From the NCBI RefSeq assembly GCF_021134715.1, contig NC_060024.1, positions 3,596,001-3,660,000 of the forward strand: DNA of 64,000 bases. Reading direction: 5' to 3'. Each line of letters opens with the position of its first letter. The stretch's first letter is position 1. Below are positions 1-64,000 of this stretch, piece by piece. The DNA is from Daphnia pulex (lineage: Eukaryota > Arthropoda > Branchiopoda > Diplostraca > Daphniidae). The position numbers and the translations under genes are program-made. The notes beneath the pieces were generated by a model, which was not told where the DNA came from, did no database searches, and saw only the letters and a list, made by a program, of their open reading frames with translations.

Positions 1-237
1 TGCAGGGAAGAATGGGGGATCTGATCACTTTTTTTATTTTAGCTCTTATTCTTTTATATTTTAAAGTTAGAAATCCTAAAAAGTCAAAACCTTAAATATT
101 AATTCTTTCAATCTGAGAAATTGATTCTACTGTATGTTTATGCGATGTCATCATACAGTACCACCACAGGTATTAGATCGCCCCCTTCAATAAAGGGAAT
201 CACTCCCAAAACATTTCGCATGGTCTGTTCCTACCTG

Positions 238-333
238 CGGCATGGCCTTAGGATATGGGGGACAAAGGGAAGGATTGTAGAACAAAGTATTTCCTTCCGT
301 TTTGCCACCCTCATACCCTAAGGCCATGCCGAG
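238..333. repeat. Short inverted repeat (hairpin)
   Basis: An arm around GGCATGGCCTTAGG (about 239-253) is repeated in reverse complement as CCTAAGGCCATGCC (about 318-331), with a spacer of about 65 bp. It is probably a small non-autonomous element or its remnant. The rest of 1-820 is AT-rich, and I see no gene in it. Confidence 0.6.
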
Positions 334-896
334 GGTGGGGAAACTTGCGAAAAAAAAATTGGGGTGATCCAATATTTAAAAATTTAAGAATAAGAAAAAT
401 TAAAGAGAAAAAATCAAAATGCGTTAGCTCCAAGGTTCTCCCACACTCTCATGATTTAAGGTACTCGAAGTGCACTGAAGCTTGGTAAGAAATGCTTCAC
501 CACTCGAATTCGAGTGAAAAAATAGATCGAAGTTCGATTGGTTTGATTGGTTCGGAGTTCGGATTTAATAGAATAGAGAAGTATTTCGAGATTGAAAATT
601 TTTTCATAGTTTGGAAATCATACTTTTGCAGTTGGGACTTTAAAATTTTTTGAGACTACAAATTTTACCTTTCTACAAATGAAAATTTCACATGCTAGTT
701 TTATTATCAAGCAATATTATTCATTTATAAATTATTTTAAGATATATTTATAAACTTTTTGAGATTGAATGTTTTCCCTTATTACAAATGTAGTTTTTCG
801 TACCAATCTTCGAGTATGTTTAACTGTTCAAGTGAACTTTTCAAAATCTCGAGTACGTTCAAGGCTAGTTCTGCTTACTCGAAGAGGTAAACGAAG

Positions 897-1817
897 CCCT
901 GCTAGCACGGCTGGTCTACTATCCGTTTATACGACGTATGTTTATCCATTCTTCGTTGTGTCCATTTATCGTCGAAAAAATACGACGATACTACGTACTT
1001 TTCACGTCTTTCTTCGATGTTGTGATCTTGTCTACTTTGTATGAATTTTAACTGTCGAATAGACGTAATATTTTCACATAAACTGGATATCCTTTCTCTG
1101 GTTACAAATAACGTCCATCAGATGACCACAGTGGACGATAAACGGACGTACCTAGTTTGGACGTCCATTGGATACAAATATACGTCTAGTTTTGTTTAAG
1201 TTCATTTTTGAACAACAAATAGACGGCCAATGGACAAACGCCAGAATCAAAGCTAAAATATTTCTATTAGTTGACAGAACTCATAAAAACTAGCCTTAAT
1301 TCACCATGTGAAAAGTATTAATTTCCATTAAATAATGTTTTAAGCTAAGTAACAATAAAAAAGTAAAATTTAAACGTACAAAAAATTTATTTCTATATTT
1401 TTTTTTTATTTTTCTTCTTTAATCCTATTGCTTATTTAACGTGAATGTAATAAGCTGTTAATTTTTGTTATTTGACAATTTCTAAGTTATAAGATATTCA
1501 TAATAAAATTGTAATGCGTTGATAAGGAGCGGCCGTTCTAATGGATAGAGCGGTGAGTTGCGACGGGAAAGGTTGAAGGATCGATACCAAGTGAAAGCAG
1601 ATATTTTATCTTCGTTGTATATCTAGCGTACATTTTTACGTGTTTCGGACGTCCAAATTACGTCAAAAATGGATATCCTATATACGTTAAAAATCTACGT
1701 AGAAAGATGTGACATGAGGACGGACATTCAACGTAACATGGATGACCAAAATGTCTATCCAATCGTCGAAAATGGATAGCAGGAATACGTTGTTGAGATG
1801 TAAGCGTGCTAGCAGGG
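897..1817. mobile_element. 921-bp TIR element nested in an older repeat
   Basis: The termini are perfect 13-bp inverted repeats, CCCTGCTAGCACG at 897-909 and CGTGCTAGCAGGG at 1,805-1,817. The subterminal regions are rich in GGACG/CGTCC motifs on both sides. No transposase ORF is visible, so it is non-autonomous. A tRNA-like block lies inside at 1,531-1,602. The insertion point is defined by the uninterrupted relative near 6,590. I could not identify a clear target-site duplication or a superfamily. Confidence 0.7.
1531..1602 (+). repeat. tRNA-like (SINE-head-like) sequence
   Basis: An A-box-like stretch (CTAATGGATAGAGCGG) is followed about 40 bp later by a B-box-like stretch (GGATCGATACC). 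This fits an RNA polymerase III promoter derived from a tRNA. The flanks do not fold into a proper acceptor stem, so this is not called as a tRNA gene. Confidence 0.4.
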
Positions 1818-1999
1818 AGGGTTTTGGTGCGCCAGTGTAATCGAATTCGGGTATCGAACTCGAAGGTCGGTATAGGGTGTGCATTCTTTTGGATACGCTT
1901 AGAGTAAGCGAACTACTCGAGGCACCTGTGTTGGCCACAGTTTTGTACAGCCTTTGTTGTTTGTAATCGAGAGGAAACGGTTAGATTTTTCTCAATGTA

Positions 2000-4850
2000 A
2001 GAAAAGATAATTTTGGTTAAAGCCAACATTGGTGCGTTGTTTCGCGCTTTGGCCTGTACAGTTATTTATGGAAGTGAGTGTACCTAAATAAGAGATTGAA
2101 TAAAATCCCGTAAAACAATCTAGACTTAGAACTACCCGACTATACACTCTTCAAAAAATGACGTATGCTAAAAGTATACTTGTGTACATACATTCTCTAT
2201 ACAGCCCTGAGATCCGATACATTGTGTATATGAAATTTCAATGCGCATACCTCGATTCTTTGTTTCGAAAAGAAAAGGTGCGAAGAAGAAAAGACGTCCA
2301 AACTCTTTTTTTTTATGTCACCACCCACCGCCTCGGACTCCTATGGCCTCCTCCCTCAGAATTGTTTACTCCATTTGTTTAATTTCCCATTAGCAAAATA
2401 AGGGCATTTAATTTATTTTATGGATCTATTCAGGATAGAAACCAAGAACTCCTTGTTAAAGATTAGTAGCTCAGTGTGTTACTGACTGAGTTATTATTTC
2501 TTACAAAATTACTAAACCTTTTTCTGTCCGTTCCCTTCCGTTTCCAGCTTTCGACCCCCCTCTCATCTACTTTCAACTAAAAATTAGGAATCCGTCGGCC
2601 GATTGACAGGGAGTGGGGCTAATCCGACGAAAGGAGTAAAAAACCAGAGTTTTCGCATTGTTACAAAGGGCGATTGTACAATGGTTGGTTTCTTGACATG
2701 GTGTTCGGATTTATCTAGACATATTGTCTAGAAAATTTTCTGGAAAACTCATTTCTAGATATATCTAGACAGTATTTCTTAGCCAGCACTTTTTGTAATA
2801 ATCTTTTAACAATAATCGCTAAAATAACTAACAGGATCAATAAATTTCACAATTTTTCGCAAAATTCTTATCCTGTCTGTAAAATTTTTTAATGAAAATC
2901 AATGAAGCAAATAAAAATAGATTATTTAAAAAACCCCTAAAGCGCAGATTTTCGCAAAAAACACTTTTTGGTCTGTTCTAAAGGCGGACTCCTTTTTAAT
3001 GGACAATATGTGTTGATTTAACCCCCCCCCCCTATAGGCCATTCCAATGTATAATAAAGTCTACAGATACAGAAAAAAATGCCATGTGCATTCCGCACAT
3101 ACCAGTCCAGTGATATTAAAATTATCAAATATTGAAGTGAACCCAGCAAGTTTCCCACCTTTGGGGGGAAGGGATTGGATATTCATGGAGACGACTGCAC
3201 TGTATACTATAGAACAAGGCCTTTCAACTTTGACCATGCGCTTATGCAAACATTTTTTTATTGAAACTAGAAATTATATTAATCAATAACATTAGCTGCT
3301 ATGCGAACAACACATTCATAGTTTTTTTTCAGTAATATGTTCGTTGGTAAATATAAACTAAACAGTAGGTAGAAAAAGTATTGATTACCTTAAGAAAATG
3401 GATGGTTTTTTCCAATCAGCAAGAACGTTTTTTTTTGTAACCTAAATTCTGGTACTATTGGTTTATAAAAGAGAACAGATTTTTTTTCCAGAACCTTTTG
3501 AAAAAAAGAACTGTTGCACTCACCAAATAGAATTTCCATAATTATCTCATGTTGCTGTTTGATGGTATACTTACGCCTTAAAAACTAGCCAACGTGCCCC
3601 TGGAAGCGGTAGAGATTTTCCCTTAAAATTGAAGTGATAAACCAGTCAATATGATTGTATATTTATAACTTTTACGTAGTTTTTACGCTACATTTTAGCT
3701 AAGATAATAATCTTGAATTTTTTAAAAATACCATTCCGATAAATATTATGAAATGCAGGCCCGGGTGTGTGAAAAAAGAGCCTACTTGCCCCGGTCTCCC
3801 CTTCCTGAATTGGCTACGTCTTTTTCAATCAATGACCTTTAAAATAGCCATATTAACTAGCGTATTTACGAAATAAATCCAAAAAATTCAGAATGAATAA
3901 AATAAAACATTTAAACTGTTTACATGAAATTATTTTTTAGGTAATGGCTTGGAATTGGAAAAGAATACGGCCAAATTATTCGAAAGATATTTTCCCGTTC
4001 GTAATCTATTTAAGGTTGTGTTCCCTTGGTGAAACCTTGAATTAAATTCCTGACTGTAGACTGATGAATATTGTATTCGATAAAGGGGTGGTGAGAACAC
4101 CAGGTATGAAAGACAACGTGTGGTATCTGGAAAAGATAGGGGAATGAGTGTGTGGGGGAATAATGAATTTGATAACGAACAATACCTGGGATTGCACACA
4201 CACAAAATGAGAAGAGAGTGACTCGTAATGATTGTAAAGAGTCAGACAGACACAATCAGACCTGATGGAGTGAAGCACAAATTAGGGCCAGATACATATG
4301 ATATATATAAGTGAATGTTACCCAAATCAGAATGATTGACAGATTATCACGTGGAGGGCCAGAGAATGGCGAATAATCTTTAGAGCCAAGGTGGCGACTG
4401 GACACAGATCAGTAATTTAGTATGGGGCACAAATACAACTTATAACAATATATACCTGGAAAATGTAGGAAGAGGAGACACTAACAATCAGAAGAGTATA
4501 TAACTCTGAGGACGATGAAAGAACTTTAAACAAAGAAATGTGTCGTTCTGGACTCTGACAGGTCCACCACGCTATAGAGCAGACGAAGAAGTCAGAGGGA
4601 AAAGGAGGGCTAAAGAGAGGGAAGGCAATAAAGAAAAGCGGAAAATTGCTCGGGGTTGCCAGATTAACATTGAACAGATTTCGGCGATCCAGGTTGTCTG
4701 AACACAAGTAGCTCGATTATCCCTCTGTCTGCCCAAATTGGAGTTTGTGTACCAAGCCCTCTGGAAAGAGTGCGTAGTTTCTTTCATACGGTAAATTCTT
4801 GACTGTTACAATTTAACTGTTACATCTAGTAAATCAATAAGTCGATGGGG
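2000..4850. other. Intergenic, no recognisable gene
   Basis: AT-rich sequence with short random ORFs. None has a recognisable domain, a codon pattern or convincing splice signals. A C(11) tract lies near 3,020. A tRNA A-box-like TAGCTCAGTG near 2,465 lacks a B-box partner. Confidence 0.5.
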
Positions 4851-6480
4851 CATCCTAGACCCGACTGCTGGGTATAGGGGAGGGCGGAGTCATCCCAGAT
4901 AGGAATTGTCGTTCCAATCCAGTCGAATATCCGTGCCAGAGGGACAGCTGAGACGGGTCGTCTCAAATCCGTCTTAAAACTGACCGGCTGACCCATTCTT
5001 TTAAATTGGACAATTTTTTTAAGTCCGCAACCAACTACTTTTACAGTCCCTTATTGACATCTCTGGTCCTTCACTTTAATAGATGTTTGTTCCAACACGA
5101 CACTTGTCGTCACGTTGTCACGTGAAATCGTGTCAACAGCACATCACATAGAAAAGGAAATGCATCGCATACGGAAAATTGTCCCTTTTTTTATTATAAA
5201 TCGCGTCCCTTCACCGCGCTTAGGGATGTACTAGGTACTACATATGGATGCAATAAGCGGACATTGGGGCATTCCTAATGCGTCCCATGGAACGTCGAAA
5301 AACTTGTCGTCCCCTAGGATGTCGCAGTCGTACCAAAAAGACGTCTCAGGGACGTCTTATGCGCGGGGCTGTGTTATCTGAGGTTGGACGTGTACAAGGT
5401 TGGACCAATCAATTTTTATACAGTGGGCACCTAAAGTGTCCGGACACCCGAGAGAACCTTATGGGAAACCGCTGTTTCGCAAGGCGAAAAAGTGGTCAAA
5501 TTTTCATTCGATTTGAATGAAGCCTAGAAGTCTTAAAATAATAAAAGTTCGAAACACAGAAAGTATACAAACGATCCAAACACTAAGATTGGCTTGCTTT
5601 GTTGCCAGGTGTAAGAATTAAGCTTTTCGCACCGAATTTCGAGTAGAAGAGACCGGGGCTATGTGGGATATTTTTTTTTCTTTACGCTGCCATTTAAATA
5701 AAAATAAGAATTATGAAAAAATAAAAGTATGGGAGTGATTCCCTGGCATTAATTTACGTATGGTAATTTTTTAAATTTTTTTCGTTAAATAATTTAAAAG
5801 TTATTTGATGAAATGCCAACATGAAAAAATGCCGAAAAACAAGAAAAAATGGGTTAAACGGAAACAGAACCAGGGGTAAAATGGAACATAATTTTCCTCT
5901 GCAACGTCTTAATTATATTTATTAAATAATGCACTTGTGAAAAGGAAATTCATTTCCCTTTCAGAAGTGCCTTCTTTTTATTTATTTTATAAAATGGAAG
6001 TGGAGATACTAAAAAAAAAAGTTTTTTCGATTATTTTTCCTTGTTTTTGTTGTCAGGGGGCGTTTTTCTGGAAATAACGTTGATCTGGGAATACCTGTTT
6101 TACCCCGTTTTCCATGTTCCGTTTAACCCGAACCCAACCTAACAGTTCCCCCCGAACATGAAATAAACAAAATTATAACATACTTAGAAACACATTTTTT
6201 ATAAAATATTAATAGCATCTTAAACTAGAAAAAAACCCTATCAAACAGCTATCTGGGTTTTATAAAAGTTTAAAAAAAGTATTACAATGATGAAAAACTA
6301 AACGTCAGAAATATTTTCCAATTCCCATTGTTTTTGTTTTCCCCATAAAACTCGACAAATAAATCATAATTTCAAGAAAAAAAGTTTACAAGATAAAAAA
6401 AATATAATTTAACATACACTGTATATATTTCATAATTTGTAGACAAATTGTACATATAAAAATTTCCCTGTACATTTTAG
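4850..6480. other. Intergenic with repeat fragments
   Basis: The segment 5,640-5,760 (GAGACCGGGGCTATGTGGGA ... GTGATTCCCTGGCATT) recurs at about 47,765-47,880 with clear divergence, so it is a dispersed repeat. An 80-codon ORF at 5,278-5,520 lies in sequence rich in ACGTCC/GGACGT motifs and has no recognisable domain. I do not call it as a gene. Confidence 0.5.
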
Positions 6481-6509
6481 CCCCTAGTCCCACATAGAAG
6501 CGGTCTCCC

Positions 6510-6710
6510 CTAAGTTTAACTGTTCGATTGACCTACTCAAAATCTCCAGTACTGTCAAGGCTAGTTCTGCGTACTCGAAGAGAAAAACGAAGGGCTTCGG
6601 TGCGCCAGGGTAACCGAATTTGGGTATGGAACTCTTAGGTCGGTATAGGGTATACAAACCTTTGATTATGCTTAGGGTAATCGAAGGCATACTCGAAGAG
6701 ACCCTACCCG
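6510..6710. repeat. Dispersed repeat family, copy 2 (uninterrupted)
   Basis: This is the contiguous relative of the split copy at 820-1,935. It shows the sequence state before the 921-bp TIR element inserted there. Confidence 0.65.
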
Positions 6711-7432
6711 GCCTTCGACTACAAAAAACGAATGAAAAATGTACGAGAGAGTACGTATTGATTAAGCATTCTCCGGTTCGGTCTTCTTATACTGAATTCA
6801 AACGATGATATACTTTGGTACTATGATGTAATGTGATGTACTAAGATAAGATTATAGGCTATGGTGCTGACTAAGAGTGAATAAACAGCAGAGTATTAAA
6901 ATGAGAAAACTTTCTAATGAAAGAAAGAGAATAAAAAAGGGATTTTTTAAAAAAAGGATGTGAAAAAATTTAAAGTAAAAGTCTTGAAAATTAGCGTTAT
7001 TTTATTTTACAATTTTGAAAATATAAAATGCGCTTTACATAAATTTCAAAAATGAATAGGTAAATCAGTACCAAAACAAAGCGGTGGTGTTTCCACACTT
7101 TTAATATCTATATGCTTAAAAGTAAAAGCAAATCGTTTGAAAATCAAACAGCACTGTTTCCTTCATATAATTGCGCGTTAAACAGTGTCTTAAAAAATCA
7201 CAATCAATTCAAATGTAATTCCTCTTATTTGAAATCACTTAAAGCCAATAGATAATATGGCCATTTATAAATGAATATTACATAAAAAAATAATTGTGAT
7301 TTTTGCAAAAACAAGTCACAATTTCTTTAGATGGCGAATAAGACAGATCCTTCCCGAGGGGAGAAAAGCGATAAGAAAATGAAAAGAGCGAAGGATTTTC
7401 ATTTTTATTCTTCCCTCGGGGAGATGATTTAA

Positions 7433-7470
7433 TATAAATAGTGAGTTATTTCCACATTGGATAACCATTC
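7433..7470 (+). promoter_or_regulatory. Core promoter of the Thr-rich secreted protein gene
   Basis: A TATA box (TATAAATA, 7,433-7,440) is followed at the usual spacing of about 30 bp by an initiator-like CATTCATTC (about 7,466-7,473). This gives a 5' UTR of about 110 nt before the ATG at 7,577. A short GC-rich inverted repeat (TTCCCGAGGGGAGAA / TTCCCTCGGGGA, about 7,353-7,423) lies just upstream. The site was assigned by position and motif only. Confidence 0.5.
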
Positions 7471-7576
7471 ATTCATGCCCACTGTGCGAGTTGGTGCTAA
7501 ATAAATATTAGTAAGTAACACTATTAAAACGGTATTCAAACAAAAGCGGTATAAAACGGTTATTTTATTTTAAATA

Positions 7577-8259
7577 ATGAGGTTGGGAAGAACTTGTTTG
7601 TTGATCTTAGGATTTAGTTTGGCTAACGTGGTAATATCAGCAATAGCCACCGAAGCTAACCAGATCCGATTTTTCTTTGGTTCCACCTCTCTATCTTTTG
7701 CGACATTTACAATAATTAAAGCAACTACCACGACCACTTCTACCTTTACATCCGTAACAACATGTACAACGTCTACGGCAACTCTGACTACTTGCACTAT
7801 TGGCCGTCGTCGACGTGGACTCTTTTACGACGACGCTACAGCTAATGGTCGTAGTCGTAGAGCACTTTTCTATAACGACGATGAGACTGAGACAGGCAGC
7901 GACTTTCTTTCAAGTGAAAAAAAGTAAGAATTAAAGTGAAGCTTCATTGGATATTTGGCTGATTAATGAGTTTAAATTAAAGAATAAAAAATCCTCCAAT
8001 GGAGAAACCAAACACCTCCATCGAAGAATTGTCTTTAATCCCATTGGAAATCGAACCTGGGTTTTCTGCACCAGAGGGAGGCCCTAATAGATTTCTTTTA
8101 GCAGCAGGTACATCAACAATTACAAGCATAGTTATTACTACTTCAACAAGCAGTCTGACAGCTATTTGCAGTAGCACAACTGGATTCCCGCTCTGTGGAA
8201 ACACTGGAAAGAAAATTAATATCGTTGAAAAATTAACACATATTTTTTTAAAACAATGA
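7577..8259 (+). CDS. Thr-rich secreted protein, two exons, possible proprotein
   Basis: Exon 1 is 7,577-7,923 and exon 2 is 7,983-8,259, giving 207 aa. The intron is 59 nt, with donor GTAAGA and an acceptor ending AAAG. The phase-2 junction keeps the second open frame in register. Residues 1-24 look like a signal peptide (MRLGRTCLLILGFSLAN...). Residues about 45-75 form a Thr/Ser-rich tract (TTTTTSTFTSVTTCTT) likely to be O-glycosylated, with Cys in TTC motifs. Two basic runs, GRRRR-GLFYDD and GRSRR-ALFYND, resemble furin-type cleavage sites, each followed by a matching acidic peptide. Exon 2 continues with acidic spacer, NRFLLAAGTST and another Ser/Thr tract ending near a CGN motif. I associate this architecture with uncharacterised secreted proteins of Daphnia; that link is from memory. 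The function is unknown. A TATA promoter lies upstream, and no obvious AATAAA was found close downstream. Confidence 0.75.
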
Positions 8260-8604
8260 ATACCATTCTCGGCTTCTTTGTTGGTCTCAAATATACATTT
8301 TAAAAAACCTTGTCTACTACTGCATTATCAATTTTGTTTGTTTTTGTTTGTTTCCTTTTTTGTTTTCTTATTTTTTTAGTATGTTTCAAAAGAAAACAAA
8401 AATCGTTTTAAGCATCAATGCTACAAGTATGTGAAATACACATAGAGCATGAAAATCAATAATTCTCTAGAAAATATGCCTGCTTAAAGAAGACATACTG
8501 TCGTGGCTGTAAGTTTCTTTACGTGTAGCTCAAAAACCCGCATTTTTATTGTGTATTGGTAGATGGTATATAGAGGTGATAGAGCCCTATGATAGAGGTT
8601 GAGG

Positions 8605-8935
8605 TACAGTATCCTACAAAAAAATCCGAAAGGCAATTTTTTTGTTTTGAGCCACCTATCCATCTTTCGGAGTTTCGGGAAACTGTTTGGCTTTAGACAT
8701 AAATTCGGGAGGCAAGGAACAAAGCGAATGGTGGGAATTAGGAAGAATGAAAAAAGGAGTTATAGGCTCAATTAGCCCTTGACCATGTCTCCACCCCATC
8801 CCCCCCAAAAAATATGAACAAAATCAGACAGGCTGTCTGGAATATTCATGGCGTGAAAAAATGAACAACAAATTATTCCCGCTTTATATGCAAGATTTCG
8901 GCAGCTTTTAGGTTTTCTCGTCACTTGTCCAGTTT
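8605..8935. repeat. MITE relative with TACAGTA end
   Basis: The sequence begins with TACAGTATCCTAC and contains GAGCCACCTATCC, GGAACAAAGCGAATGGTGGG and TCTCGTCACTTGTC. All of these recur in reverse complement at about 14,395-14,745, so the two are inverted copies of one element. A possible opposite end (GGTGGGTACTGTA) lies near 9,431 but is not proven to belong to it. Confidence 0.6.
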
Positions 8936-10127
8936 TTTTAAGTTTTCCACTTCAAAATTGGTCGAAATTTGTAATGCCTCTGGTGGCGACAGTGCAAGTT
9001 TGTAGTAAAAAGTACAAATTTTGAAGTGGAAAACTTTGAGGTATAGGGAAGGGTTCTCTGAATTGGTTTTATTGTGAATCATTCTTTAAATTCATAAATA
9101 TTGAAGAAATCTGCATCTTTTGGCACAAAGAAAAAGATTTTAGCTTAATTTTTAGTATTTTTTGTCTATTTTTGAAAACGCCGTATTTAACACGGCGCAT
9201 ATGAGGGAAAACGGGGTGTACCTAATAAATTGAAGGATACCTTAGTGCCATGGGGGTTAATCCTACGACAACTTTGTGTGTGTAAAAAATGTAGATCATC
9301 ATTATATCTACTCAGGAAAAAAAGAAAAAAAATCTAGCCCAAGCCGTTCGGTGCGTTTTTGCACTTTTTCTAAGACACGTAGTGCCATAAGAATGCAGTG
9401 AAAAAAGAGGGTGTACCTAATAGCTTGGTGGGTACTGTATGCAAATGGAAATGCAGTATTTTAGAGAATATGATAACGGGTGCAAAGTAAAACTTCAGCG
9501 TAATTTAATGTGAAATTATGATAATTTATTTTTTGAAAATTCAAACTTCGGTTTGAGTATACTGTAAATTTTTTCGGCCCTAAACTTTTTAATTTTATAT
9601 AAATGTAAGTTTTATGTAATAAATAATTACAATTTGTAAATATTAAACTTTGGGTGTATTTATTGAAAAATTCATTGGAAAAGTTAAAGAAATGTGCGTT
9701 CGATCCGATATTTACCTGGGCCATCCCTGAGGTATATTTAAATACGAAGGTCCTTAACAATATTAGGGTGTGGGGAATAGGGGGTAGGGTAGTAGTAGTA
9801 GATCTCAGAAGGTTCAATGTCCGTTATGTATTGCCTTATACGTTTCTTCCCTGAATGACCAATCGTCATCAAAATTTGTACATAATTCTGTCGAAATTTG
9901 ATACACCGTATAGTGGGGTTTTCATTTGTTTTAATTAATGTTTTAAAAAATTAATTTGCGTACTTGTTACCTAGCTGGTTGCCGAATCTTAGGCAGTGAA
10001 TTCGCTTTTGTTTTCGTAACCTTAAAACTGTTATTGCAGTGCACAGTGCAGTGAGTACACAGCAGTGTAAACAAAAACAACAAGATAAAAAGTTTGGCTC
10101 TTCCCTAGCAAGACAAGTATTCAGCTA

Positions 10128-10474
10128 TCGGAGTGGAGAGGACAAGGGAAGAAGATAGAGATGACGAAATTGTTCTTATTTGATTTGATTTGGTTTTCAT
10201 TATTTTCGTTCGATTTCGTCTTTATTGTTAATTTTACTTTGTATTTTCCCATTATTACTTTTTTAACTTGGATGTTTCATTGCTTCACCTCTTTTTCTGT
10301 TTACTGTTTTTGTCTTGATTTTAATAAATTTTTTGGCCAAGTAAAATTTCTATGACTCGTTTTTTTAACAGTTAGTCATCAACGAAGAAGTTGAGGAACA
10401 TTTTTAAAATGTTAGATAATACTCATTTTGAAGCTCTGGGTTATCTCTATCTTCTTCTCTTGTCCTCTCCACAG
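10128..10474. repeat. Inverted repeat element
   Basis: GTGGAGAGGACAAGGGAAG at about 10,133 pairs with CTTCTCTTGTCCTCTCCAC at about 10,456-10,474. Arms of about 30 bp flank about 290 bp of T-rich sequence. The sequence after the right arm (ATCAAGATCTGTTCGTGGTC) recurs near 37,145 in diverged form, so this is a dispersed family. Confidence 0.6.
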
Positions 10475-11526
10475 TAATCAAGATCTGTTCGTGGTCGTGA
10501 GAGATACCACTGATTTTCCACTTCCATTACCTCCGCAAGCTTTTTAAGTGTAAACTTTCAAAAATCTAGGTTAGTATTCTCAACCGGCGTGATCGAGATT
10601 CGAAACACAAAACTGTTAAAGCTATAGGTTTCCGCGACTTAATGGTGACGGTTGCCAAAGCCAATTGGGAATCTGGATATCTTCTGCTGGTCAGTTCTTG
10701 AAGCTTTTAATTACTGATCTTACTTCGAAACTAACTCTGGTACGGTAACTATTATCTCCCGTCTCCTAATCTATAATAATATGTTACTGTCAATCTTTTG
10801 TAACTCTAGTTACTCAACGTAATCCCTATGTTATATTATACCCGCTGAATAATACGTTTCAACAAAAATCTATGAGTGACAGCCCGGGTTGCTCACCATT
10901 AGACCACCATTAACATTTAATTGGGCCAGGTTGGCATGGGGTTGGCAGGTTGGCATGGGCCGGTTGGTAGCTCGCTATCAATTAGCCAAGACATTGACTT
11001 TTGTAATGCAACATGTGACCGTATGATATAGCAGTGACTGATGCTATTGTATTTTATTATTTCAAAACTAGTAAATTTAAGCCCGTCCCGGGCCGGTCAT
11101 CAGTTGGTCTAGTGTAAATTAGGCCATTTATGCAAATTCCCTTGCCCGTTATTTTTCCCTTGCCCGTGGATCTCTTCCCCGCAAGTGAAATCCTTTGTTG
11201 AAGCTTATTCCCTTGCCCTTGATTTTTCATGAGCTGAGTATAATAGTGGCGTCACATGGAGTATAAATAATATAAATGAGAGAAAGAGTCTTATTCAAAA
11301 TAAATCAAAATGGAAAAATTGCAAATTTATCGCCACTGGTTGCGTCTCGCCGCTACAGGCAAACGTCAGTGGAGCGGCAACAGTAACAACCAAACGTTCA
11401 AACCAACAAACAAACATCATCACACATAAAGCCAAGGTTGAAATAGCAACTCTGCGGGTTATAGAGCAATAAATATTGAGCAATAGATTGATTTAAAGTT
11501 TTTGGTAATTTCTATTTCAACTTGTC

Positions 11527-11597
11527 CGAGACTCGAACCATAGTCATTTAGAATGGCATCCCGGGCTGCTGACCATTAGACCTCCTGTGTCACGAAA
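11527..11597 (-). repeat. tRNA-like (SINE-head-like) sequence
   Basis: On the minus strand an A-box (GGTCTAATGGTCAGC) and a B-box (GGTTCGAGTCTC) lie about 35 bp apart, as in a tRNA with a short variable region. Several stems are imperfect. It abuts the MITE starting at 11,600, and a second tRNA-like block lies just beyond that MITE at 12,139. Confidence 0.45.
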
Positions 11598-11599
11598 AA

Positions 11600-12114
11600 A
11601 CATGGGCCCGTATATATGGGGTATGCGGGACAGGCATACCCCTTCACTTACCCCGTAAAACTCAAAACTTTGAACGCGTTTTACGGACACTCTTGCTCAT
11701 TTGCACACCCTAAACCATGCATTAAAAATAATCAGCATGAAAAGATCTACAACCCTGTATCCAAAATCTGTTTATCTTTGACCCACGTTACATGTCTGTA
11801 CAATGTTTTTTTTCAAATATGTCCGAAGGACATTACCGAAAGGGCTCTTCCCTAGCAAGACAGGTTTTCTAATATCGAAGAAAGATTGATACAGGGTTGT
11901 AGATCTCGTTACGGTGATCATTTTAACATAGGGTTTAGGGTGTGCAAATGAGCGGAAGTGCCCGTAAAACGCGTTCAAAGTTTTGAGTTTTACGGAGCTG
12001 ACGCGCTTCCCAAGCCGGCCTAAAGGGGTGTCGAGCGGAGGGGACTGCGCGCACCCTTGGGAGAGGGGTGAGTGAAAGGGGGGTTTACCTGTACCATACT
12101 ATACGGGCCCATGT
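11600..12114. mobile_element. 515-bp foldback MITE
   Basis: The ends are perfect inverted repeats, ACATGGGCCCGTATA (11,600-11,614) and TATACGGGCCCATGT (12,100-12,114). Longer inner arms also pair: AACTTTGAACGCGTTTTACGG with its complement near 11,965-11,990, and the AGATCTACAACCCTGTAT arm near 11,745 with its complement near 11,890. There is no transposase. The ORFs inside lie wholly in the arms and are not genes. Confidence 0.8.
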
Positions 12115-12138
12115 TTCCCCCCATGGCTACCATATCAA

Positions 12139-12205
12139 CGGTGGCGTAATGGTCAGTATCTCGGTTGATATGTCGAAGGACCAAGGATCGAATCTCGACC
12201 AAGTC
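12139..12205 (+). repeat. tRNA-like (SINE-head-like) sequence
   Basis: GGTGGCGTAATGGTCAGTA (A-box region) is followed by GGATCGAATCTCGACC (B-box). The anticodon stem is imperfect and there is no clean acceptor stem. It is probably a SINE head or tRNA pseudogene. Confidence 0.45.
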
Positions 12206-13960
12206 GAAAAATAAAGATCAATTAAATTGATAAATTGAAATTTTTAAAATTTGAAAGACCATAGCACCTGTCACTGCTCTATTATGCGGTCACATTTCCC
12301 CAAAAGGAAAGTATGAAAAAGGGGGCCCATATTTTCCTCTTCTCCCTTTTATTCCCTTGGGCCGATTCTATGTGGATTCGGTCTCTAAAACCATAAACAT
12401 CAGGGAAAAGATTTAAATTTGACGTATTTTCATTAAAATACGTCACAACAATTAATACTATAATAAAGCTTATTCACTTACCTTTCTATTGATATTATTC
12501 CCGAGATCCTAGTGAAAACTGTTAATTACCAATTAACGGTTTCGCGAGACACCATTTTCCCCCATGAGAAATGCACGGGGAAAACGGACTCGGGGCAATG
12601 AAATTCCATAATTTATATTTCACATCTGTAGTATCTCATCAAATGTAGCTGATTTCTTACTGATTTTTCGTAAAAAATTCTTAAATTCTAAAATTTTTAA
12701 TCTTAAAATTGTCGAAAAATCGTTTGATTTCATAATAAAAACTGACTTTAAGACGAAACGACACGAAAAAGTTGTGGTGGCAATTTATTGAAGTTCTTTT
12801 ATGTGTACGGACCAAATAACGTCCGATATTAGTTGATGTCGTCATTTTTTCTAGCTTTTTCTAGAAACGGACGTGATCGAGACCCTCACTGATGTCATTC
12901 TGAGCTTCGATCTAAATTGAGATGGTAAACGATCATCTTCAGCTCGACTCTTGAAAAGATGAAGGACTATGTCGAAATAAATCAGGACTTCAAATGGGAT
13001 GTGATTTCCAAATCATCCTCTATTGTGCTTTCTAAAGGTCCACGAGAGGGATGAATTCGACAAGATGCGACATAAATTGTCTGTTGCTCTCCATGAGCGA
13101 ACGACTCATGTAGCGAAGATATCGACAGAAAATGGACCCAGTCAGTGCAAATCCTCCCTCCAACATGTTGGATTCAGAAAATCGCCATCGGGAGCTGTTG
13201 ACCTCATAACATTCGCATCCGTTGTACGAAACCGTCTGGTCGCTTGTCTTAAAAGGAGAGAAATTGCTGTTGACCCCCCGCTTGTCGAAATCCCATAAAC
13301 TGGTTTTGTTTGTGTGCGTTCGTGTTCCATGGACCTAAGGCTTATCTTTAGCTGGACCCAAAACTGACGGACAATCGGAGTCAAACTTTTTCAATGCCAT
13401 CCAAATTCATCCACCTGAAAAAGGAATTCTTTCGAGCCTCCACGTTTCCTGAAGCCATCCGCGCGCCCAGTTTCCGATCGTTTCCGCGGAATTATTGTGA
13501 CCGTAACGTTGCCGTTGGCCCTGAAAGGATCCCATTGGTATAGCCAGTCGAGCATGTCAGACTAGCGTCGTTGTTGTTCATTTTACTACGTGAACGGTGC
13601 TTCTTTTGGTATTAGTCACGGGATGAATCAAACGCAAGGATCGGGGCAAGAGCTTCAGCGGCTTTCCGTTTTGTGACAGTGTCGTGAGTTGCTCGTACGA
13701 AACGCTCACCAGTGGCTCGTAGTTTACAGTTCCCAATGTTTTCCGGCCATCAGTGAAAAGGATAATTTTCGTGCTTTTTTGAGTCCCGCGTAAGCCAAGG
13801 ATCACGATTGATCAATTAATCTGGTTGGCTGATTTCTCAACAAGGCGATGAATTGGTGGGTCAATGTTATGATTTAAGTTGACTCACTGGACCTGCCCGT
13901 ATACAAAGCCATGTTCCTGATCTGAGATACTTCTGATTCATTCGGCAAGACAGGCAAAGA
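12206..13960. other. Intergenic; GC-richer block of unknown origin
   Basis: From about 12,780 to 13,900 the base composition is richer in GC than the surroundings. It holds a 91-codon plus-strand ORF (13,023-13,298) and a 75-codon minus-strand ORF (13,578-13,805). Neither shows a motif I recognise, and no splice sites connect them. The block could be decayed coding sequence from a gene or retroelement, but I cannot support a product. Confidence 0.35.
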
Positions 13961-13994
13961 GACAAATGATTGACCGAGAGGAATGTAATTTTGA

Positions 13995-14285
13995 AATCGT
14001 TGTAGTTACTGTAACTACCCAAAGTTTCCGGACAGCTGAGAGAAGCTTATGGGAAAACGGGTTTTTTGAAAATTTGCCAAAAATCGTTTTCGTCGTTAAA
14101 AAAGTTTTCGTCGGACGAAAACGATTTTTGGACAGGGGTTTCTTAGGCTTAAATTTTATAACATATATTTTTGGGGATTTTGTTTTGTTTACGGGAAGGG
14201 CTCTTTTAAATAGAGAGTAAAAGTTTCCGGACAGTAGAGAGGACCAGTAGTAAATGTTACTACTTTTGCTCTCTTTTACGGGAAG
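13995..14285. repeat. Inverted-repeat fragment, CTACCCAAAGTTTCC family
   Basis: ACTGTAACTACCCAAAGTTT begins a block with a strong internal hairpin: AAAATCGTTTTCGTC near 14,082 pairs with GACGAAAACGATTTTT near 14,113. A second AAGTTTCCGGACAG occurs at 14,221. It resembles the TACAGTACCTACC elements elsewhere in the window. Confidence 0.5.
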
Positions 14286-14394
14286 AAACAGTAGGCTAGG
14301 TGGGTTCAATAAGGCTTAAAAAAGAGCATATATATGTACACGACATTCGGTCAAAATTGACTTGCATGAAACGTGATTCAAAGCAACATTACGA

Positions 14395-14745
14395 TAACTT
14401 TGAATTTTTCCCGCTTTATGGTGCAGGATTTGGACAGCTTTTTTCTTTTCTTGTCACTTGTCGAAATATTGACAGTGAGCCTAGGGCCTCAGGCCTAAGG
14501 CTATTGAAATGCGGTTATTCGTTTTTACCCGCAAAGGAAATTCCAGACTGGTTTCATTCATGATTTTTTTGGGGGGAAAGGCATGACCGGTGGCTAAATG
14601 AGCCTATTACTCCTTTTCCCTTCTTCCCACCTTTCGCTTTGTTCTTAGCCCCCAAAATTAGGAACAAAAAGCCTAACATAGTTCCCGCATGACTGATAGG
14701 TGGCTTTTAGGTTGTTCGGATTTTTTTGAACCATACTGTACAATA
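14395..14745. repeat. MITE relative, inverted copy of 8,605-8,935
   Basis: It contains reverse complements of the landmarks of 8,605-8,935, including GATAGGTGGCTTTTAGG and the terminal CATACTGTA. The 87-codon ORF at 14,300-14,563 lies within and around it and is not a gene. Confidence 0.6.
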
Positions 14746-15599
14746 TAGACTTCAATACAGTACCTACCTACGAAATTGGTACACTATACCAAATTGGTAC
14801 ACTGTACCAATTTCAGCCGCTTTTAGCATGGCGTCTTATGGCGCTAGGCGATTCTAGTTTTTATTTTTTAATTAGCAACCTAGTTGCTGATTTTTTTTAA
14901 GATTTTTGGAGGAGGGGTTCGAAACAAAACTGGGGATGTTAAAAAAATGCGCGACCCCTTTATGTACATTTCCCTACCCCCTGGAACTGGCGCCATATAT
15001 ACAGCATATACTCAGATATACTCTTAACCTCTAAATGTCTAAAGGAATAATAGCTCAGTCAGTTCCATACTGAACTAGTAATTGCTGGGCTCGGAGATCC
15101 TAAGTTTGGAAACACGACGAGTGTTTCCGCGCATTTCACACGGCGGCTTACGGGCCTAGGTGTTCCCCTTTTTTCGCGATAACTCACGTTTGAGTTATCG
15201 CAAAGAAAAACTGAAAAAATCCTCTTGTAGAGGGAATAACAAGCCTTCACCCGCTTTCACCATGTTTTTTTGAAATCATGGTGAATAGCACTTTACTCGC
15301 AAATGAATAGATTTTAAGTTTGGAAAAATTGGCGCTTCCGCCATATGTTTCCATACTAAAGGGTGTGACACTTAAAAAAATTTCCATACTTAAAATATCC
15401 GATTTTTCGGCCGTAATAAAAGGTAAGAACGGGCAATTGAGGTACTGTGTAAGTGGGCACCCACCGTTTTTCGTCCTCTTGGGATCGAGAGATTGAATTG
15501 TAAAAAATACATGTAATGGTTTGAACTAATGCGCATCTTTAAACAAATATTACTGAAATAGTCCAAATAGTATCGGTACAACAAATAAAATAGTTTTTA

Positions 15600-16090
15600 T
15601 ATTGGCCATTAAATCGTGTGTTCCATTTCGTTTTCTTTTTCCTTTGGTGAAATGTCCTAGTTAACTTAAAATGTATTAAAAATAAGTTTCTAAAGCGAAA
15701 TTCTTTCCTCTTTCAGAAACAAATTTTTATTTATTTTCATTGACAAAATTATTGCTTTAAAACAATAATAACAAAGACACCTTTTCTCGGGGCAAATTGT
15801 GTTTCTGGGTAAGAGATAGGAAGGAAAATTTTCGGAAAATATAGTTCATTACCCCATCGCCAGGTGCTCTTTTATCCCATAAGAATAACATGGACCGTTC
15901 CCCCGCGTACATGAGCATGTTGCCTCGCGAGTCGTCACCCCCCCCCCCCTTCATTTTTAAAGCGCTTTCGGTTTTGAACAAAGCAATTTGTCATAAACTA
16001 AAAATACGCATTTGATAGCTATTTTTTCCCCTTTTTTAAACCTAGCGGGGATAAAAATTATTGAGAAATAAAGAAGTGTGGGATCAAAAA
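15600..16090. repeat. Dispersed repeat, direct copy of about 22,370-22,870
   Basis: Shared landmarks in the same order are TTCTTTCCTCTTTCAGAAA, ATAAGAATAACAT, TTGTCATAAACTAAAAATACGC and GGGGATAAAAATTATTGA. A further partial relative lies at about 16,270-16,360. No transposon termini were recognised. Confidence 0.6.
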
Positions 16091-16862
16091 CTAAAAAACG
16101 TCAACTATGCCGACTCTTCCCTACACAACCAAACCGACTTTTAACCGAAAACCACCGCTAGTTGTATTTTTAGAAAATTTTATGAAGTGCGCAGGTTCTC
16201 TTGATTTCAATGGACTTAACAATAAGCGCAATGCATCGTGAGAAAAAACTATTGTACTGTTTTCAACTATTAAAATTCACACGCAAAATGAAACCTTAAG
16301 AAAAGCAGATGTAAATTCCTTCATTTTCTTTCCCTTTCTGAAAAGCTCCTTCTATAATTTTAAGTGTAGTTTAGATATGGATATATTTATTATGCAAATT
16401 CTATTATTTAAAAAATTCAGCTTGTTATTTGGTCAATCAAACAATATCCACTGTTCACAACATGAATTTTCGTGGAGAAGGAGAGCAATCTTTACCCGGA
16501 GAAGGAATAGGCGGGAATATGAAAGAACAAAGGGGTTCGGCGGTTTTCCCTCTTCTATTTCTTTCGGAATGGAACCAAATTCTAATGTTTGTGGGATGGG
16601 CTGCACGTAGGAGAAAGCGAAGCCAGGCACTTGACCTGGTCAGAATGCAAACGAACCGATCGTTAGAGGGAGTAGAAGCGTGCACCTGAAAAAGTTCCAG
16701 GGATTGGGGATGCCGTTCTGGGTGATATGCCGTCGTCACTAGGAGTCGACGAAGTGGTAAAAGAAAAACCAGGAGCCACACCGCGGCCACGATGTAAGGA
16801 ATCCATGACCCTGTGCAAAAGTTGGTAACTTAGCAGAATTCCTGCCCACTCCAACACAGCTC

Positions 16863-17698
16863 GGGGGCTGTTCATAAATTACGTAGTACGTTTTAGGGGG
16901 GGAGGGGTCTGACGAAACACTACGGTTTGCTTCGGGGGGGAGAAGGTGTTTCCAAATTTACTACGTAGTGTACGGGAAAACCAAATTGTGGAATAAAATT
17001 GGAAACTCTGCTGCAGTAGCCGGGGGAATGGGGGAGGTTCTTCCAGATAGGCCTAGACTGGTAGCGCTAGGTAGCACCACTGCCATGTTAACTCCTCCTC
17101 TCGGAAATTTTCTCTGGGGCTGAAGCCAAGTTGACGAATCGATAGTGAAAATCGGAGCTAAGATATCGATCTCGCTCCTTGCCACTCCTCAATTTTTCCT
17201 CCATTCCTATACCCTACTTCCCCACACACCCGCCGTGGCGCTTATAGCTAAGGAGCAGGGCAGGCAAGCAGGCTTCACTTCCAGAGAAAAAAGCAATGGA
17301 AGGGCTCGCCATACGAGTGGCGGTACCAGGGTCTCGTCAAGTAAAAAATCAGTCAAATCAGTCTCCCATAAGCATGCACGGGAAAACCCTCTACCGGAAA
17401 TCAGTTCGAACTAAATTTCCCGTGTATGCTTATGGGAGAATGATTCCACTGATTCCTCACTTGACGAGACCCAGTATTCTATAGCTCTGCCTATAACTTA
17501 AAACAGTTGTTAAAATAATTTTTTTTTTTACCTTTTATAGCCTACTTTTTCGGATATGGTTTTTAGGGGGGTCTTCGCGTTTACTACGTAATTAGGGGGA
17601 GGGGGTATCCGATTTTACTCAGCTTACCACAATAGAGGGGGGAGGAGGGGGTTCAAAAACACCAAAAAAGCTACTACGTAATTTATGAACACCCCCCG
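16863..17698. mobile_element. 836-bp TIR element with nested hairpin element
   Basis: The left end GGGGCTGTTCATAAATTACG is answered by ACGTAATTTATGAACACCCC at about 17,678-17,697. Subterminal TACTACGTA motifs and G-rich runs occur at both ends. There is no transposase. A separate foldback element (17,329-17,472) is nested inside. The element ends about 290 bp downstream of the stop codon of the CAS1-like gene. Confidence 0.75.
17329..17472. mobile_element. 144-bp foldback element
   Basis: The outer arms GGGTCTCGTCAAGT (17,329-17,342) and ACTTGACGAGACCC (17,459-17,472) are perfect complements. An inner arm TCTCCCATAAGCATG pairs with TATGCTTATGGGAGA with one mismatch region. The whole sequence folds into a long hairpin around about 30 central bases. 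Confidence 0.8.
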
Positions 17699-17988
17699 TC
17701 GATGGAAACGTAGGCAAAATGAGTAAGAAATTAGGGGACAAATGTGATTGGATGTGGGGAAGACATCGTTGTCAAAGGAAAACGCAACATACATAATTGC
17801 ACAAAATAAGTACAATAACTAAGAAAAGTATGTTTTAATGATGCTTTATTTTGAAATACTTATTTATGAAAAAATACCAAATGTTTTTTGGATAAATTTG
17901 AAATATAATGTTCAAAATTCATCAACTTGGTTTTTATGCAATCTTTCTTCAAGTTTTAAAAACAAAATAAATAAGTACACTACCCTCT

Positions 17989-20900
17989 CTAGGGAGCTAG
18001 GGAATAAACTTTTCCATTGCAAAGATCGTTATAAAATATTTGTGTTGCTTGTGACAATGCTGCGTATCCAATGTGTATGAAATCTTGACAATTGATATAG
18101 GGTTTGGTATTAATTGGTTCAAAAGGGACAAATTTAGTTTTTGAAAAAAAAAATTCGCTTTCGCGTTCTGGAAAAATTACACAGCCACGAACATATTCCT
18201 CGGCCAAAGTATTACTTGAATCCCAAATTCGGATATTGCTTGGATTCCTAAATGTATAATATAGTAAAGAAATCTTGTTAATATATTATTATAAGTTTTC
18301 GATTAGAAATAAACCTATAAAATAGTAATAATTGTTTTTCAAAACTTTTCTGCTAGTCTAGGAATTTTCGAGATAAACTCATCCCCCCACAGCCCCCCCC
18401 CCACAAAAAAAAATTATTAAACGAAATAAATTTAGTCAGCAAAGAAAAAAATTCCACTTCATATTACTGGTAACCAATATACAGTACCTACCCAAAGATA
18501 CGACGAGAGATGCTTATGTAAGCCGATATTCGCCACGTTCTCAAAAATTAATTTTTTCGCGAAAGGCAAAGATTTTATTAAGGAGCTATAAAGGTTGGAT
18601 ACTTCCTGAATTTTTCATATTGTTTTTTATTTCAGGAATGTGAGCTATATATAAATCTAAAAGTTTGGGTAAAACCTGTAGAAGTATTTCAAAAATCAAC
18701 CACTTTGCTGCTCTATTAAATGGGGAACATCTCGGAAATACGGTCTACTAAAACAAAGGAAATCATTTTCCCATCTCCGAAAACGACATAAAAGGAGAAC
18801 TCGCGACTAAACCGAGGGGTAGAATAGAAGGGGGGAAATGGGCAAAAATAATCAATGTCATTTCAATTTGCAATTCATTTGATTAGTTTTTTTTTAAATT
18901 AGAAAATAACACATATTTTAGAGCTAACGAAGCTCTTGATACAACTTCTGCCTCGTTGTAGGGATACTTGTTCCCTATTTAGAGAGTGGCAAAGTAAAAG
19001 GCTAGCAAAAAAAAATTCGTTGCCCTCCGTCAAAAACTCGATTTTTAGGAACCCGACAAAAATCGTCTTTTCACATAAGCTTCTCTCGCGTGTTCCGAAA
19101 ATTTTGGGTAGGTACTGTAAATGAAACAAGATATTAAAGGGAAAATTCTCCAAGAAGAATGCTTCATTTTCACTACTTAACCCATGTTCTTTCATATTCA
19201 TTCATTTGCGGAGGGAGTGCGCTCACTTTTATTTTGTCCCCCAATGCAGAAAAAGTTTGTATTTTGAGATACACTCAAAGAAACTTGTAGTACACATTTC
19301 CTTTATAAACATACATATTTTCCTAATATTTTAATAATATATATAATATTATATATTATATACATTTATAATAAATTTATCAGTTAGCGCCACCGCTACA
19401 AGAAGAAAGCACAACGGTGGTCACAATTACTCAATTGTAATTGTTTCTTTTAAAGGATGCCAAGAAAACAAAACAGAATGTTTCTGTTCAATAATTAATT
19501 TAGATTTAAGGACAGTAGAACCTAAAACAAGTATTTCCGTTCCTAGAACTACAGCAATAAACACTAGGACCAAATAAATAAATAAATCGCCACATAAGAA
19601 CTTAGGTTAGGTTACGTCGGTTAGGTTCTGTAAGGATTTATAAGAAAGGTTTGGTTAGGTTGGGTGCATTTTTAAAATTCAAAAGGTTCTAGTGTCTATT
19701 GCCGTAGTGACGGTAATACTGAGAATAGGTTCTACTAAGGTTCTGTTGTGGTTTTTCAGAATGCAGTTCCATTTTGGTTTGGTGGCACTGTCAGCTACTC
19801 TAAAATAAAGTACATTATTGTAACTCACTTGATTATGTAACGAACAGCTTTGTTATATTGATGAATCTTCTCTGAGTTAATCGCAAATTTGTATATATGA
19901 GGCATCAAGCCGAAGTCTATTGTTGGATATTGGTTGAGCCAAATCACCTGGCTGTTGGTACTTAATTTATGGAGCATTCCAAAGAGTTGTTTCGCTTTTT
20001 CCTCGAACATTTTAAAGTCACCGCCATTTTCTTCTAACATATGATACACTTCTATACCTAAAAAAAAGCTTTAATAATAGAGATGACGACTACTCTCTAA
20101 GACGAATGTTTCACAATGATTGATTTTATGTTTTAACAATATGATTTTTGGAGGTTGGAAATTTTCGCCTTTGCTCTAGTAGGCGATATTTACCCTTCCT
20201 ACGAAAATGAAACAAAGTAGAAATCGCGACAACACCGCGGGGTGGGATAGAAGGGGAGAAATGGGCAAAAATGAAAAATCTCATTTTCAATTTAAAATTC
20301 ATTATATTAAATGAAACTCAAAAAATTTGAAAATGACACTTGTCATAGAACTAACGTAGCTCTTTATTTTGCTTTTTTTGGCGTCGTTGTAGGGTAATTT
20401 TTTCCCTAATTAGAGAGCAGCAAAGTAGCCACTTTTTAATACGCTTCTACAGCGTGTTTCCAAACTTTTAGATCCATTTGTAGCTGCCCTCCCCTTAAAT
20501 ATTAAAATCTGAAAAAAATTCAGGAAGTAGCCAACCATTATGGCTACTTCCAAAAAAAATTTCAACACCCTCCGTCAAAAACCTGATTTTTGGGAACGCG
20601 GCGAAAATCGGCTTTTTACATAAGCTTCTCTCCGCTTCTCTCGCGCGTTTCCAAACTTCTGGTATGTACTGTATATATAAATATTTTGAAAATAATTGTA
20701 TAATGAAAAAGTGGCGGTTTTGGGTTCCCATAGAGAACCGTCAACCGAACGAACGAATCGAAACAACAAGGTAATTCTTCTGAAAAGGCTTTGTCTGAAT
20801 TTTTTTAATTTGTTTTTTGGCTTCTTACATTAAACTCTAAAGATCGTTTGACTAAAAAAGAAATAATTTATGTTATTCTTGATTAAATAAAATTTTAATA

Positions 20901-23900
20901 AAAAAAAAACAAAGATTTTCCTCGTAAAATAGCTCTCCCCTTACCAATTAAAAATAATTTTCAGACAATGCAATGTCTTAAGACAATAAATATCTGATAA
21001 AACATCGTTCGTTGTTTTGTTCATAATCCCACGTTATTTTCAGTTTCTAATATTTTAAAATTATTCATTGTAAAATATCATGATGAAATTGCTAAATACT
21101 TTTTAAATTTAATTTTAAATAACTTTTGAAAAAACTTAAGACTTTGCTATGTCTGATAAAAAAAAGATAGAATCAGCCCTTTTGGTAAAGGACAAAAAAA
21201 CCTTCAACTTAACATACAATGACAAAAACATTAATAAGTCAACTTTAAGTACAGCTACAAATCACAAGAGCAAGGAATAATATGATATTTAAAACAGAAA
21301 AATCTTAAGACAATGCTTTGTCTAAAAAAAAGAGAGAATCAGCCCTCATGGTAAGGCCGAAAAAACCTTTGACTTAACATATAATGACAAAAACATGAAT
21401 AAGTCAACTTTAAATACAGCTACCAATCACTAGCGCGAGGAATAATATCGTTTTAAAAACAGACAAATCTTAAGACAATGCTTTGTCTTAAGAAAAGAAA
21501 GAATCAGCCCTCTTGGTAAGGCCGGAAAAAAAATTCAACTTAACATATAATGACCAAAATATGAATAAGTCAAATACAGCTAACAATCACTAGCGGGAGG
21601 AATAATATCGTATTTAAAACCGACAAATCTTAAGACAATGCTTTGTATAAACAAAACAAAGAATCAGCCCTCTTGGTAAGGCCGGAAAAAAATTCAACTT
21701 AACATATAATGACAAAAATATGAATAAGTCAACTTTAAATACAGCTACCAATCACTAGCGGGAGGAATAATATCGTATTTAAAACAGACAAATCTTAAGA
21801 CAATGCTTTGTCTGTTACTTTGAACAAATGGAGACAAAGGTATGTCTTAAGTTGGTGAGCATATGTTGATTACAGAGTAATCAGATATTATAATGCAGAA
21901 GTCAAATAAACAAAAATAAACTTTATATGGGCCATAACCCAATTCATAGAGACAAGTGCTATAAAATGAAGAATTAGCAGTTTGTGGGGTCAAATCCCAC
22001 GGAAAATTCGATCACGGGTAAAGAAAGCGATATCTTTCTGCGCGGGAAGCAGGAGAAAAGGGTGAAAGGGGGAGGGGGGTAAGGGCTTATGATGGCGTGG
22101 GAATGAAGGAAGAATACAGTATCTAAACGATTGGAATTCCTGGGGTGGATTGACCTTCAAGAGACTACAGATGATTTTATGATTCAAATATGTTTTCTTA
22201 CCGCTAAACATAGTGTTTCAGACGGGATTCTAAAACGCAATGTGTAAGCTATAGCTAAACATAAGTTAAAAGCCAGCAAAGGGAAGGAAAGGGTACAGGG
22301 GGTAGGGAATAGAAGGAAAAAGCGAGTGAAAAAGGAGGACTGACCCCTTTCTTCTTCATTCTATTCTTCCCTTTCTTGACTGTTAACAGAAAGAACCTGA
22401 AAATGCCTAAAATTAGTAAAAATATAATTCTAACAGAATTTCTAAATTCTTTCCTTTTTCAGAAAACATTTTTTATTTTATTTTTATTAACTGTCTTCTT
22501 GGTTGAAAACGTAATCTTAACAAAGATACGCCTTTTTTCGGTTCAATTTACCGTGCTGAATTATAGATGGGAGGGAATGAAAGTTTATAAAAATGTAGTG
22601 ATGACGCCATCGCTACGTTTTCTTTTTGTCCATAATAATAACATTTGGCTATAATACCACGCTCAAATGAGCAATTTTCCACGCGTATTAACCCTTCCCT
22701 CCTCACTTTCAAAGGGCTTTTGATTTTTTAAAATAATGCGCTTTGTTATAAACTAAAAATACGCTTATCATAGCTTATGTTTTCTTTTTTTTTATGTTAA
22801 GCAGGGATTACAAAATTGAATAATAAAATTAGGACAACAAAAAACGATCAAACTGTTCCAAGTCTTCCCTTAGCCCAAACCATGGCCCAAACCAAGTAAA
22901 TAACTTATTTCAAAATCATGGCTAAAATGACCCAATAACTAGCTTATAAAATTTCTATCTCCTAAAATTATCGCTGTTAAAAAAATCCTCTTTTTCGAGT
23001 TTTGACTTAATTGACAGCATTCCTAAACACAGACAAAAATCGACAAATATGCTAAAGAATAAGGTTTTATACCCAATTAACAATACCGTTTACATCATAA
23101 ATATAACGTTAAAAAGGAAAATTTGTGTTTAATAGAATTCAAGCCTTTATGGTTCTCTGGGAAAAATGGGGCTAGCAAAGTTGAAAATTTTTTTTGGTTT
23201 TTAGACTTTTCCAAACACTTGTTTAGGTATACCTTTCAAACTGAATTAATATAGGCAAATATTTTTTTGTTTAGCAAACGTAACTTTTTCGAAACATGCA
23301 CAATGAATCTGGTGGGACAGAAAAAAAAATGAAAAAGGTGCATTTTTTCTCTTTTTTTACTTCTGTCAGTGAAAACAGAGAAAATAAAAACTAACCCTCT
23401 TTTAGTGACCTAAAATTCCAAAAATATTTAAAGCTTTTTTAATCCTCTCTTTATTTTATTAACCCACCACCCACATTTCTCTTTCGTGTGGGTGATGACT
23501 GCTCCTTTCCCACTTCTTTGAAGACCTACCTTTCACCAGGTCTAGCATTTACGGTACCAGATGTATGTTAAGCAAAATCAATTATGCAAATAAGTCCTTC
23601 ATCTGCTGTGTTACGTTGATCAGGATTGTTGGTAAGAAATAAATAACTATTTATTGCCTTTTACATCACGATAGAAAAGCAGAGTTAGTGTGAGGTGTGG
23701 CGATCCCGCCCTGGTTTGTGAAAAATTTGCAAGTTTCAGCAAATATCCAGCTACGTTTCTTATAAAAATGACTGATTAAGTAGCTCAGTTATTAGCTTGC
23801 TGAAGTTCCAGGAATTATAAGTTTGCAAAAATTTAAAAAGTTTAAGCTGGTTATAGAATCCAAGTCCGGAATAATCCATTCCAATAATCCATTCCAAGTC

Positions 23901-26900
23901 CTTTATTAGCTTGCTGAAGTTCCAGGAATTAAAAGTTCGCAAAAATTTAAAAAGTTTAAGCTGGTTATAGAATTCAAGTCCGGAATAATCCATTTTATGA
24001 GAGAATAGCTTATTTTCATTTATGAATCGCAAAAAAATAATTTTTCTCAAAATTCTGGTTTTTACTGCTTGAAAATCGAAACTATAACCTTCAATTATTG
24101 AAAAGATTTTTCGCTTTCAATTTTAGTAGCTTTTCCCATTTTCAATTTCCCAAACTCCATTTAGAAGGTTAAAAACCTTCGAAAAACAAAACTCTTATTA
24201 ACATTAATCAGTTATTCTTAAAAAATGCACTTTTCAAAAATTGAAATGGTGGCCTAGAAGTATGCTGAGAATTTAAAAAAAAAATTCGGTAGGTAAAATT
24301 GCGTCGTGCTTTTCTTTAGATTTTTTTTTCTTCCCTGTTACTTTAGACGTTAACTAACAAGTTTATCAAAATACCACTTCTCCACAAATTTCGAGTCGTT
24401 TTTTGGTAAAAAAGAGTTTCTGCCAATTTAACAAGCAATCCACCACTCAAGTGCACCAAATCCATGGACCACACTTTTTTTCCCATTCCGCTATGGGACC
24501 TAAAAATCTTAAATAATTCAGGCATATCCAGTTTTCCACTCCGGATTCACCTGTTTTTGCAGAATTTAAATATTCTCTGCCGTTCGGGAGATATTTAATG
24601 TTAAAGTTTGGGTTTTTTCAAATTTTAACAATTTTGGGGGGTCTTTGGTATCGCTTTATGGGTAAATGCTAACCTTTAAAAAAAAATTCTCCCAAAAGTT
24701 TGCTCGTCCATTCCTTAATACGAATCCAAAAGGAATTTAAATTCTGGATTAGATTGGCCAAGTTATTCTCAATCTAGTAATGTGTAATTTTGACAAGTTT
24801 CCCACCCAGCCTAGTCGCCATTTTTTATCACTCTCCCTCGCGTTCCTGGTGGATGACAGCCGAAGCTACGCTTTCTCGGCCTTTACTTTAGACCGGGGGA
24901 CATACTGTAGGCCTTTCATATAGTCTAGTGGCCGGCAATATGAAGCCCGAGGTGCAGAGAACTCGTATGCTTCGGCTGTCATCCGCCAGGAACGCGAGGG
25001 AGAGTGAAAAAAATGGCGACTAGGCTGGGTGGGAAACTTGTCAAAATTACACTTGACTAGATTGGGAATAACTCGGCCAATCTAATCCCGAATGTAAATT
25101 TCTTTTGGATTCGTATTGAGGGATGAACGAGCAAACTTTTGGGAGAATTTGTTTTTTTTTAAAGGTTAGCATTTACCCAAAAAGCGATACCAAAGACCCC
25201 CCAAAATTGTTAAAATTTGAAAAAAACCCACACTTTAACATTAAATATCTCCCGAACGGTAGAAAATATTTAAATTCTGCAAAAACAGGTGAATCCGGAG
25301 TAAAAAACTGAATATGCCTGAATTATTTCAGATTTTTAGGTCCCATAGCGGAATGGGAAAAAAAGTGGGGTCCATGGATTTGGTGCACTTGAGTGGTGGA
25401 TTGCTTGTTAAAAATAGGTCATTGGTCGCTATAATTATCTCTCTCTTTATTTATGCCTGAACAACTTATTATGAAGACGGGGCAAGTCAACTTTTATCGA
25501 GATTTTTTCGCACATTTACGTTATTTGTGAGAAAAAATATCTTAAAATAAAAGAAAGGAAAACATGTAGATCATTTAGCATAGAATGCAAAGAGGAATCT
25601 TTTATTTTAGGTGAAGGACAAGACTGAAATCAACGATTACAAAAATTATCAAAAAGTGATTCTCATAACTAACCACCTTTAACCTCTTTTAACAAGATTT
25701 TTATAAGTAAAATATTTATACTTAAGCAGTAGCTCACATATTGCTAGCAACAAGTCAAACTATAACTAAGACTTTGCTACGGGTGCGCTATAACCCAAAT
25801 GAGAGGATTTTGTCACCCCATCAACCTTTTTTTTTAAATTTACAATTCAAATTACAATTAACAATTACAAATTCACAGCAATTTAGTGTGGGATTACTAG
25901 TTGTGGAGAGGTTAACAAGTTTCATAGAGTAATTTTACTTATTAATAATTTTTAATGATTAATTTTACTTTTACTTATTTGATTTTTAAATCAAACAGTT
26001 CAGATTCATACCCCACCTTTGTGTATATTTAGCAGACTTTAGGGGAGAGTAGTAGGGATTGGGAGCAATTTTTTTATTTTTTCTCCCATTTCCCTCCATT
26101 AATACCTTTTTGATATCTTTTGGTCGTCAAAATAGAGCAAAAATTCTTTTATCTTGAAGGTATTTTTTGAAAATTTTATTAGTTACAATACCAACGTAAT
26201 TAAAAAAAAAACCAAAAGAAAAATGACGCAACATGCCCCTTTAACGGGGCTAGTTGGCTTTCCCTTTAATTCTAATGGAAGAACAGCAGATACGGGGGTT
26301 TATTTGAAACCTCGATTTTGATCAAAGAAATCATAATAACAACGATTTATTTTTTAAGGTTGGTTTTTATATAGTGTTCTTGGTTAGTTTTTAATATCCA
26401 TAAGTAATTTGAGCTAATTCAAAAATTCAATTATTCTCAGCAATGGCAATTTTCCATAAGCCAACTAGCCCTACGGTGAAAGGCAGAAATAGCCCCAACA
26501 AGGTCATGTAGACAAAATATATTTGAAGCCACTATAATTTATTTTTCTGTTTACGCCTTTACATATAGTCGATATAGGATAAAATTATTTATTTCACTAG
26601 TATTTTTAAATATTACTATCGTTATTACAAAAGAAATTATCCGAAAAAGCTTTTCGAAAAATCTTAAATAAGAAAAGTCAAAAAGTGTTTTTACTTTATA
26701 TCTTCAGAACGGCTAGTTAAATATTCTTGGAATTTCCAAAATTAGTGCGCATGATAATGGTGCACATATGGTTAAAAGCTCAATTTTTAAATTAAATACA
26801 GAGCTAAATAATTAGAAAAGAGCGACCTGCCTCCAGGCCTTTTAGCCCCACTCTCCTCTACGAGAAAAGTTAATTTTTTCTGATTGCTAAATTCCAAAAA

Positions 26901-29900
26901 TAATGGAACAATAAGGTTTCAAAATCATAAAAGAAAAAAAAAATTTTTTTGAGTTTATAACTCTACCCATTAGCTACTTTTAATTTTCAAAACTTAGTTT
27001 TCCATTGAATGAAACATTCTTCTCAGAGAGTGGCTGAGATCCAAAGGTAAAAGAGGCTATGGAATAGCCTCCTCTAATTTGACAAATAATTTATATTATA
27101 CTTAAAATAATCATATGTGGTTTTTCCGTTTTCTCCGAGATTTCCCATTCGTGGATCGTTTCCATGACAGTTTCATTAATAATAGGTCGCCATTTAAATG
27201 AGACTAGCAGTCTCAGAATTTTACTCTCAACGTCAATGTCATGGTGATGAAATAGCATGCTGTTGTTTTCTGTTTTTATTGGCTGAGTTTTTCGATCGTA
27301 GTCAGGAATAAGCTAATTTCTCAACAAGAAAGCATTTTATTTTAAATGTTCTCTTTAAACGATTGACATTTTGTTCATTTTATTTATTCGTAATATAAAA
27401 TTATATATTCACAATCTCTGGAAAACTACTACATGCCCTAACTGTCTAATATCATCATTCAGTTTAATCGCAAAACGCTTTGCGGCAATTCTCTTTTAAA
27501 ATGGTGGCCGGAATTTCATGGAAGATACTGTACGTATACCACAAATCAGATTATCACTAATATACCCACTATTCACACTATTCACACTATTCTGCACTTT
27601 GCTGTATCGTAACCACTTTCCAATGGTCAATATTGCTTTATTTACAAGGAAGTGTGAGACTAGTGATATCGTTGGTGCGGGATAACTTGAAAGGTATATA
27701 ATAAGGTAAGAGCTTTGGAAAGTTCCAACCGTTCCGTAGAGCAAAAAAACGTCGAACTTCTCAAGTAAATCACGAGGGTTGGTGATATTTTGCTGCAAGT
27801 TTTGTTTAGCAGAGGTAATGATGAGAGATCGACGTTTTCAATTTATCTGCTAGTAAAGCGTTCTAGTATACCAATAAAAAACAAGCTCACATTATTACCT
27901 CTGCAAAAAGAAAATTGCTGCAAAAAGTACCGGTGACCTCCGCTACGTTGCGCATTAGTCGAGAAACAACACGACTTTTGGCTCTGCGGAACGGTTGAAA
28001 CTTTCTAAAACTCCATAACCGAAATTAAGTTACGTGAAAAAATGAGAGCTTCAGATATTAAAGGGCCATGGCATGATGGCAGTGCTAGAGTTCTTATTTT
28101 TCATCCTTAAAAAGATGAAATTTTAATTATTTAATTGTTGTGAGGGAGAATGTGGGGACTGGCTTATCTCTGGATTCTGGATTTTCATTTAACTCCCATT
28201 CTCTCATTTTTAACGCTTAAAGTTCTACAAATTCTTAGAAAAAGAGAGTGAATGAGAAGCCTTTCGCCAATTGGTATTTTTTTTTTCAAACTGCTGATCA
28301 AATAGAGGAGACTTGAGAAAGTAGGTAGGTGGGTTAGTTGGCAACCACTGTCGAAAATTCAACAATTTCGAGCAAACTTTTGGGAGAATTTTTTTTTAAG
28401 GTTAGCATATACCCAAAAAGTGATACCAAAGACCCCCAAAAATTGTTAAAATTTTAAAAAACGCAAAATTTAACATCAAATATCTCCCGAACGGCAGAGA
28501 ATATTTAAATTCTGCAAACACAGGTGAATCCGGAGTAAATAACTGGATATGCCCGAATTATTTCAGATTTTTAAGTCCAATAGCGGAATGGGGAAAAAAA
28601 GGGGGGTCCATGGATTTGGTTCGCTTGAGTGGTGGATTGCTTGTTAAACACCTCAGATTAAGTATTCAATCGCTGCTGTGTAGCTCTGATTTGAACGAGT
28701 GTGTGAGACTTGCTGGGTGAATACTGTTCAAATGGTTACTAAATTTTCGGGGTTGACAACTACGAAATAAACGGAACACCCCCCGAAATTTTGGTATGTA
28801 GCCTAAATTTTGTTTTTTTTTTACCCTAAACCAGAAAACCCCGAAAAATTCGAAGTAGAAACCCCAAAAATTTAGGAGTTAAAGCTGTAAGCAATCGCTG
28901 CTTAGAACTTACTACGATAGTTAAAACCTACTACAACTGATTAAAACTGATGTACCAGGCTTGCATTGGAAACTGTAAATATCTTTCTCATATGCACGTT
29001 GGTGTACTATTAAATAGCAGTATCGATAAATCAAAGTAATGACTGTTGTAGTGGTTAGAGTGCTAAGGCTGGCACTCGAAAGAACAAAGGTTTAATACCC
29101 GCGTTGGGCTAGTATATTTTCAGTATTTTTAACCCAAAAAATTTTCGTTGTGGATCATTCTACGAAATTTTGGTACTAACAACCACGAACCTCATATCAT
29201 TTATTTTTGGGAGCTACAACTACGAAAAAGTCGTGAAATGTTTTTACAGTGAAGAAATACTTGTTTTGTTTATAATAATATTATTTAAAGGATTTTCTAT
29301 ACAAATTTGTACACTATTGATGTCTACATCTCTTTCTTTTTTCATAGCCTGTAAAAATTCCACTATTACGAAAATTAGTTGTGTCAAACTACCAAAATCG
29401 TCCCTAACATAAAAAACTCTCTTATAACTAAAACTAAAATATTTATAACAATAAACTGAAATTGTAATAGTTACCTTCAAAAAATTATAAAATTGTTGTC
29501 GCATTCTTGAATCTCCAACGAATACGAAATGTAATTTCTGAAAAATTTTGCTGTTATTTTCCATTACTAGATTTTCTTGATTAATGCGCTCTTCATTTAA
29601 CGCATCAATACATTTTACAGCACGTCCAGTCGTATATTTCAGTAGACGACACGATTTTTGGTAAGTCCTTTTTTCTGATAACTGGCTGTTATAGGATCTG
29701 CTAACCCAATTTTCGTAATGATATGCCTTTAAATCTAATAAGTTGTTTTTACAGATGGAAAGTTCCTTTTTAGATAATGTCAAATTAATCCTGCAAAAAA
29801 AAGGAATGAACTCACTTAAAAATCCCTTCACCCACTCCAAATCACTTTTCAAGTGTGGGCTTCCCATCCAAAAAACATAAGAATAAATACGAAGGAAAAA

Positions 29901-32900
29901 GTCAAAAAATAATTTTTAGTTTGTTAAAAAAAAGGCCCGGCAAGGCCCCTTCTCCCGCGGCCCCTCTAGGGTTGAATTCAACATTTTGTCCTGGGCACCA
30001 AAATTACACTCTCGTCCTTTTTGGTGCACAAATAGTTTAAACATGGTGATAACAAGCCGTCCACCACTCATTGAGATCGTTTTTTTTTCGGAAAGTTTTT
30101 AAAATGAATAAATAGTGAGGGCGAGGTTATGTTGGACGCGTCAAAGGTTGAACAAATCAATTAATTATTCAACTAGTAGGAATTCATTATTTAAAAAAAA
30201 ATTCAAAAATTTTTCTAATATTTCAATTTATCATGACGTCTGTCGTCGGTGTTCTTTTCGACAGGCAATGTGGTCTTAAATTTGACTGAAAGTGGGATAC
30301 GGAACAAAATCCCGCCGGATAAACGCCTCCATCCATCCAAATCCAATCATAAGCTATTACTAATAGCAAATACTAAATTTGATAAACTAATAGCCGCTAT
30401 TAGTTTATCAAATTTTTTATTATATTACAACAAATTTCTTAATTATGGGCAAAAACAAAAATTTATCCAAGATAACCCTTTTCTCCCCTAGATGGGTTTT
30501 TTTGGAAATGTTTCGCTTAGTCGATTTGTGAAAACCGCATCGCCTAGCTATTGTAGTTTGGGATATATTATTATAAAACTGTGGGGAGGGTTAGCCGAAA
30601 TTTTGATGTTTTCGGTTTTTGGCCAGCAGTTCTCTCGTCAACTGCTGTATTTAAAAATAGTCTGATTATTTTAAAATAATGGGGTAGCCTACCTTGTCAA
30701 AATTTGTTCATATATTGTCAATATTCGGCTTAGAAGCCGATATAATTACGATTGAAATTTTTGAAAAAAAAGATTTGTTTTTTGCCATGTCGTCCTTCAT
30801 CCTATAAGCCGCCTAGCGCTGGCGACAACAAAATTTTCTTCTATTTGCCTTTAGGGTCTGTTGCGGTGACCACCATCTTCAAAATATGTTTAGGCTGACG
30901 TGGGTCACATACTTTCGCTACGTTAACGAATGACTGGGTCTTAATACCGGGATTTGATTTGCGAATGATCGTATTAATACGAATTTGGTTTGCGACAACT
31001 TTCGCTAATAAAAAAACGTTCGGTCAATAGCGACAACAATCGCAAATGAACTTACATTTGCGATAGTTGTCGACAACCAAATCATGCATTTGCGACACCA
31101 TTGCTAACAATGGTGATGCATTAGCGACAAGTATCGCAAAAGAATCGTCATTAGCAAAACTTGTCGTTTCTGAAATTCGTATTAAAAAGATTTTATTAAA
31201 AAGCAAATTCGGTTAACGACAAGTATCGCAAATGTACCGCTCGGTAGCGAAACTTTTCGCTACTGAAATTTGTATCATAAATATTTATTCAGAAATCAAA
31301 TCGGTTAACGAAAAGTATCGCAAATGAACCGTCATTAGCGAAACTTGTCGCTAACAATATCTGTATTATAAAAACTTGATTAAATAGAAAATTTGGTTTG
31401 CGACTACTATCGCAAAAGAAGAGCAATTAGCGAAAGTTTTCGCAAACCAAATTGTTACAAACAACAAAATTTATTTTGCGACTACTGTGCAAACGATTCA
31501 TGAGCGACAACTATAATCCCTTTTCAATTTTTGTTCATACTGATACACAGATATCCTTTGATAGTTTTCAACTAGAAAACTAACAGGTAGGCCTAGTTTT
31601 TAACAGTTCATTTGCTTCATTCCCCAGAAGCGTTTGATTTACAGGGAGGAAAGGAGTGCCACCTTATCATAGCTATGCTTAGATCTTTGACTTTGACAAG
31701 GTATCTACAGCAGCAGAGCTACCTTGGCTAATTACTGCTGAATTTCTTTAGGTCTAAAGAGAAGTTATAAGTTCTTGGGTGTGGTTATCCTACGTTTAAC
31801 GGAGTTCACAATTTTCCTTCTTAGCATAAATGAAAGAAGATACTAGACTATATATTATAGTTAAATATTAGCTCATGAACCACGTCCATCACTGCCATAT
31901 CCAAACATTTGGAGACGCTATAGTTGTCAAATGATGCTATTGTTGGTAACGCATAATTTTATTGGCGATTGTTGTCAGTAATGCAGCTTTTTCGTTAGCG
32001 ATTGTTGTCAGTAATGCATTTTTTTCGTTAGCAATTGTTTTCGCTAATGCAGCTTTTTCGTTAGCGATTGTTCTCGCTAATACATATTTTTTGTTAGCGA
32101 TACTTGTCGCTAATGACAGTCCGTTTGCGGTTGTTGTCGCCAACCAAATCCGTATTAAATACGATCATTCGCAAATCAAATCCTGGTACTAAGACCCGGT
32201 TATTCGCTAAAGTTGCCGTTCTCAAAAGCCCGGCTGACGTTATTAGGGAGCATTGCCTCCAACCGTAAATTTGTATGGTATAGAGGTTTTCACGCATTGC
32301 CTCTGGCGATGCATTGGAGGTAGAAGTTTTCCTTTATTGCCCCTGATAGTAAATTTGCCATGGTGGGGTTTGACGCATTGCCTCCAGTGGTAAATTCGCC
32401 AAGGTTATTTCGTCGCTCGACGAAATGGCAACGCGCGCTCACATGGACTAAAAACACACAGACTGATACTCAAACAAAATCCTCCCACTTTCTCACCTTT
32501 GTGCTTTATTGAAAATGGAAAATGGATGTCAGCGTGGTAATCAGTGTGACACAAATAGACGCTTGATGGCAATTGTAGAAATTTATCGATCAGGGAGATT
32601 GACGTAGTCACCACTGTGAGAAAATATCGATTTTGAAAGCTGCGACCCCTCCCCAGTCACCACCCCATTAGCCTATGGTGAAGGATTTATAGAATCACCC
32701 CCACCAGAGGCCGCCAAATGACCTGGATTTAGAAGTTTTTCATTAATTAACCAATCAAAGGATTTGATTTTTGTTCCTTGTGGTCGCACAGCATAATTTT
32801 TTTCTTATTTTTAAAACAAAGAAGTCCAAAATCTATCGTAAAAGGCAGCTATGGAGAGTGACAGACCGACAGATAAAGTACAACTTTTATCATAAGTGAC

Positions 32901-33702
32901 TCGGTTAAGAAATTTTTAGAGATCGGTCTCTTTTCAGCATTTATCATGTAAAACTGAGATGTTGAAAAGATAATGGGCTAAGAAATGACTTGTGCAAGAC
33001 GTCTAAAAGCGACGTTTGGCGACGCATCATGGATCAAGTAGTGTCCTTTATCTCTCGCACTTTCAGTGTCTTCTTTTTCTTCTTGCGTTCTCTTGTATTA
33101 CTTCTTCTCAGTAAACCCTTTCGCTTAGACGTGTGTCTCTTGTCATAAAACAAACATCTTTCCAAATTGGTCGACTGGCATCCGGCTATTCTCTCTCTCT
33201 CGATTTGTCCTTTTATTCGATACGGGCCGGATGGCACAAGACTCTCTCTCATTCAAGTCCCTTCTCAGTCTAATATAGCTCTGCTTCACTTTCCCAATAC
33301 AATAGATAGCTAAACTTTTAGCTTTGGTAATATAGTTGGGTAAGCTTGCACCGTCTTTCATTTAACACCAAGTTTGTGTATCCCTTGTACATTCAATAAA
33401 GACAAGCGCGAGATTTTATTTGTTTCATTTAAGCGTTATAGGTAATAGGTTTGCACAACCACGTATCACATGGTGGGTAAATTATGGTAATTGGTTAAGA
33501 AGTAATGTCGAGTAAATAAGTAATAAAAAAATTATAGAAATAATTAATGGGGCTAGATTATAAAGTTGTTATTGTGGGCAATGTAATATTAAGTAAAAAT
33601 AATTTTGTCTTACCCTGCCATAGACATGCCAACAAAACTTCTCACTTCGCCATTTGTCATCAAATGGAAACAGCAAAAGATGATCACAAAGACATAAACC
33701 AT
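17989..33702 (-). CDS. CAS1-domain / PC-esterase protein (sialate O-acetyltransferase-like), five exons
   Basis: The exons on the minus strand are 33,702-33,614 (ATG, GG|GTAAGA), 29,790-29,475, 27,312-27,102, 20,057-19,829 and 18,247-17,989 (stop). All have AG/GT borders and matching phases (2, 0, 1, 2), giving 367 aa. Exon 1 encodes a signal anchor (MVYVFVIIFCCFHLM). Exon 2 holds a Cys-rich region and the catalytic GDSRMRQQFY. Exon 3 has IPDYDR, HHHDIDV and VSFKWRP. Exon 4 has VIWLNQYPTIDF. Exon 5 has IRIWDS and the DxxH motif in CQDFIHIGYAAL. These blocks match the N-terminal esterase part of CASD1-type proteins, which move acetyl groups onto sialic acids in the Golgi; here there is no multi-TM acyltransferase half. 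The Ser-Asp-His triad is intact, so the protein could be active. The substrate is unknown. Exon 1 is the least certain, since another frame is also open there. The introns (up to 7 kb) are packed with repeats. Confidence 0.8.
18480..19119. mobile_element. 640-bp MITE, TACAGTACCTACCC family
   Basis: The ends are TACAGTACCTACCC (18,480) and GGGTAGGTACTGTA (19,106-19,119), a perfect inverted pair. It lies in the last intron of the CAS1-like gene. A block near the right end (CCCTCCGTCAAAAACTCGAT, CACATAAGCTTCTCTCGCG) recurs at about 20,570-20,672, where the matching end is degraded. Confidence 0.75.
19602..19666 (+). repeat. Interstitial TTAGG-like repeats
   Basis: Several GGTTAGG/TTAGGTT units occur here in the orientation opposite to 52,891-52,928. 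They are degenerate and interrupted, so they are an interstitial trace of the arthropod TTAGG telomere motif and not a telomere. Confidence 0.5.
20138..20672. repeat. Degraded relative of the 18,480 MITE
   Basis: It shares CCCTCCGTCAAAAAC, GAAAATCG and the right-end TTTACATAAGCTTCTCTC block, ending near GGTATGTACTGTA. The left end is not clear. It sits in intron 3 of the CAS1-like gene. Confidence 0.5.
21136..21850. repeat. Satellite-like tandem repeat, unit about 160-168 bp
   Basis: The marker CTTAAGACAATGCTTTGTCT recurs at about 21,136 (diverged), 21,304, 21,468, 21,628 and 21,795. Each copy is followed by AGAATCAGCCCTC.TGGTAAG, CAACTTAACATATAATGAC and CAATCACTAGCG.GAGGAAT. There are four full units, with an inverted fragment (ACAAAGGTATGTCTTAAG) at the end. 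It lies in intron 3 of the CAS1-like gene. Confidence 0.8.
22370..22870. repeat. Dispersed repeat, direct copy of 15,600-16,090
   Basis: Shared order: TTCTTTCCTTTTTCAGAAAA, ATAATAATAACATTTGG, TTGTTATAAACTAAAAATACGC, GCAGGGATTA. The 92-codon plus-strand ORF here has no partner in the other copy and is not called. Confidence 0.55.
23292..23520. repeat. Dispersed repeat, direct copy of 35,326-35,552
   Basis: Both copies run GATGAATCT.GTGGGACA, AAAAGG.TGCATTTTTTCT, AAAATAAAA.CTA.CCCT, CCACCCACATTT, then GTG..GATGACTGCT. They are about three-quarters identical by eye. No coding sequence. Confidence 0.6.
23787..24000. repeat. 114-bp tandem duplication
   Basis: The segment with AGCTTGCTGAAGTTCCAGG and AAAGTTTAAGCTGGTTATAG occurs twice, 114 bp apart. 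Because the unit is 38 codons, a minus-strand frame stays open and repeats MDYSGLEFYNQLKLFKFL-like peptides. It lies in intron 3 of the CAS1-like gene, with no splice support for being an exon. Confidence 0.7.
24428..25411. mobile_element. 984-bp near-perfect palindrome (foldback element)
   Basis: Two arms of about 455 bp pair end to end. The outer end TTAACAAGCAATCCACCACT (24,428) matches its complement ending at 25,411, and the inner arms run to GCGTTCCTGGTGGATGACAGC / GCTGTCATCCGCCAGGAACGC. The spacer, about 24,880-24,960, includes CTTTCATATAGTCTAGTGG. There is no transposase. A half copy lies at 28,369-28,647. It is in intron 3 of the CAS1-like gene, between exons 20,057 and 27,102. Confidence 0.85.
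26041..26870. repeat. Element with GGGGAGAGT ends; inverted copy of 55,183-55,735
   Basis: About 26,225-26,864 is the reverse complement of 55,183-55,735. Landmarks are AGAAATAGCCCCAACAAGGTC, CAGAACGGCTAGTTA, GTGCGCATGATAATG and GGCCTTTTAGCCCCACTC. The left boundary near 26,041 reads AGGGGAGAGTAGTAGGG, which pairs loosely with the right end. It lies just outside exon 3 of the CAS1-like gene. Confidence 0.7.
28369..28647 (+). repeat. Half copy of the 984-bp palindrome
   Basis: It matches one arm of 24,428-25,411 from CGAGCAAACTTTTGGGAG to TGGATTGCTTGTTAA. It lies in intron 2 of the CAS1-like gene. Having only one arm suggests either the ancestral single-arm form or a deletion product. Confidence 0.7.
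29043..29110 (+). repeat. tRNA-like (SINE-head-like) sequence
   Basis: TGTAGTGGTTAGAGTGCTAAGG fits an A-box, and AAAGGTTTAATACCCG is a weakened B-box. The spacing is tRNA-like, but the acceptor ends do not pair. Confidence 0.4.
30375..30415. repeat. Perfect 19-bp stem hairpin with CCG spacer
   Basis: AAATTTGATAAACTAATAG (30,375-30,393) and CTATTAGTTTATCAAATTT (30,397-30,415) are exact complements separated by CCG. It lies in intron 1 of the CAS1-like gene. No poly-T tract or gene boundary suggests a terminator role. Confidence 0.8.
30880..32262. mobile_element. About 1.4-kb foldback element with tandem palindromic interior
   Basis: The left arm (about 30,925-30,997: GGGTCTTAATACCGGGATTT, GCGAATGATCGTATTAATACG) is matched in reverse complement at about 32,130-32,210. 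The interior holds four units of about 95-100 bp (31,110-31,460), each with a TTAGCGA.ACTTGTCGC-like half palindrome, and a second array of about 42-bp units (31,960-32,110). Short repeat arrays inside inverted arms are typical of foldback elements. The ORFs inside (IANEKAAL-type repeats on the minus strand, VVSNAAFSLAI on the plus strand) come from the repeat. Confidence 0.7.
32240..32400 (+). repeat. CATTGCCTCC minisatellite-like repeat
   Basis: Three to four units built on CATTGCCTCC..GGTAAATTTG and TTTTCACG. The same motif recurs at 49,314-49,420, 59,330-59,460 and (inverted) 59,895-59,995. It is a short dispersed tandem family. Confidence 0.6.
32640..33540. other. Intron 1 region of the CAS1-like gene, origin unclear
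   Basis: It contains pyrimidine-rich sequence and an AATAAA at about 33,394, which might belong to an old LTR or a processed insertion. No LTR pair or target duplication was found, so nothing is called. The overlapping 72-codon minus ORFs (33,034-33,361) show no domain. Confidence 0.3.
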
Positions 33703-34180
33703 GATAATAAATCCGTGTTTCCCAGTATAAATAGCAAGTCTTATGCAAAGTTGCAAATCGTTCCTACAGAAAAAAATACATACTTTTTAAGAATATAATT
33801 GGTTAAATTGTTACAGATTTAAGAGGGTTTTCCTTGCATAGATACAGAAGAATGCTAAACAGCATCGGTAAACCACTTTAGTGTAAGGTTTTAAGCAAGC
33901 TAGATATTTTAACAAGCTGTGCGCCACTCAAATAGACCTGAATTTTCGGAAATCACCGCTAGGGGTTATAAAAATAAACAAAAAGATGGGATTTGTTCTA
34001 AATTTTTCGCTAAGCGAATTGGGAAAACCGCAATCACCTAGTTATTGTTGATAAGGTGATATTATTTTTAAAACTGTGGGTAGGGGGGTAGCCAAAATTA
34101 TGATTGCATAAATTTGATTGATTGATAAATTGATTGCATAAATTTACGGAAAGTAAAAATTTGAAGTACGAAAATCATAT

Positions 34181-34603
34181 ACAGTACCTACCGAAAGTCT
34201 TTGGAAGCCCGAGAGGACCTTATGCAAAAACGCTGTTTTTGCAGTCCTCTCAGTACTACAGTTTTTAACCAAATGCTTCCAAATTTGGTATGTACATAGC
34301 TACAGAAAATGAGAACACCTCTGATTTTTTTCAGATGTTTGTTTACATTTTCTGAAGTACTTTTAGCTGGTTCTAAAAGTCTTTGGAATGCCGAGAGGAC
34401 CTTATTCAAATTAGGCCACTTTGGCCTTTTTTTGCAGTTGAACGGCTAGGGCTAGGGAAACGCAACTTTTTTTTTATCGGCCTGCGTTAGCTTTGTATCA
34501 GGTCTGATTTTCAATTGAAAGCTGTAGTACTGAGAGGACTGCAAAAACAGCGTTTTTGCATAAGGTCCTCTCGGGCTTCCAAAGACTTTCGGTAGGTACT
34601 GTA
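34181..34603. mobile_element. 423-bp MITE with long TIRs, TACAGTACCTACCG family
   Basis: The terminal inverted repeats span about 80 bp: TACAGTACCTACCGAAAGTC through GCAGTCCTCTCAGTACTACAG, and their complement ending at 34,603. The inner part carries an inverted CTGATTTT...CGTTAGCTT block. There is no transposase. The ORF at 34,188-34,409 is an arm artefact. Confidence 0.85.
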
Positions 34604-34848
34604 CTCCTTCCATCAACCTGTATTTTCAAATCTTATTAAATAATACAACCCAATGTTATTGTAATATATTCAATTTTTATGGTAATATATTCAATTTTAC
34701 CCGTTCTCTTAGTTTATTTTTAAACATTGGCTTCATTTTAAGGTTTGCTAACAACAATAGACAATAATGTTCTAAGCAATAATGTTTGAGTTTTGATTAA
34801 TACAAAGAACTGTGATAGTATTTTATGTGTGTTAAAATCTTATAAGTA

Positions 34849-35300
34849 TACAGTACCTACCGAAAGTCTTTGGAAGCCCGAGAGGACCTTATGCAAAAAC
34901 GCTGCTTTTGCAGTCCTCTCAGTACTACAGTTTTTAACCAAATTCTTTCAAATTTGGTGTGTACATAGGTAAGGTAGTTAGAACACCTCTGATTTTTTCT
35001 GATTTTTGTTTTCATTTCCTGAAGTACTTTTAGCCCGTTCTAAAAGTTTTTTGGAAAGCCGCTAGGACCTTATGCAAATAAGGCAAATTTGGTCTCTTTT
35101 TGCAGTTGAACGGCTAGGGCTAGGGAAACGCGACTTTTTTTAAATAGACCTGCGTTAGCTTTATTTCAGGTCTGATTTTAAATTTTTTTTATTGATATTT
35201 TCTTGGTTTCATTTCAAGTTGAAAAACGAAATTTATAATTCCCCTTTTTTCCACTCCCATCCCTTTGTTTACTTTCGCGCCACAGAGAAAATAGGTTGGC
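34849..35300. mobile_element. Half copy of the TACAGTACCTACCG MITE
   Basis: It starts TACAGTACCTACCGAAAGTC and follows the left half of the full elements through CTAGGGCTAGGGAAACGCGAC to TTCATTTCAAGTTGAAAAACG and CACTCCCATCCCTTTG, but no right end follows. The interior beyond about 35,190 matches 36,515-36,600 of the third copy. Confidence 0.75.
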
Positions 35301-35325
35301 ATAGTTAAACGCGATTTTTTTTAAG

Positions 35326-35552
35326 AAGAGCACGATGAATCTTGTGGGACAAAAAATATTAAAAAGGGTGCATTTTCTTTTCTTTCTTTTACTTTATTCA
35401 GTATAATAAAAAAATAAAAGCTATCCCTGTTTTAGTAACCCCATCCTCAATATATTTCTAGCGCCTTTTATCTTCTCTTCCATTTACCCTCCACCCACAT
35501 TTATCTTACGAGTGGATGGAATGACTGCTTTCATTACCCACTTTTGCATACA
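35326..35552. repeat. Dispersed repeat, direct copy of 23,292-23,520
   Basis: Same landmark order as the copy at 23,292: GATGAATCTTGTGGGACA, GGGTGCATTTTC, CCACCCACATTTATC, GAATGACTGCT. Confidence 0.6.
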
Positions 35553-35746
35553 GTCATACTTCAAAAATTCTTGAACAAGATAAAAATATAACCTGTTTAA
35601 TGTATATTGGCGGAAAGTATACTGGCATGCTTACTTGGTCCTTAATTCTTTCTCTCATTTTTTTCAGGAAAGAATTTTTAAGGGAGAAGAAAATACATTA
35701 AAACAGGTTATATTTATAATTCTGAAAGATCAACTCACATGATAGA

Positions 35747-36410
35747 TCATATGAGATATTGTGCGACCTTTCTCCGCTGGTAAGACTGAAGCTGAAAACA
35801 GAAATAGCTTTGAAAACTTACGGAAACATCGATGAAATGAGTAAGAATAACGTAAATTTGGCGAATCTTTGAGAGATGCGACAGCGACTCTTGGTTGATG
35901 TGAAAGTTGAATTTAAAAAATGGCAAGAGGGAATAATTCAGTTTTGATATCTTTCTGGGATGCAGGGCAGAAAGCGTCTGACTGATCTGTATAGTGGATT
36001 TTGGATAACAATACTTATCCCTGAGGGCAATATTCATTCTCATGAATATACAAAAGTATTTAAGTTCCTGTAAGGCCTTTAGCCTCTTAGGGCATAAATG
36101 ATTAGGTAGGCTCAAAAACCTTTAGTCCCGATTAGGTTCTTCTGAATGGCCCATTTCATTCGATCTCTTTTTTTAAATTTGTAATTTGAGTTTACTCTTG
36201 AAATAGTTGTTCCCGGTTGTTTTTAATCTCTTTGTAAACTCCATGGAGTAGTGAATTAAAATTGGAGAATAGTTTGGTTTGAAAATTACGTGATTATATT
36301 GCACATTCAATCTTTCACCGTTGGGTTTAGTTGATTGGTTCATCCATCTTATTAAGCCGTGAAACCATTTTCTGTGGCTGGAGGTGGTGATGGCGAAGCC
36401 CCGCTGCACC
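35747..36410 (-). other. Two unrecognised minus-strand ORFs
   Basis: A 78-codon ORF (36,409-36,173) and a 122-codon ORF (36,115-35,747) lie in tandem. The second has balanced amino-acid composition and includes RMNIALRDKYCYPKSTIQIS. I recognise no domain. GTAAGT at about 35,820 and a TTTTCAG at about 35,800 could look like an intron but would be only 30 nt apart, so they are not believable. The upstream end (GGCGAAGCCCCGCTGCACCC, about 36,393) resembles repeat boundaries at 55,740 and 60,480. This may be transposon-derived. Confidence 0.25.
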
Positions 36411-36457
36411 CAAGACGCGCTAACCAGCGTTCAAATATCAAATAGTAAAGTTTGATA

Positions 36458-37003
36458 TACAGTACCTACCGAAAGTCTTTGGAAGCCCGAGAGGACCTTA
36501 TGCAAAAACGCTGTTTTTTTGACATTTTCTTTGTTTCATTTTAAGTTGAAAAACGAAAAAGTAGAATTCCCCTTTTTTCGCTCCCATCCCTTTGTTTTCT
36601 CTCGCGCCAACGAAAAAAATTGTTTTTCAACTTAAAATGAAACCAAGAAAATATCAATCAAAAAAATTAAAAATCAGACATGAAAAAAAGCTAACGCAGG
36701 TCGATTTTTTTTTAAAGTGGCGTTTCTCTAGCCCTAGCTGTTCAACTGCAAGAAAAGGCCAAAGTGGCCTAATTTGCATAAGGTCCTCTCGGCTTTCCAA
36801 AGACTTTTAGAACCGGCTAAAAGTTTTTCACGAAATGTAAACAAAAATCTGAAAAAAATCAGAGGTGTTCTCACTACCTCTAGTTATGTACATACCAAAT
36901 TTGAAAGCATTTGGTTAAAAACTTTAGTACTGAGAGGACTGCAAAAACAGGGTTTTTGAATAAGGTACTCTCGGGCTTCCAAAGACTTTCGGTAGGTACT
37001 GTA
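36458..37003. mobile_element. 546-bp MITE, TACAGTACCTACCG family
   Basis: The left end TACAGTACCTACCGAAAGTC is at 36,458 and the complementary right end finishes at 37,003. It is longer than the copy at 34,181 because it keeps the CTTGGTTTCATTTTAAG / CTTAAAATGAAACCAAG inner inverted repeat (about 36,520-36,660). ORFs at 36,592-36,959 lie in the arms. Confidence 0.85.
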
Positions 37004-37084
37004 CTCTTTTTATATGTTACTCTTTTTTAGCATTAAGCTGTTGATTACTGACGAAGACTGCAAGTGGCATTTTTTCAATGCCTC

Positions 37085-37290
37085 AACATACTCATTTTGA
37101 AGCTTTGATTGATGTCTATGTATTTTCTTCCACTCAATAATTATCCTGATCCTGTTCGTGATCGTGAACACTTATAAAAGATTTTTCAATTTTCATTCAA
37201 ACATTCCTAGACTTAAAAAATCTTTATATATCAATATCTGATGCCGACTTGATCGAGATTTGAACGGCAAAGCATTTTCGGATCTGACGT
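37085..37290. repeat. Diverged copy of 10,415-10,640
   Basis: Both contain ACTCATTTTGAAGCT, ATCTGTTCGTGGTCGTGA-like sequence and GATCGAGATT.GAA. No ends recognised. Confidence 0.5.
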
Positions 37291-37893
37291 TGGTGGCGGG
37301 GCACCTAATATTTCCATTGTAGCTCCATTAAGACTCCATTCCACGACTTTTTGGTGTACTCTTTGATGGGAGTAGGCAATGATGAGAGTTTTTAGGTGGC
37401 GATTTAGTTCTAGAATCACGGAATTGCGAGTCTCTCACTGTTAAAAAAACTCACCGATTTTCGAAGAAATTTCCACCTATATGTGACTCTGCCATGTAGG
37501 TTTTTTTTTTCACCAGAAAATAACTTTGGGGGTACCAATATCGGTGATCGGTTATCAACTGATAACACCTAATATCGGTGAAAAAAAACCCGGAATTAGA
37601 ACAAAAATTTCCCTGAAAAAAGCACCAAACGACCCGTTATTAAGGTTGCTTGGTTTATAGCCTCTAAATAAATTTTATCAAATAATCGCATAAAATTGAG
37701 CTAAAACAATGATCTTTTATTAAGCAAGAAACTAAGAACTATAATTCTTGGTCAACAGGGGGCTGGTGGGTTGGGTGAACAACAAAACAAAATGTTCAAA
37801 GAGACACAAATATTGAAATAACAATCAGAATTAAACTTCTATGAAGAATGAAACATTTAATTGGTGGATGATCATTTGTTGTCGGATGAAATC

Positions 37894-37899
37894 TTTATT
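37894..37899 (-). terminator. Poly(A) signal of the mini-exon gene
   Basis: AATAAA on the minus strand, about 60 nt downstream of the predicted stop at 37,961. This is the expected spacing and supports the minus-strand reading. Confidence 0.5.
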
Positions 37900-37960
37900 T
37901 TTTTCAATCTAGGCAGAGAAGGTATGAAAGTGGGCACACAATTCAGTTGTGTGGCCCTTT

Positions 37961-38976
37961 TTAGGAGAAGTACAAGTGCAGCCCTAGAACCAAGTTGTTA
38001 AAAAAAATGATTATAGTTTGGGAATTGCGATTGTCAAATAAGCATTTGTTTACCTGGGGTCATTGTCTTAAACATGTCAGATGATAAGATAGAGTTAACG
38101 TTCTTCTTTCCAGTGGTTTTGGCTGCCTCAATTATATATTTGGCTGATGCAGACAAGATATCTTGGAAGCTCACATCGGTCTCTAAAAAGAAAAGTGAAA
38201 ACATTCATATATCACACTCAAGAACACATCGTAGAAATTATTACCCTCTGAAGTAGCAAAAAGTAACATGTTGGATCTTGAAGGCATCACATCGGTCTCT
38301 GAAAAGAAAATTGGAAACATTCAGACCACATTCATAAACCCATTGCATAAAATCTTACCCTCTGAAGTAGCAACAACTAACATGTTGGTTCTTGAAGGCA
38401 TCACATCGGTCTCGAAAAAGAAAATTGCAAACATTCAGACAACATTCAAGAACACATAATAGAAATTCTTACCCTCTGAATTATCAACAACTACATGTTG
38501 GATGTTGAAGGCATACCTTCGGTATCTGAAAAGAAAAGTGGAAACATTCAGATCACATTCATGAACCCATTGTATAAAATCTTACCCTCTGAAGTAGGAA
38601 CAACTATCATGTTGGGTCTTGAAGGCATCACATCGGTCTCTGAAAAGAAAAAGGAATACATTCAGCTATCACGTTCAAGAACATATCGTAGAAATTCTTA
38701 CCCTCTGAAGTAGACATATTGGATCTTGAAGGGATCAAATTGGTCTCTGAAAAGAAAAGTGAAATCCTTAATACATCACATTCAAGTACACATTGTGGAA
38801 ATTCTTACCCTCTGAAGTAGCAACAATTAACATGTAGTTTCTTGAAGGCATCGCATCGGTCTCTAAAAAGAAAATTGCAAACATTCATACCAAATTCATG
38901 AACTCATCGTTAAAAATGTTACCCTCTGAAGAATCAACTACTATAATGCTGGATCTTGAAGGGATCATAACGGTCT
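37961..38976 (-). CDS. Tandem mini-exon gene encoding an 18-residue repeat (3' part)
   Basis: Minus-strand exons: 38,976-38,923, 38,862-38,809, 38,746-38,702 (45 nt), 38,639-38,586, 38,525-38,473 (broken), 38,412-38,359, 38,298-38,245, then 38,182-38,054 (129 nt) and 37,983-37,961 (stop). The unit exons are 54 nt, about 114 bp apart, with acceptor TTTTCAG|AGACC and donor GAGG|GTAAGA; every intron is phase 1, so exons can be added or skipped without a frame change. Each unit encodes a variant of ETDVMPSRTNMLVVATS. The 129-nt exon reads TDVSFQDILSASAKYIIEAA... and ends TMTPG; the last exon adds LHLYFS. AATAAA on the minus strand (37,899-37,894) lies about 60 nt past the stop. The unit at 38,525 has a 1-nt deletion and a stop, and the unit at 38,412 has lost its AG, so some exons are probably skipped or the gene is decaying. 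The family is not recognised. The 5' part is not resolved (BEL insertion upstream). Confidence 0.6.
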
Positions 38977-39203
38977 CTAAAAAGAAAAGTGTTGGACAAA
39001 ATGTTAGACCGTTCTCAAATATGCATGAAAAGTTTATAATACATATCACTTATTATTATAACATCATCATCAAGTAAAGATAGTGTTTTCTTGGTTTCGA
39101 ATGAACAATTTAATGATGGAACCGGACTTAACTGGTGAATCATCACCACCAACAACCCAGATACCCTGCTTATATTTACTTTCTCTTTTAATTACTGAGT
39201 CAC

Positions 39204-39425
39204 TGTAAAATACGCCGTTTGCTTGGACAATAGCGATGATGAATAATAACCGACACGGGTTGAAGAGGCAGAATTTCCAGGTTTTATTTCTTGACCAAAA
39301 GACACTCACGAAAATTACACACACTTGACTTTTCTCCTTTTGCACGTGAATGAATCCTCGGCCGTCGTCTGCTCTCTCTCTTCCTTTTCGCCCGCCTGTG
39401 CGCCTCCTGGTGACGGTTCACCACA
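39204..39425 (-). repeat. BEL/Pao 3' LTR
   Basis: 222 bp. Read on the plus strand it starts TGTAAAATACGCCG and ends CACCACA, so the minus-strand LTR is bounded by TG...CA. It matches the other LTR except for one missing T in the CTTTTCTCC run. Only 23 bp separate it from the stop codon of the polyprotein; the polypurine tract there is poor. Confidence 0.95.
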
Positions 39426-39448
39426 GTCCGGGCCGGCCAAAGACGGAA

Positions 39449-42400
39449 TCACTCGAACGAAACGCGAGAACCTGAAATGAAACAAAGTTTGACAACCGGC
39501 CGGGTTAGTTCGGAACGCTCAGTCTTCACGGTTGCCGCACGGACAACTCCGTCACTGCCGGGCAACACTTTAGTAACGCTCCCTATCAGCCAATCGCCTC
39601 TTCTACTATTTTCATCCATAATCATGACGACATCGCCAACTCTGATCGGACGGACTGTTTTTTCCCACTTTTTCCGCTCGATGAGAGTCGGGAGGTATTC
39701 CTTCATCCAGCGTCTCCAGTACTGGTCCACAATGAACTGGGCCTGCTTCCATTTCCGCCGCGTGAGGCCATCAAATGCCTCTTCGGTATCAGGCGCTCGG
39801 TGAGGATGGGGGCTGCCGAGAATAAAGTGATAGGGAGTGAGCGGCTCCGGTTCTGACGGATCAGTTTGGACGTTGGTCAAAGGCCGTGAATTTAGAAGTG
39901 AGGCCACTTCTGCAAAAACCGTGCGCAGGACTTCGTCGGTTACTGAGCGGCTTTCTAACACGGCGCGCATGGCTCTCTTGCTAGAGCCAATCAAACGCTC
40001 CCAAATACCACCAAAATGCGGCGCAGACGGTGGGGAGAACTTCCAAGTGATCCCGCGGTCAATAAATTCTGCTGCCACTCGCGTCGAGTTGAGGTTTTCA
40101 ATCCCAAGCCTGAGTTCCTTTTCTCCGGCCGTGATGTTGGTGCCATTGTCACTATAAATTACCTTGGGGTGACCACGCAAGGAGATGAATCGCCGCAACG
40201 CCATGATGAACGAATCGGCGTCCATCGTGTCCAACACTTCTAAATGTACGGCTCGGGTGGAAAGGCACGTTATCAGTAGTCCCCACCGTTTCACTGATCG
40301 TCTTCCAATCACAACTTGAAAGGGCCCGAAGCAGTCGAGTCCCACATTCGTGAATACGCGCAAGAAGGGCACAAGACGTTCCTTTGGCAAGCTAGCCATT
40401 CGTGGTGCCTGAGGCATAGCACGCAGCATCTTACACTTGGTACACTGTGCAAGTGTACGCCGGATGGCCCTGCGTCCTTGTGGGAGGTAAAACTGCTCAC
40501 GAACAACACTCAACGTATGTTCCACACCAGAATGGAGCAATTGTAGATGACGGTCGCTGATGATAAGCCTTGTAAGCGGATGATCCGGAGCAATTATAAT
40601 TGGGTTACAGGTATGTGCCGGCAGCATTGCGTGGCCCAATCTTCCATCGACTTTCAACAGGCCGTCGTCTGGGTCGAGGTATGGCCCGACCCGCCTCAAG
40701 ACGGAGTCGCGGGGGATCGTTTTTCCTTTCTGAAGAGCTGTACGTTCCCGTGAGAATGCGTCATGCTGAGACACTAGCAGACAGATGCGGAAGGCTTCAG
40801 CGATCTCGTCGGAATTCAGATCATCTTTCGACGTGGAGTCACCGCGTAGCAGCAGAGCAGCTTCTCGTTTCAGAGTGTTAAGTTGAATGCTTCGGCTGAT
40901 GAGTTTAGACAAAGCGGATGACAACGGGTGGCAAGAACTTATAGCAACGTGCAGCTGTTGCACATTGACCGCCTGTATTTCTTCGTTTTCTTTAGTCTTA
41001 ATGCTTTGCTGATCGAATGGCGGCGGAGTGTAGGACACGTTGAAAAGAATATCTGGTCCTCGAATCCAGCGGCAATCTGGCCCAAAGTCTTTCGGAACGA
41101 TTCCTCTGGTACAATCGTCGGCGGGATTGTCGTTGCTGCGAATGTAGTGCCATTGATCAACCGTCGAGTGCTGTAGAATCTCATTTGTGCGTTTGGTTAC
41201 AAATGACGGGCGACCGGGGTGAGAGGCACGAAGCTGATACAAAACAATTTGTGAGTCCGTATGAAACTCAACTGAGGAAAATGAAAGTCGAAGCTCCTGT
41301 TTCACGATCAACGACAGGTTGACGGCCAATACTGCCGCTTTCAACTCCAGTCGGGGAATGGTAGTCGGCTTGAGCCCCGCCAGGCGACCTTTGGCCATGA
41401 CGAAGCTGACATGAATTTTATCACCGAATCGTACGCGCAGGTAAGCGACCGCTCCGAAGGCGACGGGCGAAGCATCGGCGAAAATGACCAACACAAAATC
41501 GGAGCCTGCGAGGGGAAAGTCGGCGGGTCGGAAGCATCGTTTTACAGAAACAAGGCGCAATTTTTCCAGGCTGGAGGTCCATTGCTTCCACTTTGACAAA
41601 ATTTCGATTGGCAAAGGCTGGTCCCACCCACGAACATCCGGTTTAGCTTTTGCTAGCTTTTGTGTCTGCTGAAATAACAGTTTAGCGCCAGTGATGGCCG
41701 GAAGACAAATGCCGAGAGGGTCGAACGTGAGAGAAATTGCGGACAATAATTCTCGTTTTGTAGTAACCGTTGGCATTGATTTCATCCTGATGCCATAAGA
41801 GTCCGAGTTAAGATCCCACACCATACCGAGAAGATATTCCACTGGAAGCGCGTCTTTATTCAAATCAACGGTGTGCGACGTTCGTTGATTTTCTGGGATG
41901 GTTGCCAAGACTTGCCGGGATGACGACGCAAAGCTTGTCAGACTAAAACCGGCGGACGCGAGAGACTGCGTTACTTGTTTCGCGAATTTTATTGCTTCGT
42001 CGGTAGTTTCGAATGAGTCGCTCAAATTGTCGGAATAAAAATTGTCTTTTAATTTATCGGCGACTTGCGGAAATTGTACGTTTGCGTTGACTGCATGCTG
42101 TAAAGTAAATATCGCGGCAGAGGAGGAACAAACAGCTCCAAAAAATAGAGTTGCGAATTGGTAGGTTTTGATCGGTGCGTTACTGCCGAATTCGCGGTAG
42201 ACAAATCGTTGTAAGGACTGATGTTTTTCGGCCACACCAACTCTGTGGTAAAACGCAGTGATGTCAGCGGTGAGTGCGACGAGAAACTGACGAGTGCGGA
42301 GGAGGATGCCGACTAGCGATGGGATGAACGGCGGGCCACGCAAAAGAAAATGGTTGAGCGACACACCTCTGTAAAGCGCAGCGCAGTCGAAGACAACTCG

Positions 42401-45172
42401 AATTTTTTCTGGCTTGTTCGGGTTAACGACGTAGAAGTGAGGTAGGTACCAAACCATACCTTCCGGCTTGTTTATGTCCGACCAGTTGACAGCGACCACG
42501 GTTCCTGACGATATAAGATTCTCGACAATGGTTACGTATTTTGCGGCGGTTTCGCGCATATTTGGCTCTAACATTCGGCGCTCGAGGCCACAGAAACGGG
42601 AAATTGCTTGTCCTCTGTTGTTTGGTATGACCGGTCTGTCTTGGCGGAGCGGAAGTTCTATTTGGTAACCACATCCAATAAATTTTATCGATCGCTGTAA
42701 GATGCTCAACATCTGCTCATCTTCGTTGGACGCTGGAGTTGTTTTCGCGGTTTTCGATACGACGCCGAAGGTTTCAGTTGAATGGAAACGGTTAACTACT
42801 TCTGATAGAAAGGGTTCACGTCGGACGAAACCTAAGTTCACGCTGCTTTTGTTGCTCGGTCCGGCAACTAGACACAACGGTATTTTTCCCACTACAGCCC
42901 AGCCGAAACACGTTTGCAAAGCGGTAGGGCCGGTTTCACCATCATTTGGGGCAGCAGTGTTTAGCGTTCGAAGAGCTGGTAACATGTCCATTCCCACAAG
43001 AATTTCTACTTCGGAAGAGTCTATTGCAGGTAAGTCGATGTCGGCCAAATGTTCCCATCGTTTCTTGATGCCAGGCCAGTTAATTTTGCGTTGCGAAAGA
43101 TTTATGCTGGGGACAACAAACGCTTCGCGAACGTCGAACGCTTGCGATCCGTCGATCGATTTGAGTTTAAAAGCTACGATGTTCGAATCCATTAACACTG
43201 AGTTGTTAAACGAGCCGAAGCAAATGCTGGCCGAAGGACCTTTCAATTTTAACGAATCCGCTAGCTTTCGCGATATGAGAGTAGCTTCGCTGCCTTGGTC
43301 GAGAATGGCAAAGGTTGTTTGCGCCGAATTGTTCACTTCCACTATGAGCTTGACAATAGCTAATAGGACTGGGCGGATATTGGCTGTTGGGGCTCTAACC
43401 ATTAATACAGCGGGGTTTTTACCTTGATTTCGCGATGAGGCGGGAAACTGTCGTTCGGCTCCGTGAAGTAGCGAATGATGAGGGCCCTGGCACTCCTTGC
43501 ATTTCGACTCGGTTGAGTCGCATTTCCGTCCATAGTGGCCGCGGACGAGACATTTGAAGCAGTGGTTGTTGGTGGCACACAGTGATGCGCGGGCATTCAC
43601 CAACATTCGTTTAAACACGTTGCACATCTCTAACCTGTGGGCCGGACTTTCTTTGCAGGCTGGGCAGTCAGAAAGGGTGGTAATGTTTGATGCGAGGACG
43701 GTCGGTCCGCGGCTATTGTAGTTGCTGCTTCCGGGTGTGTAGCTGCCCAACTGTCGGTTGCTATTTGATGGCTGAATTGGGTTTTTGACAGCGTTCGTTG
43801 GGTTGGATGACGACAGCTTTCCGCCACGAAGTTCTTCTGCGCTGAGCACGCGATCGATCCATTTGTCGAAATCTTTTAAGGTGGCCATTCTGTCTAAACC
43901 ATAAGCATATTTTCCCCAGTCTGTTTGCAAGTTGATCGGCAATTTGGTATGAAGTAAGTTGGCGACGGTGTTGAACATCATGACATGGCTTTCGTCTACG
44001 CTTGACACGGCGTCGCGTACCGCAGCGGCCAAATTAAAGAGTGCGTTAAAGTCGCCGTTCCTGAATGACGGGAGCTGCTGCATATGTTGATCGTGGGCTT
44101 GGATGATAAGGTGCTGGCTTCCATATTTTTTTTCTAGCTCGGCCCATGCCGATTGAAAAGTGTACGCACCCGTGAAAATATGAGCGACACGACGTTGGAT
44201 GTCTTCTTTCAAACTTTCTTGAAGCCCCAGAAGTTTCAGCGATTCGGGCATATTTACGTCTCGGATCGTTGCTTTTATTCCGTGGGCGTATTTCAGCCAT
44301 GTACGGGGGTCTCCATTGAACTTTGCCACGTCTAGTTTCGGCCAATGATGCGACGGGGCAAAATTAGGTTGCGTCGGTGGAGTCGAGTTAACGGTAGCTG
44401 GCAGCAGCGGAATGTTAGCCAAATCATTCATCGGCACGTTGCTTGGTAACTTGGGCGTGGACGCAAATTGCGGTGATCCAATTGCACCACCACAGCTCTC
44501 GATCAAGTGATTTTCGTACTGAATTTCAAGCTCCAGGTCTTCTCGTTCGCGCGCGTTCTTGAGCTCTAGATCTTTGAGTTCGCGATCTTGTTTAATTTTT
44601 GCTTGCTTCAACCGAAATTCAAGATCGATCTTGCGTTTCTTAGCTGCTGAGTGAAAGTCGAAATCTACGGGACTTAAGTTGTCGTGCTGCGTGTCGTTCG
44701 ATTGATCGTCTTGGCCCGGCTGTGGCGGGTTGTTTGGCTGTTGCGGTTCTTGTTCGACGTTGTTCACAGCGTTTAGTTGCTGATGCTCAGGTTGAGGAAT
44801 TGGCACATTCTGGTTGGGTTCACGGACCACGGTGTCGGAAATGTTCCACGCGCGACGAGGGGCTGTTCTTCGTAAGGCGGCAGCGACTGCTTGAACACAC
44901 GCGGTTTGCAGATTGTTGATCCCTTCTAAGTAGGTGGCTGCTGCGTGCTGTTCATCATCGTCAAGTTGTGCGGCGGCCACGTATCGTTCGTGGATGTGAA
45001 CGAGATTAGCGTGCGCCAGTTCGAGAGTTGGCATGAAGGCTTCGAATTCTTCCCGCGTGGCGTTGATGTTCATCAACTCTCTTGCTTGCCGCAGAAGGTT
45101 CGTGTGTCTACGCTTGGCATTTGTTCGCATGCCGAATAGGACGGGCGGGTCGACAACGTCTTCGTCAGCCAT
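39449..45172 (-). CDS. BEL/Pao Gag-Pol polyprotein
   Basis: 1,907 aa, uninterrupted. The order is typical of BEL/Pao. A Gag region is followed by Cys/His zinc knuckles at about 510-580 (CFKCLVRGHYGRKC), then an aspartic protease-like motif near 624 (DQGSEATLI, which differs from the common D-S/T-G). Reverse transcriptase spans about 880-1,150, with the first catalytic Asp in ADITAFYHRV near 972 and the second motif reading YSDNLSDS near 1,047 in place of YVDD. RNase H is at about 1,230-1,360 (FADASP, RLELKAA, HTDSQIVL). The integrase HHCC zinc motif is at about 1,550-1,580 (HLQLLHSG...CTKC), followed by the DDE core: Asp in GLDCFGPF near 1,612, Asp in YSDNGTN near 1,673, Glu in GGIWERL near 1,724. 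A BEL-type C-terminal integrase tail (DVVMIMDENSRRGDW) closes the protein. The start ATG gives MADEDVVDPP. It would form virus-like particles and copy and integrate the element. The altered RT motif is the main oddity. Confidence 0.97.
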   Translation of the reverse strand: MADEDVVDPPVLFGMRTNAKRRHTNLLRQARELMNINATREEFEAFMPTLELAHANLVHIHERYVAAAQLDDDEQHAAATYLEGINNLQTACVQAVAAALRRTAPRRAWNISDTVVREPNQNVPIPQPEHQQLNAVNNVEQEPQQPNNPPQPGQDDQSNDTQHDNLSPVDFDFHSAAKKRKIDLEFRLKQAKIKQDRELKDLELKNAREREDLELEIQYENHLIESCGGAIGSPQFASTPKLPSNVPMNDLANIPLLPATVNSTPPTQPNFAPSHHWPKLDVAKFNGDPRTWLKYAHGIKATIRDVNMPESLKLLGLQESLKEDIQRRVAHIFTGAYTFQSAWAELEKKYGSQHLIIQAHDQHMQQLPSFRNGDFNALFNLAAAVRDAVSSVDESHVMMFNTVANLLHTKLPINLQTDWGKYAYGLDRMATLKDFDKWIDRVLSAEELRGGKLSSSNPTNAVKNPIQPSNSNRQLGSYTPGSSNYNSRGPTVLASNITTLSDCPACKESPAHRLEMCNVFKRMLVNARASLCATNNHCFKCLVRGHYGRKCDSTESKCKECQGPHHSLLHGAERQFPASSRNQGKNPAVLMVRAPTANIRPVLLAIVKLIVEVNNSAQTTFAILDQGSEATLISRKLADSLKLKGPSASICFGSFNNSVLMDSNIVAFKLKSIDGSQAFDVREAFVVPSINLSQRKINWPGIKKRWEHLADIDLPAIDSSEVEILVGMDMLPALRTLNTAAPNDGETGPTALQTCFGWAVVGKIPLCLVAGPSNKSSVNLGFVRREPFLSEVVNRFHSTETFGVVSKTAKTTPASNEDEQMLSILQRSIKFIGCGYQIELPLRQDRPVIPNNRGQAISRFCGLERRMLEPNMRETAAKYVTIVENLISSGTVVAVNWSDINKPEGMVWYLPHFYVVNPNKPEKIRVVFDCAALYRGVSLNHFLLRGPPFIPSLVGILLRTRQFLVALTADITAFYHRVGVAEKHQSLQRFVYREFGSNAPIKTYQFATLFFGAVCSSSAAIFTLQHAVNANVQFPQVADKLKDNFYSDNLSDSFETTDEAIKFAKQVTQSLASAGFSLTSFASSSRQVLATIPENQRTSHTVDLNKDALPVEYLLGMVWDLNSDSYGIRMKSMPTVTTKRELLSAISLTFDPLGICLPAITGAKLLFQQTQKLAKAKPDVRGWDQPLPIEILSKWKQWTSSLEKLRLVSVKRCFRPADFPLAGSDFVLVIFADASPVAFGAVAYLRVRFGDKIHVSFVMAKGRLAGLKPTTIPRLELKAAVLAVNLSLIVKQELRLSFSSVEFHTDSQIVLYQLRASHPGRPSFVTKRTNEILQHSTVDQWHYIRSNDNPADDCTRGIVPKDFGPDCRWIRGPDILFNVSYTPPPFDQQSIKTKENEEIQAVNVQQLHVAISSCHPLSSALSKLISRSIQLNTLKREAALLLRGDSTSKDDLNSDEIAEAFRICLLVSQHDAFSRERTALQKGKTIPRDSVLRRVGPYLDPDDGLLKVDGRLGHAMLPAHTCNPIIIAPDHPLTRLIISDRHLQLLHSGVEHTLSVVREQFYLPQGRRAIRRTLAQCTKCKMLRAMPQAPRMASLPKERLVPFLRVFTNVGLDCFGPFQVVIGRRSVKRWGLLITCLSTRAVHLEVLDTMDADSFIMALRRFISLRGHPKVIYSDNGTNITAGEKELRLGIENLNSTRVAAEFIDRGITWKFSPPSAPHFGGIWERLIGSSKRAMRAVLESRSVTDEVLRTVFAEVASLLNSRPLTNVQTDPSEPEPLTPYHFILGSPHPHRAPDTEEAFDGLTRRKWKQAQFIVDQYWRRWMKEYLPTLIERKKWEKTVRPIRVGDVVMIMDENSRRGDWLIGSVTKVLPGSDGVVRAATVKTERSELTRPVVKLCFISGSRVSFE

Positions 45173-46103
45173 GCTTCGATTAGGCCGTAAGCTTGCTCGA
45201 TGGTTCGATTGTGGGTACGAGATAAGCGTGAAAGGTTTGCAACCGAATCAAATGTCTAAACCTGTACGAAGGAGAATAGTTGAGTGGATGTTCGAATTAA
45301 TGAATTATGGTAATAAATACCCAAAGAGTTCGAATAGGGAAACAATATTATTGGGAATGATCAGAAAGTTGTTCGGTGGTAGAGTTCTGATTTAACTTGG
45401 TCCTTTATTTGTGGCGTCTGTAACGAAAGCGACTTGTTATTAGGGTAATGGGAACGTAAAGTTTTAATTAAACCTACGAGACACTGTAAGCAGTGCAGTT
45501 CGAGATCGATGCTGCACGGATTTTTACAACACGGTTTTCTTCGTTTGTAGTTCGTCAAAGGTTTCGAATAGGTGGCGACACTGGCGACAAGACTAATAGC
45601 TGACCAGGCCACTAAGTCTATGATAAGCAAAGTACAATTAGTCTATATGGTCTAAATTATTGAAACAGTGTTAAATAAATACTTAAGTTGTTCGGGACAA
45701 AGATTACGGGTATACAAGTTCGATAATGAGTGGTCAGTTCGAGAAATCTGTAAACGCAAAAAATTGATTATTGACTTTCATTCTTGTTGGAGGTTATAGC
45801 ATAGAACAACTGGAAAATCAATTTCACGAGACAAAGATTGGGATGGAAGTTTCGATCAAGGCGTAAAGCATGCTCGGTGACAACGATATTGTGCGAAAAA
45901 CTGAGATCGAATTAGTTCGAAACGTAGGGGTTCGATGTTCGTCGTGTTTTGCTTTGTTCGAGAGAGAATATGTTCGAGTTCGTTCGAGTCCGTTTAAATT
46001 GTCGAGATGTTAAAGAAAAACTTACATGTTGGCTGCACAGAAAAAAAAATGGCCGCCACACGCCTTCGACAGACTTCGATAGGCTTCCTGAATTATTCGT
46101 AAT

Positions 46104-46118
46104 CGGGTTTCGGCACCA
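46104..46118 (-). promoter_or_regulatory. Primer-binding site of the BEL element (tRNA-Phe)
   Basis: The plus strand reads CGGGTTTCGGCACCA immediately before the LTR. That equals the 3' end of animal tRNA-Phe including CCA, so the minus strand is complementary to the tRNA primer. No gap separates it from the LTR. Confidence 0.9.
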
Positions 46119-46341
46119 TGTAAAATACGCCGTTTGCTTGGACAATAGCGATGATGAATAATAACCGACACGGGTTGAAGAGGCAGAATTTCCAGGTTTT
46201 ATTTCTTGACCAAAAGACACTCACGAAAATTACACACACTTGACTTTTTCTCCTTTTGCACGTGAATGAATCCTCGGCCGTCGTCTGCTCTCTCTCTTCC
46301 TTTTCGCCCGCCTGTGCGCCTCCTGGTGACGGTTCACCACA
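46119..46341 (-). repeat. BEL/Pao 5' LTR
   Basis: 223 bp, identical to the 3' LTR except for one extra T. It is followed by the TSD copy GTCAC at 46,342-46,346. Confidence 0.95.
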
Positions 46342-46346
46342 GTCAC

Positions 46347-47880
46347 AATCCTTAAACAAATTTTTGCTCTTTCACTCTCCCATGATGTTAACATCAAATT
46401 AGAATAAATATTAACTCTAGAAAATGAAAGACCTTACTTGTCTTTGGAAACAAAAACTTGTAGTTACGAGACTGGCAGACTCCGAACGATTCGACGAAGA
46501 AAAATAATCAGAACTATGTTGCCACATCACCGAGAACTATAACCTCAAATTTGAAAATTATTGAAGGTGTAAAAAACCCCGGTATTTGGTGGCATCAGTA
46601 AAACTGTCCAGTGTGGAAACCCCATTATATGGTAGTTTACCCCGAAATTTTTTTTCGGTGGAAAAGTCACCTTTTTTTAATTCGATGAAAATTCTCGTTT
46701 TTAGGTAGAAATACCGATTTAAGGGGAGGTAAATAACCGAAAAAAGTCAAGATTTTTAACAGTGCTGGGGTAATATCAACGTAATTTAGGCGTCATTCGG
46801 CTCTGAGAAGTTGAACGGAATGAGCTTTCGTAGAGAACAGTTATTTTGATACACTTTCCTGTGGAAATGGGGCATATTCTTGAGAGTATGATTCGTTCGT
46901 AGGTGTTATCGGCAGGTACGGAATTGGTTCTACAATTACATGTCCCACAATTTTTTTTTCTTTTTTTGTACAAGATTCGATTTCGTTGGTTCAGAGCGGC
47001 AATAGCTCTGCTTCTCCTGTTTTTCGAGATAAAGATTCCTTTAAAAATGCTGCCCCAGTTAACCGTTGAGATAAATATACTAACTTGGAAGGGGGCATTC
47101 CCCTCGTGCAGTCGTCGGCGGGATATTTTTATCCAGACATGCATTTTAATTTAATGTGCCGTCTGTGAATATCGGAGCTTTTGCAAACGTGGTACGAGAC
47201 AAAGCTGGAATAGTTGCAATGGGAGGAATGAATTCAGCAGTGATGTGGCGTTAGTAGTCTTCTCAAAAGATAAAGTTATTTTTTAAGTTAACGATGCTCG
47301 ATTAAAATGGGTCCGTTTACGCAAGTTTGACGTTAGTTAGTGTTCACCGCTTGTTATTTTTGGGAGGGATATTTCCCAAGGAAATTACGGTCTCCGTCGC
47401 TTTGATTAAAGATCTTCCTTGTGCAATACATTGAATAAAATTAGAGAAGGAGTGAAAATAAATTAGACTTAAACACCATATGAGGAAACAGTTAGGAAGA
47501 ACATAAATGGGAGGGAACTTTAAATTTTCAAATTCGTGCCTTGACAAATTCAAGAAGTCTAAAAGATCAACTTCAATATTGGGGCGATGAAATTGAGTTC
47601 TGTTCCAAGACCGGTATAGCTTGAACTCCCAGAAAATGCTGAGAACAAGCGAAATGGAAATTCATTTGAAAAAACTGGTTTTATGTCTATTGCTTCAGTT
47701 AATCACTTTTTTTTAAGAGAGAAAATCGAATATACTAGCAGACAGCGTTTAATGGTCGTACCGGAGCTATAGAGTAGGTGAGCCCTGGGCAATGTGGGGA
47801 AATTTTGTTTTACGCTGCTCATTTTTTTAAGGAGAATAAGAAAAAAGTAAAAGTATATGAGTGATTCCCTGGCATTTATT
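46347..47880. other. Flank of the BEL insertion; no complete gene
   Basis: On the minus strand, CAAAGACAA|GTAAGG (donor at about 46,437) ends an open stretch that could be an upstream exon of the mini-exon gene, but its acceptor is not found. TTTCTAG|AGTTAAT at about 46,420 is a possible acceptor. The segment 47,765-47,880 is a repeat shared with 5,640-5,760. The ORF shadows at 46,776-47,553 show no domains. Confidence 0.35.
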
Positions 47881-47882
47881 TA

Positions 47883-48200
47883 TTGCGAGCCCGAAGGGCG
47901 AAGCTAATAATCGCATACGCAGAAAAAAAAAGCCATGTCACTTTGTATGTCTGTCTGTATGTAACGCTCCATAGCTCGGGTGTTTCACGACAGATTTCGG
48001 ACTTTTTGGTCTTAAAAATTAGGCACAAAATATGCGGTGCGACCAGAACAAAAATAATTTCATTTACTTAATTAGTTCTCCTGTAATTAATGAAAAACTG
48101 CTAAAATAACAGCTTAATGACTAGTGACATCTGGCGGTTGCGACTAAAACTTTTTCAGTTTAGGTCAAAATTAATCACCACCAGATGCCCATAGCATCGC
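47883..48200 (+). repeat. GCCCGAAGGGCGAAGC repeat, extra copy
   Basis: It begins GCGAGCCCGAAGGGCGAAGC and runs through CTAATAATCGCATACGCAG, TGTATGTAACGCTCCATAGC and GCGGTGCGACCAGAACAAA. It is the same family as 48,758-49,210 and the inverted 61,358-61,745. It interrupts the repeat shared with 5,640-5,760. Confidence 0.75.
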
Positions 48201-48757
48201 CGTGATGACGCAATCATTGGTGTCCTTACCTTGACGCAACAACAAGATTTGCATTTATGTTTTGTTAAACTAACTAAAAGGACTAAAATATAGTTATTTT
48301 TAATTTCAATCATTGAACTTTATGTGTAAAAATAGGAAAATATGACTTGAGCAAACTAAACATAAATAACTTGCAAGGATATTGAACTGTGAATGAAAAA
48401 TCACACCGCATTGCAGTTGCGAAAAAAGTGTTGATACGCTTACTGGGTTCCTAAAAGTGCACATCTGTAAAAATATTGTTATTACCCATGCCCTTTGGTA
48501 ACCATGACTCAGACAAATCAAAATTTTGCGATAGAATTTTTTCACAAAGTTTCATAGAAAAAACATTTAATTTATAGAAAAATTCTGAAAAATTAGGATG
48601 GCATTTAGCAACAAGTCCGACTTAACAATAGGCCATGAATTTTTCATTTAAAACAGTTTTCAACCGGCTTACGACTATCCCTTCGCGGCGAGCTGATAAG
48701 CTTGCTTTTATATCTTATTTGGTAATTTAAAAAAAAATTTCGTAAAACTTTTTTGCT

Positions 48758-49425
48758 AGCCCGAAGGGCGAAGCTAATAATCGCATACGCAGAAAAAAAA
48801 TACCATGTCACTTTGTCTGTCTGTCTGTATGTAACGCTCCATAGCTCGGGCGTTTCAAGATAGATTTCAGACTTTCAGGTCATAAAAATTAGAAAAAAAT
48901 AAGCGGTGCAACCAGAACAAAAAAGATTCCATTTACTTAATTAGTTCTCCCGTTATTAATGAAAAACTGTTAAAATAATTGCTTAACGACTGGTGACATC
49001 CGGCGGTTGTTACTACAACTTTTTCACCTTAGGTTTAAATTCCACTTTCCATTATCGCCTAATAGGTTCCCTCGTTTTGGGATACCTTCACTTTTTTTTG
49101 GTCTTAAAAATTAGACCAAAAATATGCGGTGCGACCAGAACAAAAAAATTTAATTTACTTAATTACTTCTCCCGTAAGTAATGAAAAACTGCTAATTGCA
49201 AATTCCTTAATGAATAGTGACATCTGGCGGTTGCGACTTCAACTTTTTCACTAAGGTCTTAATTCCACTTTCCACTATAGCTTCCCTCGTTTTGACTCCT
49301 GCCATGTCAATGCGTGAAAACCGCTGTCGTGCAAATTTACCTCCGGAGGCTCTGCGTAAAAACCCTCTATCCTGCAAATATATCGCCGGAGGCCATTGCG
49401 CTATTGCAAAGATTGCTTAATCAAG
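48758..49425 (+). repeat. Left arm of a large inverted repeat
   Basis: This arm is matched in reverse complement by 61,745-61,358 joined to 60,146-59,878; the right arm carries a 1.2-kb insertion. It contains two tandem GCGGTGCGACCAGAAC ... GACATCTGGCGGTTGCGAC blocks and ends with the CATTGCCTCC-type minisatellite. The two arms enclose about 10.4 kb, including the GT10 exon. Confidence 0.8.
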
Positions 49426-50731
49426 CGAGAGAGGGGAAAGTCGACACTATTAATTTAAGAAGCTTCAATTGGGCTACAATATTTACTCAGGTAGATGGGT
49501 GGGATGTATGAGCTGGAATTTTTGCTACGGAAATGGAGTACTTATCTATTTACCAAAGAAAAATGTGTGCTACTGAGCTGGACTACTCTCCCTTCGCTAG
49601 CGGGATGATTCCGGGTTTCGGCACCAAAACTGTGAATAAATTAAATCACTAGTTATACTAGATTTACTGTTATTGATGGTTTTTTTACTGTTTGATTAAC
49701 TAAGTAGAACTAATCAACGCTAAAAGGTGCTGGAAACGATATCCTATAATAAGCGGTCGATCTCCTTTCTTAAGACCATATCATGTCATGATTTACACAG
49801 TGTTAACATAAGGATATGACTGAATGAGCCATCTGTATGACTTGGCCATTAAGTTGCAAATTAAACAAAAATCTTATAGAACAAAAACTGTCAGTGGAAA
49901 TTAAAATAGTCCTACTGTTTCCGGGAGGTTGGCAACTCTCAGAATCTTACACCCTGACTATAATAGAGTTGGTGCATAAATAAGGGATTCGTTTGAAAAA
50001 AATATCATTAGAATCAGTTTTTCACGCTGATGCTCATGGTAATTTTTATTTTTTAAATAAAAATTTATCCCCGAAATCTCACTTCAAAATTGAGATTAGC
50101 TCTCCCCACTTTAAAATGGACCCACGCCATTTTTGGTGGGCTGTCCTTAAAATGTGATGAATTTTGCTCTTCCCCCCCCCCCCCCTTTTCACCCTTTTTC
50201 ATGCTGCCTTTACCCCCTCTTTTGCCCTTAGGACTTTCGAATCAAGTATCGGCTTTCCCGATTACTTTAAAATTATAAAAAATATGGAAAATACTCTACG
50301 TTATTTCCTCTTTAAGCCTGTTTAATTTGTTTTATATTTACAATAGTTTAAATAAGAGATATTCAATAATATACTAAGACCCTTTTGTTGGGGGCAAATC
50401 GGCCGCACAGTGTCGGGGCTTTTTGGCTTACATAAAATTGCAAATGATAGCAGTAAAATTATTTGTGTTCGACTTTTTTCGTGTTTTTAGTCAACTACCA
50501 TACTTATTTAAGATTTTTAATTGATATTCCGTTGGTGGGTTGCATTATTGGGTTATTTTTTTTAATTTTAAATTTCTACTGTCAGTCAACGGTTTTTCCG
50601 TAAGAAATACAGGGCCGAGACACCCTGGCGGTGTGAGCAAAAGACCCCGTATCTGGGGCGGGTTTGCTTTTTTTTTAAATCGGCAATAACCTTGTCTTAA
50701 TTTATTTAGATCGGATTGAAAAAATCACCAT
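49422..50731 (-). repeat. LTR-retroelement fragment with tRNA-Phe PBS, copy 1
   Basis: The 1.31-kb segment is repeated in the same orientation at 62,679-64,000 with only scattered differences. On the plus strand CCGGGTTTCGGCACCA (49,611-49,626) is a tRNA-Phe primer-binding site for a minus-strand element. TGTGAATAAATT (49,631) would then be the LTR edge, making the LTR more than 1 kb long. No gag or pol follows to the left; only about 190 bp of leader is shared. Confidence 0.65.
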
Positions 50732-53700
50732 TTAGAGCAGGAAGGATTCTCTTTCTTTTAAGATTTGATGGATCTAAATCCGTTAGAAAATAATGGAATG
50801 GAAGCTAAGAGAAAAAAGTGAGCCAGTCGCCCCACTCTCTCCTACGAGGTAACAATTTTCGGTAATATCAATTTACCAAAAATCAAAGCCTTTTTTAACA
50901 GTGTAGGGGATACTGGAGTAACACGGGACAGTTTTCTTTTTCCTCGCATATCTCCCAGAATTTAATCACCCTATTTTATTTTTTTTACATTTTTATGTAT
51001 TTCACATTCAAAGGTACCCCTTATATATTTTATTTAATTTTAGAGTAAACCGTTTACCCGTAGGAGACGGCTAAAGTTTTCAAAAATTTGTGGGAGGAAC
51101 CTATTTTGAGGGGTAAGTGAGGACACTAGGGAGGGTAGGGTGGGACGTTTGCTTTATAAGCCTTAAAATTTGTTAAAAATTTAAAAAAAAAATTAATCGT
51201 GTTCCCCTACATCGATTCTACATGTCTTTAAAAAAAATTAATGAATTATTGTGTAAATTGAAATTTGCATTTTATGAAAAAATAGCTTAGCTCCGCCCTC
51301 AAATCTTTCTGCCCTTCTAAACTGCAGTAAAATTTGCTGTCCAAAATTTCCCAAAAGCTCTCTTTTTTAAATGTCTATATTTCCTAAAATAATGGGTCTG
51401 AAATTCCAATTTTTTTTGTAAACGATAAAGAAATGAACGATTTTCTATCCATGTAAATAAAGTATGCATTTTTTGTATTTTTGCCGTAAAACCTTATATG
51501 GCGGCGAAAAATTTTACAAGCGAAAACCCGTTTTTTTATTTTGTCAATAACTCCTACAGTTGCATATTATGCGGAATGTGGTAATATTAACTGGCAATTA
51601 TGTCAAACACAAATATGAAATGACTGTGGTGATGCGAATGCTTTCAACAAATTGTTTCTTTTAGTTTATCATGTTTGCTGGATCTTATTCTCTTGTACTG
51701 TTCGTTCTTGTGTGTTTGGTCTTGATTAACTCCTTGTTGAGTCTTTTCTTTATCTTGGTCTTTTGTCTATTACTTGTTGGTCATACTCAATATCGAGCTC
51801 TCCAATTTTTCCTGCAGAACTGTTAAAATTATTCAAACTGCTAATTGTGTTTGGTTTAATACATAGTTAAATGATACTTATCACTTTGTTGGTTAATAAC
51901 ACATCATGCTCTTCTCCAAATGATTGCTGACAAATTGATCTTGAACGTTCACTTTCTTTACTGATATACATTAGTCTGGACAAGAGGAGTTACAAATGGA
52001 CTTGATCTTACTATTACGAAATCCTTCATTCTTTTTTCACTAGCACATTTACATCTCTAGGCTCAGTTGTTCTTGCAGCACACTTTTAGCTACTGATTTT
52101 AAAAAGTTTTTGTCGTTCATTCTGGGTTGTTAACACCAACTGTCATGGAGAAACTCGTTGTTTTTTTTGGCCGTGAGAGAAGCAGTGCAATGAAGGAAGG
52201 GGAAGCCCACTGACCAATCAGAATATCGGAGGGTGCATCGCGCCTTACAAAAAAGTGCATCGCGCTGATCGCGCTGTAGGCTACCATTGCTCAGAAATCA
52301 CCACAAAGCGTCTCTGAGAGCCGTCGCGATGATCGATATCTAGTTAACATTCCTTCTAATTTTTGAAGACTAAATTATGTTTCGCATATGTCATGTTTAT
52401 TTAATGTAAAGCGCAGTTTTTTTGTAATTGTATAAAAGACAATTAATTAATTTTAAAAAGTAATATTGTGAGTTTAATAAATCAGGTATATTACTCTACA
52501 TTGTGGCTGCGAGTTTACAGATTTCGTTTAGAACGCTGTCCGACAACGAACTGAACTCACTATATAATATATTTAGTTGATGAGACAAGGCATGCATCTA
52601 GTACAGTACCCTTTTATTCTTTTCGGTTTAAGAATTTTTGAATACGTCGGTTAGAAAATAGACAGCCAGGAAGAAATACTATTTTAAAAAAATAATCTTG
52701 AATGCAGCAACACGCTTTATCAAATTATACTAGTAATCTTGTGCCAGTTGTAAGCTAACGTAACGGAAACATAAGAATTTGGTTTGTTAATGATTTTCCA
52801 AGGCAACGTGGATTCGTGTTTTTCGTAAGCGATTTGGTCTTTTACTTTTCCAGACGTTCGAGATTACTTCGAAAATAGACCCATAACTTATCCTAACCTA
52901 ACCTAACCTATCCTTACCTAACCTAACCAAAGTTAGTGGCAGTTATTGGTTTTTATTTATGGAGTGGTCGATGTTGCAACTTTTGAAGCGGGCTCCACTC
53001 TTTAGCCGCGAGGATCTCCAGCACTCCTCTCGCGGCTTTGTATGTATGTATCCTCGCTACATCCGTTCCGCTTCCGCTTGTATCGGCAAAGTTAGTGGCA
53101 GTTAGTATTTTTTTCAGAGTGGTCGATGTTGCAATTTTGGAGTTGCTGAATTTTTTTTCATTATGAAACAGAGTGATTCAATTATTTCCCCACCCATTTT
53201 ACATCTTGCATGTTAATCTTATCGACTCCTTTTCATTCTCATTCTCCTTTTGCCAGTTATATTTTTGTTTGCCATAGACGGCAGACGAGGGACAGGCAAA
53301 CAGAACCCTAAGACAGAAGGACTACTTTTTATAAACCTTCAAAGCGGCCTTATTTCTCCATGATAGAGAGCTTATTGAAACAGAAATAGACGGGTTTCTT
53401 CGTTCACCGTGACCTTTTATATACTTTGCCTAGCTCAAACCAAGATGAGTGAAATTCACACATTGCCTGCTTGTTATTTATAAGTTAGTTGGGCGATTCC
53501 CGCCTTTATTATTTCATGATTATATTCCTCTTGGTTTTTACCATGAAGTTAATTTTTTACAAATGTCGTTTTCACTTCACAGCTCTCGTAAATTTTAAAA
53601 ATTAACAAATTTCCGTGCTTCGCCATTTTTTTTATATTTTTCTCCCCTGTTGACATCTTGCCCGTCAATCTCATTTGTTACCTTATTAATTTTCTTCTTG

Positions 53701-55182
53701 CCAGATCTTTTTCGTTTTTTGATCACTTTTTTTCTTTTATTTGTTTTAAGTTGTAAAGACTTTTTTATTTGCAATTTATTTTAATTGCGTGATATCTTGA
53801 TTAGCCTGTTCATTTCTTGTCCGTAGTTTATTTATTACCCAATATTCGTAGCCTGCCCGTCGATTCGTCGCCTGATATTCTGTCGCCTGCCCCTCGCTTA
53901 ATATTAGTGGTACAGCTATTCGTCTTTTACCCGAAATTTTGGTGTGTTTTAGTCGCGGGTGCGTAGTCAAACAGTTTAATTTAAGACGGGTATTATTGTC
54001 TTTTGATTAGTTACCCGTCACTCACGTTTTTCCGAGTTGCAATTGATTCAATTGCATTGTGTTTGACCATCAAATTCGTTTTCTTCTGTCTTTTTTTTCT
54101 TATACGTTAATTCTCGGGGTTTTATACTTTTATTATTAATTTTAAGACTGGTTTTGCTGTCTTTTGTTTTGTTACCGGTCACTAACGTTTTTCCTAGTAG
54201 CAATTGAATCAATTTCATTGTGTAAGACCGTGAATCAAATTTTCTTTTTCTTCTGTCTTTAATTTTTAATACCCGTTAATTCAAGAATTTTGATTATTAA
54301 TAGGAAAAAAATTTTTCGCAAAAAGTAGTTATAGTAGCAGTAGTGTTAGACCCCGACAAAGAAGCCCCGGTTTATTATATTTAAGCGATTTTCTTTCTCC
54401 TTGAAACGTGCCTGTTCTCCCTTTTATTTCTAAGTTCCTTAAAATCTTTGAATTAAATACTGATCACGACATTTTTCCTTGTGAGAAGAGAAATAGCAAT
54501 TTCATTTTATTCTGTTTCTGCCACCCTTTATATACTTTGCCGTAGCTTAAACCGTGGTGAGTGAAATTTACATACTGCCGTCTCGTTATTTATATGTTAG
54601 TAAGCCGATTTTAGTCTTTATTATTTGGTGAACACATTTCCCTTAGTGTTAAATATGAAGTTCATTTTTTACAAACGTCATTTTCGCTTAACAGCTATCG
54701 TAGGTAAAAAAAAACGAACGAATTTCCGTGTTGACGTGTTCCTTTCGCCACATTTTCTACCCTAGCTAGATCCCCCCTTCAGCGACTCAGCCTCCCTCTT
54801 GCAACTCGAGGATTTTCCCTTGAGGGTAAAGACCCAAAACAGGTAGAAACTCTGGGAGCCAATCAGCGCGTGAACACATACTATTTTAGCCCTGCCCAAG
54901 CGACGACTTGTATTATAGTATAGGATGATTGAAATCACAAAACTATGATGAAGAACCTGTCATGTTATTCCATCGGACGATCAGACGAGAAAATCAAAAC
55001 CGCCCTGTTTGCCAGCCCCCCTCAAAGCCTTATACCTTTTTACCTTACTCCACCTATAAACTCTATACCTGCCTTCTTTACCCTACCTTATCCCCAGGGT
55101 TCTATATAGGCCCTATGTTACCATTACAAAAATATATATTGAAACATTTATATTTTTAAAATCTTCATAATAATTATTATTA
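50732..55182. other. AT-rich repeat-derived region, no gene
   Basis: It contains the interstitial telomere-like run (52,891-52,928), repeated AAAGTTAGTGGCAGTTA blocks at 52,928 and 53,090, and an imperfect pair at about 53,400-53,480 and 54,530-54,600 (TTTATATACTTTGCC, GAGTGAAATT.ACA). There is also an imperfect tandem pair at about 53,980-54,110 and 54,145-54,280 (CACTCACGTTTTTCC, GCAATTGATTCAATTGCATT). ORFs are short and unsupported. Confidence 0.5.
52891..52928 (-). repeat. Interstitial (TTAGG)n-type telomere repeat
   Basis: The plus strand reads CCTAACCTAACCTAACC with interruptions (CCTATCCTTACC), about seven units in all. This is the arthropod telomere motif. Short length and flanking repeats indicate an internal tract. 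Confidence 0.7.
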
Positions 55183-55735
55183 GGGGCGAGTGGGGCTAAA
55201 AGGCCTGGGGGCAGGTCGCTCTTTTCTAATTATTTAGCTCTGTATTTAATTTAAAAAATTAAGCTTTTATCCATGTGTGCATCATTATCATGCGCACTAA
55301 TATTGGAAATTTCAAGAATATATGACTAGCCGTTCTGAAGATATAAAGTAAAAACACTTGACTTTTTTATGAAAGATTTTTCGAAAAGCTTTTTCATATA
55401 ATTTCTTTTAGAATAACGATAGAAATATTAAAAAATACTAGTGAAATAGAGAATTTTATCCTCTATCAACTATATGTAAAGGCGTAAACAGAAAAATTAA
55501 TTATAGTGGCATAAAATATATTTTGTGTAGACGACCTTGTTGGGGCTATTTCTGCCTTTCACCGAAGGCTAGTTGGCTTATGGAAAATTGCCATTGCTGA
55601 GAATAACTGAATTTTTGAATTAGATCAAATTTCTTATGGATATTAAAACTAACCCAGGGAATTATATATAAAAACCACACTGAAAAAATAAATCGTTGTT
55701 ATTATGATTTATTTGATCAAAATTGAGATTTCAAA
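55183..55735. repeat. Inverted copy of 26,225-26,864
   Basis: It starts TAGGGGCGAGTGGGGCTAAA and contains GCAGGTCGCTCTTTTCTAAT, GCCGTTCTGAAGATATAAAG, GACCTTGTTGGGGCTATTTC and GGCTAGTTGGCTTATGG. Identity is high by eye. No transposase. Confidence 0.75.
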
Positions 55736-55843
55736 TCGGGGGCGTAGCCCCCGCTGCACCTAAGCAGCACTAGCTTGTGATATAAATAACTAGTTAAAAT
55801 AGAGAGGAAAATGACGTAGTAGGCCTAATCCATATAAACTAAA

Positions 55844-56537
55844 AATACTTTGATTAAATTGTTTTAAAAATTAAAATGTAATGGAAAATCTGATATGGTT
55901 TGTGCGGTTTGCGAAAATTATTAAAGACTAGCTTCTGATGTCACTCTAAAATGGACGGTAAGTCGGTAATTTGTAATTTGTTGCATGGAAACTGTTAAGA
56001 AAGATAGTAATTGCAAGGCGGTGTGGGGTAGCGGGAACTGCGCCCCCGCTGCACCTAAGCCGCACTTGCACTCTTGTTCAAAATGGGGCTACTTAGCACT
56101 ACTCATAAGATGCGAAACGGAAAGCGCAACTTATAAGTTGAGAAACGCTTCTTACATAGTAACCTTCGCAACCAACAATCACTAGTACACAATACTTTGA
56201 TTAAATTGTTTTAAAAATTAAAATGTAATGGAAAATCTGATATGGTTTGTGCGGTTTGCGAAAATTATTAAAGACTAGCTTCTGATGTCACTCTAAAATG
56301 GACGGTAAGTCGGTAATTTGTAATTTGTTGCATGGAAACTGTTAAGAAAGATAGTAATTGCAAGGCGGTGTGGGGTAGCGGGAACTGCGCCCCCGCTGCA
56401 CCTAAGCCGCACTTGCACTCTTGTTCAAAATGGGGCTACTTAGCACTACTCATAAGATGCGAAACGGAAAGCGCAACTTATAAGTTGAGAAACGCTTCTT
56501 ACATAGTAACCTTCGCAACCAACAATCACTAGTACAC
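55844..56537 (+). repeat. Perfect 347-bp tandem duplication
   Basis: Unit 1 is 55,844-56,190 and unit 2 is 56,191-56,537. They appear identical base for base, including the 66-codon ORF carried in each (55,985-56,185; 56,332-56,532). Each unit contains GCGCCCCCGCTGCACCTAAG, similar to the boundary at 55,740. The ORF has no recognisable domain and is not called as a gene. Confidence 0.9.
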
Positions 56538-56539
56538 TC

Positions 56540-58300
56540 TAAGATTTTTCTTCCTATTTTTGCCTACTTTCGGCTACTTTTTCGGTAGCGAAATGGACAT
56601 AGTACTTTTTGGTAGGGCTTTCTACCTTGTGAACGTAACTTCTACAATTGCAATAAAGTCGCGAAATAGTAGTCCAAAAGTAGAGTATATACTATTTGTC
56701 TACCATTAAAAAAATCTCCGGAAAGTAGAGTATCTACAATTTGTCTACTTGATCCCTACTCTACCAGCTCCCTTCAACCAGAATTGAACCTTCCACCTTT
56801 GTAGTGGCACTCCAGCTTGCTAACCGCTATGTTAAATGGTTGTGGCATAAAAATCGTAAGTCATGATTAACGTTTATGGTATAAAATGGAATCTTGTCAC
56901 ATTTCCGTTGCAGTAGGGAAACTAACCATAATCATGTTCCCAAAATTCTTATTAAGCTTAACAATAATTATTAAGCATTAAAATGCTAGATAGTCTACTT
57001 TCAACCTACTATACAAAAGTAGAATGAAAAAATAATTTCCTACTTTATTAAAGTAGAAGGAATGTTCCAGAGAAAAAGAATGTTTTATTTAAATGTATAT
57101 TTTATTTCATGTCCCCATTTTAGTCTAAGTCTGGAGTATCGATTAATTTAAGTAAGCCGCCAGGTGGGCCACTTGTCGAGGCAGAAGAGAACAGTTGATG
57201 TTTTAATTAAGTGTCTTGGCAGAAACAGAAGGTAGCCATTGTTCATTTTAGGGCGTGTATCGCCATTGACAACTCGTTTCTTACTGTGCTTTATTGGTGT
57301 GAATTCTCACCTTGTGACTCCCTATTATTCATTTGAGACTTTGAGGTAATTTTGTATATGTAAGTTTTATGTGTTTTATTGTCTAACACTATTCCCATGT
57401 ACATAGATTAGGCCGGATTAGGCCCTAGATTTGATTTTGTGTCGTTTGTGTCTACGATTGCCTTATTGACCGGCTCCCCAATTGTGGATGCTAGGTGAGA
57501 GCTAATTTTATTTCAAACGTAGTCTGTGTTTCCTAATTCTGTCTTAATTTAGGCAATTTGTGCTCTGTCCAATTTGTATTGACGAATAAATCCGTGAATC
57601 GATTAGAAGCAATTGATAGGCCTAAGCCCCCTCCTCTACTGTCTCATTCTCTCGCTGATCAAGGAATTTCCTACCTTTTCCCTATTTTCCAACGTAGAAG
57701 GAATAAAATTTCCTACTTTTCCCTACTTTCAAAAGTAGAAGGGATAAAATAGTTTCCTACTTCGTTAAGTAGAAGGAATTTCCTACCTTTTTCCTACTTT
57801 TTCACTTCTTGATCTAACAGCTCCAGAACCCGTCCTCGTTCTAGCTCTCCCCTTCCTCGACCGTCACCCCCTCCCCCCCCATGCCTTCACTGCCTTCTAA
57901 CTCTCCTTTTCTCTATCATATGGGTTTAATCGTTCCATAAACTACATAGATGCACCTTATGCCGTCTTGGTAAATTACTTACAGCATCGAATTAAAAGCC
58001 TCATTTATAAATTTTGATGCAAATTATACCTTGTTGTATATTTTTAAGAATTCTAACTTTGAATGCTTTCTGTGTTGTCTTTCCAGACACAACTATTTTA
58101 TTATTATTGTGTATCTTCGACCGTTTCTTAGCATACACACTCGTTTCATCGATGAAATACACGCACGCACATTATTATTCAAACACAAATCTACGTTAGA
58201 ATGATTGTGTCTAGTGTAATAGAACAAGTTAAACAGGTTCCATATAGACTAGTGCGATCGTAGCGGCCGCTACTGTGAATGTGGTAGCTTTTCACTATTA
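56540..58300. other. Region with CTACTTT/AAAGTAG motifs, no gene
   Basis: Repeated CCTACTTT...AAGTAGAAGGAA short inverted motifs at about 56,990-57,060 and 57,660-57,800 suggest decayed foldback repeats. A tRNA-like block lies at 56,768-56,845. The 61-codon ORF at 58,014-58,199 has a hydrophobic stretch and a possible TTTCCAG acceptor. It might relate to a fucosyltransferase N-terminus, but I cannot support that. Confidence 0.35.
56768..56845 (-). repeat. tRNA-like (SINE-head-like) sequence
   Basis: On the minus strand ACATAGCGGTTAGCAAGC (A-box region) and GAAGGTTCAATTCTGG (strong B-box) are at tRNA-like spacing. The acceptor stem does not close. Confidence 0.5.
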
Positions 58301-58307
58301 TGGTATA

Positions 58308-58527
58308 GGGGAGAGCGGGGTTGGATGGGACAAAAAAAAATAACACCGAGTGTAACTTCCTATATCTTTTTAAATATATAGAATTAAGAAAATGTTTCAA
58401 ATGATCTTTAAAGGCATCTATTTAATCTTTCTAAATCGGCTAAAAGAAATGTTTCTGTCATTACAGGAACTAACATATAACCACTCTGTCCCATCCAACC
58501 CCTGTCCCATCCAACCCCGCTCTCCCC
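58308..58527. mobile_element. 220-bp MITE with 24-bp perfect TIRs and TA duplication
   Basis: The left TIR begins GGGGAGAGCGGGGTTGG (58,308-58,331) and the right TIR is its exact complement (58,504-58,527). TA flanks both sides (58,306-58,307 and 58,528-58,529), as for Tc1/mariner-type insertions. There is no transposase. The right end directly precedes the G of the TAG splice acceptor of the GT10 exon. Confidence 0.85.
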
Positions 58528-58530
58528 TAG

Positions 58531-58992
58531 AAGTGAAATGAAAATGTCCAACTGCGTTACCCCAGTTCGGCGCGAAAACTACGTTCAGCAGCTGAGCAGC
58601 AAGTATATTCCCGTGGACATTTTCGGATCCTGCACTAATATGCAAAATTGTTCGCCGAAATGCTATGACATGTTACGCAACGATTACAAATTCTATCTGG
58701 CCTTTGAAAACACTTGGTGTTCAGATTATGTGACAGAAAAGTTTTACAGGAGCTTAAAATATAACACTGTTCTAACTGTGATGGGTGGGTCTGAATACGA
58801 ACGCTTTGCACCACCAAATTCTTACATAAACGTTAAAGATTTTCGATCTCCTAAAGAGCTCATTGAATATATTTTGATGCTGCACAATTCGGATGAATTA
58901 TTTGCAAAATATTTTAATTGGAAGAAATATTATTCTATTGCAATGCCTTAAATTATAGTTTATGCGAATTATGTCGCATGGCCCATGATTGA
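58531..58992 (+). pseudogene. GT10 alpha-1,3-fucosyltransferase C-terminal exon, frameshifted
   Basis: The longest ATG-started frame is 58,538-58,951. The sequence matches the C-terminal half of glycosyltransferase family 10, which moves fucose from GDP-fucose onto N-acetylglucosamine in the Golgi. Visible blocks are SNCVTPVRRENYVQQL, IPVDIFGSC, then YKFYLAFENTWCSDYVTEKF (the GT10 signature), VMGGSEYERFAPP and YFNWKKYY. The frame stops after SIAMP. The next frame continues NYSLCELCRMAHD to a stop at 58,990-58,992, the Cys-x-x-Cys tail expected for the family, so one base appears lost or gained near 58,940. The exon begins after CTAG, provided at the edge of a MITE. I found no upstream exons for the stem, the TM anchor or the N-terminal half, so this may be a pseudogene or a gene whose other exons I missed. 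A sequencing error is also possible. Confidence 0.7.
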
Positions 58993-59009
58993 AACCCTTC
59001 CACCCAAAA

Positions 59010-59480
59010 TATACCGGATATATACCGTATATATCCGCTCCGCGGCCGCTTGCATCGGCAAATTCTGTGGTAGTTGTTTGTGTTTTTTGTTGATAGATTG
59101 GCCGTCGTACATCTTTGGGTGTGGCTACAAATTATAATTTTGACTTACAGCGATTGAATTTTTTTGTGGCCCGTTAACTCCCTGCCCGTTATTCTCATCC
59201 TGCCCGTTACTTATTGTTATTGTTTCTCGAGGAATTACTCGTGACTATACCAACAGTCTCATTGCTTATGCAAACTTTGCAAAAGAGCAATTACCTACGG
59301 CGGTAAAATTACCAACGTGTTGTTTTCTAGCATTGCCTCCGTCGGTAAATTTGAATGATAGAGGATATTCACGTATTGCCCCCTGCTGTAAATTTGCAGG
59401 ATAGAGAATATTCACGCTTTACCTTCGGCGGTAAATTTGTAGTGCATAGATTTTCACGCATGGGCGACTGCGGTAATTTT
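59010..59480. repeat. Repeat-derived sequence, relatives at 53,060 and 32,240
   Basis: 59,036-59,230 (CCGCTTGCATCGGCAAA, TGGTAGTTGTTTGTG, CTGCCCGTTATTCTCAT) resembles 53,075-53,240. 59,330-59,460 carries three CATTGCC...GGTAAATTTG minisatellite units. No gene. Confidence 0.55.
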
Positions 59481-59567
59481 TTTCTGATAATTCTCTGATT
59501 TTTCTCTTCAATTTTGGGGGAAAAATTTTTTTCACGAAATTTTGACTTGTCTCATGAGATCTTGTCA

Positions 59568-59628
59568 GGATTTGCACAATGAATCTTTTCATTACTGAAC
59601 TAGCGCTATAACCACTACATTCTCTCTC
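59568..59628 (-). repeat. tRNA-like (SINE-head-like) sequence
   Basis: On the minus strand TGTAGTGGTTATAGCGCTAG fits an A-box; the B-box is weak (GTGCAAATCC). Similar to 29,043-29,110. Confidence 0.35.
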
Positions 59629-59814
59629 ATCTTTGAATTTGAACAATTTTAATTAAATTTATTGTTGTGCGTCAGTGTCGTATTTTGTTCGTGAAAATTT
59701 CTTTTCACGATATTTCGTCGGTACTCAACGTTGACTACACATCCCCTAGCCCATACTAGTCCCCTAGCCCATACAAGCCGATGTTCGCGATAAATGGTGT
59801 TGATGAGGGATGGA

Positions 59815-59880
59815 TTAGAACCATCCATCTTCGCCACACGAACCTAAAACCAAAGCCACTAAATCGACGACTACTTTGGT
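59815..59880 (-). repeat. tRNA-like (SINE-head-like) sequence
   Basis: The minus strand has GTCGATTTAGTGGCTTTGG followed by GATGGTTCTAATCCATCC, a good B-box. It sits directly against the inner end of the right inverted arm at 59,878. Confidence 0.45.
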
Positions 59881-60146
59881 TAAGCAATCTTTGCAATAGC
59901 GCAATGGCCTCCTGCGATATATTTGCAGGATAGAGGGTTTTCACGCAGAGCCTCCGGAGGTAAATTTGCACGACAGAGGTTTTCACGCATTGACATGGCA
60001 GGAGTCAAAACGAGGGAAGCTATAGTGGAAAGTGGAATTTAGACCTAAGTGAAAAAGTTGTAGTCGCAACCGCCAGATGTCACTATTCGTAAAGGAATTA
60101 GCAATTAGCAGTTTTTCATTACTTACGGGAGAAGTAATTAAGTAAA

Positions 60147-61357
60147 CTGTAGGCAGCGTACGTACGCCGCAAGGTACCCGAAGGGGATGTTAAGGGTATA
60201 CTAGTTGAGTTGGTATAGTTTTATAAAGGCAGAGCTATAGAATAGTTATAGAATAATAATAATATTCTGTTATAAAGGTAGGCCTATTATTAAGATTAAT
60301 TAATAATATTTAAAACAAAAATGTTATGCCCTTAGTTTCCGGAAGTATGTAATATGCAGAAATCGAGAAAGAGATGAAAAGCATATTTCTGCATAGTTCT
60401 ATCTAAACATTAAATACAAATTCAATTCCAAAAAACCTAATATGATATGGCGCGGAGTAAGGGTAAGGCGTGACTTTGGTGCGGCGGAGGCTTCGCCCCG
60501 CCACCCCACGTCACACCGGATCTTGTTAAAATTAAATGTAAGTAACTAACTATTAGCACTTCTTTTACTGGAGATTGATAGCGTTTGGTGATAACATACA
60601 GTGACTTGTATTCTATCATACAATATTACTCCAACAGGATGATAATTTTGAAAAGAAAAATAAGACAGGCTAGAGATGACTGGATTGATAAAGTTTTGTC
60701 AGCCTAGATGAGAACCACTGACAACCATATTATGCAGTTGAACAAAGAATTGAAGTAACTCACGCTCACTTAAAATGGAGATTGATGGTGTTTCTTGAAA
60801 ACACCCAGTGACTTATAGTTCTATCGTTGAATCTTAATGAAAATTCTCCACCTAGATGATAACTTAAGACAAAAAAAGTACCATACAATTCAAATCAAGC
60901 AGTACTTAGTGATAACGAAATAATAACACTCGCGTTGTCAACTATAACTGACAAAGAACACAGTACTACTACTATGACTATCCATTTCATTTTTTCATAC
61001 GGGCTACAAGTCGATTGTCAAGTTACGTTTATATCCCTGTCACATGTCTCTGTATTATCGTCTGCTGTAACAGCTATTGAAATTCTGTCAAAAAGTAACA
61101 AGAACTCCGTTTGATCAAACGCCTGAATCGATTGCAACCAAATTTTCAGAATAGATGTAAAAAGTTGTAAGCTACCGATTACTGCCATTGAAATGCAATT
61201 AAATTGTTGATTACAATCAATAATTGCAAAAAACTAGTGCATCCATCTATGTAGTGTTACGATAACTGCAAAAAGCCATCTGTGTAGTGTTACGAGAACT
61301 GAGGGTGCCCATGTAAACCATACTGCAAACGAAACTTTGACCAGTAACCCTTCGGGT
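60147..61357. mobile_element. 1.2-kb insertion in the right arm
   Basis: Its borders are defined by comparison with the intact left arm. Near the ends, GGTACCCGAAGGGG and ACCCTTCGGGTA are inverted repeats, as in a TIR element. The interior has a GC hairpin (GGCGGAGGCTTCGCCCCGCC, about 60,482), two related blocks at about 60,555-60,660 and 60,770-60,870, and a small signal-peptide-like ORF. No transposase. Confidence 0.6.
60895..60990 (-). CDS. Small signal-peptide-like ORF with TATA box (doubtful)
   Basis: The ATG at 60,990 opens 31 codons beginning MKWIVIVVVLCSLSVIV, a convincing hydrophobic signal sequence. On the same strand a TATA motif (GATATAAAC, 61,028-61,036) lies about 42 bp upstream, a normal distance for a short 5' UTR. 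Downstream, two related blocks (YHLGGEFSLRF and YHPVGVILYDR in one frame) could be repeated exons, but the splice phases I tried do not join them to this ORF. It may be a decayed secreted-peptide gene. Confidence 0.25.
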   Translation of the reverse strand: MKWIVIVVVLCSLSVIVDNASVIISLSLSTA

Positions 61358-61852
61358 AATTAAATTTTTTTGTTCTGGTCGCACCGCATATTTTTGGTCT
61401 AATTTTTAAGACCAAAAAAAAGGTATCCTAAAACGAGGGAACCTATTAGGCGATAATGGAAAGTGGAATTTAAACCTAAGGTGAAAAAGTTGTAGTCGCA
61501 ACCGCCAGATGTCACCAGTCGTTAAGCAATTATTTTAACAGTTTTTCATTAATAACGGGAGATAAGAAAATGGAATCTTTTTTGTTCTGGTCGCACCGCA
61601 TATTTTTTTTCTAATTTTTAAGACCAAAAAGTCTGAAATCTATCTTGAAACGCCCGAGCTATGGAGCGTTACATACAGACAGACAGACAAAGTGACATGG
61701 TATTTTTTTTCTGCGTATGCGATTATTAGCTTCGCCATTCGGACTCGAATCATTGTATATATTTTTGTATTCATTTCATTGTAAGAAGTTTTTTTACAGA
61801 CTTCTCCAACTAAAATGTCAATGACATCAGCCACTAGCCAATATCCATTCAG

Positions 61853-62202
61853 TTGAAAGATATTGTTGTGCAAACTGACCAACACTTTAAAACGTTTGTA
61901 CCAGTTCGAAGCAAGGCAGTTCAAACTAATAAATTTGACTTCGCCAAGCATGGCTTACTAGCCAATGTAGCATGCTCATCTTTTGGTTCAAACAAGATTC
62001 ACATTCAAGCAAGAGAGATGCTATTGATAGTAGAAGGATTTCAGGTTTACGCATTCATGTGGAAAGAGCTACTAGGCGAATACGTGAGTTTTGTTTTGTT
62101 TCCCCTCATGAATGCATAACAAACCAGCAACTTAAGCATGTTGATGATGTAATAAAAATTGTTTGTGGCCTTGTCAATTTGCAAAATCCTTTCATAAAGT
62201 AA
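61853..62202 (+). pseudogene. Degraded DDE_Tnp_4-type transposase
   Basis: Frame 1 (61,853-62,119) starts with VQTD...VPVRSKAVQTNKFDF, the linker seen ahead of the catalytic domain in arthropod transposases of this type. Frame 2 (to 62,202) carries RRISGLRIHVERATRRI and the tail FIK; the Glu of HVERA would be the last residue of the DDE triad. The two Asp-bearing blocks between them are missing and the frame shifts at about 61,970-62,000, so there is an internal deletion with a frameshift and the protein cannot be active. It lies just outside the right inverted arm. Confidence 0.7.
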
Positions 62203-62678
62203 GTGAAAGTTTATCGTCTGATTTAATCATCAATGTATTGCAGTGGATACATTAAATGGAAATGAGAACAGGCCATATGGAATCTATCCAAAATTGCAAA
62301 CTCTTTTGAAGAAGAGACTCGACATATTCTTTATCGTAGGGTACAAGGATGATTTCAACATTAACATTTCAACATATGTATATCGACGACAGGAATATTA
62401 TTTGAATCAGCTTTAATAAAGCCGTCCAAGAGACGGTGAGACATCTTGTATTCTCTAAGTCGTTTGAAAAGAAATAGTTATGCGGGCTAAAAAAGTTTTG
62501 AGGCTGACGCACTCTATTGGTTTCACGGATCACGTGATCCATTTCTATTGGTTGTTCATGAACCAATGAACCCTTTCGCTCATGCCGGAAGATCACATGA
62601 CTTTTAAGCCACCTCCTCCGTTTTTGAGGTCGGTCCTGACCCTATTGGGATCGTGGTACGCTCTGTCAGGCGCGAGTA
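62203..62678. other. Intergenic, no gene recognised
   Basis: It contains an AATAAA at about 62,415 and a possible short inverted motif (TCACGTGATCCATTTCTATTGG). The 75-codon minus ORF (62,369-62,596) has no domain. Confidence 0.4.
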
Positions 62679-64000
62679 CAAGCGAGAGATAGGAAAGTGG
62701 ACACTATTAATTTAAGGAGCTTCAATTGGGCTACAATATTTACTCAGGTAGATGGGTGGGATGTATGAGCTTAAATTTTTGCTACGGAAATGGAGTACTT
62801 ATCTATTTACCAAAGAAAAATGTGTGCTACATAGCTGGCACTACTATCCCTTCGCTAGCGGGATGATTCCGGGTTTCGGCACCAAAACTGTGAATCAATT
62901 AAATCACTAGTTATACTAGATTTATTGTTATTGATGGTTTTTTTACTGTTTGATTAACTAAGTAGAACTAATCAACGCTAAAAGGTGCTGGAAACGATAT
63001 CCCATAATAAGCGGTCGATCTCCTTTCTTAAGACCATATCATGTCATGATTTACACAGTGTTAACATAAGGATATGATTGAATGAGCCATCTGTATGACT
63101 TGGCCATTAAGTTGCAAATTAAACAAAAAACTTATAGAACAAAAACTGTCAGTGGAAATTAAAATAGTATACTGTTCCCGGGAGGTTGGCAACTCTCAGA
63201 ATCTTACACCCTGACCCTGACTATAATAGAGTTGGTGCATGAATAAGGGATTCTTTTGAAAAAAATATCATTAGAATCAATTTTTCACGCTGATGCTCAT
63301 GGTAATTTTTATTTTTTAAATAAAAATTTATCCCCGAAATCTCACTTCAAAATTGAGATTAGCTCTCCCCACTTTAAAATGGACTTTAAGTCATTTTTTG
63401 TGGGTGGTCCTTAAAATGTGATGAATTTTGCTCTTTACCCCCCCCCCCCTTTTCACCCTTTTTCATGCTGCTTCATGCATGCCCCCTCTTTTGCCCTTAG
63501 GACTTTCGAATCAAGTATCGGCTTTCCCGATTACTTTAAAATTATAAGAAAATATGGAAAATACTCTACGTTATTTCCTCTTTAAGCCTGTTTAATTTGT
63601 TTTATATTTACAATAGTTTAAATAAGAGATATTCAATAATATACTAAGACCCTTTTGTTGGGGGCGCATCGGCCACACAGTGTCGGGGCTTCTTGGCTTA
63701 CATAAAATTGCAAATGATAGCAGTAAAATTATTTGTGTTCGACTTTTTTCGTGTTTTTAGTCAACTACCATACTTATTTAAGATTTTTAATTGATATTCC
63801 GTTGGTGGGTTGCATTATTGGGTTATTTTCTTAATTTTAAATTTCTACTGTCAGTCAACGGTTTTTCCGTAAGAAATACAGGGCCGAGACACCCTGGCGG
63901 TGTGAGCAAAAGACCCCGTATCTGGGGCGGGTTTGCTTTTTTTTTAAATCGGCAATAACCTTGTCTTAATTTATTTAGATCGGATTGAAAAAATCACCAT
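62679..64000 (-). repeat. LTR-retroelement fragment with tRNA-Phe PBS, copy 2 (cut by window end)
   Basis: Same-strand repeat of 49,422-50,731, with small indels (for example one added CCTGACC near 63,215). The tRNA-Phe primer-binding sequence is at 62,869-62,884. It continues past the window edge, so its true length and whether it joins an internal domain are unknown. Confidence 0.65.

What the first reader, a model, noticed from the sequence alone, without database searches (positions are those of the whole stretch)
37961..38976. Tandem array of 54-nt phase-symmetric mini-exons encoding an 18-residue repeat
Seven units spaced 107-116 bp each carry a full acceptor (TTTTCAG|AGACC) and donor (GAGG|GTAAGA) on the minus strand, around 54 nt that encode variants of ETDVMPSRTNMLVVATS. 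Introns are all phase 1, so units can be gained, lost or skipped without a frame change. One unit is 9 nt shorter, keeping the frame. One unit has a frameshift and one has lost its AG. A longer terminal exon in the same phase and a poly(A) signal follow. This looks like a gene that varies its length by exon duplication. I recognise no family.
Basis: partly seen in the sequence, partly recalled or inferred. Interest (0 to 1): 0.8.

Follow-up and report, generated by a model that had tools for sequence, protein, structure and literature searches.

The report
Mini-exon array in a decayed transposon
In the water flea Daphnia pulex, a neat row of seven near-identical mini-exons turns out to sit inside an old, broken jumping-gene copy that carries part of an unnamed gene, so it is more likely a genomic relic than a working gene that tunes its own length.

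Summary
On the minus strand, 38976-38245, seven units each carry a 45-54 nt phase-1 exon reading variants of ETDVMPSRTNMLVVATSE. Seven of seven donors are GT, six of seven acceptors AG, and a 129-nt exon in the same phase follows.

The interpretation changes. The assembly (133.19 Mb) fits Daphnia pulex KAP4. The array lies inside a DNA transposon with CACTGTTAAAAA ends (window 46764 and 37436, 2-bp duplication AG, about 2.19 kb without its insert). A young BEL/Pao-like element (LTRs 99.6% identical) has since split it. Three related places on C8 carry 5 complete, 2 and 1 units; copies on C8 and C5 end at the same terminal base. Downstream exons belong to an unnamed Daphnia gene family, also present in D. 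magna.

This copy is broken: an insertion in its 5' part, one lost acceptor, one frameshift with stop, 376 bp of downstream exons missing. Codon positions show no purifying selection (1/2/3: 0.20/0.15/0.11; pN/pS about 3, excess not significant). Unit order and number differ between copies.

Best reading: tandem exon duplication inside a transposon-borne gene, now decayed. Splicing and expression could not be tested.

The parts
38245..38976 (-). Seven tandem units with phase-1 mini-exons: 38976-38923, 38862-38809, 38746-38702, 38639-38586, 38525-38473 (frameshift and stop), 38412-38359 (acceptor AG lost), 38298-38245
38054..38182 (-). 129-nt exon in the same phase (ETDVSFQDIL...), start of the downstream domain; not truly terminal
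   Evidence: aligned with D. pulex P0001 (78% over 49 aa) and D. magna P0007 (53% over 38 aa)
37961..37963 (-). Place where 376 bp present in the related copy L005 (7305-7680, downstream exons) is missing
37436..39203 (-). 3' (right) part of the CACTG-ended DNA transposon; terminus TTTTTTTAACAGTG at 37436, flank AG
   Evidence: copies L005, L006 and C5:4198088 stop at the same base
46342..46764 (-). 5' (left) part of the same DNA transposon; terminus CACTGTTAAAAATC at 46764, flank AG
39127..39165 (-). Remnant of an upstream exon reading GIWVVGGDDSPVK, alike to WVVIGDDSPVK in the longer relative L043
   Evidence: read by eye; L006 frame; L043 frame
39204..46341 (-). BEL/Pao-like LTR element inserted in the DNA transposon; target duplication GTCAC at 39199-39203 and 46342-46346

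Best explanation
The array is the middle of a decayed copy of a CACTG-ended, CACTA-like DNA transposon of Daphnia pulex that carries part of a multi-exon gene. In an ancestral copy a stretch made of one short phase-1 exon plus its intron was tandemly duplicated just upstream of the exon SFQD...; the shared first 12 nt suggest that this exon's start was part of the seed. Each unit had its own acceptor and donor and a length divisible by three, so extra units could be spliced in without breaking the frame, and copies of the transposon came to differ in unit number and order by unequal exchange or slippage. This copy then decayed: one acceptor mutated, one unit frameshifted, 376 bp of downstream exons went missing, and an LTR element inserted upstream. 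Shown: the sequence, the termini, the target duplications, the related copies, the lesions and the differing unit orders. Inferred: splicing in the ancestor, the seed, the direction of change, and present lack of function.
For: Termini CACTGTTAAAAA at 46764 and 37436 with AG on both sides. Copies L005, L006 and C5:4198088 stop at exactly window base 37436. L006 is complete end to end (2253 bp, duplication CA). LTR element with GTCAC on both sides splits the 5' part, and its joined flanks match L007 at 92% over 387 bp. Lesions in this copy. No purifying-type codon bias: 0.20/0.15/0.11 at positions 1/2/3 (permutation P 0.22); 129-nt exon window against L005 pN 0.079, pS 0.036. Unit tree groups L005 u1 with u4, L005 u2 with u5, window u4 with u6, so units turned over within copies. 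The only gene model with the units, P0001, begins at an ATG in an intron of L005.
Against: Exons (0.153) and splice signals (0.116) are less diverged than intron cores (0.247; exon against intron P 0.06), and the 129-nt exon is less diverged than the 3' region (9 of 130 against 51 of 339, gaps counted, P 0.02), so some constraint may have acted. 11 of the 12 units in the alignment stay open. L054, a third complete element of this family, has no target duplication. No transposase was tied to these ends.
Confidence: 0.8

Rival explanations
1. Working host or domesticated gene: the locus is transcribed and splices the mini-exons into a protein of variable length, and the transposon ends and the LTR element are tolerated.
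For: Splice dinucleotides kept at 7 of 7 donors and 6 of 7 acceptors; frame open in 6 of 7 window units; a D. pulex gene model (P0001) spans the related copy.
Against: LTR element in the 5' part, missing downstream exons, no purifying codon bias, P0001 starts inside an intron. Expression not tested.
Confidence: 0.07
2. Non-coding minisatellite: the 114-bp unit multiplied as plain DNA, and the exon-like features are only what the seed happened to contain; the units were never spliced into a protein.
For: Whole units, introns included, are 72-94% alike; no codon-position bias.
Against: Intron cores diverge more than exons and splice signals (P 0.06); units keep phase 1, and the one length change between open exons is 9 nt.
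Confidence: 0.13
3. On the origin of the cargo, compatible with the main reading: the gene is the transposon's own long-term gene rather than a recently captured host gene.
For: L016 (C8:8.60 Mb), 50-55% identical over 56-58 residues, also has a CACTGTTAAAAA end about 520 bp downstream of its domain. P0010 joins an N-terminal gene part to the transposon's 3' region. The D. magna relatives come from contigs of 699 and 1044 bases.
Against: Of 11 loci with weaker relatives (L043-L053) scanned for exact CA[CG]TGTTAAAA ends, 10 had none in their 9.9 kb and L053 had one end only. No left end was found for L016 (one search lists no convincing one).
Confidence: 0.4

Closest known systems
Animal CACTA-related DNA transposons (SmTRC1 of Schistosoma mansoni, PMC1636069; CACTA families of D. 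pulex, PMC2884549; passages of both seen)
   Same: Short terminal inverted repeats beginning CACT, 2-bp target duplications (SmTRC1: 7 of 14 copies); CACTA families are already reported from D. pulex.
   Different: No Transposase_21 in this element; SmTRC1 ends begin CCC, these begin CACTG; an exon array is not mentioned in the passages seen.
Micro-exon genes (MEGs) of schistosomes (PMC4350168, passages seen)
   Same: Very small symmetrical exons that could be gained, lost or skipped without a frame change.
   Different: MEGs are expressed, secreted or gland-associated genes; here one exon type is tandemly repeated inside a broken transposon copy, with no evidence of expression.
Unnamed Daphnia proteins P0001 (DAPPUDRAFT_317855), P0002 (DAPPUDRAFT_331237), P0007 and P0009 (D. 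magna APZ42_003918, APZ42_001214)
   Same: Share the downstream domain; P0001 also holds two repeat units.
   Different: The D. magna proteins as given show no ETDVMPS repeat. No Pfam family above cut-off. A likeness to fish 'SAMD3-like' proteins is recall only and was not tested.

Membership tests
CACTA (En/Spm) superfamily | Terminal inverted repeats beginning CACTA or CACTG | tested here: met
   CACTGTTAAAAA at both ends
CACTA (En/Spm) superfamily | Target duplication of 2-3 bp | tested here: met
   2 bp in 2 of 3 complete copies of this family (window AG, L006 CA; not L054), and in 3 of 3 copies of another family with the same 12-bp ends
CACTA (En/Spm) superfamily | Transposase_21 (PF02992) in the element or in an autonomous partner with the same ends | tested here: not met
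   3 places in the genome, none inside the window element; none of the 85 end-pattern hits lies near them. Hence 'CACTA-like', not filed as a member
BEL/Pao LTR retrotransposons (the insert) | Near-identical LTRs and 5-bp target duplication | tested here: met
   99.6% LTR identity, GTCAC on both sides
BEL/Pao LTR retrotransposons (the insert) | Reverse transcriptase and integrase of the BEL/Pao type | tested here: inconclusive
   DUF5641 and Integrase_H2C2 above cut-off; rve and RVT_1 match but below cut-off; that DUF5641 marks BEL/Pao is recall
Micro-exon genes | Most of the coding region in tiny symmetrical exons | tested here: met
   Seven phase-1 exons of 45-54 nt; holds for this fragment only
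Micro-exon genes | Expressed, alternatively spliced transcripts | not testable with these tools
   No RNA data on hand

The most novel reading that the evidence does not exclude
Intact copies of this transposon in other Daphnia genomes express a protein whose linker is built from a variable number of 18-residue exons under diversifying selection, so that a mobile element keeps reshaping its own cargo protein by exon gain and loss. The pooled pN/pS near 3 among units and the differing unit orders do not exclude this.
Probability: 0.07. Interest if true: 0.65.

Novelty: new variant of a known kind. Interest (0 to 1): 0.3.

Why it matters
Repeat arrays inside transposons are common (recall), but an array whose units are complete phase-symmetric exons with their own splice sites is a small natural record of how tandem exon duplication begins. 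It also shows how an automatic gene model (here P0001) can turn such a relic into a predicted protein. If living copies exist, they would give a short-term system for watching exon gain and loss between copies of one element.

Tried and rejected
Rejected: a host gene with chance TIR-like flanks, because three other copies stop at the same terminal base and complete copies show target duplications. Rejected: P0001 as evidence of expression, because it begins in an intron of L005. Seed of the unit: beyond about the first 12 shared nt the likeness to the following exon is no better than shuffles (P 0.25), so the seed is only suggested.

Led nowhere: Pfam for the cargo protein (nothing above cut-off); viral-contig scans for the unit and for P0001 (nothing); a search with hand-joined open frames of L043 (6273 candidates, none at E 0.001); ARAGORN on L055-L057 (none). 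Paper searches about the array or its kind: no paper; no paper; I saw only the listings and, for PMC2884549, PMC1636069 and PMC4350168, passages; nothing in what I saw describes this array. Searches were for KAP4 and for micro-exon genes. Passages of PMC12926508, PMC12102780 and PMC13322756 were seen for KAP4.

Limits of the counts: the unit alignment used 12 of 15 complete units (L006 and L007 left out as decayed or cut); the pN/pS count used 10 of these 12 (window u3 and u5 left out for length); units are not independent. The inward-pair script was given 47 of the 85 end-pattern hits (contigs C3 and C8); I looked through the other 38 by eye and saw no further pair under 3 kb. The element length printed (2193) keeps the second target copy and two LTR bases; by coordinates it is 2186.

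Full report
What was checked. The minus strand was read directly and the exons measured. Seven units with exons of 54, 54, 45, 54, 53, 54 and 54 nt and introns of 60 or 62 nt precede a 129-nt exon. Seven of seven donors are GT; six of seven unit acceptors are AG. Five units encode full 18-residue variants of ETDVMPSRTNMLVVATSE, u3 is 9 nt shorter and open, u5 has lost a base and reads a stop. TRF finds the array without help (period 114, score 936).

Where it is. The window lies in a genome of 133,188,837 bases in 13 contigs. D. pulex is given as 133.2 Mb in PMC12926508, which uses KAP4 (passages), and the two nearest named proteins are D. pulex models. I take the species to be D. pulex, probably KAP4; 12 chromosomes plus mitochondrion is recall.

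Mobile DNA on both sides. Just upstream lies an LTR element, 39204-46341, with 99.6% identical LTRs, GTCAC on both sides (positions 39199-39203 and 46342-46346), one open frame of 1907 aa, and DUF5641 and an integrase zinc-binding domain above Pfam cut-offs (integrase core and reverse transcriptase match below theirs). I read it as BEL/Pao-like. Its two flanks set side by side match L007 continuously over 387 bp at 92%, so it split an existing sequence. That sequence ends at window 46764 in CACTGTTAAAAATC and at 37436 in TTTTTTTAACAGTG, with AG on both sides. Without the insert and one target copy it is 2186 bp by coordinates.

Other copies. The array occurs in three other places in this genome, all on C8 (a lower bound by the tool's own words): L005, with 5 complete units plus the end of one cut off by other sequence (83%); L006, with 2 decayed units, complete from end to end (2253 bp, duplication CA; pieces 68-76% identical to the window); and L007, with 1 unit, cut. 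L005, L006 and a C5 copy that holds only the 3' part (L042, 84.7% over 404 bp) stop at exactly the window's terminal base. L054, an 876-bp element, shares both end regions (71% over 158 bp and 78% over 92 bp) and has no array; its alignment runs 7 bases past the terminus and it shows no target duplication. So 2 of 3 complete copies of this family have a 2-bp duplication. A different family with the same 12-bp ends (L055-L057, 951-953 bp, 96% alike) has CT, TC and TG. The 13-base end pattern occurs 85 times in the genome against 45 for its reversed control; 7 inward-facing pairs lie under 3 kb apart, against about 0.04 expected (script on 47 of 85 hits, the rest by eye). Two-base duplications are reported for the CACTA-related SmTRC1 in 7 of 14 copies (PMC1636069, passages). 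The three Transposase_21 places in the genome lie elsewhere. I therefore call the element CACTA-like and do not file it.

The gene inside. L005 continues past the 129-nt exon into further exons. Their protein is related to D. pulex P0001 and P0002, to D. magna P0007 and P0009 (63% and 59% over half of P0002), and to unnamed fragments. No Pfam family scores above cut-off. In the window 376 bp of this part is missing; as D. magna and D. pulex proteins share it, this is a loss here, not a gain in L005. A remnant reading GIWVVGGDDSPVK precedes the array (39165-39127, by eye). An open frame in L043 has WVVIGDDSPVK and, further on, a relative of the same downstream domain (35% over 72 aa), so the element seems to hold a shortened version of a longer gene. 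P0002's N-terminal part has no close match in this genome (best 41%, on C12). The D. magna proteins show no repeat, so the array may have arisen in the D. pulex lineage; this rests on two short proteins. Whether the gene is the transposon's own or was captured is open: L016 speaks for the first, the lack of both ends at L043-L053 against.

Selection and turnover. Across 12 units (7 window, 5 L005) mean pairwise divergence is 0.153 in exons, 0.247 in intron cores and 0.116 in splice signals (exon against intron P 0.06). Codon positions 1, 2 and 3 give 0.20, 0.15 and 0.11, the reverse of purifying selection but not significant (two-sided permutation P 0.22). Derived states are 5 synonymous, 32 replacing and 0 stop, out of 38, 115 and 9 possible (Fisher P 0.08). 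Pooled pN/pS is 2.95 over 10 of the 12 units; the 129-nt exon between window and L005 gives pN 0.079 and pS 0.036. So no constraint on the protein is visible. Against that, exons and splice signals are somewhat less diverged than introns, and the 129-nt exon less than the 3' region (9 of 130 against 51 of 339, gaps counted, P 0.02), which allows a spliced past. In the unit tree L005 u1 and u4 group with window u2, L005 u2 with u5, window u4 with u6, window u5 with L005 u3 (supports 0.65-0.84 for these groups where given), so units were duplicated or lost after the copies parted.

Verdict. It is best read as tandem exon duplication inside a transposon-borne gene that has since decayed, not as a working length-varying gene. 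Splicing and expression remain untested.

Noticed in passing
39204-46341, minus strand: LTR element with near-identical LTRs and one open frame of 1907 aa, so a recent insertion.
   Followed up: partly
window 50903 and L008:163-173: A second CACTGTTAAAAA end in the window; the same end with the same flanking letters occurs about 13 kb on, at C8:3660172, which suggests a local segmental duplication.
   Followed up: no
55844-56537: A 347-bp stretch repeated in tandem with 100% matches: very recent duplication or an assembly effect.
   Followed up: no
52884-52928: Short TAACC array inside the chromosome; the arthropod telomere repeat TTAGG is recall.
   Followed up: no
G000 contig C8: 33 of the 85 CACTGTTAAAAAW ends lie on C8, which is 14.2 of 133.2 Mb; about 9 would be expected by length.
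   Followed up: no
L055, L056, L057: Three 951-953 bp elements with the same 12-bp ends hold a stretch like the 5' half of a tRNA (GTAGCTCAGTGGTAGAGC, likeness by recall); ARAGORN calls no tRNA there.
   Followed up: partly
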